Part shown: positions 1 through 38,488 of the stretch, in pieces | Layout of the letters: every line of letters begins with the position of its first letter | Position numbering within the stretch: position 1 is the stretch's first letter | Virus record (IMG/VR): IMGVR_UViG_3300013114_000294 | Location: 1-38,488 of that record | Direction: 5' to 3' (one strand) | DNA length: 38,488 nt | DNA from: a virus | The notes under the pieces: model-generated | Databases searched by the model: none | What the model was told of the DNA's origin: nothing | The model's input: only the letters and a program-made list of their open reading frames with translations | Made by a program: the position numbers and the translations under genes

Positions 1-119
1 AAAAGATTGTAGATACAAGACCAACAATACCAAATCAAAATGGAAACTAAATTTAAAATACCTACCATAAAACAGAAGAAAGACAAACACTTTGTCATTA
101 AGAAAGTAGAAGGTCAAAA
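1..119. repeat. Terminal direct repeat, left copy
   Basis: These 119 bases are identical to 38370-38488. They hold the last codons of the portal gene (stop at 48-50) and the first 80 bases of the prohead protease gene. Because coding sequence runs uninterrupted through the joined ends, the repeat is best read as the overlap of a circular contig, giving a unique genome of 38,369 bp. Exactly 119 bp is also a typical assembler k-mer length, so a biological terminal repeat is less likely. Confidence 0.95.
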
Positions 120-933
120 GTCTGTTAAGCAAACCGATTCAGAAAACAGAATTGTGAAGTTTATTGCAAACACTTATTTCTTCATTGATTCTGATTTTGA
201 CATGTTAATTCCTAAATGTGCAGCAAAATCAATTGCAGACCGTGGACCTAAATCAGATGCAACAGCAAAAATCAAGCATCAGTCAGACCACGTGTTGAAC
301 ACAAAAAATGTTGTTGGAAGGTTCACTGTATTAGATGAAAGAAACATTGATGGAAAAGAAGTGATGTATTGTGAATCATTCATTCCTGAAACTACAAAAG
401 GAAATGATGACCTTGTTAACTACAAAGAAGATATTTATGACAATCATTCAATTGGCTTCAGATATAAGTCATTGATTTGGGCAAGTCCTGACAGTGAAAA
501 TGAATTGTCTGTTGCTGCTTGGAATGAGTATTTCCCTAAAGCATTAAACCCTGAAAAGGCTGAAGAACATGGTGGTTTTTGGGTAATAAAAGAAATTGAA
601 CTATTTGAAATCAGTGTTGTTTCATACGGTGCAAATTCGTTAACAGCGAACTTGACAGGAAAATCAAAAGATGGAACAAACGAAATCAAACAAAATCTGA
701 TTGCAAGATTAGATGATATAAATGCACAACTTAAATCAAACGTGGAATCTAAGCAGATGCAATCAAACTTAAAAATGCAGATGCTACAGATGAAGCAAAT
801 AATCACCGACTTGAATATTATTGAGCCGTCTGAAAAGGACACTTTTAAAGCAAAGAAGCCGTCTAATATTGACACTAATGATGTGAAGGTCAACAAATTT
901 TTAAAAGTAATTAATCCAGTAAAAAACAATTAA
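40..933 (+). CDS. Prohead (capsid maturation) protease, HK97 family
   Basis: Serine protease of the HK97 prohead type, which trims the capsid protein N-terminus and scaffold during head maturation. A His-rich motif (KHQSDHV, residues 79-85) is followed by a GRF strand, the HSIGF motif (136-140) with the likely nucleophile Ser137, and the ELFEISVVSYGAN segment (187-199) with the likely acidic residue Glu190. The order and spacing match the family's His-Ser-acid arrangement. At 297 aa it is longer than many relatives because of a Lys/Gln-rich helical tail from about residue 215 that could serve as a scaffold or targeting region. The start overlaps the end of portal by 11 bases (seen after closing the circle), and the capsid gene follows 11 bases later, so portal, protease and capsid form one operon. 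Confidence 0.9.
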   Translation: METKFKIPTIKQKKDKHFVIKKVEGQKSVKQTDSENRIVKFIANTYFFIDSDFDMLIPKCAAKSIADRGPKSDATAKIKHQSDHVLNTKNVVGRFTVLDERNIDGKEVMYCESFIPETTKGNDDLVNYKEDIYDNHSIGFRYKSLIWASPDSENELSVAAWNEYFPKALNPEKAEEHGGFWVIKEIELFEISVVSYGANSLTANLTGKSKDGTNEIKQNLIARLDDINAQLKSNVESKQMQSNLKMQMLQMKQIITDLNIIEPSEKDTFKAKKPSNIDTNDVKVNKFLKVINPVKNN

Positions 934-944
934 ATTTTATCAAA

Positions 945-2438
945 ATGAAAAACTTAAATTTATTAAAAACATTAATGGTTTTCGGTTTAGTGTTGTTCGG
1001 TGGAACAATGTTTGCTGAATCATTTAATGAAATCGGTAACGGAATAGCATCACTTTTCGACCTTAATGGTTCAATTGCAGATGTTTTTTCAAATGGAATA
1101 CACATTGGCGGTGCTGCTTTAGCAAGTGGACCTGCTTTATTAACAATCAAAGGTGATGTTTTCGAAATCAAATCACCTGAAGAACTTGCGAAGTTGAATG
1201 AAACTGAACAAGAAAAATACATGGCTGAATTATTCGAAGCACAAACAAACACAATTTTAAAACTTCAAGAAGAACTTGAAAAGAATGGTGCAAAAGGTGG
1301 TGACAATGAAAAAGCAATTTCAGAATTAAGAAATGAAGCATATAAGTCTATGGAAAGAATTATGAAGGCTCAAGGTGCTGAAATCGAAAAACTGAAAATG
1401 GGTAACATAGAAATGCCACAGACAGCAGGTGTTCAAATATCTAAATGGTTAAGTGATAACCACGAAGAATTGAAATCTATTGCACAAAAAGGTTCAGGTA
1501 TTATGGAATTAACTATAAAAGCACCTGAAAGTTTAACAACAGGTTCTGCAACAAACCCTGATGGAATTCCTGAATTAATTGGAACACAGGTTGCACCTGC
1601 AGGAAATGTGAACTTAATGCCTTCTATTGTTGAACCATTAGTGACAACAATTGCAACTTCTTTGGCTGCTTATGCATACACTGAAACTGTACCAAAAGAC
1701 GGTGATTATGAATTTATTGCAGAAGGAACAATCAAGCCACAAATTGATTTCAAAATCGAAACTAGATATGCTGAACCTGTAAAGGCTGCTGCTTATGAAG
1801 TTTTAACAACTGAATCAGTTCAAGACATCAGAGGTATGCAATCAATAGCAAATGACTTTTTAAGAAAGAAACATGCATTGAAAAAGCAAAATGGAATCTT
1901 GTTTGGTGACGGTGTTTCTCCAAATCCAACAGGTGCAACAGTTTATGGACGTGCATTTGTTGCAGGTTCTATGGCTGCACAAGTTTCAGACCCAAACATT
2001 ATGGACGTAATTAATGCCTGTATAACTGATATTTACACAACACACAACTATCAAGATGAAACGCCTTACAAAGCGAATCTTGCAATGTTGAACCCTGTTG
2101 ATTTCTTCTTGCAGTTTGTTTCTGCTAAAGATGCAGATGGAAAACCTTTATTTCCAACAGCAAGTTTATTCAATAGAGTTGTGATAGGTGGTGTTACAAT
2201 CATACCTTTTGAAGACATACCTGCAGGAAAAGTGTTTGTTGCTGATTTAAGCAAGTACAACATTACAAACTACATTGATTACACTGTTAAGATTGGATGG
2301 ATTAACGACCAATTAATCACAAACCAATTCACAATGGTTGGTGAAAGTAGATTTCACGCATTTGTTAAAAAATTAGATGAACAAGCATTCATTTATGATG
2401 ACATTGCAACTGTATCTGCAGCTATCTTAAAGCCTTAA
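945..2438 (+). CDS. Major capsid protein, HK97 fold
   Basis: 497-aa capsid protein. Residues about 75-150 are an acidic, coiled-coil-like delta (scaffold) domain that the preceding protease probably removes. From about residue 185 the sequence looks like an HK97-fold coat: a Thr/Gly-rich N-arm (about 188-205), then a mixed alpha/beta body with the YAEPVKAAAYEVLTTE segment typical of the spine-helix region. Oddly, residues 1-24 form a textbook signal-peptide-like stretch (KNL, hydrophobic core LMVFGLVLFGG, then FAES). The start is supported by the leader TTTTATCAAAATG, which resembles the one at 30723. A terminator hairpin follows 20 bases after the stop. Assignment rests on position after the protease, length and fold pattern. 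Confidence 0.88.
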   Translation: MKNLNLLKTLMVFGLVLFGGTMFAESFNEIGNGIASLFDLNGSIADVFSNGIHIGGAALASGPALLTIKGDVFEIKSPEELAKLNETEQEKYMAELFEAQTNTILKLQEELEKNGAKGGDNEKAISELRNEAYKSMERIMKAQGAEIEKLKMGNIEMPQTAGVQISKWLSDNHEELKSIAQKGSGIMELTIKAPESLTTGSATNPDGIPELIGTQVAPAGNVNLMPSIVEPLVTTIATSLAAYAYTETVPKDGDYEFIAEGTIKPQIDFKIETRYAEPVKAAAYEVLTTESVQDIRGMQSIANDFLRKKHALKKQNGILFGDGVSPNPTGATVYGRAFVAGSMAAQVSDPNIMDVINACITDIYTTHNYQDETPYKANLAMLNPVDFFLQFVSAKDADGKPLFPTASLFNRVVIGGVTIIPFEDIPAGKVFVADLSKYNITNYIDYTVKIGWINDQLITNQFTMVGESRFHAFVKKLDEQAFIYDDIATVSAAILKP

Positions 2439-2457
2439 TATAGTTTAACCTCTATGA

Positions 2458-2483
2458 CCCTGCATTGAAAAATGCGGGGTTTT
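2458..2483 (+). terminator. Intrinsic terminator after the capsid gene
   Basis: CCCTGCATT pairs with AATGCGGGG (9 bp, one G-U) around a GAAA tetraloop, followed by TTTT. Its place directly behind the major capsid gene suggests partial termination that keeps capsid mRNA abundant relative to downstream genes. Confidence 0.8.
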
Positions 2484-2520
2484 GGTGGTAAAAGACGTTA
2501 ATAACCAATAACACAACATT

Positions 2521-3033
2521 ATGTATATTTATTTAAAACTAACAGAAGACCACAAGTCAGGTAAATTTTTCAAAGATGATATTTTAAAACTTCCTAAAGC
2601 TGCAAAAGATGCTTGGATGGCAACAGGAATAGTTGAAGAATCAACAAAGAAAGAATTTGACAAGTGGAATGCTGACAAGCAAAAAGACATTCAATCAAAA
2701 GCAAAGGAAGCAGCAAAAGCACACTTTGAAAAAGTTGAAGCAATGAATGAAAAATCTAAACAAGCAAAGCAAGAAAATAAAGAGAAACTTGAAAACAGTC
2801 AAGTTCAGGAAGGTAAAGAAGTAAAAGAAGATGATTTGGGAAACGAATCAAGCACCAATTCAGACAATGGTGGAAATGGTGCGTCAGAAGATTTATTGTT
2901 CCATACATTGACTAAAGAAGACATTGAAGAAAATTCTGAATTAACAGAAGGATTCAATGCAGGTGATGAAATCGAAGTTGATGAACAAGGAACTTGGTTG
3001 CTTGGTGAAGATGAAAAACTAATAAAGAAGTAA
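2521..3033 (+). CDS. Small acidic head-region protein of unknown function
   Basis: 170 aa. The N-terminal 40 residues (KLTEDHKSGKFFKDDI, then a segment ending in GIVEES) look like the small beta/alpha domain often found in short phage proteins encoded right after the capsid gene. Residues 45-85 are a Lys/Glu/Ala helix, 85-120 a low-complexity linker rich in Asn, Ser, Gly and Glu, and the C-terminus a second small acidic domain ending in KLIKK. It is bracketed by two terminators (2458-2483 and 3045-3070) and so forms its own transcriptional segment. A head-decoration or head-completion role is inferred from position only; I do not recognise a named family. Confidence 0.7.
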   Translation: MYIYLKLTEDHKSGKFFKDDILKLPKAAKDAWMATGIVEESTKKEFDKWNADKQKDIQSKAKEAAKAHFEKVEAMNEKSKQAKQENKEKLENSQVQEGKEVKEDDLGNESSTNSDNGGNGASEDLLFHTLTKEDIEENSELTEGFNAGDEIEVDEQGTWLLGEDEKLIKK

Positions 3034-3044
3034 AAACAACACAA

Positions 3045-3070
3045 CCCCATCATTAGTTTGGTGGGGTTTT
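3045..3070 (+). terminator. Intrinsic terminator between head genes
   Basis: CCCCATCA pairs with TGGTGGGG (8 bp, one T-G) around the loop TTAGTT, followed by TTTT. Lies between the genes ending at 3033 and starting at 3084. Confidence 0.8.
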
Positions 3071-3083
3071 AATACTAAAACAA

Positions 3084-3602
3084 ATGTCATTATACATTGC
3101 AGAATCAGATTTACAAGGACAGACCAAGGTTGCTAAAGACATCTACACTAAAAGTGAGGTTCAGAAGTACTTGGACAAGTTTGAAGTGCAATACCTTCAA
3201 GACCTTCTTGGTTGTGAATTATATGATGAATTTGCAACTGATTTTGCAATCTTAGGAAATGAACCAACAGACCCAAAGTTTGTTGCCATTTGGAATGCAT
3301 TCTGTAAAGATGGAAATTGTGGTGACATTAAAAGAAGTCAAGGAATGAAAGAAATGCTTGGTCTTTTCATTTACTTTGAATACCTACGTGACCAATTCGC
3401 AAAGAACAACATTGGTGGAATGCAGAAAAATGAACAAGCAAATTCAACAGCACTAGATTCACAAGGAACAAATGTTTATACAAATTACAATGAAGCCTTG
3501 GAAACATACTGTTCAATACAGTGGTACATTACCACAAACCCTGACAACTATGATTATGACAATTATAATGGTCAATATCAAGAAATTATATCAATGTTTT
3601 AA
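3084..3602 (+). CDS. Putative head-tail connector protein
   Basis: 172 aa, mostly helical. The opening (YIAESDLQGQTKVAKDIY, a helix, then YLQDLLGCELYDEF) followed by GLFIYFEYLRDQ and a Tyr/Asn/Asp-rich tail is the layout of small adaptor/connector proteins encoded after the capsid gene in Bacteroidetes siphophages (the DUF6712-like or gp6-like type). Such proteins form a ring under the portal and join head to tail. Position in the head module, length and helical content fit; no catalytic residues are expected. Family assignment is from memory of pattern, so confidence is moderate. Confidence 0.6.
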   Translation: MSLYIAESDLQGQTKVAKDIYTKSEVQKYLDKFEVQYLQDLLGCELYDEFATDFAILGNEPTDPKFVAIWNAFCKDGNCGDIKRSQGMKEMLGLFIYFEYLRDQFAKNNIGGMQKNEQANSTALDSQGTNVYTNYNEALETYCSIQWYITTNPDNYDYDNYNGQYQEIISMF

Positions 3603-3612
3603 AAGATAAATT

Positions 3613-3948
3613 ATGAGTGCTAATATAGAAATAAACTTCAATTTTGGTGATGGAACAACACATGATGCTTCTGTTTCTGAAATTTCTGAACCACAATTAA
3701 TTTGTCACGATTACACTTGGTTATTAGTGCCAAAGTCAAGTGGACTTGATGCATCACCAACCTATTCATTTGAAGTAAGTGATGACAATATCAATTGGCA
3801 AGAATTCCAACCTGAAACAAAAGATGCTGCAATTGACCAACCATTTCAGAAATCTGATTTAGCAGGTTTATATTTTAGAATTAATTACAATGCACAAACC
3901 AACACAACAGGAACAGTTGCATTCACACTAACAGGAAAAAAGAACTAA
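3613..3948 (+). CDS. Small beta-rich virion protein, unknown
   Basis: 111 aa with no membrane segment or signal. The sequence alternates hydrophobic and polar residues and has the layout of one Ig-like or jelly-roll beta domain: TYSFEVSDDNINWQEF in the middle and TGTVAFTLTGKKN at the end. It lies one base before the fibre-like gene at 3950, so the two are probably translationally coupled. A capsid decoration or fibre-anchoring role is inferred from position and predicted fold; I do not recognise the family. Confidence 0.6.
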   Translation: MSANIEINFNFGDGTTHDASVSEISEPQLICHDYTWLLVPKSSGLDASPTYSFEVSDDNINWQEFQPETKDAAIDQPFQKSDLAGLYFRINYNAQTNTTGTVAFTLTGKKN

Positions 3949-3949
3949 G

Positions 3950-5485
3950 ATGCCAAATTTACCTGTCATAGACTTAGATGCAACAGGCGGTGGAAACTCT
4001 CAAGGGTCTTCCTATGTTGGAACATTTCTGAATTATTCAGATTTAGTTGCAAACTTTCCGACTGCAAATTTTGGTGACTTCGCAGTTGTTGAAAACAGTC
4101 AGGGTACTGCGTGGCTTCCTTGGACTGTTGGTGGTACTTATTACCCTGAAGGCACATATTATTGGGATGGCACAGAATGGATTTCTAATGTTGAAGACAT
4201 TGCAGAAGAACTTCAAAACATAATTGACAATGCAAACACACAGGGTCTTCCTGATGTTCTTGCCATAGAAAACAGAACAATTGGAAATGATGTTGTATTC
4301 TCAAACAATGACAGGTCTGTTGCAGAAAACGGTGGTAGCTTTCTCGATTTAAGAAGTGGACCAAACTATGCTTTTGACGGTGTTGAAGTTGGCGGTTCTG
4401 TTGCAGGTTTTACATACAATTTTGCAGGTGACTTGACTTTTGCTTTTTCAATAGGAACAGAAGTTCGTGTCAGAAACACACAGAATGGTTCAAACGATGG
4501 TGTTCACACATTAACTGTTGCAACATTTGATGGTGTTAATACAAGAATTCAATGGTCAGGAATTGTCACTGAATTGTCTTCACCTTATGGAAGTCTGATA
4601 ATACCTACAGACGGTTATTCTACACTTGGACAAGATGAATATAAGTTTGAAATACAAGATTTAGGTGGTGGTTTTACAATAACAACAATGTTAAACAAAC
4701 AAAGTGAAGATGCATTCACTGAATTTTATTCTTTCTTTGGGTATCAATATATTTGGGCATTTAACACAGAAGATGTTGACCCATTAAAACACAGGCGTGG
4801 TGGTTTCACAGTTCACAACACATTGGGTTCAAGTGGTGCTGTCACACTTGGTGATGTTGATTCACCTGTCACATCAATGGGTGTCAACAGGGTTACTTTT
4901 GCAATAGATTCAAAAAACATTGGTGTTGGTGGTGCGAAATATATTTTTGCTAAGACAGATGAAGCATTCTATTCAAGAAGGTTCATCATTAACCATGAAG
5001 GTGTTGGAGTTGATGGACACACTTCTGAAACTGTCATTGATTGTGTAAAACCTACAGCCGACAGAACTTGGTTAATACCTGACAAGTCAGATACATTTGC
5101 AGGGTTAAAAGATATTAGTGCAAGTAAAGGAAATTTCATTAAAGGTATTCTTGATGTAGCAACACTTACTGCTACTGTTGATGATTGGTCTCCTGCTGGA
5201 TTCGATGCAGATACGGATTTAATTCGTGTAGATGTTAATGCAAACAACAGACAAATAACGGGTATTATTGCACCTGCTGTTGGTGTTAATAGAATTTTAG
5301 GTGTTAATAACACAAATGGTGCTTCATTCGATATAAGATTTATGCACAATAATGGTTCAAGTTTAGCACAAAACAGATTCCTTTTGAGAGATAATGGTAA
5401 TAAAGCAATTAAGCCAAATGAAACAGCTTGGTTTTGGTACGACCATAGTGTTCAAAGATGGAAACCTTTTAATAGAGTAGGATAA
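3950..5485 (+). CDS. Fibre-like virion protein (head fibre or receptor-binding fibre)
   Basis: 511 aa. Residues about 20-80 hold a small beta domain of the kind seen at the N-terminus of phage fibres (YVGTFLNYSDL, GDFAVVENSQGTAWLPW, TYYWDGTEWIS), followed by a helix (VEDIAEELQNIIDN) and long beta-rich repeats of low charge. The C-terminus ends with NETAWFWYDHSVQRWKPF, a knob-like tip common in Bacteroidetes phage fibres. It starts one base after the preceding stop (TAAGATG) and its stop overlaps the next start. Because it lies in the head module it may be a head fibre rather than a tail fibre. By eye the last third (from about 5140) uses different codons, suggesting an exchanged tip domain. 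Confidence 0.65.
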   Translation: MPNLPVIDLDATGGGNSQGSSYVGTFLNYSDLVANFPTANFGDFAVVENSQGTAWLPWTVGGTYYPEGTYYWDGTEWISNVEDIAEELQNIIDNANTQGLPDVLAIENRTIGNDVVFSNNDRSVAENGGSFLDLRSGPNYAFDGVEVGGSVAGFTYNFAGDLTFAFSIGTEVRVRNTQNGSNDGVHTLTVATFDGVNTRIQWSGIVTELSSPYGSLIIPTDGYSTLGQDEYKFEIQDLGGGFTITTMLNKQSEDAFTEFYSFFGYQYIWAFNTEDVDPLKHRRGGFTVHNTLGSSGAVTLGDVDSPVTSMGVNRVTFAIDSKNIGVGGAKYIFAKTDEAFYSRRFIINHEGVGVDGHTSETVIDCVKPTADRTWLIPDKSDTFAGLKDISASKGNFIKGILDVATLTATVDDWSPAGFDADTDLIRVDVNANNRQITGIIAPAVGVNRILGVNNTNGASFDIRFMHNNGSSLAQNRFLLRDNGNKAIKPNETAWFWYDHSVQRWKPFNRVG

Positions 5486-5877
5486 TGGCAAGAAAATTTT
5501 ACAAAGAAGATAACGAGTCAATACCTGCAATAGTTTATGAATTATCGCAACCTGTTGATTACACAGAGATAACAGATTCGGAAGAATTAAAAAGACTTTA
5601 TATTGGATTATACAAGCAAAGAGAAATAGACGGTTTAAATTATTTCGATGATTTTAGAGCAAGTATAATGATGGATATAATTGCAGGAACTTATACAGAA
5701 ACAGAGGTTTTTAATTTAGAAACTCATATTAAAAACTTGCAAGATGAGGTGATTTTAGGTAATTGGCTGACTGCACAAAACACAAATAACAATTTAGCTT
5801 TAAGTGGTATTTATGACCAAGCAATGAAAGACGAAATACAAACATACATAGATGACTATGTTCAAAATAATTATTAA
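5485..5877 (+). CDS. Fibre-associated small protein, unknown
   Basis: 130 aa, acidic and mainly helical, with no signal or membrane segment. The start overlaps the stop of the fibre-like gene by one base (TAATG), so the two are translationally coupled. A small protein tied this closely to a fibre gene is often a fibre assembly chaperone or a second fibre subunit, but nothing in the sequence proves that here. Its codon use resembles that of the fibre C-terminus, consistent with the two having arrived together. Confidence 0.6.
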   Translation: MARKFYKEDNESIPAIVYELSQPVDYTEITDSEELKRLYIGLYKQREIDGLNYFDDFRASIMMDIIAGTYTETEVFNLETHIKNLQDEVILGNWLTAQNTNNNLALSGIYDQAMKDEIQTYIDDYVQNNY

Positions 5878-5878
5878 G

Positions 5879-6058
5879 ATGACAAGCAAGATGCTAGACA
5901 CAGGAAAAGTTTTAATTGTGACAGCAAGTGCAATCACAATTGGTGAAATTGAAATTTCCATTGAAATCATAAAGAATTCATTAACAATTGCATCAATTAT
6001 TTTGGCAATGTCTTACACTGTATGGAAATGGGTACGTGATATAAAAAAAGGAAAATGA
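5879..6058 (+). CDS. Small membrane protein, holin candidate
   Basis: 59 aa counted from the ATG at 5879, chosen because it follows the preceding stop in the TAAGATG arrangement used repeatedly in this genome; an in-frame ATG at 5852 would overlap the upstream gene. Two hydrophobic stretches (VLIVTASAITIG, about 9-20, and LTIASIILAMSYTVWKW, about 35-51) are separated by a short acidic segment, and the tail is Lys/Arg-rich (RDIKKGK). This is the shape of small phage holins with a positively charged cytoplasmic end. It overlaps the next gene, also membrane-anchored, in an ATGA junction. Holin function is inferred from topology and size. Confidence 0.55.
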   Translation: MTSKMLDTGKVLIVTASAITIGEIEISIEIIKNSLTIASIILAMSYTVWKWVRDIKKGK

Positions 6059-6471
6059 AAAAATTAACAGAAATACTAAAATTAATCAGTTCGATTGTTG
6101 CTGTTCTTGCAATAGTAATGGCAATTTCAAAACCTCACATTGAAGAATTCATTGATGAAAGAATTGAACAGCAAGTGATTTCACCTGTTGTTCTAGGAAA
6201 AGCAATGAACAGTCCTTTTATGTTAGATTATAAACAGGACCAAAAGAGAGAGTGGGAACAAATCGAATTGAATAAAGAAGATAGCAAATTAAAATTCAGC
6301 TACAGTCTTGTTAATAAAACAGGAATGAACAAAGATGCTATGTCAGACACCCTTGCAAGTATGATAAAACAACACTGCTTAAATAGAAGATATGTGACAG
6401 AAGAAGAATGCATCAAGAACACTAAAAAATATTGCAAAGCACGTGAAAGACACACAATGTTAAGAAACTAA
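6055..6471 (+). CDS. N-terminally membrane-anchored protein, possible lysis accessory
   Basis: 138 aa. One hydrophobic segment (residues about 8-26, LKLISSIVAVLAIVMAIS) precedes a long charged helical domain with two Cys pairs near the end. The start shares ATGA with the stop of the holin candidate. A type II inner-membrane anchor with a soluble helical domain after a holin-like gene would suit an inner-membrane spanin or a holin regulator, but the sequence does not distinguish these. I do not recognise a named family. Confidence 0.55.
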   Translation: MKKLTEILKLISSIVAVLAIVMAISKPHIEEFIDERIEQQVISPVVLGKAMNSPFMLDYKQDQKREWEQIELNKEDSKLKFSYSLVNKTGMNKDAMSDTLASMIKQHCLNRRYVTEEECIKNTKKYCKARERHTMLRN

Positions 6472-6472
6472 A

Positions 6473-6904
6473 ATGCTAGATGTTAACCTACATACAATTA
6501 AAAGTGAATTAAGCGTTGGATTGATACGTTTGAATATTGTCTATCCAATGACAAAGAAAAGTCATTTCAGGCTATTAAATAACCTTTCTGTGACACTTTC
6601 TAATGATTCAACTATAATCATTCCAAAAGACTTTGAATTTGATGGTAGTTCAGCACCAAGATTCTTATGGTGGTTATTCCCTTCTTATGGTGATTTTTTC
6701 TTTGCAGCCTTGGTTCACGATTGGTTGTATCAAAACAAATACATGTCAGAAGACCTTGGTGACAAATATGCACAAAAGTTTGCAGACAAAGAAATGTTGA
6801 TTTGGTCCAATAGAATCAATGACAGACATTTTGGAAAGATGGTTGACAATTATTGCAGATATTATTCAGTTAGAATATTTGGAAAAAAAGTTTATAAAAA
6901 ATGA
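6473..6904 (+). CDS. DUF1353 family protein
   Basis: 143 aa. The segment FDGSSAPRFLWWLFPSYGDF followed by FAALVHDWLYQ (residues about 59-90) is the hallmark of DUF1353, a small family found mainly in phages and prophages, often near lysis or tail genes. The conserved Asp, Ser, His and Asp residues of these motifs suggest an enzymatic or metal site, but no reaction is established. The start follows the previous stop by one base, and its stop shares ATGA with the tail gene at 6901. Confidence 0.8.
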   Translation: MLDVNLHTIKSELSVGLIRLNIVYPMTKKSHFRLLNNLSVTLSNDSTIIIPKDFEFDGSSAPRFLWWLFPSYGDFFFAALVHDWLYQNKYMSEDLGDKYAQKFADKEMLIWSNRINDRHFGKMVDNYCRYYSVRIFGKKVYKK

Positions 6905-7605
6905 ATCAGTTAACAGTTGACATATTTCGTGACATAGTTTCTTCAATGACTGCAGATGTAGTTGTGACAGATGTTGTCAACAATGGTGATGGAACATTCA
7001 CACTTTCTTCTGATTGCACTTGGTGGATTCGTCCTGAAGAAACACATTCAATCGGTGGAAATGATTATATCATCACAGACTTCTTAATCAACCAATGGAT
7101 TAAAGTGAAGCCTGATGGACATGCAGTTGTTCCAACTCCAACAACAATTGTACTTGATGCACCTACATACATTCACGGAACACTGAAGATGGCTGCAAAT
7201 GAAGTCAATGCAGAAACTGACAAAACAAAATTATGTCCTTTCATTTACCTGTTTGAAATAATCACAGAACGTGACAACAATGATGAAGAAAGTATGATTG
7301 ACCGTGAAGTTGAACTTCGTTTCTTCTTCCTTAATTCTGTGAATTCAGGTGATTGGTTAACTGAACAGCATTATCAATATTTCGTTGCACCAATGAAACA
7401 AATGGTGAAACTGTTCTATGATAAAATAAGAAATTCAAAATTATTCATTGACAATGCACGTCACGATGACACAACTTTGATAAATGTTTCTGAAAATGGA
7501 ACACAAGAAAAGTCCGTGTTTGATTGTAATTTGTCAGGAATTGAATCAAGAATGTTTGCGGAAATCCGTGAAGATTTGAGTTGTATAAATAAATGTAAAT
7601 GTTAA
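6901..7605 (+). CDS. Putative neck or tail-terminator protein
   Basis: 234 aa, overlapping the upstream stop in an ATGA junction. The first 100 residues are beta-rich (DVVNNGDGTFTLSSDCTWWI, then a strand-turn region). The second half (CPFIYLFEIITERD, EVELRFFFLNSV, APMKQMVKLFYDKIRNSKLF) has the mixed alpha/beta pattern of proteins capping the tail tube. The C-terminus is Cys-rich (CINKCKC). It lies just before the tail-tube candidate at 7623, the usual site of the tail terminator. Function is inferred from order; sequence identity is not decisive. Confidence 0.55.
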   Translation: MNQLTVDIFRDIVSSMTADVVVTDVVNNGDGTFTLSSDCTWWIRPEETHSIGGNDYIITDFLINQWIKVKPDGHAVVPTPTTIVLDAPTYIHGTLKMAANEVNAETDKTKLCPFIYLFEIITERDNNDEESMIDREVELRFFFLNSVNSGDWLTEQHYQYFVAPMKQMVKLFYDKIRNSKLFIDNARHDDTTLINVSENGTQEKSVFDCNLSGIESRMFAEIREDLSCINKCKC

Positions 7606-7622
7606 ATTAAAACCCAAAAATT

Positions 7623-8576
7623 ATGAGTATTGTATGCGATTGCAGTAGTTTAGGAGGAAACACAGGAACACCTACGTGTTACGGAGTTTTTGACGTTACT
7701 GTTAAAGTAGTTTTGGTTAACTACTACAAAGCTGATGGAAGTATAAATGGCATTGATTTGTCAACACTTTCTGCAGGTGGCACAGTATTAAGCCAAACTG
7801 ATTGGGATGCCTTAACGAACAATGTAAGTTCACAAGAAAGGTATTACCCAACCCCAAGTTTAAAAAATGTAGTTGATGAAAGAGCAGAAGACATCACTGA
7901 AGAATTTGAAGACACAACAACTGTTTTCATTCAGGATGGTGCAAGAACTTTCACAGGACTAATTGTTGCAGGTGACCCTATTATGTTAGGAAACTTACAG
8001 CAATGGCGTTGTGTGACTGCAGGTGCTTTCTTCATTGACAAGTCAGGAAACTTAATTGGAAACTGTCAGCGTGAAGGATTCCTTGACCCTGTATTGATTC
8101 AAGATGAATCATTCAGTGCTATGTTTATGAAAGGAACTGACACAACAAAACAGAAAGTTCAAATGAGTTTCACAGTTGACACATTGATGAATGATTCTGA
8201 CCTTGGAATGATTGAAGCTGTTAACATAACTGCAGACCTTAAAGGGTCACGTGGTCTTGTTGATGTAGTTGCAGGAACTCCAAGTGGAATTTCAACAACT
8301 GAATTCACAGTTCAATTAAACACAAAATATGGTGGTAAATTAAATCCAATAGCTGCTGAAGGACTTCAACTTGCAGATTTTGCAATGGCTGAAATCAGTC
8401 CAACACCTGCAACAATTGTGATTTCTTCTGTGACTGAAAGTGCAGTGACACCAGGTCTTTACACTTTCACGTTCCCTGCAGAATCGAGTGGTGATGTCTT
8501 ACAAGTTACGAACACAACGGTTTCACCGTTAACGAAACAGTATGACTTAGCACCGTTCACTGTTACTATTCCGTAA
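7623..8576 (+). CDS. Major tail (tube) protein candidate
   Basis: 317 aa. Beta-rich, without membrane segments, and located two small genes ahead of the tape measure, the standard site of the tail tube gene. Residues about 1-230 form a putative tube domain (DEFSAMFMKGT and KQKVQMSFTVDTLMND region). The last ~80 residues, after a Pro-rich joint (SPTPATIVISSVTESAVTPG), look like an added Ig-like domain, as is common for siphophage tube proteins with surface decorations. The N-terminus is Cys-rich (CDCSSL, TCYG). A small gene overlaps its stop and a strong terminator follows, which fits a highly expressed structural protein. Confidence 0.65.
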   Translation: MSIVCDCSSLGGNTGTPTCYGVFDVTVKVVLVNYYKADGSINGIDLSTLSAGGTVLSQTDWDALTNNVSSQERYYPTPSLKNVVDERAEDITEEFEDTTTVFIQDGARTFTGLIVAGDPIMLGNLQQWRCVTAGAFFIDKSGNLIGNCQREGFLDPVLIQDESFSAMFMKGTDTTKQKVQMSFTVDTLMNDSDLGMIEAVNITADLKGSRGLVDVVAGTPSGISTTEFTVQLNTKYGGKLNPIAAEGLQLADFAMAEISPTPATIVISSVTESAVTPGLYTFTFPAESSGDVLQVTNTTVSPLTKQYDLAPFTVTIP

Positions 8577-8755
8577 TGGCTGAAGGGAAAGCAAAGGATT
8601 TACCAAACAAGGTTTTAACTTTCGGTAATACACAAATAAATTCTAGTTCATTAGGGAACATGACAAAAGAAGAATATTTGAAAATGTATGAAGGTAAAAT
8701 CAGTATCGGTGCTAAAAACACATTGAAAGATGTGAAGAAGTACCTGAAGAAGTAA
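8576..8755 (+). CDS. 59-aa basic protein after the tail-tube gene
   Basis: A short open frame starting at the ATG that overlaps the preceding stop by one base (TAATG) and ending just before the terminator at 8761. It encodes 59 residues with no membrane segment: MAEGKAKDLPNKVLTF at the start, then TKEEYLKMYEG, and a Lys-rich end (KDVKKYLKK). Coupled start, full use of the space to the terminator and phage-like codon use make it a probable real gene. Function unknown; a minor tail or assembly factor would fit the position. Confidence 0.6.
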   Translation: MAEGKAKDLPNKVLTFGNTQINSSSLGNMTKEEYLKMYEGKISIGAKNTLKDVKKYLKK

Positions 8756-8760
8756 ATTAA

Positions 8761-8794
8761 CAAGGGGGTGGAATTCAAACACCACCCCTTTTTT
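8761..8794 (+). terminator. Strong intrinsic terminator after the tail-tube unit
   Basis: GGGGTGG pairs with CCACCCC around a loop of about 10 nt, followed by six T residues. It separates the tail-tube unit from the tail-assembly and tape-measure unit. Confidence 0.85.
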
Positions 8795-8807
8795 AAAACA
8801 AGAAAAG

Positions 8808-9290
8808 ATGTCAGGAAGGTTTTTCATACCAATGCGAAAGGTTCTAAATCAGATTATCAATTTAGATATTGACCAAATTGCATTTGATATTGCAAGGACA
8901 GACACCTTTAAAAAGCTAGTGATTAGTTTGAACACTGAAGGAACACCAACATCACAATTGTTTGAACTTGGTGAAGATTCAACAGGAACAAAACTTTCAC
9001 AGATTGGTGGTGATTATTCACCATTCACAGTGCAGGAAAAGCAAAGGAAAGGTCAACCGACTAACAGAATCACACTGAAAGACACAGGTGATTTTTACAG
9101 GTCGTTTAATGTAGTACCTTTCAAGGGTGGTTTCAGAATTGAAGCCGACACAATAAAAGACGGTGAAGACCTTCAAGAAAGTTGGGGTCAAAACATTGTC
9201 GGACTTAGTCCACAAAATTTGGAAATAATTATAAATTTTTATAGAAATGCGGTCCAAGAAAAAGTCAACAACAGAATCAAAGCAGCTTGA
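8808..9290 (+). CDS. Tail assembly or completion protein, unknown family
   Basis: 160 aa, mixed alpha/beta, no membrane segment. Notable segments are RITLKDTGDFYRSFNV (about residues 86-101) and ESWGQNIVGLSPQNLEIIIN near the C-terminus, with a helical N-terminus. The LKDTG-to-G-L-S pattern recalls small minor tail or virion morphogenesis proteins of Bacteroidetes phages. It sits between tail tube and tape measure, and its last 44 bases overlap the next gene in another frame. Role inferred from position. Confidence 0.55.
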   Translation: MSGRFFIPMRKVLNQIINLDIDQIAFDIARTDTFKKLVISLNTEGTPTSQLFELGEDSTGTKLSQIGGDYSPFTVQEKQRKGQPTNRITLKDTGDFYRSFNVVPFKGGFRIEADTIKDGEDLQESWGQNIVGLSPQNLEIIINFYRNAVQEKVNNRIKAA

Positions 9291-9729
9291 TTGTTTCAGG
9301 TCAATTGATTCTTTGCCTATTAAAATATGGTTTGACATTCACAAAACAGGTGATTTTCGTTTGCTTTTGAAGGAAATCGTGACTATAAATGCAAAACAAT
9401 TTCAAGAATTGTTTGAAGTTTGGAATGAAATTTATAATCAATATATTGAAATGTTTGGTCTGTCTGAAGAATTTCTTGCAGACCTTAATCAACAGGTTCA
9501 GTTGGCTAACTACAAAGCAGAATTTATCATCACAGGTGACAGATACTTCAAGACACTAATCAAGATTGAAGAAGCAAAGATTGAGTTTGAAAATAAAGGA
9601 AAAGGTGAACCAATGGAACTTGAAATGCTTTTGGCAAAGATGTCAAAATATTATGGTTTCAAATTAGAATCAAAAGAACTGACAGTTGTTCAATATTATT
9701 CATACTTAAAGAACGTGAAAAATGGCTGA
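9247..9729 (+). CDS. Tail assembly chaperone candidate
   Basis: 160 aa, predicted almost all helical (AKQFQELFEVWNEIYNQYIE, then long acidic helices, ending in VQYYSYLKNVKNG). It overlaps the upstream gene by 44 bases and the tape-measure start by 8 bases. The gene immediately before the tape measure in siphophages usually encodes the chaperone that coats it during tail assembly, and helical content fits. The N-terminal 14 residues (RSKKKSTTESKQLD) lie in the overlap and could be avoided by a later start, but no better one is seen. Confidence 0.55.
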   Translation: MRSKKKSTTESKQLDCFRSIDSLPIKIWFDIHKTGDFRLLLKEIVTINAKQFQELFEVWNEIYNQYIEMFGLSEEFLADLNQQVQLANYKAEFIITGDRYFKTLIKIEEAKIEFENKGKGEPMELEMLLAKMSKYYGFKLESKELTVVQYYSYLKNVKNG

Positions 9730-12700
9730 TACAATAAAAAATGATGACATATTTCAACAAGGACTGTTCAATAAAACTGTTGAAGAAGCAAAGGCACTTT
9801 TAAAAGTTCTTAATGAATTAGAACAAGAATTCAAAGATGTTGCAAAAGCACAGCAACAGATTATAAATAATGAAGACCAAAAGACAATTCAAAGTGTTCA
9901 AAGAACTAAGAATGCTGTTCAGCAATTAAACGAAGTTCAAAGGAATGCAATCAAAATAGAGAATCAAAAGAAGTCTTTATCTGATAAATTAATTCAAGCT
10001 AATTCAAAGCAGAATAAACAGATACAAGAATTAAGGGTTCAGATTCAACTTCAAAACAAAGCAACAAAGCAACTGACATTGGAAAATTCAAAGGTTGTTG
10101 GTTCTTATGCTGCACTATCTGCAAGACTAAATAGGATTCGAAAGGAATATAAGAATGTTGCAATTTCAGAAGGTGAAGCATCAGCAAATGCAACCAAGTT
10201 AAGAACAGAAGTTCTGAAGCTAGATGCACAACTGAAAAGAGTTGATAAAAGTGCAGGACAATCACAAAGAAGTGTTGGTGCATACGGAAATGCATTTAGT
10301 CGTGCAGGTAATTCACTAAGAAGTTTTGCAGGTGCTTTGGGAATCACTGCAGGTGTTGCAGGTCTTGCAAGGGCGTTGTCTAATTCAATTAAAATAGCAC
10401 GTGATTTTGAACAAGGTAATGCAAATCTTGCTGCAGTTTTAGGAACAAACAGAAGTGAAATAACTGCATTGACAGAAGATGCAAAACGTCTTGGTTCACA
10501 GACTTCATTTACTGCATCACAAGTTTCAGAACTGCAAACTGCTTATGCAAAACTTGGATTCAATGAACAAGAAATTCTGAATGCAACAGAAGCAACATTA
10601 AATCTTGCAGCAGCAACAGGAAGTGACCTTGGTGAAGCAGCAGCAATTGCAGGTGCAACACTTGGTGGTTTTGGCTTAGATGCTGACCAAACTGCACGTG
10701 TCACAGATGTAATGGCAAAGGCTTTTTCTTCTTCTGCATTAGACTTAGAGAAATTCAAAGAATCAATGAAGGATGCTGCACCTGCAGCGAAAGCAGTTGG
10801 TGTTGATGTTGAACAAACAACTGCACTTCTTGGTGAATTAGCCAATGCAGGAATCAGTGGTTCAAAAGCAGGTAATGCATTAAAAGCAGGATTTATTGAA
10901 TTGAATGATGCAGGTTTAACACTTGACAATGCACTTGAAAAGATTGAAAAGAGTAACAACAAACTTGCAACAGCAACACAACTTGTTGGAAAACGTGCAG
11001 CAACATCATTCCTTGTTTTATCAAGCGGTGTTAAAACTACAAATGAACTTGAAAAGAGTTTAAGAAATGCAGGTGGTGCAGCAGAAGAAATGGCAAGGGA
11101 ACAACTTGACACCTTAGATGGTAGAATTAAGATTTTAAATTCTGCTTGGGAAGGTCTTGTTCTAAATTTATTAAGTGGTGAAAGTGCCTTCAGTAAAGTT
11201 GCTGAATCAATTGTTGAAGCAGCAACGAATTTTGTCAGTTTCTTAACAGTGACAGAATCATTGTCTGATGAAATACAAAAACAAGCAGACAGCCTGACAA
11301 CTTTGGTTGTAAAGTTAAATGATGTTAACACCAACACATCAACTAGGTTGGAAATTATGCAGGACCTTAACAGAAATTATCCTGCACTTTTAAAGAATCT
11401 AGGATTTGAAACAGTTGGACTTAACAATGTCAATGAAGCCGTTTCAGCATTAAACAAGAACCTTTCAGAAAGGGCAAACATTCAGAAGGCTGTTGAAGAA
11501 GTTACAGGATTAAACAATTCACAAACCAATTTCGCTGCACGTTCTGAAAAGATAAGAAATGAATTCATATTCCAAGGAACTAAAAACCTTCAGGAAAATG
11601 GAAAAGCAAATCTTCTTGTCAATAAAACACTTGACGAACAAGTTCAAATCATTAGAGAAAATCAGACATTTTGGCAAAGTCTAACAAATGAATATAAGGG
11701 TGTTACAAGTGCAGAAACAGACCTTAACAACATAATAAAAAACAACAGTGAAAACCTTGCAGAAAACAAGGAATTCATTGAAAGTGTCATCAAGTCAAAA
11801 AAGGACTTGGAAAATCTGACAACAGAAGAACTTCGTGCATTAGTTAAGTCAAACATTTTACGTGGTGAAGACCTACAGCAACAAGCAAAAGAAATCATAA
11901 TTCTTAGAGAACGTCAACAAGTTACTGAAGAAGAAACTGAAGCAATTGAACAGAACACAGAAGCCAAAGGAAAGAACGTGAAGAAATCACGTGAACTTTC
12001 AGGACTTATCGAAAAACAGGCAAAGGTTGTTTCAGACCTGCAGGAACAGTTGAAACGTGCAACAAGTGAAGAAGAAGTTTTCAGTATAAGTTTTGACATT
12101 AAATTTGAATCTGAAGAACTTAACAGAATCAAAAGAATTGCTTCATCTACTATTGAAGAAATAAACAAAATCGAACTTGATTTAATTGAGGACCAAACAG
12201 AAAAAAGAATTGCAAAGGAAAAGGAAAAGTCACAAAAAATAATTGAAATAATTCAAACGAATTCAAAAATCACACAAGCAAAACGTGAAGAATTAATAAT
12301 TCAGGAAACGCAAAGACTTGAAAGATTTGAAAGAAGTGCAGAATTAAAAGCAGGACAAAGAAGAATCAAAGAAGCGGAAGCAATTTCAAAAGCAGAATTT
12401 GAACAAAGAAGGAAAGGATTCAACAATGAAAAAGAGTTTGAAAAGGAAAAGGAAAAACAATTTTTAGCAATTAGAAAACAGTCAATTGAATCTGAAATAT
12501 TATTGATTGAACAACTTGGTGGTGAAGGTTCAGAAGTTAGACTTCAACAATTGAAAGCAGAATTGGAAGGTTTGGGAAAAGTAGGAAAAGGATTTGAAGA
12601 ATTAGAATTCCAAATTGGTGATGCGGTTCAGGTTATTGGTGAACTTATTGATGATGCATTTGAAAGAAGAATTGAAAAGATTGGTGAACAATTAGACAAG

Positions 12701-13354
12701 ACAGGTGAAAATGTTGACAGATTGCGTGAAAAGGCTGCTGAAGGTCAACTTTCTGCAGAAGAATCAATTGCATTTGAACAAAAGAAAGAAGCAGAACTTG
12801 AACAACAAAGGGAACGTGAAAGAAAAAGACAACAAAGGACACAGGCTTTCTTTGCGGTTCTTTCTTCATTCCAAGCAAATGATGGAAACCTTGCAAAGAC
12901 AATCACAGATATTGGTGTTCTTAGAGCATTAGCGAATGGATTTAGTGCATTTGATGGAACAGATGACACAGGTGCAGGAAGCAATCTTGATTCAAAAGGT
13001 GGTCGTTTGTGGATGATACACCCACACGAACAGATTTATTCTAAAGAAGATAGAAAGGACTTAGGATTCAGAACAAGACAAGAAGTCAAGGACATTGTGA
13101 AAATGTACGACAGTGGAATGTTGAACGACTTAATGGTGCATGATGCATCAAACCAGTTCTTGAATCCAAGTTCTTTTGTTCTTAATGGAATGGACACAAG
13201 CAGAATGGAAAGCAAGTTGGACCAACTGAATCAGTCAATCAAGAACATTAAAGTGCCTGAAAAAGATTTCAACTTTGATGAATTAAAAGGAATTATTGCA
13301 ATGCGTGAAAGGGTTGGAAATAGAGTGAAAACAACAAAAAGTAAATTAAGATAA
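9722..13354 (+). CDS. Tape measure protein
   Basis: 1210 aa, by far the longest gene. Residues about 20-190 are Gln/Lys-rich coiled coil. A hydrophobic stretch (about 200-220, SFAGALGITAGVAGLARALS) is followed by the PhageMin_Tail/TP901 domain (about 225-420), recognisable from RDFEQGNANLAAVLG, TSFTASQVSELQTAYAKLGF and GISGSKAGNALKAGF. Most of the rest is charged coiled coil with Glu/Lys/Arg repeats, ending in a small domain (GGRLWMIHPHEQIYS) near residue 1100. It sets tail length and is threaded through the tube; at roughly 0.15 nm per residue a tail near 180 nm is expected. The start overlaps the upstream gene by 8 bases. Confidence 0.93.
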   Translation: MADTIKNDDIFQQGLFNKTVEEAKALLKVLNELEQEFKDVAKAQQQIINNEDQKTIQSVQRTKNAVQQLNEVQRNAIKIENQKKSLSDKLIQANSKQNKQIQELRVQIQLQNKATKQLTLENSKVVGSYAALSARLNRIRKEYKNVAISEGEASANATKLRTEVLKLDAQLKRVDKSAGQSQRSVGAYGNAFSRAGNSLRSFAGALGITAGVAGLARALSNSIKIARDFEQGNANLAAVLGTNRSEITALTEDAKRLGSQTSFTASQVSELQTAYAKLGFNEQEILNATEATLNLAAATGSDLGEAAAIAGATLGGFGLDADQTARVTDVMAKAFSSSALDLEKFKESMKDAAPAAKAVGVDVEQTTALLGELANAGISGSKAGNALKAGFIELNDAGLTLDNALEKIEKSNNKLATATQLVGKRAATSFLVLSSGVKTTNELEKSLRNAGGAAEEMAREQLDTLDGRIKILNSAWEGLVLNLLSGESAFSKVAESIVEAATNFVSFLTVTESLSDEIQKQADSLTTLVVKLNDVNTNTSTRLEIMQDLNRNYPALLKNLGFETVGLNNVNEAVSALNKNLSERANIQKAVEEVTGLNNSQTNFAARSEKIRNEFIFQGTKNLQENGKANLLVNKTLDEQVQIIRENQTFWQSLTNEYKGVTSAETDLNNIIKNNSENLAENKEFIESVIKSKKDLENLTTEELRALVKSNILRGEDLQQQAKEIIILRERQQVTEEETEAIEQNTEAKGKNVKKSRELSGLIEKQAKVVSDLQEQLKRATSEEEVFSISFDIKFESEELNRIKRIASSTIEEINKIELDLIEDQTEKRIAKEKEKSQKIIEIIQTNSKITQAKREELIIQETQRLERFERSAELKAGQRRIKEAEAISKAEFEQRRKGFNNEKEFEKEKEKQFLAIRKQSIESEILLIEQLGGEGSEVRLQQLKAELEGLGKVGKGFEELEFQIGDAVQVIGELIDDAFERRIEKIGEQLDKTGENVDRLREKAAEGQLSAEESIAFEQKKEAELEQQRERERKRQQRTQAFFAVLSSFQANDGNLAKTITDIGVLRALANGFSAFDGTDDTGAGSNLDSKGGRLWMIHPHEQIYSKEDRKDLGFRTRQEVKDIVKMYDSGMLNDLMVHDASNQFLNPSSFVLNGMDTSRMESKLDQLNQSIKNIKVPEKDFNFDELKGIIAMRERVGNRVKTTKSKLR

Positions 13355-13355
13355 A

Positions 13356-15122
13356 ATGTCTGATATTTCTAAAAATACAGAAGCACAATACATTCTTAAT
13401 GGTGTTGTTCGTAATGCACCAACAGAATGGGAGGACACAACCATCACTGCTGAATATGACAATGACAGTATTCAACCAAGCGTGACAACAGATGCCTATA
13501 TTTTTAATTTAGAAGCAAGGAAAGCAATCAATGAATGGATTTCTGCAGGAACTTCAGGTGGTGTTGGAATATTTGAAGGAATGAATCTTGATTATAGACT
13601 TTTTAATCAGGACGGTATTTCTAAAATATTTGAAACACTAATTGATTTTACTAATGACTACAAAGATTTTCCTGATGATGGTGAAACTTCTGTTTCATTA
13701 AAAGACAGGAATGGTCTTGATGGTTTCTTTGAACAGTTAACAGGAACAACATTTGGTTATCTTGAAGACATAGGAGTTTTCACAAATGCAGATTATACAA
13801 TTGTGCCTTATGTAGTTGAAAAGAAATTCAATCTGTTTGACATACTTATGACATCAATTGTTCTTTACTTGATGGTAAAAGAATTAGCCGTTTCAGTTCG
13901 AAACACTTCAGACGGAATTTCTTCTGTTGTTGCATTAACTGCAATTCCTTTAGGTGGACAAATTGGTGCAGCAGTCCGAGTTGTAGCAATTACATTGATT
14001 AATATTATTTACACAGCAGTTTTATTGTTAGCAATTATAGACCTTGCAATCACATTATTTAATACGCTTGTTCAACCTGTTAGAGAACACAAAGCATTGA
14101 AACTTAAAACAGCACTTGAAAAGGTTGCAAATCATTTTGGTTATAATTTTGTTGCACCGATAGATGAATATGAAAATGTTTATTTTTTACCTTCAAATCC
14201 AAATCTTGATGAAAAAGCATTCCTTGGTTTCATCAGTGTAACAAAAGGAACACAGTCAGGAATTCCAAATGTTCTTGATTATGGCTATTTGACAGAAGAC
14301 ATGTTCAAATTAGCACAAGACCTTCCGTTTGCTAAAATGGCAATCTATGGAAATACAATACATTTAAGACCAAAGAATGACCCTTTTTGGCTTCAAATTG
14401 CACAATGGTCTGCACCTGATATTTTATTAAATACATTAGAATACAACACAGACGAAATGAAAGCAACAAGGCTTTTGAAGTTTGGAACAGACCAAAATGA
14501 TGAATACACAATTGACAACTACATTGGAACATCTGTTGAAATAAGAACACAACCAATCAGTGTGATAAATCCAAAATCTGTTCTTCTGAAAGGTCTTGAT
14601 GAAGTAGATTTCATTGTTGCATTAGGAAATAGAAAAGATGAATTGAATGCAATTGAAAGGCTTCTGAAGGTTGTTGGAACTTTTATTGATACAGTGACAG
14701 GTGTTTTTGGTGGTGGTTCAAATTTTGCAGGTCAGATTGATGCAAAGGTTGGAATGCTTAAACAAACATCAAATTGGCACACACTTCCAAAATTATTGTA
14801 CTTGAATAATGATGGTAAAATGCCAACAAACCACAGAACACTTTGGAATGCAGATGTTCTTTGGGAAAAATATCACAAAGAAAAATCATTTGTTCGTGAT
14901 ACATGGCACGGTCAAAAGTTCGTTTATAATGATGTGACAATTCCGTTTGGTCTTGGTGATTTTTTAATGCTTTTAACAAATCCATATTTTGATTTTAACG
15001 GTGAACAAGGGAAAATAAGTAAGTTTGTGTGGACACCTGCGAAAGATGAAGCGAAAATCAGCTTCTATGTTCGCAAACCATACACACACAATTTAGAAGA
15101 AATTAAATTAATTCCACAATAA
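13356..15122 (+). CDS. Distal tail / baseplate protein with internal hydrophobic domain
   Basis: 588 aa, encoded one base after the tape measure, where the distal tail protein or baseplate hub normally lies. Residues 1-155 and 245-588 look soluble. In between are strongly hydrophobic stretches: about 159-180 (FDILMTSIVLYLMVKELAVS) and about 188-238, including the AITLINIIYTAVLLLAIIDL segment. These are predicted transmembrane helices, unusual for an external tail protein. They may be buried in the particle and inserted in the host envelope during DNA injection. The C-terminal third (DTWHGQKFVYNDVTIPFGLG) is beta-rich. I do not recognise a named family. Confidence 0.65.
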   Translation: MSDISKNTEAQYILNGVVRNAPTEWEDTTITAEYDNDSIQPSVTTDAYIFNLEARKAINEWISAGTSGGVGIFEGMNLDYRLFNQDGISKIFETLIDFTNDYKDFPDDGETSVSLKDRNGLDGFFEQLTGTTFGYLEDIGVFTNADYTIVPYVVEKKFNLFDILMTSIVLYLMVKELAVSVRNTSDGISSVVALTAIPLGGQIGAAVRVVAITLINIIYTAVLLLAIIDLAITLFNTLVQPVREHKALKLKTALEKVANHFGYNFVAPIDEYENVYFLPSNPNLDEKAFLGFISVTKGTQSGIPNVLDYGYLTEDMFKLAQDLPFAKMAIYGNTIHLRPKNDPFWLQIAQWSAPDILLNTLEYNTDEMKATRLLKFGTDQNDEYTIDNYIGTSVEIRTQPISVINPKSVLLKGLDEVDFIVALGNRKDELNAIERLLKVVGTFIDTVTGVFGGGSNFAGQIDAKVGMLKQTSNWHTLPKLLYLNNDGKMPTNHRTLWNADVLWEKYHKEKSFVRDTWHGQKFVYNDVTIPFGLGDFLMLLTNPYFDFNGEQGKISKFVWTPAKDEAKISFYVRKPYTHNLEEIKLIPQ

Positions 15123-15123
15123 A

Positions 15124-15363
15124 ATGGAGAATCTAACAAAAATAGGTGAAATTCTATCAGAAGAACTGAAAGACAAACAATCTTTGATTGACCAAACAAT
15201 GATTGATGTTGAAAAGTTAGATGACAAGGAAAAAGAAAAATACAAAAAAGAAATTGAACAGATGAAAGACATCAACATCAGATTCAAAGAAGTGTTGAAA
15301 GGTGGTGATGTTAACAAGATGAAAGATTTGATGCAAGAAGCAATGTCAAAATTAAAACAATAA
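15124..15363 (+). CDS. 79-aa coiled-coil protein in the tail module
   Basis: Very high Lys/Glu/Asp content and a continuous predicted helix with heptad-like spacing (KIGEILSEELKDKQSLIDQT through KEKYKKEIEQMKDINIRFKE), ending in MQEAMSKLKQ. No Cys, no membrane segment. It starts one base after the preceding stop and is followed three bases later by the next tail gene. A small assembly chaperone or scaffold for the baseplate is plausible from position and composition; this is inference. Confidence 0.65.
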   Translation: MENLTKIGEILSEELKDKQSLIDQTMIDVEKLDDKEKEKYKKEIEQMKDINIRFKEVLKGGDVNKMKDLMQEAMSKLKQ

Positions 15364-15366
15364 GTT

Positions 15367-17817
15367 ATGCCAATAAATGTAGTACCAAGGGAAACCAAGT
15401 TCTTTAATGAATTCAAAAATGATGTTGGATTTGGTGCAAACACTTCTGATTTCACGTTGAACTTAACAGGTTCAGTGATGGAAAATGTGAAAATGACTTC
15501 ATACATTGAAGTTAATTGGAATGCTGCAGTCAGTGCAAATGACCCTTGGTCAGCAGATACAGTTGCACAAAAGATTTCAAAGACTGTTGGAACGTGGCAA
15601 TCAAGTGGTTTCACGGTTGGTGACATTTGTGATTGGTCAGAAAATGGAATCATTGTTGCAAACATCACAATTGATTCAATTTCACCTGATGGTCTTATTA
15701 TTTACTACACATTAAATTCAGGTTCAATCACAGACACAAACAATGCAGGTCTTATTGGAATGACACCACTGACTGCATCAGTTTATAAATTTGGACTATT
15801 AGAAAATCAAGAATCCTTCAATGTTGAATCTAAAGTTTCAGGAAATGACCAAGGCTACTATTCAGGAACAATTGGAATTGATGGTGGTGGTGGTCGTGAC
15901 ACTTCTTTTCAAACAATGATTAGACTTGGTTCACCACAAGATTGGCAAACAGGTTCAATGCAAATAAGATACGTTGACAATCCTTCACTTGATGTTCAGC
16001 GTTTTGAAGTAGAACACGAATTCACCATTGTTCCTTGGTACTTGGATGGTGAATTGACAAACCTTCAGAATGATATTATTCCACAATTATTTGATGGTCT
16101 TAACACACTTAAATATGTTTTTTCTTCAGGGTTCAGGTCTGTTCTGACAAATCAAAACACAGAAAAGATTTCTGTTAGTGACCAAAACCTTGGTTCAGTT
16201 GGATGGTACAATGAATCATTCAATGGATTTCAAGATGATTATGAAGTTGTTTCAGTTGATTATGAAGAACAAGCAACAACAAATGCTGCTGATGGTCTTC
16301 TTGTAGGAACTAAAACAAAGGTGACAGTTGTGGTTCAAAACAACATTGGAAACTTTTCTGCAGGTGAACGTGCAGGTGTTTATGTTTCTTATTTACCACA
16401 GCAAAGTGAATATCAAAACACTGTTCTAACAGATTTAAAACAAAATTTCCTATACGATAACGCAATCAATAATGGTGGTCTTGGTCCTGTTGTTGGTCAA
16501 GATTTTATCACCAACTTTGAAATCACTAACATTGTGACCAATACAATGACACTGACTTTTGATGTTGAATACAGTGTTGCACAAAAATTAAGACTAACAA
16601 ATCTAAATTCACAAGCACCAATTTACTATGTTTTAGGTGTTCAACTTGGTGACATCACACTTGCTTCTTCTTCTTCAAACAGACTTGTTTTGATTGGTGA
16701 TGTAAATGTGTATGATGTAAGTGCTGACATTCCTGATTTATGGAGTTTCCCAAAAATGGACATCTACACACACGAAAGACAAATTGGAGTTGACACAGGA
16801 AACACAGATGCAACAACTTGGATTGAAGACGGTCTTGCAATTGATTATAAAATGCAGCTTGATTTGAATAAGGATGCTGTTTTGAATTCAATGTCATTTA
16901 TTTTAGTAGCATTTGACCCTGTCACACAGATTTATTTCGAATTAGACAGATATAATTTCAACATATTTCCTGCAGTTGTTTCTTCAGGAATACAGCAATT
17001 AATTGCAAACACAACACGTGGTTATCTACTTGACACAAGTGACCAATTCAATGAAGTGATTCTTTCTGTTGGTGCAAATGCTGCAGGAATACAAGACTAT
17101 GATGGAAGGATTGGTCAAAAAATTAGTTGGCAAGATTGGTTGGAAAACCTAGGAGTGGACACAGTTTTCTTTGATGCTAATGAACCAAATAACAACCTGA
17201 ACCATAAAGCATCTAATTATTCACTTCTTAATGGTTATGAAATAAGACTTGCATTTTTTGGAAATCTATTTGGAACAAACACACTTGGTGCAAGTGGACT
17301 AACAGACTACTTGATTTTAAGCCCAACAATAACTACTTATAATTATCAAGAAGATGGTGGTGCAAATATTTGGTCACACGTGATTGAAACATTTGATTCT
17401 ACAGGAACAACAAACCTGAATGGTGCTATTTTAACAGGGCAAGACACATTGTTCAGGGCAACTTGGACAAATTCAGGTGGTCCTGTCACATCATTAATAG
17501 GGTTGTGGGGTATAAATAGAATTGAAGAAACTGACCAAGCAGGTTATGCAATTGAAGAAATTTCATCAAAATATGACCCACCTTCAGGACAGTTGTTGAT
17601 TCCAAATTCAGGAACAAGACTTTTCATGTATCTTAATGCAGGAAATGTTGTGATGGAATGTTTTATAAATGGAAATGTTGCACAATCAAATATTAGCTAC
17701 AATCTTTCAAGTAGAATACAAGATGACAATGTTGTGATTGGCGGTAAAGAAAAAGCAGAATCAACAGACAAGAAGGAAAAAGCAGAATCAACAGATATAA
17801 AATTAATTTCACCATGA
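15367..17817 (+). CDS. Large tail/baseplate structural protein
   Basis: 816 aa, low in charge, rich in Asn, Thr, Gly and Ser, and predicted almost entirely beta-structured, typical of a baseplate upper protein or side fibre. The beginning (MPINVVPRETKFFNEFKNDV) and repeated strand-turn units suggest several beta domains in series. Residues about 590-790 have a lectin-like sandwich flavour (SGQLLIPNSGTRLFMYLNAG). The C-terminus ends in two copies of a 9-residue unit, KEKAESTDK/I (17746-17799). Its stop overlaps the next start (ATGA). Assignment as a tail structural protein is from position and composition. Confidence 0.65.
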   Translation: MPINVVPRETKFFNEFKNDVGFGANTSDFTLNLTGSVMENVKMTSYIEVNWNAAVSANDPWSADTVAQKISKTVGTWQSSGFTVGDICDWSENGIIVANITIDSISPDGLIIYYTLNSGSITDTNNAGLIGMTPLTASVYKFGLLENQESFNVESKVSGNDQGYYSGTIGIDGGGGRDTSFQTMIRLGSPQDWQTGSMQIRYVDNPSLDVQRFEVEHEFTIVPWYLDGELTNLQNDIIPQLFDGLNTLKYVFSSGFRSVLTNQNTEKISVSDQNLGSVGWYNESFNGFQDDYEVVSVDYEEQATTNAADGLLVGTKTKVTVVVQNNIGNFSAGERAGVYVSYLPQQSEYQNTVLTDLKQNFLYDNAINNGGLGPVVGQDFITNFEITNIVTNTMTLTFDVEYSVAQKLRLTNLNSQAPIYYVLGVQLGDITLASSSSNRLVLIGDVNVYDVSADIPDLWSFPKMDIYTHERQIGVDTGNTDATTWIEDGLAIDYKMQLDLNKDAVLNSMSFILVAFDPVTQIYFELDRYNFNIFPAVVSSGIQQLIANTTRGYLLDTSDQFNEVILSVGANAAGIQDYDGRIGQKISWQDWLENLGVDTVFFDANEPNNNLNHKASNYSLLNGYEIRLAFFGNLFGTNTLGASGLTDYLILSPTITTYNYQEDGGANIWSHVIETFDSTGTTNLNGAILTGQDTLFRATWTNSGGPVTSLIGLWGINRIEETDQAGYAIEEISSKYDPPSGQLLIPNSGTRLFMYLNAGNVVMECFINGNVAQSNISYNLSSRIQDDNVVIGGKEKAESTDKKEKAESTDIKLISP
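17746..17799 (+). repeat. In-frame 27-bp tandem duplication at a gene end
   Basis: Two adjacent 27-bp units (17746-17772 and 17773-17799) share an uninterrupted 20-base identity, and each encodes K-E-K-A-E-S-T-D-K/I. A recent slippage duplication that lengthens a charged C-terminal tail is the simplest reading. Confidence 0.85.
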
Positions 17818-18743
17818 TAATAATTGAACAAGCAAATACAAATCCATACGCTTACAACAGTGGTAATGCAGGAAAGGTTCTTGGACCTTCTTTACCTGAA
17901 GTAACAGAACAAAACTTCAATGATGTTTGTATCTGTGATTTCATACAATGTGAATACAAAGAACACACCTTTGCAAGTCCTGCAAATCCTGATGACTTTT
18001 GGAAGAATGACAAGAATGAATTTTTATTCAAAAGATTTGTTCCTGTTGACACTGTTGAAATGGAACTTCACAAGGATGGTGTCAAAGTAGATGACCTAAA
18101 CACAAATACTTATGGAACTTTTTTCAATGGATTTGCTTCAGGAAGTGCGGAACAACAATTGTATGTTGGTTATTTATTAGAATGGTTACTTGTTTACAAT
18201 GCATTTGGTGCAGGAACTTACACTGTTGTTACTAATTTGAACATCATTGGTGTTGCAAGTACAGTGACAAGTCGTGAATTCAATCTAACTTTATACAATG
18301 ACATTCTTGCAAATGGAACTGTCAGGATTGAAACAACACAAAACGGAAACATCTTTGGAAATCAATTTGACTTTACAGATTTAAATTGGTATCAAAGTTT
18401 AAGACTTCCTGCAATTTTTGGAAATCCAACACCTATTTTTGAAACAACAGACTACATGACAAGCACACACAAACGTGTTCAGAATAAAGCAAAGATGGGT
18501 CGTGAATGGACGTTAAACACAAAACTTATTTCTTGGCAAGTTGTAGAAAAATTAATCTATAATAAAATGCTAGGAAATGAAATACTTGTCACAGATTATC
18601 AAATAAAAGCAGAATCAATTTGGCGAAGGATTCCTGTTTTTATGCAGGAAGTGGAAAAACCTGAATTGCGTAACAATCCAAAAAGAAGATACAACATTAA
18701 ATTCACAGATGAAAAAGACATATTTACAAAACGAAATTTTTAA
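17814..18743 (+). CDS. Baseplate / tail-tip structural protein, unknown family
   Basis: 309 aa, starting in an ATGA overlap with the preceding tail gene. The N-terminal 60 residues hold a short Cys motif (VCICDFIQCEY) that could bind metal or form disulfides. The middle is beta-rich with a hydrophobic stretch (YVGYLLEWLLVYNAFGAGTY) that is probably a buried helix rather than a membrane anchor. The C-terminus is basic and helical (IWRRIPVFMQEVEKPELRNN). It lies between the large beta protein and the tail fibre, so it probably links fibre to baseplate. No family recognised. Confidence 0.6.
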   Translation: MIIIEQANTNPYAYNSGNAGKVLGPSLPEVTEQNFNDVCICDFIQCEYKEHTFASPANPDDFWKNDKNEFLFKRFVPVDTVEMELHKDGVKVDDLNTNTYGTFFNGFASGSAEQQLYVGYLLEWLLVYNAFGAGTYTVVTNLNIIGVASTVTSREFNLTLYNDILANGTVRIETTQNGNIFGNQFDFTDLNWYQSLRLPAIFGNPTPIFETTDYMTSTHKRVQNKAKMGREWTLNTKLISWQVVEKLIYNKMLGNEILVTDYQIKAESIWRRIPVFMQEVEKPELRNNPKRRYNIKFTDEKDIFTKRNF

Positions 18744-18755
18744 AACCTCAAAAAA

Positions 18756-19916
18756 ATGGCAATAACAGATAAAATACACGGCTACACACTTGAACGAACT
18801 TCAGGAACTATTCTTGGCACAGAATATCTTGACCTCGATGCAACAGATGACCTTGGTTCAACGTGGAATTCACATAAATTAACAATTGACAATCTTGTCA
18901 CCTATATTGGTTCTAATGGTGTGAATCTTTACAATGCAAATGGAATCCTTCAATCTGAAAGAATTATTCTTTCACCAAATTTAGGAATCACATTTGATGC
19001 AGGTGACTTCACAATTGAAATGAATGATGAAGTTACAGACCATGCATTTATTTTGAACAACAGTGGTGGTCTTGAATGGGGTCGTTTTGGAATTGACCAA
19101 GGAACTGCATCAGGAATGTTGGAACTTTCAGACATTGGTGGAACTTGGTTTAGTGCTAATGATGGAAAAGTTGCAATTGGTGGAACAAATCCTGTTGGAA
19201 TCTTAGATATTGAAACTCCAAATGGAAGTGATTTGCCGATAGGTATCTATGAAAACAGGGTTGGCGGTGCAAGTATAGGAGATGGTAATTCTATTAATTT
19301 TTATTACAATGATGACTTAGGTGCTAGAACATTAGGTGGGTTAATAAGTACAAGGATAGATGCTGCACCAACTACGGGTGATGTAAATATGTCAATGACA
19401 TTAAACAATATGATTAAAATTCAACCTACTGAAAGAATATTAATGACCCCAAGTGCAGCAGCAGGTGCAGCAGTTGCATTTTGTGAAATAAGAGGTGATG
19501 CAACAACTCCAAATGAAACACTATTAGTTAAGTCAGGAAGTAATGGAACTGGTTCTGCTCTTTTGATTAGAAATTTAGCAGGACAAAACCTATTTTCTTT
19601 CAAATCTAATGGAGATTTTGACTTGAACCAATCAAATCTAAGCACAGGTGATTTTTCTTGGAGAGGTCAAACAGACAACAATGCAGTTTTCTTTGATGCT
19701 TCAAGTAATAATGCAGGATTTGGTTTAAACAATCCATCAGAAAGGGTTCACAGTATTGCAAAGGTAAGAGCAGATGAAGCATTCAATGTCAATGGAACAG
19801 ATGGAATCGGTGGTGCAGGTGGTACGACTTACACATTTGGTGGTGGTGGTTCAGGTGATGTTGCTGACATCACAGTTCGAGGTGGTATAATAACAGCAAT
19901 AAGTCTAGTTCCTTAA
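18756..19916 (+). CDS. Tail fibre / receptor-binding protein
   Basis: 386 aa. The N-terminus (DKIHGYTLERTSGTILGTEY) reads as an attachment domain. The middle contains fibre-type units (VAIGGTNPVGILDIETPNGS; NNAGFGLNNPSERVHS), the phrase seen in many Bacteroidetes phage fibres. The C-terminal tip is glycine-rich (TYTFGGGGSGDVADITVRGG), ending in ITAISLVP. No chaperone-type cleavage motif is evident. It is the last gene of the tail module, the usual fibre position. Codon use in the middle (about 19195-19500) differs somewhat by eye from the flanks, consistent with domain exchange in a host-range protein. Confidence 0.75.
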   Translation: MAITDKIHGYTLERTSGTILGTEYLDLDATDDLGSTWNSHKLTIDNLVTYIGSNGVNLYNANGILQSERIILSPNLGITFDAGDFTIEMNDEVTDHAFILNNSGGLEWGRFGIDQGTASGMLELSDIGGTWFSANDGKVAIGGTNPVGILDIETPNGSDLPIGIYENRVGGASIGDGNSINFYYNDDLGARTLGGLISTRIDAAPTTGDVNMSMTLNNMIKIQPTERILMTPSAAAGAAVAFCEIRGDATTPNETLLVKSGSNGTGSALLIRNLAGQNLFSFKSNGDFDLNQSNLSTGDFSWRGQTDNNAVFFDASSNNAGFGLNNPSERVHSIAKVRADEAFNVNGTDGIGGAGGTTYTFGGGGSGDVADITVRGGIITAISLVP

Positions 19917-19965
19917 AATTTAATACTTTTACAATAAATTAATTATTAACTAAATATCGGAAAAG

Positions 19966-20274
19966 ATGCAAAAATTAGAATTAACATTCACAGAAAGGTT
20001 TCATTTAATACAAATGATGCCACAAGAAGATTCACATGCAAATTTAATCATATGTAAATCCATTAAAGAAAAAATTAACATCACACCAAAAGAAGAAAAA
20101 GAAAACAACTTCAGTGTTGAAAAAAACATTTTGAAATGGACAGACACGGGAAAGAAAATTAAAGTTGAATTTAATCCAAGTGAGTGCAACTATTTAAGAA
20201 CAAAATTAAAAGAAGCAAATGCAAACGCAAAATTGAACATTGGTTTGATTGATGTTTACACTGCTATTGTATAA
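19966..20274 (+). CDS. 102-aa protein of unknown function
   Basis: Short soluble protein with an N-terminal helical segment (LELTFTERFHLIQMMPQEDS), a Lys/Glu-rich middle and a final mixed region (LNIGLIDVYTAIV). No membrane segment or metal motif. A 49-base A/T-rich gap separates it from the fibre gene without a convincing promoter or terminator, so it is probably read through from the tail operon. Not recognised; a small early-late boundary or virion-associated protein would fit. Confidence 0.6.
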   Translation: MQKLELTFTERFHLIQMMPQEDSHANLIICKSIKEKINITPKEEKENNFSVEKNILKWTDTGKKIKVEFNPSECNYLRTKLKEANANAKLNIGLIDVYTAIV

Positions 20275-20293
20275 ATCTAAAAACTTAATAAAA

Positions 20294-20632
20294 ATGCCTG
20301 AAGTAAAAATAAATAAAACACTTGCAAGACCTGATGGACAAAATGTTTCATCAGGTGCAATTGCTGTTTGTAACATACCACAGCAAATTGTTAATTCAAA
20401 ACAAATTGTTTTTAAGTTGCAAATTTATGTGTCACAAACACAGCTTGACAATGGAAAACAACCGATTCCAAAACTTGATAAATTTCCAAGAATGAAATTG
20501 GTCAAACAATGTGATGAATCTGAATGGAATGCATTGAATGATGATGCAGGTGCAGGTGCTTTGGTTGGTCAATTTATGAAAGAATGCATTGACAGTGTTC
20601 TTGGTGATGGTTTCACTGAATTAATCGGTTAA
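20294..20632 (+). CDS. 112-aa protein of unknown function
   Basis: The start is taken at 20294 (AATAAAAATGCC context) because the upstream in-frame ATG at 20249 lies inside the preceding gene and adds a non-conserved-looking leader. The protein begins PEVKINKTLARPDGQNVSSG, has two Cys residues, a helical C-terminus (VGQFMKECIDSVLGDGF) and no membrane segment. It is followed two bases later by the DUF5675 gene and may be co-translated with the lysis cassette. Not recognised. Confidence 0.6.
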   Translation: MPEVKINKTLARPDGQNVSSGAIAVCNIPQQIVNSKQIVFKLQIYVSQTQLDNGKQPIPKLDKFPRMKLVKQCDESEWNALNDDAGAGALVGQFMKECIDSVLGDGFTELIG

Positions 20633-20634
20633 TC

Positions 20635-21075
20635 ATGGACGATAAAGAAAGAATGAAGCCTGATTATGATGGTCTTTTAACACGTGAAGGAAGCACTGCA
20701 ACACAGACACTTGGTGAATTTAATTTCTATGATGAAAACAGAAATGTGATTTTCACCTGCAAGACAATTGAACTTGAAGTTGACTGCAATGCTGTTCGTG
20801 ATGATGCAATTCCAAATGGATTGTATAAGGTTGTTAAAAGGTATAGTGCAAAATACAAGGAACACTTTCACATCACAGGTGTTGAAGGGCGTTCTTTAAT
20901 CCTAATTCACAATGCAAACTATTCAAGAGAACTTCTTGGGTGTGTTGGTGTGGGTCGTAAACACGTTGACATTGATGGTGATGGTCTGAAAGATGTTACA
21001 AGTAGCAAAGACACAATGAAAGAATTAATGTCAAAACTTCCTGATACTTGGATGCTTAGAGTAGTTCAAAAATGA
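20635..21075 (+). CDS. DUF5675 family protein, endolysin-position enzyme candidate
   Basis: 146 aa. The pattern TLGEFNF ... TIELE ... AIPNGLYKV ... GRSLILIHNANYSRELLGCVG matches DUF5675, frequent in Bacteroidetes phages. His92 in IHNAN and Cys103 in GCVGVG, separated by a short loop, recall the His-Gly-Cys active site of YkuD-type L,D-transpeptidases; that likeness is my inference. The gene precedes a small membrane protein and a spanin-like gene, so it occupies the endolysin slot of a lysis cassette. No signal peptide is present, so access to the wall would need the holin candidate. Its stop overlaps the next start (ATGA). Confidence 0.75.
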   Translation: MDDKERMKPDYDGLLTREGSTATQTLGEFNFYDENRNVIFTCKTIELEVDCNAVRDDAIPNGLYKVVKRYSAKYKEHFHITGVEGRSLILIHNANYSRELLGCVGVGRKHVDIDGDGLKDVTSSKDTMKELMSKLPDTWMLRVVQK

Positions 21076-21284
21076 TTAAAAAACTAAATAACATAAAAAG
21101 GTCACGTCTAAAGATTGTCATTTTCTTTGGCGTGATTCTTTCGTTGTTGACGGCTTATGCAATCTTTGAAGGAATGGAAGGAACTGCAACAATTGGAATT
21201 GGACTTGTTGGTGCTTTAGCAGGTAAATTTGTACATGATGAAAGCAACAACCCTTCAAAAAATAGAAACAATGAATCAAACTGA
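21072..21284 (+). CDS. Small two-helix membrane protein, holin candidate
   Basis: 70 aa with two predicted membrane helices (about 14-32, LKIVIFFGVILSLLTAYAI, and about 37-53, GTATIGIGLVGALAGKF). The N-terminus is basic (KKLNNIKRSRLK) and the tail hydrophilic and Asn-rich. This matches class II holins in size and topology. It starts in an ATGA overlap with the DUF5675 gene, and its last 14 bases overlap the spanin-like gene, giving the usual holin, endolysin and spanin cluster in a different order. Function inferred. Confidence 0.6.
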   Translation: MIKKLNNIKRSRLKIVIFFGVILSLLTAYAIFEGMEGTATIGIGLVGALAGKFVHDESNNPSKNRNNESN

Positions 21285-21891
21285 ACAAGACTTCAATGAA
21301 ATGTCAAAGCACGTTGACCGTGTTGGTGGTTGTGTTGCTTGGATAGTGGCACTAATATCAATCATTTTATGCATTTGCCTTCTATCATCTTGCAATCCTT
21401 TTATTTCAAAAGAACTAAGACACAAGAAAAGATGCAACAAGAAACTTGAAAGGGTTGTGAAGAAGTGTCCTGAACTTTTAAAACCTGATACAATCACGGT
21501 TGTAATTCCTGAAGTAAAAATTGACACAGTTTTCAAAGTTGATGTTGACACACTAAAGACAACGGAAATAGTTCAAGCCTTGGACACAATAGTGACGTTT
21601 AAGGAACGATTGAAGTATTTGAACAAATATGTGACAGAAACAATTTATCTTGACACAAACGTTCTTATAGACGGTTATTTGATACACGTGAACCTTTTAC
21701 AAGGTGAATTGTATGTTTCATTGCAAAAGCCTGAAGAAAAAATCTTGATACCTGATGAAGTAATTAAGCCAATTGAATACAGCTTCTTTGAAAAAGTAAG
21801 GATGGAACTATCAAAGTTTTATTGGTGGTTAATAATAGGCTTAGTCATTTATATCGGAATCGGAATGATTAAAAAGAAAATCAAAGACTGA
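21271..21891 (+). CDS. Spanin-like protein (lipobox plus C-terminal membrane helix)
   Basis: 206 aa from the ATG at 21271, the start that gives a normal short overlap; an in-frame ATG at 21229 would overlap the previous gene by 56 bases. Residues 22-40 are hydrophobic and end in the lipobox LSSC (Cys41), followed by a charged stretch (KELRHKKRCNKKLERVVKKC), a beta-rich periplasmic part and a C-terminal membrane helix (about 184-200, YWWLIIGLVIYIGIGMI) with a Lys tail. A lipid anchor at one end and an inner-membrane helix at the other is the architecture of unimolecular spanins such as T1 gp11, which fuse inner and outer membranes in lysis. The N-terminal region before the lipobox is longer than usual. 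Confidence 0.6.
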   Translation: MNQTEQDFNEMSKHVDRVGGCVAWIVALISIILCICLLSSCNPFISKELRHKKRCNKKLERVVKKCPELLKPDTITVVIPEVKIDTVFKVDVDTLKTTEIVQALDTIVTFKERLKYLNKYVTETIYLDTNVLIDGYLIHVNLLQGELYVSLQKPEEKILIPDEVIKPIEYSFFEKVRMELSKFYWWLIIGLVIYIGIGMIKKKIKD

Positions 21892-21921
21892 CATTTCCGA
21901 TGTTGTGTTAAAGTCTTTGAA

Positions 21922-21949
21922 CCTCAATCCTTGTGATTGGGGTTTTTTT
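21922..21949 (+). terminator. Intrinsic terminator at the end of the late region
   Basis: CCTCAATC pairs with GATTGGGG (8 bp, one T-G) around CTTGT, followed by seven T residues. It closes the lysis/late transcription unit 30 bases after the last stop. Confidence 0.88.
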
Positions 21950-22000
21950 ATTACATTTGAACTTCAAGCCTGAATCATTTCTCTAAATTTGTATTTCAGC

Positions 22001-22032
22001 AAAACCCCTGAATCATTCGGTTTGGGGGTTTT
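22001..22032 (+). terminator. Second terminator-like hairpin in the late/early boundary
   Basis: AAAACCC at the base pairs with GGGTTTT, and CTGAA with TTCGG inside it; a TTTGG bulge breaks the stem. A T-rich stretch follows. It probably backs up the first terminator. The 11-mer CCTGAATCATT occurs inside it and again at 21969-21979. The rest of 21950-22066 shows no gene. Confidence 0.6.
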
Positions 22033-22066
22033 ATTTTAGAAATCACAAAAGTTTTTTCATTAAAAG

Positions 22067-22097
22067 TTTGTTTATTACCAAAAAAGATGTAGATTTG
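22067..22097 (+). promoter_or_regulatory. Bacteroidetes-type early promoter
   Basis: TTTG (22067-22070), 19 nt, then TAGATTTG (22090-22097), matching the Bacteroidetes housekeeping sigma consensus TTTG and TAnnTTTG. Transcription should begin near 22104 and run into the early genes from 22128. It follows two terminators, so it marks the start of the early operon. Confidence 0.85.
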
Positions 22098-22127
22098 TAG
22101 TATAATTATTAACAAACAAATAGAGAA

Positions 22128-22451
22128 ATGAGAAACTTAACAAACATTAATTGGGAATCAGAAAGAAAATTTGATGACATTCAAGAAGCAACAGACCTTT
22201 GTTATTCTGAAACAGATTGGAACTTGACTTTTGAATTTGAAGGTGAAAAACTTTTTGCAGTTGTTGACTTTGATGTGAACTTGTATGAACAAGGTGAAGA
22301 AGAAACGAATTCACTTTGTCTTGATGTTTTAGATACTAACATTATAATCAAACAAATTCTTGATGAAAATGATGAAGAATTTAAAATGTCAGTGAAAAAA
22401 GAAGTTGAACTTGCACACTTCCTTCAATCAGATTTAAAAACAGAATTTTAA
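22128..22451 (+). CDS. First early gene: acidic 107-aa protein
   Basis: Strongly acidic protein with motifs such as ATDLCYSETDWNLTFEF and VVDFDVNLYEQGEEE and a helical end (KKEVELAHFLQSDLK). It is the first gene behind the strong early promoter, starts with the recurrent AGAGAAATG signal and is followed at once by a terminator, so it forms a short, probably highly expressed early transcript. Acidic first-early proteins of phages often act as inhibitors of host defence or host enzymes, sometimes as DNA mimics, but that is speculation here. Not recognised. Confidence 0.65.
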   Translation: MRNLTNINWESERKFDDIQEATDLCYSETDWNLTFEFEGEKLFAVVDFDVNLYEQGEEETNSLCLDVLDTNIIIKQILDENDEEFKMSVKKEVELAHFLQSDLKTEF

Positions 22452-22460
22452 ATAAATCAA

Positions 22461-22485
22461 AAGGGGGTTTCACCACCCCCATTTT
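22461..22485 (+). terminator. Intrinsic terminator after the first early gene
   Basis: GGGGGT pairs with ACCCCC around TTCACC, followed by ATTTT. It limits read-through from the strong early promoter into the next genes. Confidence 0.8.
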
Positions 22486-22506
22486 AAAACCTTAATATTT
22501 AGAGAA

Positions 22507-22824
22507 ATGAAAATAAGAAAAGTAACATATTTAGATTTAAGCATTAGAGATTCAAAAGCAATAATTAATCAAGCAATAAAATTGGTTGATAAAATTGAAA
22601 AGAGAATTGAAAAAATCAAAGAACAAACGACAAAAAGAAGTCTTCTTTATAGCATAAAAGGAGAAATTCAAGTTCTGATTTGTGAAACACAAATGATGTT
22701 AAGCAATAGAAAGGATTTCATTGTGATTCATTCAAACTTTTATTCAGAAGAAACATTGGCATTTATGGAACAGTCAGGATTTAGCAAGTTGAAAGAATTT
22801 TCTGAAATAGTAAAAGACAAATAA
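22507..22824 (+). CDS. 105-aa helical early protein, unknown
   Basis: Mostly helical and rich in Lys, Ile and Glu (DSKAIINQAIKLVDKIEKRI, then EKIKEQTTKRSLLYSIKGEI). No membrane segment, Cys motif or known fold is evident. The start carries AGAGAAATG preceded by ATATTT. No promoter of its own is visible, so expression depends on read-through of the terminator at 22461-22485. A coiled-coil binding protein is plausible; no function can be assigned. Confidence 0.6.
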   Translation: MKIRKVTYLDLSIRDSKAIINQAIKLVDKIEKRIEKIKEQTTKRSLLYSIKGEIQVLICETQMMLSNRKDFIVIHSNFYSEETLAFMEQSGFSKLKEFSEIVKDK

Positions 22825-22826
22825 TT

Positions 22827-22976
22827 ATGAAACTATCAATCCAAATTGAAATGCTTAAAACAATATGTGAATCATTAGGTTGGAAAATCAACAGAATTAG
22901 ACAGTATAAAAGAGCAGTTCAGGTCAATCACGAAATGAATATATTTTTACAAGAAATTAAAATAATATTAAGATGA
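22827..22976 (+). CDS. 49-aa basic early protein
   Basis: A short frame starting two bases after the previous stop (AATTATG) and ending in an ATGA overlap with the gene at 22973. It encodes 49 residues including LGWKINRIRQYKRAVQVN, a basic helical segment, with no membrane helix. Tight packing between two genes supports it as real. A small nucleic-acid-binding or inhibitor protein is possible; nothing is recognised. Confidence 0.55.
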   Translation: MKLSIQIEMLKTICESLGWKINRIRQYKRAVQVNHEMNIFLQEIKIILR

Positions 22977-23209
22977 ATATAAAAGAAGCAATTGAAGCCA
23001 TTGCAGCATTTGAAACAATCACAGGATTCACAGCAGAAATGGTTTTGAAAGACAATAAAAAAATGAAGTCATTTTGTCAAATGATTTATGACCAATACAA
23101 CCGTGATGGAAACAAAGAACATCTTCAAGAAATGTATGGTCAAGAAGTAATTGAAACAGTTATCAACTATAGTGTTGATAATAACCTAATAAAAATAGAA
23201 AATGAGTAA
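22973..23209 (+). CDS. 78-aa early protein, unknown
   Basis: Small helical protein (KEAIEAIAAFETITGFTAEM, then KMKSFCQMIYDQYNRDGNKE). Its start overlaps the upstream stop in an ATGA junction and its end overlaps the HTH gene at 23202 by 8 bases, so it is co-translated with the regulator. No catalytic motif or membrane segment. It could modulate the neighbouring regulator, but the only support is gene coupling. Confidence 0.6.
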   Translation: MNIKEAIEAIAAFETITGFTAEMVLKDNKKMKSFCQMIYDQYNRDGNKEHLQEMYGQEVIETVINYSVDNNLIKIENE

Positions 23210-23459
23210 TTTAAAAATTAAAGAAGCAATTAAATTCTTCAATCAAAACAGAAAGGTGAATGAACCTAAAATGACACAAGAATCACTTGGAAAAAAAGTT
23301 CTTCCTGAAATGGATGGAAAAACTGCAGGATGGTATGTGTCAAGATGGTCCAAAGGATTTGAAGAAGGAAAGTTAAAAATCAAAGAAATATTAACAATAA
23401 AAGAAGAAACAGGTGTTTCACTAGATTTTTTATTTGGTATTAACCAAAAAAAAGATTAA
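23202..23459 (+). CDS. XRE-like helix-turn-helix regulator
   Basis: 85 aa. A Cro/CI-type DNA-binding pattern: helices around KIKEAIKFFNQN, TQESLGKKV (about 25-33) as helix 2, a recognition-helix region near GWYVSRWSKG and the closing GVSLDFLFGI (about 71-80) typical of XRE proteins. The insertion between the HTH helices is longer than usual. With no integrase in the genome this is more likely an early-gene regulator than a prophage repressor. A strong promoter follows immediately after the gene (23466-23496), which it may control. Confidence 0.7.
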   Translation: MSNLKIKEAIKFFNQNRKVNEPKMTQESLGKKVLPEMDGKTAGWYVSRWSKGFEEGKLKIKEILTIKEETGVSLDFLFGINQKKD

Positions 23460-23465
23460 AAAAAG

Positions 23466-23496
23466 TTTGGTAATAACAAAAGTTTATTTATCTTTG
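23466..23496 (+). promoter_or_regulatory. Bacteroidetes-type promoter for the RecT unit
   Basis: TTTG (23466-23469), 19 nt, TATCTTTG (23489-23496). Both the AAAAGTTTG start and the 19-nt spacer repeat those of the promoter at 22067-22097. Transcription would start near 23503 and cover the genes at 23527, 23859 and recT. Confidence 0.85.
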
Positions 23497-23526
23497 AATC
23501 ATATTAACAATTTAAAATTTAGAGAA

Positions 23527-23841
23527 ATGAAAACATCAGAGAAATTTTTACAAGTACAATCATTCATTACACATTCAAATATTCCTGAAAATGAGAAATT
23601 ACAAATCTTAGACAAGATGACAGAACTAGCCTGTGTAATTAAAGGAATTGATGAAGAAGGAAAAATGAAAGTTGAACTTGAATTGACAAAAGAAGAACTT
23701 GAAGATTTTCAAAGTTTCACAAGATGGTCAATCAGAAAAAGAGAAAGAGTTTTAAAAGAAGAAAAATGGTCACCAAACCTTGCTGAAATAGAAAGGTCAG
23801 TGATTGACAATGCAAAAGAAGTTCTTTCACAATTAAAATAG
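23527..23841 (+). CDS. 104-aa acidic/helical early protein
   Basis: Start set at 23527 because AGAGAAATG and the promoter at 23466 lie just upstream; the frame extends back into the XRE gene but that part precedes the promoter. The protein is helical and highly charged (SNIPENEKLQILDKMTELAC, then MKVELELTKEELEDFQSFTR). No recognisable domain. Being the first gene of the recombination unit, it may be an accessory of RecT or a regulator; this is inference only. Confidence 0.62.
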   Translation: MKTSEKFLQVQSFITHSNIPENEKLQILDKMTELACVIKGIDEEGKMKVELELTKEELEDFQSFTRWSIRKRERVLKEEKWSPNLAEIERSVIDNAKEVLSQLK

Positions 23842-23858
23842 TATTAAAATTTAGAGAA

Positions 23859-24062
23859 ATGATATTACAATTTATACACGACAACAGACACATAGAACAT
23901 GAAGATATAATGTTAAACACTGTTGAATCAAAAAAGTTAATAGGACATTTAAAAGAAAGTGACTACAGGTGTTATCAAAATCACATCAACATATTTTCTA
24001 ATGAAAATGAAAGTCTTTCTGAATGTGTTTCAAGAATTAAAAATATTATTAAAAAAATTTAA
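23859..24062 (+). CDS. 67-aa early protein, unknown
   Basis: Small His- and Asn-rich protein (QFIHDNRHIEHEDIMLNTVE) with a helical C-terminus (SRIKNIIKKI). Two Cys residues are present but no CxxC pair. It carries AAATTTAGAGAAATG and lies between the helical gene at 23527 and recT, so it shares their transcript. Too short to assign; one possibility is a protein-interaction partner of RecT. Confidence 0.58.
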   Translation: MILQFIHDNRHIEHEDIMLNTVESKKLIGHLKESDYRCYQNHINIFSNENESLSECVSRIKNIIKKI

Positions 24063-24080
24063 CACTTAATATTTAGAGAA

Positions 24081-25004
24081 ATGGAAAAAGAAAAAACAGA
24101 ATTGCAAGTCATTAAAAAAGAATTTGCAGCAATCAAACCAAGATTTGTTGACCTGACAAATGAAGAAACTTTCACCAAAGAATGTTCATTTGCCCTGCAG
24201 CATTTTAACAAGAATAGATATTTAGACAAATCAACAATGGCATCAAAACTTGAATCAGTGATGAATGTTGCAATGTTAGGAATCACATTGAATCCTGTTC
24301 TTAAATTGGCTTATTTAGTACCAAGAAAAAAAGGAAATGATGTTGTTTGTCATTTAGAACCATCTTATCAGGGTCTTGTTAAACTTATAACGGACACAGG
24401 AAGTGCAAAAACTATCTATGCACACGTGGTTCATAAAGGTGATGTCTTTGACGTTTCATTTGGAACTTCAACACAAATAAAGCACACACCAAAATTTGAA
24501 TCAAAAGAAATCGAATTTGCCTATGCAGTTGCTATTCTTCACGATGGAACACAGCAAGTTGATGTGATGCCAAGAAGCGAACTTGATGAAATCCGTGGAA
24601 TGTCAGAAAGCTATAAGGCTTGGGAAAAGAAAAATTATCTTCCTTGCATTTGGAACACACATCACGGTGAAATGTGCAGGAAAACTGTCATCAAAAGACT
24701 TTGTAAATACCTTCCAAAAACAGACCATTGGGAAAAGATTTCAACTGCTATTGATTTAACAGACCAAGACTACAAGTGTACTGTCACACAAATGTCAATC
24801 ATTGAAGGTCTTCTTGATACTGCTAACATGTTAGATTCAGAAAAGGCACTGATTGAATGTGACCTTGAATCAATGTCTTATCAAGCAGCACAGAAAACAA
24901 TCGAATATCTTAAAGCAAATCAACTTGATGGATTAACACACACAGGAAAAGCAAGTCAGAAGGATATTGTTGCAAAGATTGATGAACATTGTGGACTTGA
25001 ATAA
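24081..25004 (+). CDS. recT: RecT single-strand annealing recombinase
   Basis: 307 aa. RecT-type annealase that binds single-stranded DNA and pairs complementary strands in phage recombination and repair. Family signatures are seen in order: LGITLNPVLKLAYLVPRKKG (about residues 72-91), the LEPSYQGLVKLI core and the VVHKGDVFDVSFG strand, with the basic AWEKKNYLPCIW and CRKTVIKRLCKYLP region in the C-terminal half. Start carries AGAGAAATG. No partner RecE-like exonuclease lies next door; the PD-(D/E)XK protein at 29595 is a candidate partner. The C-terminus is acidic, as is common in this family. Confidence 0.9.
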   Translation: MEKEKTELQVIKKEFAAIKPRFVDLTNEETFTKECSFALQHFNKNRYLDKSTMASKLESVMNVAMLGITLNPVLKLAYLVPRKKGNDVVCHLEPSYQGLVKLITDTGSAKTIYAHVVHKGDVFDVSFGTSTQIKHTPKFESKEIEFAYAVAILHDGTQQVDVMPRSELDEIRGMSESYKAWEKKNYLPCIWNTHHGEMCRKTVIKRLCKYLPKTDHWEKISTAIDLTDQDYKCTVTQMSIIEGLLDTANMLDSEKALIECDLESMSYQAAQKTIEYLKANQLDGLTHTGKASQKDIVAKIDEHCGLE

Positions 25005-25005
25005 G

Positions 25006-25311
25006 ATGAACAGGAAAACAGAAAAAAATCCAACAGGTGTAGGTCTTGGAAAGTCTGAAGGAAGAATCAGACTTGAAAAGGCTGACTTGATTAAGTTGAT
25101 GAAGAACTACCAAATGAAAGAAATTTCAAAAATGTATGGTGTTTCAATCACCTTGGTCAGCATTGTTCTTACAAATCAATTAATCGAAAGAAGCATTGGT
25201 TTTGAAGACATAATTGATGAATTCAGTGCATTAGATTATTTTCACAGCAAAGGTGCTTGGATGGATTCAGAAGAAAGAAAATCATTAAATCATTATAAGA
25301 ATGGAAAATGA
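25006..25311 (+). CDS. Small HTH-type DNA-binding protein
   Basis: 101 aa from the ATG at 25006, one base after the recT stop (TAAGATG); an in-frame ATG at 24967 lies inside recT. Residues about 33-56 form a helix-turn-helix (NYQMKEISKMYGVSITLVSI). The N-terminal 20 residues are basic and Gly-rich. Translational coupling to recT suggests a role in recombination or replication, or in control of these genes. Specific family not recognised. Confidence 0.62.
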   Translation: MNRKTEKNPTGVGLGKSEGRIRLEKADLIKLMKNYQMKEISKMYGVSITLVSIVLTNQLIERSIGFEDIIDEFSALDYFHSKGAWMDSEERKSLNHYKNGK

Positions 25312-25402
25312 TGAAAAACAAATAATAAACTTTTTTAAAATAATGATATTTTTTATTGCACTTTTAACAGTGTCAATGATAATCGGATTAATAAAAATTT
25401 AA
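25301..25402 (+). CDS. 33-aa single-pass membrane peptide
   Basis: A short frame overlapping the preceding gene by 11 bases. After ENDEKQIINFFK it has one strong hydrophobic helix (IMIFFIALLTVSMIIGLI). No known motif. The small gap before the next gene (25414) supports a gene here, but so short a frame could be chance. A role at the membrane, such as superinfection control, is only a guess. Confidence 0.4.
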   Translation: MENDEKQIINFFKIMIFFIALLTVSMIIGLIKI

Positions 25403-25413
25403 TATTTATAGAA

Positions 25414-25854
25414 ATGAGCAAAGCAAGTATAAAAGCATTACAAAAGCAGATTGATTCAGGTAAATTGAACACAAATGCTTCATTAATTTTAGAATACATT
25501 CAAAAAAACGACACACAAGAAGAAGGAATTGACATGACAATGTTGGAAGATTATTGTCAACTTAAACAATCAACAATTACATCAAGAATGTCTTATCTTG
25601 AAGATTTAGGTGTCATTTATTCTGATGGTACAAGAAAGGTTAAAAATGCAAATGGTTATGAATTCACCTATTCACTTTTTTTTGCTGAATACGACCCTTT
25701 AAAACAAGAAATAAACCGTGATAAGCGTGAATTAATGAAGTTTAGAAGAACAGTCAAAGGATTAATGAAGAATTTTCCTAATAGGATTGATGAAAGTTTA
25801 ATGGAAAAACTGAAAAATGCAATTCAAATTCAAGGTGATTTGTTTAATAATTAA
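25414..25854 (+). CDS. Winged-helix DNA-binding protein
   Basis: 146 aa. MarR-like winged helix in residues about 22-92: ASLILEYIQKND, TMLEDYCQLKQSTITSRMSY as the recognition helix region, then LGVIYSDGTRKV and YEFTYSLFFAE as the wing. The C-terminal part is a basic helix. The start has the motif variant ATAGAAATG. The TTTG element of the promoter at 25839-25869 lies inside its last codons. A role as regulator of the replication operon or as an initiator accessory would fit its place between recT and the replication genes; that is inference. Confidence 0.65.
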   Translation: MSKASIKALQKQIDSGKLNTNASLILEYIQKNDTQEEGIDMTMLEDYCQLKQSTITSRMSYLEDLGVIYSDGTRKVKNANGYEFTYSLFFAEYDPLKQEINRDKRELMKFRRTVKGLMKNFPNRIDESLMEKLKNAIQIQGDLFNN

Positions 25855-25869
25855 ATTTTATTATCTTTG
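25839..25869 (+). promoter_or_regulatory. Bacteroidetes-type promoter of the structured RNA
   Basis: TTTG (25839-25842), 19 nt, TATCTTTG (25862-25869): a perfect match to the consensus with the same spacer and the same TATCTTTGAA element as at 23489. Predicted start near 25876. Confidence 0.85.
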
Positions 25870-25875
25870 AAGTCG

Positions 25876-25983
25876 AACTAAGAAAATTAAAATCATTCCG
25901 TTTCGCACACTAAGAATGATTTAAGAATTAAAAAACCTTTTGGTGGATAGGAGTGCGAACCTTGAAACCGAAAGGTTTTTTTA
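25876..25983 (+). ncRNA. Structured RNA with kissing loops, leader or sRNA
   Basis: About 108 nt between a perfect promoter and the replication initiator gene, with no open frame of note. Hairpin 1 pairs 25890-25898 with 25914-25922 (9 bp, AATCATTC with GAATGATT). Hairpin 2 pairs about 25930-25943 with 25968-25981 and ends in a U-run. Loop 1 holds TTCGCAC (25902-25908) and loop 2 GTGCGAA (25953-25959), which are perfectly complementary and could form a 7-bp loop-loop contact. Hairpin 2 is itself an intrinsic terminator, 9 bases ahead of the ATG at 25991. It may be a free small RNA or an attenuator controlling the replication operon. No known family is recognised. Confidence 0.7.
25930..25983 (+). 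terminator. Terminator hairpin ending the structured RNA
   Basis: AACCTTTTGG pairs with CCGAAAGGTT, extended by flanking A-T pairs to about 14 bp, with a 24-nt loop and a U-run. The large loop with a conserved-looking GTGCGAA is unusual for a simple terminator and suggests regulated termination. Confidence 0.75.
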
Positions 25984-25990
25984 TATCTAA

Positions 25991-26596
25991 ATGAAAAATA
26001 CACAATACATCACAATACAAGGTTGGATGGTTAATGACCTGAAACTGAAAGGAAATGACTTGATAATTTATGCAATCATTTATGGATTCAGTCAAGACGG
26101 TGAATCAAAGTTCAATGGTTCTATTGAATACATCAGAAATGCAATTAATTCTTCACGAGGAACTGTAATTAAATGCTTAAAAGTATTAACAGAAAAAGAG
26201 TTAATCATTAAAGAAAAAGTAAGCAAAGGAAAAATTCACTTTTGTCTTTATCAGGCTAACTTAATCAAAGTACAAAATCTATACAATCAAAGTATAAAAA
26301 CTGAACTTCCAAGTGGTACAAAAACTGAACCCAATAATACTACTATAAATACAATAGAATATAGGAAGAAAAAATTCATTGATTCGGTTAAACCTTACGA
26401 ATTAAAATATGGTGTTAATATGTTGAATGCATTTTATTCTTATTGGACTGAATTGAATAAGAAAAAAACAAAAATGCGTTTTGAACAACAAACATTCTTT
26501 GAAGTAGGTAAAAGACTTGCAACTTGGAATAAAAATAATAAAAAAGGCGGTGATGAAGGCGGTGGAACTTTCGATGCCTCACAATATACAAATTAA
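25991..26596 (+). CDS. Replication initiator / replisome organiser
   Basis: 201 aa. The N-terminal 95 residues are a winged-helix DNA-binding domain (WMVNDLKLKGNDLIIYAIIY, then IEYIRNAINSSRGTVIKCLK). After an Asn/Thr-rich linker (about 105-125), the C-terminal part has a DnaD-like flavour (KMRFEQQTFFEVGKRLATWN) and a Gly-rich tail. This layout and the position directly before the DnaB gene match phage initiators that open the origin and load helicase. The origin could lie within this gene or in the structured region upstream, but no iterons are seen by eye. Confidence 0.7.
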   Translation: MKNTQYITIQGWMVNDLKLKGNDLIIYAIIYGFSQDGESKFNGSIEYIRNAINSSRGTVIKCLKVLTEKELIIKEKVSKGKIHFCLYQANLIKVQNLYNQSIKTELPSGTKTEPNNTTINTIEYRKKKFIDSVKPYELKYGVNMLNAFYSYWTELNKKKTKMRFEQQTFFEVGKRLATWNKNNKKGGDEGGGTFDASQYTN

Positions 26597-26610
26597 AATA
26601 AATTAGAGAA

Positions 26611-28044
26611 ATGACAGATAAAAATAAAAATATTAGAACAAGACCAAGAAGACCACAATTTCGTCAAGTTGATACGGACCACGGAAAACTTCCTGCACAA
26701 GATGTTGAAATGGAAGAAGCAATTCTTGGTGCAATTATGTTGGAAAAAACTGCAATGCATAAAACACAGAAAATTTTATCACCTGAAGTTTTTTACAAAG
26801 AAGCACATCAAAAGATTTATTCTTCTTGCATAGAACTTCAAAACAAAAATGAACCAATTGACATTTTGACTGTCACTACTCAATTAAAAAAGAATGGTGA
26901 ACTTGATTTGATTGGTGGACCTTATTACATTTCACAACTAACAAATAGAACTGCAAGTGATGCACACATTCAATCACATTCAATGCTTTTATTAGAACAC
27001 TACATCAAAAGAAAGCACGTGAAAATTGGAACTCAAATGATTATACAAGGTTATGACCCAACAGTGGATATAATGGACACAAATGAATTGATTTCAACTT
27101 CAGCAAACGAACTTCTTCACATTATTGAACCAAGTTCTGAAAAGAGTAATTCAGATTTGATTCGTGAAGTGATTCATCAAATGGAGTATGCAAAAAAACA
27201 CGATGGTGTCAGTGGTATAAAATCAGGGTTTCACCAACACGATGAAATCACAAATGGATGGCAAAATTCAGATTTGATTTATATTGCTGCACGTCCTTCA
27301 ATGGGAAAAACTGCTTATGTATTAGCACAAGCAAAACACATCACAGTTCACGAAAAGAAACATGCTGCATTTTTTAGTCTTGAAATGAGTGCAGACAAAT
27401 TGATGAAAAGACTGACTTCGTGTGAAACTGAAATTCCTTTGGAAAAGATTCAGAAAGGAAATTTGGATGCAAATGAATTAACACAATTTCATAAAAAGGT
27501 TGGTGTCCTAGAAACAGAAAAACTTCATTTCTTTGATGATATTAAGTCAATCCAAGGAATCAAATCAAAGTGCCTTGAAATGCATCTAAATAAAAAATTA
27601 GACATTGTATTTATTGATTATCTTCAATTAATAGAACACCCATCTTTTAAAGGAAATCGTGAAGGTGAAGTGTCAAAGATTTCAAGAATGCTGAAACTTC
27701 TTGCAATGGAATTAAATGTTCCAATTGTTTGTTTGTCACAGTTGTCAAGAAAGGTTGAAGAAAGGTCATCAAAACGTCCACAATTGTCTGATTTACGTGA
27801 TTCAGGTTCAATTGAACAAGATGCAGATGTTGTTGAATTCCTGATGCGACCTTCTTACTACAAAATGAAGAATGTTCCTGAAGAACTTGCCTTAATTTTG
27901 ATTCAAAAACACAGAAACGGAAGTCTTGCCACTATCAATTTGAGATTCAAAGGTGAATGTGTCCGTTTTGAAGATTGGGAAGGAACAACCGCAAAACCAT
28001 TTGACCCAAATGATTTGGGTGCAAATGACGATTTACCTTATTAA
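26611..28044 (+). CDS. dnaB: Replicative DNA helicase, DnaB type
   Basis: 477 aa, full length. The N-terminal helical domain (EEAILGAIMLEKTA; LTVTTQLKKNGELDLIGGPY) is followed by the RecA-like motor: Walker A ARPSMGKTA (about 227-235), SLEMSADKLMKRLTSCET, Walker B DIVFIDYLQLIE and the motif LSQLSRKVEERS then SDLRDSGSIEQDADVVEFL. It unwinds DNA 5'-3' at the fork. Starts with AGAGAAATG 14 bases after the initiator gene. No polymerase or primase is encoded, so it presumably brings in the host machinery. Confidence 0.95.
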   Translation: MTDKNKNIRTRPRRPQFRQVDTDHGKLPAQDVEMEEAILGAIMLEKTAMHKTQKILSPEVFYKEAHQKIYSSCIELQNKNEPIDILTVTTQLKKNGELDLIGGPYYISQLTNRTASDAHIQSHSMLLLEHYIKRKHVKIGTQMIIQGYDPTVDIMDTNELISTSANELLHIIEPSSEKSNSDLIREVIHQMEYAKKHDGVSGIKSGFHQHDEITNGWQNSDLIYIAARPSMGKTAYVLAQAKHITVHEKKHAAFFSLEMSADKLMKRLTSCETEIPLEKIQKGNLDANELTQFHKKVGVLETEKLHFFDDIKSIQGIKSKCLEMHLNKKLDIVFIDYLQLIEHPSFKGNREGEVSKISRMLKLLAMELNVPIVCLSQLSRKVEERSSKRPQLSDLRDSGSIEQDADVVEFLMRPSYYKMKNVPEELALILIQKHRNGSLATINLRFKGECVRFEDWEGTTAKPFDPNDLGANDDLPY

Positions 28045-28053
28045 AAAATTATT

Positions 28054-28602
28054 ATGGACTTAATTGAAAATAAATACCTTGATTGTAGATTGATTGAAAA
28101 CATTCCAACATATTTGATTCATTCTGTTGGTTCAGATTTTTTATTTATAGATTCTTTAAGAAAGAAAGAAGGTTCTGCACTTGGATTCATACCAAAAGCA
28201 GTTTATGAAAGTATTTTGGAAAGAAAAAGGGTTGCAAATCGTGACAGGTGGAAATATAGTGAAATAATTATGACGGTTGATAATAATGACAGAACAGGTT
28301 TCTGCTATTTTACCTATGCAAAACAAGATGTCCACATTCAACAAATAGTGATTCAAAATGATGCAAGGCGTTTTCATAGGGCATTAATGATGTTGGACTA
28401 TGTTGAAAAAAGGGCAAAAGAGTTAGGAAAAACATCAGTGACAGCAAGGGTTGCCATTGATTTGGAAAGCAATATGTTTTGGAGTGGTTGCGGTTATAAA
28501 ATTTTAGCAACAACAACAAGCACATTTTTAAATCAAAAAGAAAGTAAATCAAAAAGACAATTGCACTATTATGTTAAAGACATAAATTCATTATTTATGT
28601 AA
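28054..28602 (+). CDS. GNAT-type acetyltransferase
   Basis: 182 aa. The acetyl-CoA binding motif A is represented by IQQIVIQNDARRFHRALMML (about 95-114, with the R/Q-x-x-R-R pattern before the helix), followed by ARVAIDLESN and MFWSGCGYKI (about 131-150), the familiar N-x-x-A/F-Y/W-x-x-x-G-F/Y motif B region. The N-terminal half gives the first strands and helices of the fold. The substrate is unknown; phage acetyltransferases of this type can modify host proteins or modified nucleobases. It sits between helicase and a possibly acquired gene block. Confidence 0.68.
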   Translation: MDLIENKYLDCRLIENIPTYLIHSVGSDFLFIDSLRKKEGSALGFIPKAVYESILERKRVANRDRWKYSEIIMTVDNNDRTGFCYFTYAKQDVHIQQIVIQNDARRFHRALMMLDYVEKRAKELGKTSVTARVAIDLESNMFWSGCGYKILATTTSTFLNQKESKSKRQLHYYVKDINSLFM

Positions 28603-28640
28603 ATGATGAATTAACTTAATAAAAACTAAATAAATATATT

Positions 28641-28952
28641 ATGGATATAGAGGAAATAAAAGAGAAAAAAGAAAATTTAATTAAGTTGTATTTAACAGAT
28701 AGTAATAAACCTAAAAAATATTGGGTTAATTTATCGGTTTACAATAATCAAATAATAGAAGAACTAACAAAAGAGAATGAGAACAACGAAAAAACTTTGA
28801 CGACTTGGATGAGAATGGAGCAAAAGTTACAAAACGAAAACACCAAGTTAAAAGAGAGTAAAGAAAATGATATGCAATACTATTATGAATATTGTAATAA
28901 AAATGGATATGTTACACCAAATAAATGGCTAAAAGAACTTAAACATTATTAA
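28641..28952 (+). CDS. 103-aa coiled-coil protein in a distinctive gene block
   Basis: N-terminal helix (KEKKENLIKLYLTD), then NKPKKYWVNLSVYNN, a charged coiled-coil middle (NENNEKTLTTWMRMEQKLQN) and a Tyr-rich end (YYYEYCNKNGYVTP). No membrane or metal motif. The start lies in TATATTATGG, not AGAGAAATG, a feature shared with the next two genes and no others. Function unknown. Confidence 0.6.
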   Translation: MDIEEIKEKKENLIKLYLTDSNKPKKYWVNLSVYNNQIIEELTKENENNEKTLTTWMRMEQKLQNENTKLKESKENDMQYYYEYCNKNGYVTPNKWLKELKHY

Positions 28953-28988
28953 CCACCTATTATAATAAAAGGATAAAATAAAAGATAT

Positions 28989-29177
28989 ATGGAAGTTGTA
29001 AGGGATGGATATAAAGGATTAAACTTTAAAAAGAGAGTTTATAATTGCAGCACTTGTAAAAAGCCGTTTAATTGGGATAAAAATTCTTCTTGGTATGGTA
29101 GCTATAAAATGCTTGAAGATACACCCGAAAAGATAAAATACTTTTGTAGTGATAAATGCCAAACAATAAAACATTAA
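28989..29177 (+). CDS. 62-aa zinc-ribbon-like protein
   Basis: Four Cys residues in two pairs, C20xxC23 (NCSTCKKPF) and C53xxxC57 (YFCSDKCQTI), spaced like a small treble-clef or zinc-ribbon finger. Basic overall. The start context is GATATATGG. Short phage zinc proteins of this kind bind nucleic acids or host proteins; none is recognised exactly. It contains the rare Pro codon CCC, unlike most of the genome. Confidence 0.62.
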   Translation: MEVVRDGYKGLNFKKRVYNCSTCKKPFNWDKNSSWYGSYKMLEDTPEKIKYFCSDKCQTIKH

Positions 29178-29188
29178 TAAGATATATT

Positions 29189-29590
29189 ATGGAAGCAGGA
29201 AACAAATTCAATGAAATAATAAATGATTCAATAAGCAAAGCAAGTGAAGGACTAAGCCACAAAATTGATGCTTATTTGCTATCAGATTTGAAAAGAATGT
29301 CAAATTTAGGGGTTTTAGAAATACACCAAGAACAACCCGAAATAATGCCATTTGATGAAAACAAAAACTCAATTAGTATTAGTCAAAAAATTAGGCTTTA
29401 TTTCAAAGGTGAAGAAACTATCAAAGAGTTAAAAAAAGAAATAGAAGAATTAAAACAAGGTTTAAGCATTAGAGATATGCACGACCAAGCAAATTCAAAA
29501 TTTCCTATGCCAAGCCAAACAGGAAAAAAATCGGCTTTTATTGAAGGTGCAAAATGGTACAGGGAAACATTAAAAGAAATAAAACTTTAG
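29189..29590 (+). CDS. 133-aa protein of unknown function
   Basis: Start chosen at 29189 (GATATATTATGG), matching its neighbours; an in-frame ATG at 29156 lies inside the preceding gene. Helical throughout: NKFNEIINDSISKASEGLSH, a middle with FDENKNSISISQKIRLYFKG, a coiled coil (IKELKKEIEELKQGL) and an end of the form KKSAFIEGAKWYRETLKE, the F-x-E-G-A-x-W pattern found in many small Bacteroidetes phage proteins. Its stop TAG is embedded in the AGAGAAATG signal of the next gene. Confidence 0.6.
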   Translation: MEAGNKFNEIINDSISKASEGLSHKIDAYLLSDLKRMSNLGVLEIHQEQPEIMPFDENKNSISISQKIRLYFKGEETIKELKKEIEELKQGLSIRDMHDQANSKFPMPSQTGKKSAFIEGAKWYRETLKEIKL

Positions 29591-29594
29591 AGAA

Positions 29595-30221
29595 ATGAAA
29601 GAACAATTTGACAGTAGTGAAGAAATGCACCTTTTTTGGTGGTTAACAGAATTAAAGGAAGCAGGATTCATTGAAACAATAGAAACACAACCAAGTCCTT
29701 TTCCATTGTCTGAACAGATATGGTGTGAATATGAAAAGCAAATGAAGACCAAGACCAAGATGGTTAATGAAGAAGTTATGAAAGGACACATTTACACAAC
29801 AGATGTTTTTGTTATTTGGAACAAGAATGCATTGAATAAATTCACAACACTGATTGATTCACCTGTTCAAAAGGTGCATAAAAGGTCAATGAAATACATT
29901 ATTTCACAAGAAAAAGATGGTGTGATTTATTCCTTCATTGAAGTGAAACCATCATTTGACCAAAACAACATGACACGTCTTGCAAAAATCAATCAAAAGT
30001 GGGTTTGGGAAAAGTTCAGGACTTATGTGAACATTGTAATTCCATCAAAGCATTTCAACAAAACATTCACACCAATGAAGTATTTCTTCACAGACAAATC
30101 AGGTGCAAACAGGTCAATCAAATATGACAATATTAAAACACTGAAAGAATTTCTGCAGGAAGGAAATTTCATTGAAGGATTTGGACAAGAAGAAGATAAT
30201 CCTGAAAATTTGTTATTTTGA
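29595..30221 (+). CDS. PD-(D/E)XK-type nuclease candidate
   Basis: 208 aa. The N-terminal SSEEMHLFWWLTELKEAGFI segment with a leading acidic pair (Glu9/Glu10) resembles DUF1064-type phage endonucleases. A likely active site is formed by Asp70 (in YTTDVFVI), Glu116 and Lys118 (SFIEVKPS), the E-x-K of a PD-(D/E)XK fold, then a basic helix (MTRLAKINQKWVWEKF). Such nucleases act in recombination as exonucleases or resolvases. Together with RecT it could make up the genome's recombination system. Starts at AGAGAAATG. Confidence 0.65.
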   Translation: MKEQFDSSEEMHLFWWLTELKEAGFIETIETQPSPFPLSEQIWCEYEKQMKTKTKMVNEEVMKGHIYTTDVFVIWNKNALNKFTTLIDSPVQKVHKRSMKYIISQEKDGVIYSFIEVKPSFDQNNMTRLAKINQKWVWEKFRTYVNIVIPSKHFNKTFTPMKYFFTDKSGANRSIKYDNIKTLKEFLQEGNFIEGFGQEEDNPENLLF

Positions 30222-30240
30222 TTTAAGTTTTATACATTTA
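30209..30240 (+). promoter_or_regulatory. Possible promoter ahead of the NinB-like gene
   Basis: TTTG (30209-30212), 20 nt, TACATTTA (30233-30240). The -7 element differs from consensus only in the last base. Would start transcription near 30247, ahead of the leader reading frame. Confidence 0.45.
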
Positions 30241-30255
30241 CCGAACATTAGAGAA

Positions 30256-30291
30256 ATGGCAATCAAAAACCTACATATAAAACCGTGTTAA
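30256..30291 (+). CDS. 11-codon leader reading frame before the NinB-like gene
   Basis: The AGAGAAATG signal opens a frame of 11 codons (MAIKNLHIKPC) that ends in TAA at 30289-30291, overlapping the GTG start of the next gene (30285) by 7 bases. The signal is thus used for a tiny peptide that runs directly into a coupled gene. It may set translation of the next gene, or mark a frameshift (natural or sequencing error) that would fuse both. Confidence 0.45.
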   Translation: MAIKNLHIKPC

Positions 30292-30701
30292 CCTACGAAG
30301 GTTATTGCAAAACGGACAGCAAAGGACAACTTTTCATTTATAACAGAAATCTGTTTAATGACTTCTTTGGACAAAACCCATCAAAAGATTTTGTTTTTAA
30401 AATTGAGGCTGTAAGCAGTAAGCCAAAGAACAAAATGATTGCATATTTGAATGCAGAAGTTCTTCCAAAAGTAGTTTCAGGATTCAGAACACTTGGTGAA
30501 AATCACAACACAATTAGTGTTGTTCAGGAATTAAAAAAGTATTGTCCTGTTCTTCATCATTACCAAATAATTGATGGAAACCTTTTACCTGTTTCACGTG
30601 AACTTGAAGAATTAAATTATTTCGAACTTAAAAGATTGATTGATGAAATTATAATATTTGCATCAGAACAACTTGAAACTAAAATTGACGAACCAAAATA
30701 G
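30285..30701 (+). CDS. NinB-like recombination protein candidate
   Basis: 138 aa. Layout resembles NinB-like single-strand DNA-associated proteins of phages: an opening TYEGYCKTDSKGQLFIYNRN, then SKPKNKMIAYLNAEVLPKVV where family members read as 'RS-x-x-QN-x-Y', a central helical part and an end of SRELEELNYFELKRLIDEII followed by FASEQLETKIDEP. Family match is from memory of the pattern and is not certain. It starts with GTG, unusual here, overlapping the leader frame 30256-30291. Neighbouring nuclease and HNH genes support a recombination role. Confidence 0.5.
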   Translation: MLTYEGYCKTDSKGQLFIYNRNLFNDFFGQNPSKDFVFKIEAVSSKPKNKMIAYLNAEVLPKVVSGFRTLGENHNTISVVQELKKYCPVLHHYQIIDGNLLPVSRELEELNYFELKRLIDEIIIFASEQLETKIDEPK

Positions 30702-30722
30702 TAATTAATTAAATTTTATAAA

Positions 30723-31403
30723 ATGAAAAGACCAAACAACTTCGCTTTGACGAAAGTGAAAATTATCAAGAACGGTGGTTTAGATGTGACCTACCGTGAA
30801 ACAAAAACTGACAAAGGCATCACAGACACAATTGACATCAACATCAAAAACACGGTAAATCCACACCCTGATTTGGTTGACAAGATTGGTGAACTTAAAG
30901 AATATTTAACAAAGTGTTATGGCTTTGATGATGTGATTAAGGTTGCAAAGTCTAAAGGTCTGCAGAAAGGACAGATGGATGCATTCAAAAAGGTTTTAGA
31001 AACCATTGAAAATGTTCACAAAGAACAGATGAAGAAAATTGCAATCACTTCTGTTTCAATTAATGGTGTTGTTGAAAATGACAAAGACAAGCGTTCTGTT
31101 GTTATATCAGGAACACACTTGATGGAAAACAATTCAAAGACTGCATTAAACAGTCCAAGAATTAAGTTAAACACAAATCAATTCAAATTTGAAGCAGATG
31201 TTCAGGACATAATCAATGACCTTTCAGAAGAAGTGTCATTGTATTTATTTGACGGAAAGAAAGCACAACTTGAATTATTTGGTGAAAACAAGAAATTGAA
31301 TCAAGACTTCATTGATGGTAAAATTTCAAAGATTGATGAAAAAGGTGAAGTGATTGAAAAGAAACCAAGCAAGAAGCAGGAAAAGAAACCTGAAGCAGCC
31401 TAA
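30723..31403 (+). CDS. 226-aa protein, recombination-region protein of unknown function
   Basis: Starts in TAAATTTTATAAAATG, the same leader type as the capsid gene. The opening (FALTKVKIIKNGGLDVTYRE) is a beta hairpin followed by HPDLVDKIGELKEYL, a middle with ITSVSINGVVENDKDKRSVV and NSKTALNSPRIKLN, and a Lys/Glu tail (KKPSKKQEKKPEAA). Proteins of this form are common in Bacteroidetes phages next to recombination genes; none has an established function that I know. A ssDNA- or nuclease-binding role is possible. Confidence 0.6.
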   Translation: MKRPNNFALTKVKIIKNGGLDVTYRETKTDKGITDTIDINIKNTVNPHPDLVDKIGELKEYLTKCYGFDDVIKVAKSKGLQKGQMDAFKKVLETIENVHKEQMKKIAITSVSINGVVENDKDKRSVVISGTHLMENNSKTALNSPRIKLNTNQFKFEADVQDIINDLSEEVSLYLFDGKKAQLELFGENKKLNQDFIDGKISKIDEKGEVIEKKPSKKQEKKPEAA

Positions 31404-31411
31404 AAACCAAA

Positions 31412-31487
31412 ACCAATAAGGTGAGAGGCACACACAAACTTGGCTAACAATCCAAGAAGTTCGAAGGTTCGAATCCTTCTATTGGTA
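31412..31487 (+). tRNA. tRNA-like element with an irregular anticodon arm
   Basis: Fills the gap between two genes. The 7-bp acceptor stem pairs ACCAATA (31412-31418) with TATTGGT (31480-31486), followed by discriminator A31487. The T arm is canonical: GAAGG - TTCGAAT - CCTTC (31463-31479). The D arm shows GTG...CAC with A and GG positions. The anticodon stem CTTGG/CCAAG (31439-31443, 31452-31456) is intact, but the loop CTAACAAT has 8 nt and extra bases lie between D and anticodon arms. Read as C-U-AAC-A-A the anticodon would be AAC (Val), unusual in bacteria. Degenerate tRNA, decoy or frameshift-type tRNA are possible. CCA is not encoded. Confidence 0.6.
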
Positions 31488-31502
31488 CTAAAAAAAAGAA
31501 GT

Positions 31503-31865
31503 ATGCCACGATGTAAAAACGAAAACTGCAAAAGAAAGTTTATTGCAAAACAATTCAATCAGAAGACCTGTTCAAAAGATTGTCAAACAGAATATGAAGA
31601 CCAATTTGAGCAGACAAGCCTGAATCAAGTTTCTGAAAAAAGAAAGGAACAAGAAAAGATTTACAAGGTTGTAAGAAAAGTTCATCTTGACAGCAATCCA
31701 AATTGTGCAGTTTGTGGTGAACAAGCAACAGAAATTCATCACAAGAATGGAAGAAATGGTGAAAGATTAAATGATATTAAACACTTTCTTTCAGTTTGCA
31801 GGGGTTGTCATACATACATACACGAACACCCTAAAGAATCAAGGGAAAAAGGATTTTTAATTTAA
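31503..31865 (+). CDS. HNH nuclease / NinG-like protein
   Basis: 120 aa from the ATG at 31503, directly after the tRNA-like element; the frame upstream overlaps that element and is unlikely to be coding. Two Cys clusters: C4, C9, C23 and C27 in the N-terminus, then the HNH core with C68xxC71, the HH pair (79-80) in EIHHKNGRNGERLND and C99xxCH (99-103) near IHEHP. HNH nucleases nick or cut DNA; the extra N-terminal zinc cluster recalls NinG/Rap of phage recombination. Lys/Glu-rich helix between the two. Probable metal-dependent DNA endonuclease. Confidence 0.72.
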   Translation: MPRCKNENCKRKFIAKQFNQKTCSKDCQTEYEDQFEQTSLNQVSEKRKEQEKIYKVVRKVHLDSNPNCAVCGEQATEIHHKNGRNGERLNDIKHFLSVCRGCHTYIHEHPKESREKGFLI

Positions 31866-31882
31866 AACTAAACAATATACAA

Positions 31883-32125
31883 ATGTCAAAAAAAGAGAAA
31901 AAGAAAGAACAAATCAAGGTATTAAACGAACACCAATTGAATGAACTTGGTATAATACAACCAAGGTTAAGAAGAAACCAAAGAATCTTCATTAAACTAC
32001 CTGTTGAAAGGAAGAGGTTGAAAAGGTTAAGAAGCGAACACAAATGGAAGTTGGTTGCAAATGGTTTCAACCCTAAAAAAAGAATGAATTTATCTGAACC
32101 GCAAACCTTAAAATTTACATCATGA
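31883..32125 (+). CDS. 80-aa highly basic protein
   Basis: Lys- and Arg-rich (KKEKKKEQIKVLNEHQLNEL, then RLRRNQRIFIKLPVERKRLK), consistent with a nucleic-acid-binding or ribosome-associated protein. No membrane helix or Cys. Opens the dense run of small genes that reaches the packaging genes, and overlaps the next gene in an ATGA junction. No family recognised. Confidence 0.6.
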   Translation: MSKKEKKKEQIKVLNEHQLNELGIIQPRLRRNQRIFIKLPVERKRLKRLRSEHKWKLVANGFNPKKRMNLSEPQTLKFTS

Positions 32126-32403
32126 GAAATAAAATTATTTTTGCAATAGAAATCTGTTGTGTCATTGCATTTATTCTTCTGTTCCTAATAAAACACTTCT
32201 TCAGTGAATCATTTGGATGGTCAATTGTCACATTTCCGTTGGTTTTTATGGGTCTTTTACGGCTTTTTGTGGTGTTTTTAGTAGCAATTTATTCAATAGG
32301 TTCACTTTATAGATGGTTAAAATGGAAAATAACAGGAAAAGTCAAGATAAAAAAGAAGGTAAAAACAAGAAGAAGAAAGAGGGGTCAAGGTATGAGAGTT
32401 TAA
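32122..32403 (+). CDS. 93-aa membrane protein
   Basis: Two or three hydrophobic segments (IFAIEICCVIAFILLFLI; VTFPLVFMGLLRLFVVFLVA) and a very basic C-terminal tail (KITGKVKIKKKVKTRRRKRG). The positive end would stay in the cytoplasm. The tail region is also read in another frame by the next gene (32313-32522). Starts in an ATGA overlap. Function unknown; a third holin-like or membrane-modifying role is possible. Confidence 0.58.
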   Translation: MRNKIIFAIEICCVIAFILLFLIKHFFSESFGWSIVTFPLVFMGLLRLFVVFLVAIYSIGSLYRWLKWKITGKVKIKKKVKTRRRKRGQGMRV

Positions 32404-32522
32404 TTTTGACCTTAAAACTATCATTCATAGAATTTGACCATCTTGGTTGGTGTTGGATTTATGGATTTGGGTTTGATAAGTATGGCAACCTTTATCAACG
32501 AAAAAAAATAGAAGATGTCTAA
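32313..32522 (+). CDS. 69-aa protein overlapping the membrane-protein gene
   Basis: Overlaps the upstream gene by 91 bases. It may start at 32313 or, with a better A-rich context, at the ATG at 32322. The overlap encodes a Lys-rich segment (NNRKSQDKKEGKNKKKKEGS) in one frame while the same bases encode a Lys/Arg-rich tail in the other. The unique part reads LSFIEFDHLGWCWIYGFGFD, then KYGNLYQRK, and looks like a real folded domain. Its end overlaps the next start by 8 bases. Function unknown. Confidence 0.5.
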   Translation: MVKMENNRKSQDKKEGKNKKKKEGSRYESLILTLKLSFIEFDHLGWCWIYGFGFDKYGNLYQRKKIEDV

Positions 32523-32823
32523 ACTAATAACAATAATAAAAAAAGCACCTGCAGTTGCAGAAGGTGTCATCAGGTCCACCTTAAACATCAGAACCACCAT
32601 AATGGTTCACCGTGAAGAAAACTATTGCAAAAAGTGTCCTTTATCACATAATGCAGAAGGCAATTACACAGGACATTGTGATTCAAAGAAAGGTGGTTGT
32701 GGTTGTGGTATATCTGCAAAGACATCACAGAATCAAGAACCTTGTCCATTAGGATTTTGGGCGTGTGATTGGTTCAAACCTGATTTATTCAACGAATTTT
32801 TAAAAAACAACCCAATAAAATGA
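32515..32823 (+). CDS. Cys-rich, probable zinc- or iron-binding small protein
   Basis: 102 aa with seven Cys residues: C38xxC41, C55, C62xC64, C77 and C84, in YCKKCPLSHN, GHCDSKKGGCGCG and EPCPLGFWACDWF. This pattern fits a small metal-binding domain of the type seen in many Bacteroidetes phages just ahead of terminase genes. N-terminal residues 1-30 are helical and basic. Starts inside the previous gene's last codons. Role unknown. Confidence 0.6.
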   Translation: MSKLITIIKKAPAVAEGVIRSTLNIRTTIMVHREENYCKKCPLSHNAEGNYTGHCDSKKGGCGCGISAKTSQNQEPCPLGFWACDWFKPDLFNEFLKNNPIK

Positions 32824-33074
32824 GTAGAAAAGAAAGAAGAAAACAAGAAAGACTTCAGAATGCTAAAGGAATGAAGACAATTACAACACCACTATCTTTC
32901 ACCAAGGAAGAAATGGAAAGAATGTTGAAAAGTCAGAACATCAGAATTATGGGTGTGTTGTATGATGTGCCTATTTTCCAAATAAAAAGGTTTTTAGCTG
33001 AAGAAAAGTTTGGAATGCAGGTTTATACATTCCACCGTTCAGAAGACCAAACAGTGAAAGAAGATATTTATTAA
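32820..33074 (+). CDS. 84-aa basic protein, unknown
   Basis: Begins SRKERRKQERLQNAKGMKTI with an N-terminal basic helix, followed by LSFTKEEMERMLKSQNIRIM and a mixed C-terminus (IKRFLAEEKFGMQVYTFHRS). No Cys or membrane segment. Starts in an ATGA overlap and the methyltransferase-like gene follows one base after its stop, so it is probably co-translated with it. Not recognised. Confidence 0.58.
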   Translation: MSRKERRKQERLQNAKGMKTITTPLSFTKEEMERMLKSQNIRIMGVLYDVPIFQIKRFLAEEKFGMQVYTFHRSEDQTVKEDIY

Positions 33075-33075
33075 G

Positions 33076-33591
33076 ATGGTAGGTCAACAGGTTTTATTTA
33101 GTAAAGGAAAGAATGATGAATGCTACACATTGCAATACGGTGTTAAACCTATTTTGAAGTACATTCCACAAGGCAAAATCATTTGGTGTCCTTTTGATAA
33201 GGAAGAAAGCGAATTTGTCAGAATGATAAGCAAAACAAATGAAGTTGTTTATTCACATATTGATGAAGGAAAAGACTTTTTTCAATACGAGCCTGAACAT
33301 TTTGACATTATAATATCAAACCCACCATTCACCAACAAAAGAAAGTTTTTTGAACGTGCAATCAGTTTTGGAAAGCCGTTTGCACTTCTAATGACAAACA
33401 CTTGGTTAAATGATGCAGCACCAAAAAACCTGTTCATGGATATTGACCTTCAACTTTTAATGTTTGATAGACGAATGCTTTATGAAAGAAAAGGAAAGAT
33501 TGACAAGAAGATAACTTTTTCAAGCAGTTATTTTTGTTATAATTTCCTTCCTAAACAGATAATCATGGAAAAACTAATTAATAATAGATAG
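33076..33591 (+). CDS. N6-adenine methyltransferase-like protein
   Basis: 171 aa. The catalytic motif NPPF (82-85) sits in FDIIISNPPFTNKRKFFERA, the form of motif IV in N6-adenine methyltransferases. Upstream are ECYTLQYGVKPILKYIP and IIWCPFDKEE, typical of the short phage family that lacks a classical F-x-G-x-G motif. It could methylate phage DNA at an unknown target to protect it. Alternatively it is a degenerate copy or a nucleotide-modifying enzyme of the same fold. Starts in TAAGATG, one base after the previous stop. Confidence 0.6.
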   Translation: MVGQQVLFSKGKNDECYTLQYGVKPILKYIPQGKIIWCPFDKEESEFVRMISKTNEVVYSHIDEGKDFFQYEPEHFDIIISNPPFTNKRKFFERAISFGKPFALLMTNTWLNDAAPKNLFMDIDLQLLMFDRRMLYERKGKIDKKITFSSSYFCYNFLPKQIIMEKLINNR

Positions 33592-33593
33592 AT

Positions 33594-33797
33594 ATGAAAA
33601 CAATAAAAATTTTTTTAATATTATCAACCTACGGAAGTTTATGTGCTTTTTGTGGTTATTTATATGGAAATGATAAAACCGTTCAGGAACGTGCAAATGA
33701 AATCTACATTGATAGAATAAACGAACTTTGTAAATTTAAAACAAAGCAGTTGGAAATCTACATGCCAATAGCAATAGAGAAAAACGCAAAAAAATAA
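33594..33797 (+). CDS. 67-aa N-terminally anchored membrane protein
   Basis: Hydrophobic segment IKIFLILSTYGSLCAFCGYL (about residues 4-23), then a charged domain with a coiled-coil-like stretch (ERANEIYIDRINELCKFKTK). Three Cys residues, two in the hydrophobic part, no lipobox at a suitable place. A single-pass inner-membrane protein. Function unknown. Confidence 0.55.
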   Translation: MKTIKIFLILSTYGSLCAFCGYLYGNDKTVQERANEIYIDRINELCKFKTKQLEIYMPIAIEKNAKK

Positions 33798-33835
33798 TTT
33801 GTTAACTTTGATTAACACAAACACGGAAAACAAAA

Positions 33836-34273
33836 ATGGCTATAGATAAAGAAAAGACCTACAAGAAAGCATTAAAAGAAGCAGCAGACCCAAATGTGTA
33901 CTTCATTGAAGATGTTGTTGCTTTAATCGGTATAAGTAAAGATTCTTTTTACAGATTATATCCAACAGGTTCAGACGAATATGACGCAATTTCAGACCTT
34001 TTAACAACAAATAGGATAAAAACCAAGAAGAAGATAAGAAAGAAGCTGTCAGAGGGTTCAAAAGCACCTGAACTGATTGCATTGTATAAGCTAATAAGCA
34101 CGACTGAAGAAAGAAAGAAATTGTCATCTTCTTACATTGACCACACAACTAATGACAAGGAGATAAAACCAACACAGGTCATCAACTACAACAATCTATC
34201 TGAAGAAGCATTGAAGGAAATAATTGAAAACAGTGAAACACCTGAAGAAGAACCAAAAAAGAAAGACAAATGA
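33836..34273 (+). CDS. terS: Terminase small subunit
   Basis: 145 aa. Helix-turn-helix region (about 24-45): FIEDVVALIGISKDSFYRLY, followed by NRIKTKKKIRKKLSEGSKAP and ELIALYKLISTTEERKKLSS, the pattern of phage small terminase subunits that recognise the packaging site and feed DNA to the large subunit. The C-terminus is acidic then Lys-rich (EEEPKKKDK). Encoded about 1.3 kb before the large subunit with seven tiny genes in between. An isolated -7-like element TAACTTTG (33803-33810) lies upstream without a good TTTG partner. Confidence 0.7.
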   Translation: MAIDKEKTYKKALKEAADPNVYFIEDVVALIGISKDSFYRLYPTGSDEYDAISDLLTTNRIKTKKKIRKKLSEGSKAPELIALYKLISTTEERKKLSSSYIDHTTNDKEIKPTQVINYNNLSEEALKEIIENSETPEEEPKKKDK

Positions 34274-34374
34274 TACTATTTACAATCACAACAGGTCCAA
34301 TGATTCCGTTGGCAATAATCGGAACAATCTTATACATTTATTTCCTTACTAGGAATACAAGCATAAAAAACTGA
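34270..34374 (+). CDS. 34-aa single-pass membrane peptide
   Basis: Overlaps the terminase small subunit stop in an ATGA junction. One hydrophobic helix (about 8-26: TGPMIPLAIIGTILYIYFL) with a short basic tail. The overlap and in-frame fit support it, but its length makes it tentative. The 90 bases after it contain nothing recognisable. Confidence 0.45.
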   Translation: MILFTITTGPMIPLAIIGTILYIYFLTRNTSIKN

Positions 34375-34464
34375 AAGAACACGGTCATTGCTGAAAAGTA
34401 TGTTTTATTTTGTCGGTGATGGTGTTTGAATAGGAATACAATAATAAACTAAAACAAAAGAGAA

Positions 34465-34818
34465 ATGACAAAGCAAGAACAAATCAACGAACTGAAAGAC
34501 GAAATCAGAAAGAACAACATCAGGTTCAAAAGCCACAAAGATGAAATCAAAGAACTGAAGAAGAAGCACCGTGATGAAATAAAAGAAAAGAATGAATCCA
34601 TCAATGCTGAAGTTGAAATTGTCAACGAACTAGAAGAAAAGTTAAAAGAAGCAAAAATTGAAATTGGAAATCAAAAATCAATTGTGCATTTGCGTAATTC
34701 TGAAATAAAGGAACTAAATAAAGAAAATCAAAAATTGTGGCAATCTGAATGTAGCAAGTCAACCGAAATTGATGAACTAAAAGCAGGAATCATTGGTGTT
34801 GTTAAAAAACTGAATTAA
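34465..34818 (+). CDS. 117-aa coiled-coil protein
   Basis: Continuous Lys/Glu-rich helix with heptad repeats (KQEQINELKDEIRKNNIRFK through ELEEKLKEAKIEIGNQKSIV) ending in GIIGVVKKLN. Starts at AGAGAAATG, the only such start in the packaging region. A structural coiled coil or protein-binding adaptor. Function unknown. Confidence 0.62.
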   Translation: MTKQEQINELKDEIRKNNIRFKSHKDEIKELKKKHRDEIKEKNESINAEVEIVNELEEKLKEAKIEIGNQKSIVHLRNSEIKELNKENQKLWQSECSKSTEIDELKAGIIGVVKKLN

Positions 34819-34819
34819 G

Positions 34820-35086
34820 ATGGAAGAATTAAGAACACTTTACAACTACAGAATAGTTAAATTCAGAAATGCACTTGGTAAAACAAGACACCGTGCAGAA
34901 TATTCAAAACCTTTAACATTATTTCAGAGGATTAAAAGATGGAAGCCTGATTGGAAAATTGTTTACACGACTTATCTTGACCAAAGAGATATGAACGAAA
35001 AAGAACAATTGAAATTTGCACAAGAACAAATTCAAGACCATAAAGCAAACAATACTTGGATTGAAGAAATCATAATTTTTGAATGA
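34820..35086 (+). CDS. 88-aa protein, unknown
   Basis: Begins EELRTLYNYRIVKFRNALGK; basic N-terminal half (RIKRWKPDWKIVYTTYLDQR) and acidic end. Looks like a small compact domain with a possible nucleic-acid interface. Starts one base after the preceding stop (TAAGATG) and shares ATGA with the next gene. No family recognised. Confidence 0.6.
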   Translation: MEELRTLYNYRIVKFRNALGKTRHRAEYSKPLTLFQRIKRWKPDWKIVYTTYLDQRDMNEKEQLKFAQEQIQDHKANNTWIEEIIIFE

Positions 35087-35265
35087 AACGACCTGTCTTT
35101 GTAATAGAAAAATCACAACCTGTTCAGGGTAACACATTCAACTTTAAATTGTATGCAGAAAGCCTTTGTCAACACACATACATCTTCCATAGAAGAAACA
35201 ACAAAGGACAACCAATTTATAAATGTGTATTTTGTGAACGAAAAACTTATGATATAAAAATATAA
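35083..35265 (+). CDS. 60-aa small protein with a CxxC knuckle
   Basis: Basic protein with C48xxC51 in YKCVFCERK and an earlier C29-x-H31 pair, a possible zinc-finger-like site. Starts in an ATGA overlap. Very short; likely a real member of the coupled run because both ends match its neighbours. Function unknown. Confidence 0.55.
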   Translation: MKRPVFVIEKSQPVQGNTFNFKLYAESLCQHTYIFHRRNNKGQPIYKCVFCERKTYDIKI

Positions 35266-35267
35266 TT

Positions 35268-35444
35268 ATGAAACCAACAACACTTGAATTTAAGAAAGCA
35301 GCAAAAGGAAAGCACACACACGTGAGATTCACCTATGATAAAGACCGTGAAAAAAAGATAATTACCAAAGAAGTTCACGAAAAGACTTATCCTAATGAAT
35401 CAGACAATGCAAAGAAAACTGAATATTTAATTGTTAAGAAATGA
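35268..35444 (+). CDS. 58-aa basic protein
   Basis: Starts in AATTATG two bases after the previous stop and ends in an ATGA overlap with the next gene. Basic and helical with beta ends: LEFKKAAKGKHTHVRFTYDK and KKTEYLIVKK. No Cys or membrane helix. Junctions on both sides support it. Function unknown; possibly nucleic-acid-binding. Confidence 0.55.
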   Translation: MKPTTLEFKKAAKGKHTHVRFTYDKDREKKIITKEVHEKTYPNESDNAKKTEYLIVKK

Positions 35445-35596
35445 AAAGAATTGACAAAATAGGATTCATTGCATCTTTCGGATATATTGCATCAATGATT
35501 TGGTTTGTATCAACAGGAAGTCTTATGTCAAATTATTTCCTTCTTGGTGATTTAGTTCTTCTAATATTCTTTATCTTAATGAAGAAAATTGAGTAA
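35441..35596 (+). CDS. 51-aa membrane protein
   Basis: Overlaps the preceding gene at ATGA and ends four bases before the large terminase start. Two hydrophobic helices (IGFIASFGYIASMIWFVS; YFLLGDLVLLIFFILM) with a positively charged N-terminus. One more small membrane protein in this run; function unknown. Confidence 0.55.
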   Translation: MKRIDKIGFIASFGYIASMIWFVSTGSLMSNYFLLGDLVLLIFFILMKKIE

Positions 35597-35599
35597 ATA

Positions 35600-37045
35600 A
35601 TGAACATAGACGTTGAAGAAGCAAAAAAGGCACTAGGAAGAAAAAGCCTTCTGAATTATACCAAACACACAATGGATGGTTTTCAGGCTGAACCATTTCA
35701 CGAAGTTTATTACACTGTTTTAGATAAGTTCGCAAAAGGTGAAATCAAGAAATTGATTGTCACAATGCCACCACAACACGGAAAATCTGAAGGGTCAACA
35801 AGAAGACTTCCAACATTTATGCTAGGACACAATCCTGATTTAAGGATAGCAGTTGCATCATACAACACACCATTTGCAAGAAAGTTCAACCGTGACTGTC
35901 AAAGAATAATTGATTCAAAAGATTATCATGATTTATTTCCTGAAACAATATTAAATCAGTCGAATGTTGTGACTGTTTCATCTAACTATTTGCGTAATTC
36001 AGACGAATTTGAAGTGGTTGAAAAGAAAGGTGGACTGAAAGCAGTTGGACGTGGTGGACCACTAACAGGAAACCCCGTTGACATTATGATAATGGATGAC
36101 CTTTACAAAGATTATTCTGAAGGAAATTCACCTGTTGTCCGTCAAGCAGTTTGGGATTGGTACTTGTCAACAGTTAAAACAAGGCTGCACAATGATAGTC
36201 AAGAACTGATTGTCTTCACTAGATGGAATGAAGATGACCTTGTTGGTCGTTTAGAAGAATCAAAATCAGAAAATGTTGTCACTATTTCTTCACTGAAAGA
36301 ACTTGAAGGAATAAATCCAAATGATTGGGTCAAGGTTAATTTTGAAGCATTGAAAGAATCAGGAACAACAGAAATTGACCCACGTGAAACAGGTCAATCA
36401 CTTTGGGAAACAAAACATTCTGCAGAAAAACTTCAGAAGACAAAGAACCTTGATGTTGAAAACTTTAATTGTCTTTACCAAGGAAACCCACTTTCAAAAG
36501 AAGGTATGTTGTACCGTGACTTTCAAACTTATAAAGCAATACCACAAACCAATGAAACAAAGAACTACACAGATACAGCAGACACAGGTGATGACTTTCT
36601 TTGTTCGATTAATTATAAAATTCCAACCAATCCTGACAATAAAAGCATCTACATCACAGACATTCTTTACACTGACAAACCAATGGAAGACACAGAAGGA
36701 TGGACTGCAGAAATGTTGAACCGTGGAAAAGTTGACCTTGCTGAAATAGAATCAAACAATGGTGGACGTGGATTTGCACGTGCTGTTGAAAAGATGGTTG
36801 GACCAAACACAGTCATTGATTGGTTCAGTCAGAATGAAAACAAAGAATCAAGGATTCACACAAGGAAAGCTGCAGTGATGAAAAGAATCATTTTTCCTGA
36901 TGGGTGGGAAATAAGATTTCCTGAATTTTATAAGCACATAACCAACTACAAAAAACTATTCAAAGCCAACAAACAAGATGGTGGTCCTGATGTTCTGACA
37001 GGAATTGTTGAAAGAAATGATGGTGGTGAATTTTGGGTCTTGTAA
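35600..37045 (+). CDS. terL: Terminase large subunit
   Basis: 481 aa, DNA-packaging motor ATPase with nuclease. Walker A-type motif MPPQHGKSE (about 56-64), Walker B VDIMIMDD (about 160-167) and the coupling motif ELIVFTRWNEDDLVG (about 202-216) mark the ATPase. The C-terminal nuclease carries acidic residues in YTDTADTGDD (323-332) and AEIESNNGGRG (381-391), as in RNase H-like terminase nucleases. It binds the portal, which follows 87 bases downstream. Full length and without obvious damage. Confidence 0.95.
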   Translation: MNIDVEEAKKALGRKSLLNYTKHTMDGFQAEPFHEVYYTVLDKFAKGEIKKLIVTMPPQHGKSEGSTRRLPTFMLGHNPDLRIAVASYNTPFARKFNRDCQRIIDSKDYHDLFPETILNQSNVVTVSSNYLRNSDEFEVVEKKGGLKAVGRGGPLTGNPVDIMIMDDLYKDYSEGNSPVVRQAVWDWYLSTVKTRLHNDSQELIVFTRWNEDDLVGRLEESKSENVVTISSLKELEGINPNDWVKVNFEALKESGTTEIDPRETGQSLWETKHSAEKLQKTKNLDVENFNCLYQGNPLSKEGMLYRDFQTYKAIPQTNETKNYTDTADTGDDFLCSINYKIPTNPDNKSIYITDILYTDKPMEDTEGWTAEMLNRGKVDLAEIESNNGGRGFARAVEKMVGPNTVIDWFSQNENKESRIHTRKAAVMKRIIFPDGWEIRFPEFYKHITNYKKLFKANKQDGGPDVLTGIVERNDGGEFWVL

Positions 37046-37062
37046 AAGTTTTCACATTTTAA

Positions 37063-37095
37063 TTTGTTTTTGTCATTTATTATTTCATATTTTTG
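37063..37095 (+). promoter_or_regulatory. Promoter ahead of portal and head genes
   Basis: TTTG (37063-37066), 21 nt, TATTTTTG (37088-37095), in the 87-base gap between terminase and portal. Predicted start near 37102, in a suitable place to drive portal, protease and capsid genes through the circle join. The -7 element is right but the spacer is the longest of the set. Confidence 0.6.
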
Positions 37096-37132
37096 TAGTC
37101 AATAACATCGGAATCAAATCAATTGTTATTGA

Positions 37133-38419
37133 ATGAATAGATGGCAAACCGCTTGGAAAGCGTTAACAAATCCAAATGCACCATTCGAAAAATGGGGGTC
37201 AGACATATTTTACAAGTTCGGATTCAACTTTGGAAACCAAGACCTTGGTAACTTATATCGAAAAGGCTTTCAATCAAACACTTATATTTATGCAATCATC
37301 AACAGAATTGCTGAAACTGCTGCAGATATTCCAATAATAATAGAAGCACACAGGGCAAATGGTGACATTGATATAATAAAAGAAGGTGAATTTTATGACT
37401 TTGTTCACAGACCAAACCCTGAAAACAACTACAAGTCTTTCAAATATCAGTCAATTGTCAATCAATTAGCTGCAGGAAATGTGATGCAATATGCATTAAA
37501 ACCAACAGGATTTGAAACAGTTTCAGAGGCTTGGAACTTACAACCACAACATTTCACTGCTGAAGTAGTAAGTGAAATCTATGGTCCAAGGGTTACAAAA
37601 TACATCTATTCACCTGATGGTGGAAATTGGAACATTGAACCTGAAAACATAATGCATTTAAAAAAGTTCAATCCAAATCCTGAAGGTTCAGATGGATGGC
37701 TTGGAATGTCACCATTAATGGCAGGATTTAGAACAATGACTGCATCAAATGAAACAATGACTGCTGCAGCATCTTTTATGTCAAACAAAGGAAGTTCAGG
37801 AATGCTGACATCAAAATCAGATAGAGCATTGACAACCAAGGAAAAGGAAATGATGGACAATGCATTGAAAGGAAGAATTGGTGGTTCAGAAAACTTTGGA
37901 AAGATTAATGTTACATCAGGAAACTTTGACTTCATCAAGATGGCAATGTCACCACAGGAACTTAAATTGATTGAAATGAATGTTCTTTCACTTCGTGATT
38001 TGTGTTCGATATATGGTGCTAAATCAAGAATGTTCAATGACCCAAAAGGAAGTTCATTCAATAATGCAAAACAGGATTCAAAAGACTTTTATTTGAATGC
38101 AGTGTTGCCACCTTTAGAAATGGACCTTGACCACTTCAATGCATTTTATGCACCTGCTTACAGCAAACAGGATGGTGTTGTTTACAAAGTCAGACTTGAC
38201 CTTTCTTCAATTGATGTACTTCAGGAAGACCAAGATAAGAAAGTTGAAAAGCAAAGAAAAAGAAGTGAAATCATTCGTGAAACACTAAAAGGAATCGGTC
38301 AATTTTGGACTGAAGAAAGTGCAGTTGAACAACTTATGGACACGTTAAAAATGACTGATGAAGAAGCAAAAAAGATTGTAGATACAAGACCAACAATACC
38401 AAATCAAAATGGAAACTAA
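37133..38419 (+). CDS. Portal protein, HK97/SPP1 type
   Basis: 428 aa. The portal ring occupies one capsid vertex and is the channel for DNA entry and exit. The N-terminal part with FQSNTYIYAIINRIAETAAD (about 46-65), the central EPENIMHLKKFNPN (stem and wing) and SLRDLCSIYGAKSRMFND in the C-terminal part match the Phage_portal family, as does the long helical C-terminus (DQDKKVEKQRKRSEII). It ends at 38419, inside the terminal repeat, and overlaps the prohead protease start by 11 bases. Confidence 0.9.
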   Translation: MNRWQTAWKALTNPNAPFEKWGSDIFYKFGFNFGNQDLGNLYRKGFQSNTYIYAIINRIAETAADIPIIIEAHRANGDIDIIKEGEFYDFVHRPNPENNYKSFKYQSIVNQLAAGNVMQYALKPTGFETVSEAWNLQPQHFTAEVVSEIYGPRVTKYIYSPDGGNWNIEPENIMHLKKFNPNPEGSDGWLGMSPLMAGFRTMTASNETMTAAASFMSNKGSSGMLTSKSDRALTTKEKEMMDNALKGRIGGSENFGKINVTSGNFDFIKMAMSPQELKLIEMNVLSLRDLCSIYGAKSRMFNDPKGSSFNNAKQDSKDFYLNAVLPPLEMDLDHFNAFYAPAYSKQDGVVYKVRLDLSSIDVLQEDQDKKVEKQRKRSEIIRETLKGIGQFWTEESAVEQLMDTLKMTDEEAKKIVDTRPTIPNQNGN

Positions 38420-38488
38420 ATTTAAAATACCTACCATAAAACAGAAGAAAGACAAACACTTTGTCATTAAGAAAGTAGAAGGTCAAAA
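38370..38488. repeat. Terminal direct repeat, right copy
   Basis: Exact copy of 1-119. It contains the last codons of portal and the first 80 bases of the protease gene (start at 38409), which continues at position 120 after closing the circle. Genes truncated here are complete once the ends are joined. Confidence 0.95.

Follow-up and report, generated by a model that had tools for sequence, protein, structure and literature searches.

Does the DNA immediately ahead of the replication-initiator gene of this phage encode a structured RNA, and if so, what could such an RNA do there? The window, i.e. the complete 38,488-base IMG/VR virus record analysed here, has the gene content of a tailed phage (portal, capsid, protease, tail and terminase genes). 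The original prediction had placed in it a perfect promoter followed by two hairpins whose loops are exactly complementary, and direct reading bears this out (Table 1). The promoter is overlapped by the 3' end of the preceding winged-helix ORF. The second hairpin does carry a U-run and does end 9 nt before the initiator ATG, as had been stated; only the end coordinate then given, 25983, was off by about 1, the T-run ending at 25982.

Table 1. Coordinates of the element and of its flanking genes in the window
Feature	Positions	Strand	Basis
Upstream ORF, winged-helix / replication O-like protein	25414-25854	+	Pfam RPA_C 2.6e-5; phrog_391 3.1e-5
Bacteroidetes-type promoter TTTG-N19-TATCTTTG	25839-25869	+	TTTG 25839-25842, 19-nt spacer, TATCTTTG 25862-25869
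Hairpin 1, 9-bp stem, 15-nt loop	25890-25922	+	Direct reading, fold; stem covaries in relatives
Kissing sequence UUCGCAC, loop 1	25902-25908	+	Exactly complementary to GUGCGAA of loop 2
Linker, 7 nt	25923-25929	+	Kiss-to-kiss spacing 44 nt; family median 45
Hairpin 2, intrinsic-terminator hairpin	25930-25981	+	Direct reading, fold; whole element matched by model R1
Anti-kissing sequence GUGCGAA, loop 2	25953-25959	+	Complementary to UUCGCAC
Terminator T-run	25976-25982	+	Direct reading
Replication initiator / helicase-loader-like gene, preceded by the leader	25991-26596	+	phrog_6969 6e-31; DnaD-like phrog_186 2e-7
DnaB replicative helicase, next gene of the operon	26611-28044	+	Pfam DnaB_C 1.6e-88

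Hairpin 2 is composed of a 15-bp outer stem, a purine-rich GGAU/UGAA internal loop (25945-25948 and 25963-25966), a 3-bp AGG/CCU inner stem and an 8-nt loop. The loop-loop complementarity, hereafter named the kiss, covers exactly 7 nt and is flanked on both sides by mismatches. In the minimum-energy fold both hairpins form and both loops are free (-28.9 kcal/mol, z -3.6, 1 of 200 shuffles as good). The 7-mer alone is weak evidence in a single sequence, since TTCGCAC occurs 3 times in the window for 1.4 expected; that the kiss is not a chance match follows from the relatives, which show loop-loop pairing too. A second copy of the element in the window was considered and rejected, the covariance model R1 described below having its sole window match at 25894-25985. 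At 21932-22045, about 90 nt upstream of ORF 22128, the window also holds a second promoter-like site, TTTGAAC...TAAATTTG, immediately followed by a terminator-like hairpin (AAAACCCC..TTTGGGGGTTTT); there, the promoter spacer and the hairpin loop both contain TGAATCATT.

Direct DNA similarity and initiator-protein scans gave almost no close kin, and a DnaB scan none. Relatives were collected with a descriptor made of a hairpin, then a second hairpin with a complementary loop, then a U-run. Before initiator genes, it matched in phage 11b and in dozens of IMG/VR contigs; when the promoter and U-run were required as well, 83 candidates were obtained on the plus strand, against 6 on the minus strand and 3 in one Markov shuffle. 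The Flavobacterium columnare phage FCV-1, whose initiator has about 39% identity, exhibits the identical layout in wholly different letters (loop 1 GUAGAGAG, loop 2 CUCUCUAC). Further isolates with the element are morran9-1, phi19:1, elemoF_6-3D and FCOV-S2, with a variant in Nekkels_1; in phi13:2, phi19:3 and L089, the 5' partner sits in no clear hairpin loop, yet matches the terminator loop over 8-9 nt. The family thus collected from IMG/VR contigs and isolated Flavobacterium and Cellulophaga phages counts some 77-82 distinct elements and about 50 different kissing sequences, in a set that is redundant and in part selected by a descriptor demanding a kiss. No element was found upstream of the initiator relatives of Bacteroides phages B40-8, BF10P2 and BF344P1 and Parabacteroides phage PD491P1. 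Among 395 Bacteroidota genomes R1, which misses divergent subclasses (the AGUA class, FCV-1), had no match; the initiator domain is present in 2 of them, one of which (L178) carries the element. The U-run after hairpin 2 is absent in L029, L033, L034 and L035 (at 2551), where the fold and the kiss ACAACCAC are kept, and it is displaced in FCV-1. Three versions of the internal loop occupy one position in hairpin 2 across the family: UGAA/GGAU, the same turned by 180 degrees (GGAU/UGAA, as in the window), and AGUA/GAA, which resembles the loop E motif.

We then asked whether the proposed helices covary, a check on which the prediction of two conserved, paired loops depended. It passed strongly. 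Among 22 aligned relatives, 98.4% of pair cells were paired, compared with 69.2% in shuffles; double changes were seen in 23 of 28 pairs, and the covariation score was 0.83 versus 0.25. The kiss helix was 100% paired and doubly changed at 6 of 8 positions in these relatives, which had been selected for having a kiss; R1 was therefore built without kiss pairing, from other phages, the window element being left out of its training set. It recovered that element at 38.5 bits (E 2.6e-4), and with the window included, 59/59 matches were on the gene strand. In all 54 distinct matches from two R1 searches the loops were perfectly complementary over 6 nt or more, and in 49 over at least 8 nt, a length reached by 7.5% of swapped partners and 0.9% of shuffled loops. 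Elements of this kind also came out of a pattern scan in which neither complementarity nor a gene was imposed; every real one has a kiss, lengthened in some by a G-U pair. The 14 column pairs with the strongest corrected mutual information are all proposed pairs, and both hairpins and the inner stem covary like the kiss. By this comparison, the window element is a member of a real phage RNA family.

The family also has a constant genomic setting, in keeping with the earlier proposal of an RNA with its own promoter and built-in terminator lying ahead of replication genes. TAnnTTTG lies at most 32 nt upstream of all 36 R1 matches examined, versus 2.9% at random places, and in most elements hairpin 1 begins 2-8 nt past the -7 box; the family shows no enrichment of the -33 box, a perfect one being peculiar to the window. 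In 68 of 76 elements the terminator stem is followed within 30 nt by the start of an ORF, compared with 16 of 111 other terminators from the same loci. This is the layout of an intrinsic-terminator attenuator, with stem and U-run between promoter and start codon and no space for another promoter, one lineage having no U-run.

The genes that follow are replication initiators of several unrelated types and primase-helicases with a BT4734-like domain, but also HNH/NUMOD4 endonucleases (as for the second FCV-1 copy) and one MT-A70 methyltransferase. Because extra copies precede endonuclease and methyltransferase genes in the same genomes, a main role as origin primer was rejected, and the RNA primer or origin-linked RNA once offered as an option becomes less likely. 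Record G015 has two RNA copies with the same kiss GTGGACG (L118:8636 and L119:1001, both on the minus strand), one ahead of a NUMOD4/HNH endonuclease gene and the other ahead of a similar ORF, which suggests that a promoter-RNA cassette may travel with homing endonucleases. As for the initiators, the ORF of the window has a Pfam HTH_36 match (1e-4) that is under the curated cut-off. It shares a C-terminal domain (F..YW.E...K.RFE...F....RL.TW) with the initiators L015:33871-34509 and L013:4584-5246, the N-terminal domains of this group being unrelated (DUF6291-like, HTH_36-like); the common domain is probably a helicase-loading module.

Is the kiss made within one molecule? The segments between the two partners vary considerably, from 4 to 18 nt on the hairpin-1 side, 3 to 35 in the linker and 15 to 24 in the hairpin-2 arm, and yet 49 of 52 distinct geometries add up to 39-51 nt. 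Kiss spacing was less variable than in permuted sets, with lengths compensating each other (P 5e-5, uncorrected for kinship among sequences); the window itself combines a long hairpin 1 with a short linker. Spacing so constrained would be expected of a contact within one molecule, but not of one made solely between molecules, pointing to a kiss made in cis.

On this basis, we think it reasonably likely that the family is a promoter-proximal, cis-acting leader of some 95-110 nt, working as a kissing-loop attenuator that limits read-through into replication genes. Comparison among relatives establishes the family itself, how its RNA folds and kisses, that it has a promoter and a terminator, how tightly it is tied to the start codon, and a spacing that favours a cis contact. 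RNA polymerase would start at or just before hairpin 1, which would fold, and as the loop of hairpin 2 exits the polymerase it would be paired by that of hairpin 1 over 6-9 bp. The polymerase would next reach the intrinsic-terminator stem and U-run, 10-30 nt ahead of the start codon. Most transcripts would stop there, as a compact and stable short RNA of about 105 nt, and a minority would read through into the replication gene, so that the leader would set the dose or timing of initiator synthesis; it probably controls the amount of replication protein. We infer that partial termination limits read-through, with the kiss adjusting termination or making the short RNA more stable. We do not claim that the kiss is a switch, since one lineage keeps it and loses the U-run, terminator stem and kiss are compatible on paper, and no conserved antiterminator exists: mutual-information analysis of the relatives revealed no covarying alternative helix, and a weak helix between linker AAGG and stem CCTT was judged by eye not to be conserved. 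Nor may termination be the sole role, given the lineages in which the U-run is lost or displaced. Two other candidates were set aside: antisense control is rejected, a complete -33/-7 consensus facing the leader being present in none of 82 elements (lone -7 boxes: 13/82, background 23%), and a phi29-type packaging RNA is rejected for a window that has a terminase large subunit.

The RNA could instead act in trans, as a short RNA transcribed from its own promoter and ended by its own terminator; the gene that follows would be a mere neighbour and the kiss a stable fold offered to a binding protein or another RNA. Its paired 5' end, close behind the -7 box, and its terminator 3' end are those of typical short RNAs, and hairpin 2 has conserved purine-rich internal loops. 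We nevertheless hold this unlikely: in most elements the start codon is too near the terminator to leave space for another promoter, and this closeness holds before unrelated gene types, a placement that a free short RNA does not need.

Variation among close relatives raises a different possibility. Around the element and in the downstream gene L069 and L072 share 98-100% identity, but differ in the stem of hairpin 1, two kiss pairs and the entire inner stem, all compensated. Kisses differ despite 96-99.8% identical downstream DNA in L072/L078, L022/L026, L071/L076 and L039/L041, and in 9 of the 10 genomes with at least two copies all kisses differ. Simple attenuation does not explain different kiss alleles in near-identical phages; cassette recombination, diversifying selection or both could. 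At its boldest, the kissing loops would be a hypervariable, self-complementary specificity code, each leader recognising its own allele only. Related phages sharing a cell would then control replication through an RNA-encoded distinction of self from non-self, and selection would maintain the diversity; we regard this as rather improbable. A specificity or immunity device, in which the loops of the terminated RNA pair with same-allele leaders as these are being transcribed and so damp the replication genes of relatives or surplus copies, much as P4 CI RNA or plasmid antisense RNAs do, is likewise rather improbable. Kiss alleles would then be compatibility groups, as the compensated differences between near-identical phages and the differing kisses of copies in one genome invite one to think. 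Against it, the spacing is constrained as for a cis contact, and a kiss formed in cis would win over one formed in trans; an antisense promoter is absent; allele swaps may be ordinary recombination; and many of these phages may be virulent, because the initiator domain is so rare in host genomes (2/395).

The put antitermination RNA of phage HK022 also consists of two hairpins immediately past an early phage promoter, with a specific conserved sequence; it is not known to have a built-in terminator or loop-loop pairing. The family likewise places two hairpins at the extreme 5' end of operon transcripts, and a folded leader that attaches in cis to RNA polymerase and causes it to disregard later terminators can be imagined. 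This is very unlikely for a family whose members nearly all end in a terminator themselves, whose sequence is almost free to vary and which also stands ahead of endonuclease genes. Least plausible is a DNA-level element, either inverted-repeat protein sites or an origin structure: the kiss is indeed an inverted repeat adjoining replication genes, but stems and some kisses contain G-U pairs, the stems, inner stem and kiss covary, the sites lie within loops behind a promoter, copies precede endonuclease genes and the window has no GC-skew turn.

We also examined whether the family was known. Taking a covariance-model score above a family's gathering cut-off as the mark of membership, Rfam 15 gave only a tRNA in the window, nothing at the element, and no match in 16 family loci. 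In 3 isolate loci there was none up to E 1, and lax matches on 251 bases were far below family cut-offs. This agrees with the expectation of a structured RNA outside known families. The matched tRNA-like gene, at 31412-31488 (RF00005, 32.5 bits), is called tRNA-??? by ARAGORN, with a 4-base 'anticodon' aaca; given this odd anticodon loop, it is possibly a degenerate or suppressor-like phage tRNA. A description of the leader family was not found in the open, published literature searched, and the family is apparently undescribed. Little is known of gene-expression control in Bacteroidetes phages. Their replication control becomes directly testable with a leader RNA that is widespread among them, whose helices nearly all vary in a compensatory way and whose kissing segments keep an almost constant distance. 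It also supplies many naturally occurring kissing-loop pairs, built on the same scaffold and different from each other, and with them a natural experiment on the specificity of RNA contacts and on the tuning of terminator hairpins by a tertiary contact.

Three known systems come near. In satellite phage P4, the CI RNA (seqA-seqC) belongs to an untranslated leader before replication genes, in which RNA-RNA pairing is tied to premature transcription termination (PMC4825925). CI is processed from the leader, acts as antisense on complementary sites up- and downstream, and serves lysogeny. The family shares a leader with complementary segments before replication genes, but its partners are two loops of one short RNA ending at its own terminator, and most of its phages are not known as temperate. 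The pT181 attenuator upstream of repC similarly includes a kissing-hairpin contact in its control (PMC5435934). It depends on an antisense RNA and on an antiterminator that competes with the terminator. A terminator hairpin directly before a replication-initiator gene and a kissing contact are common to both, whereas neither an antisense RNA promoter nor a competing antiterminator was found in the family. Finally, a Gifsy-1 promoter yields both a terminated short RNA, IsrK, and a read-through mRNA (PMC4825925), a pair of products that is putative in the family; IsrK, however, activates translation of its read-through product, and kissing is unmentioned in that source. Belonging to none of these systems on the features tested, the family would, by these analogies, work like a leader attenuator comparable to P4 CI RNA, pT181 and IsrK.
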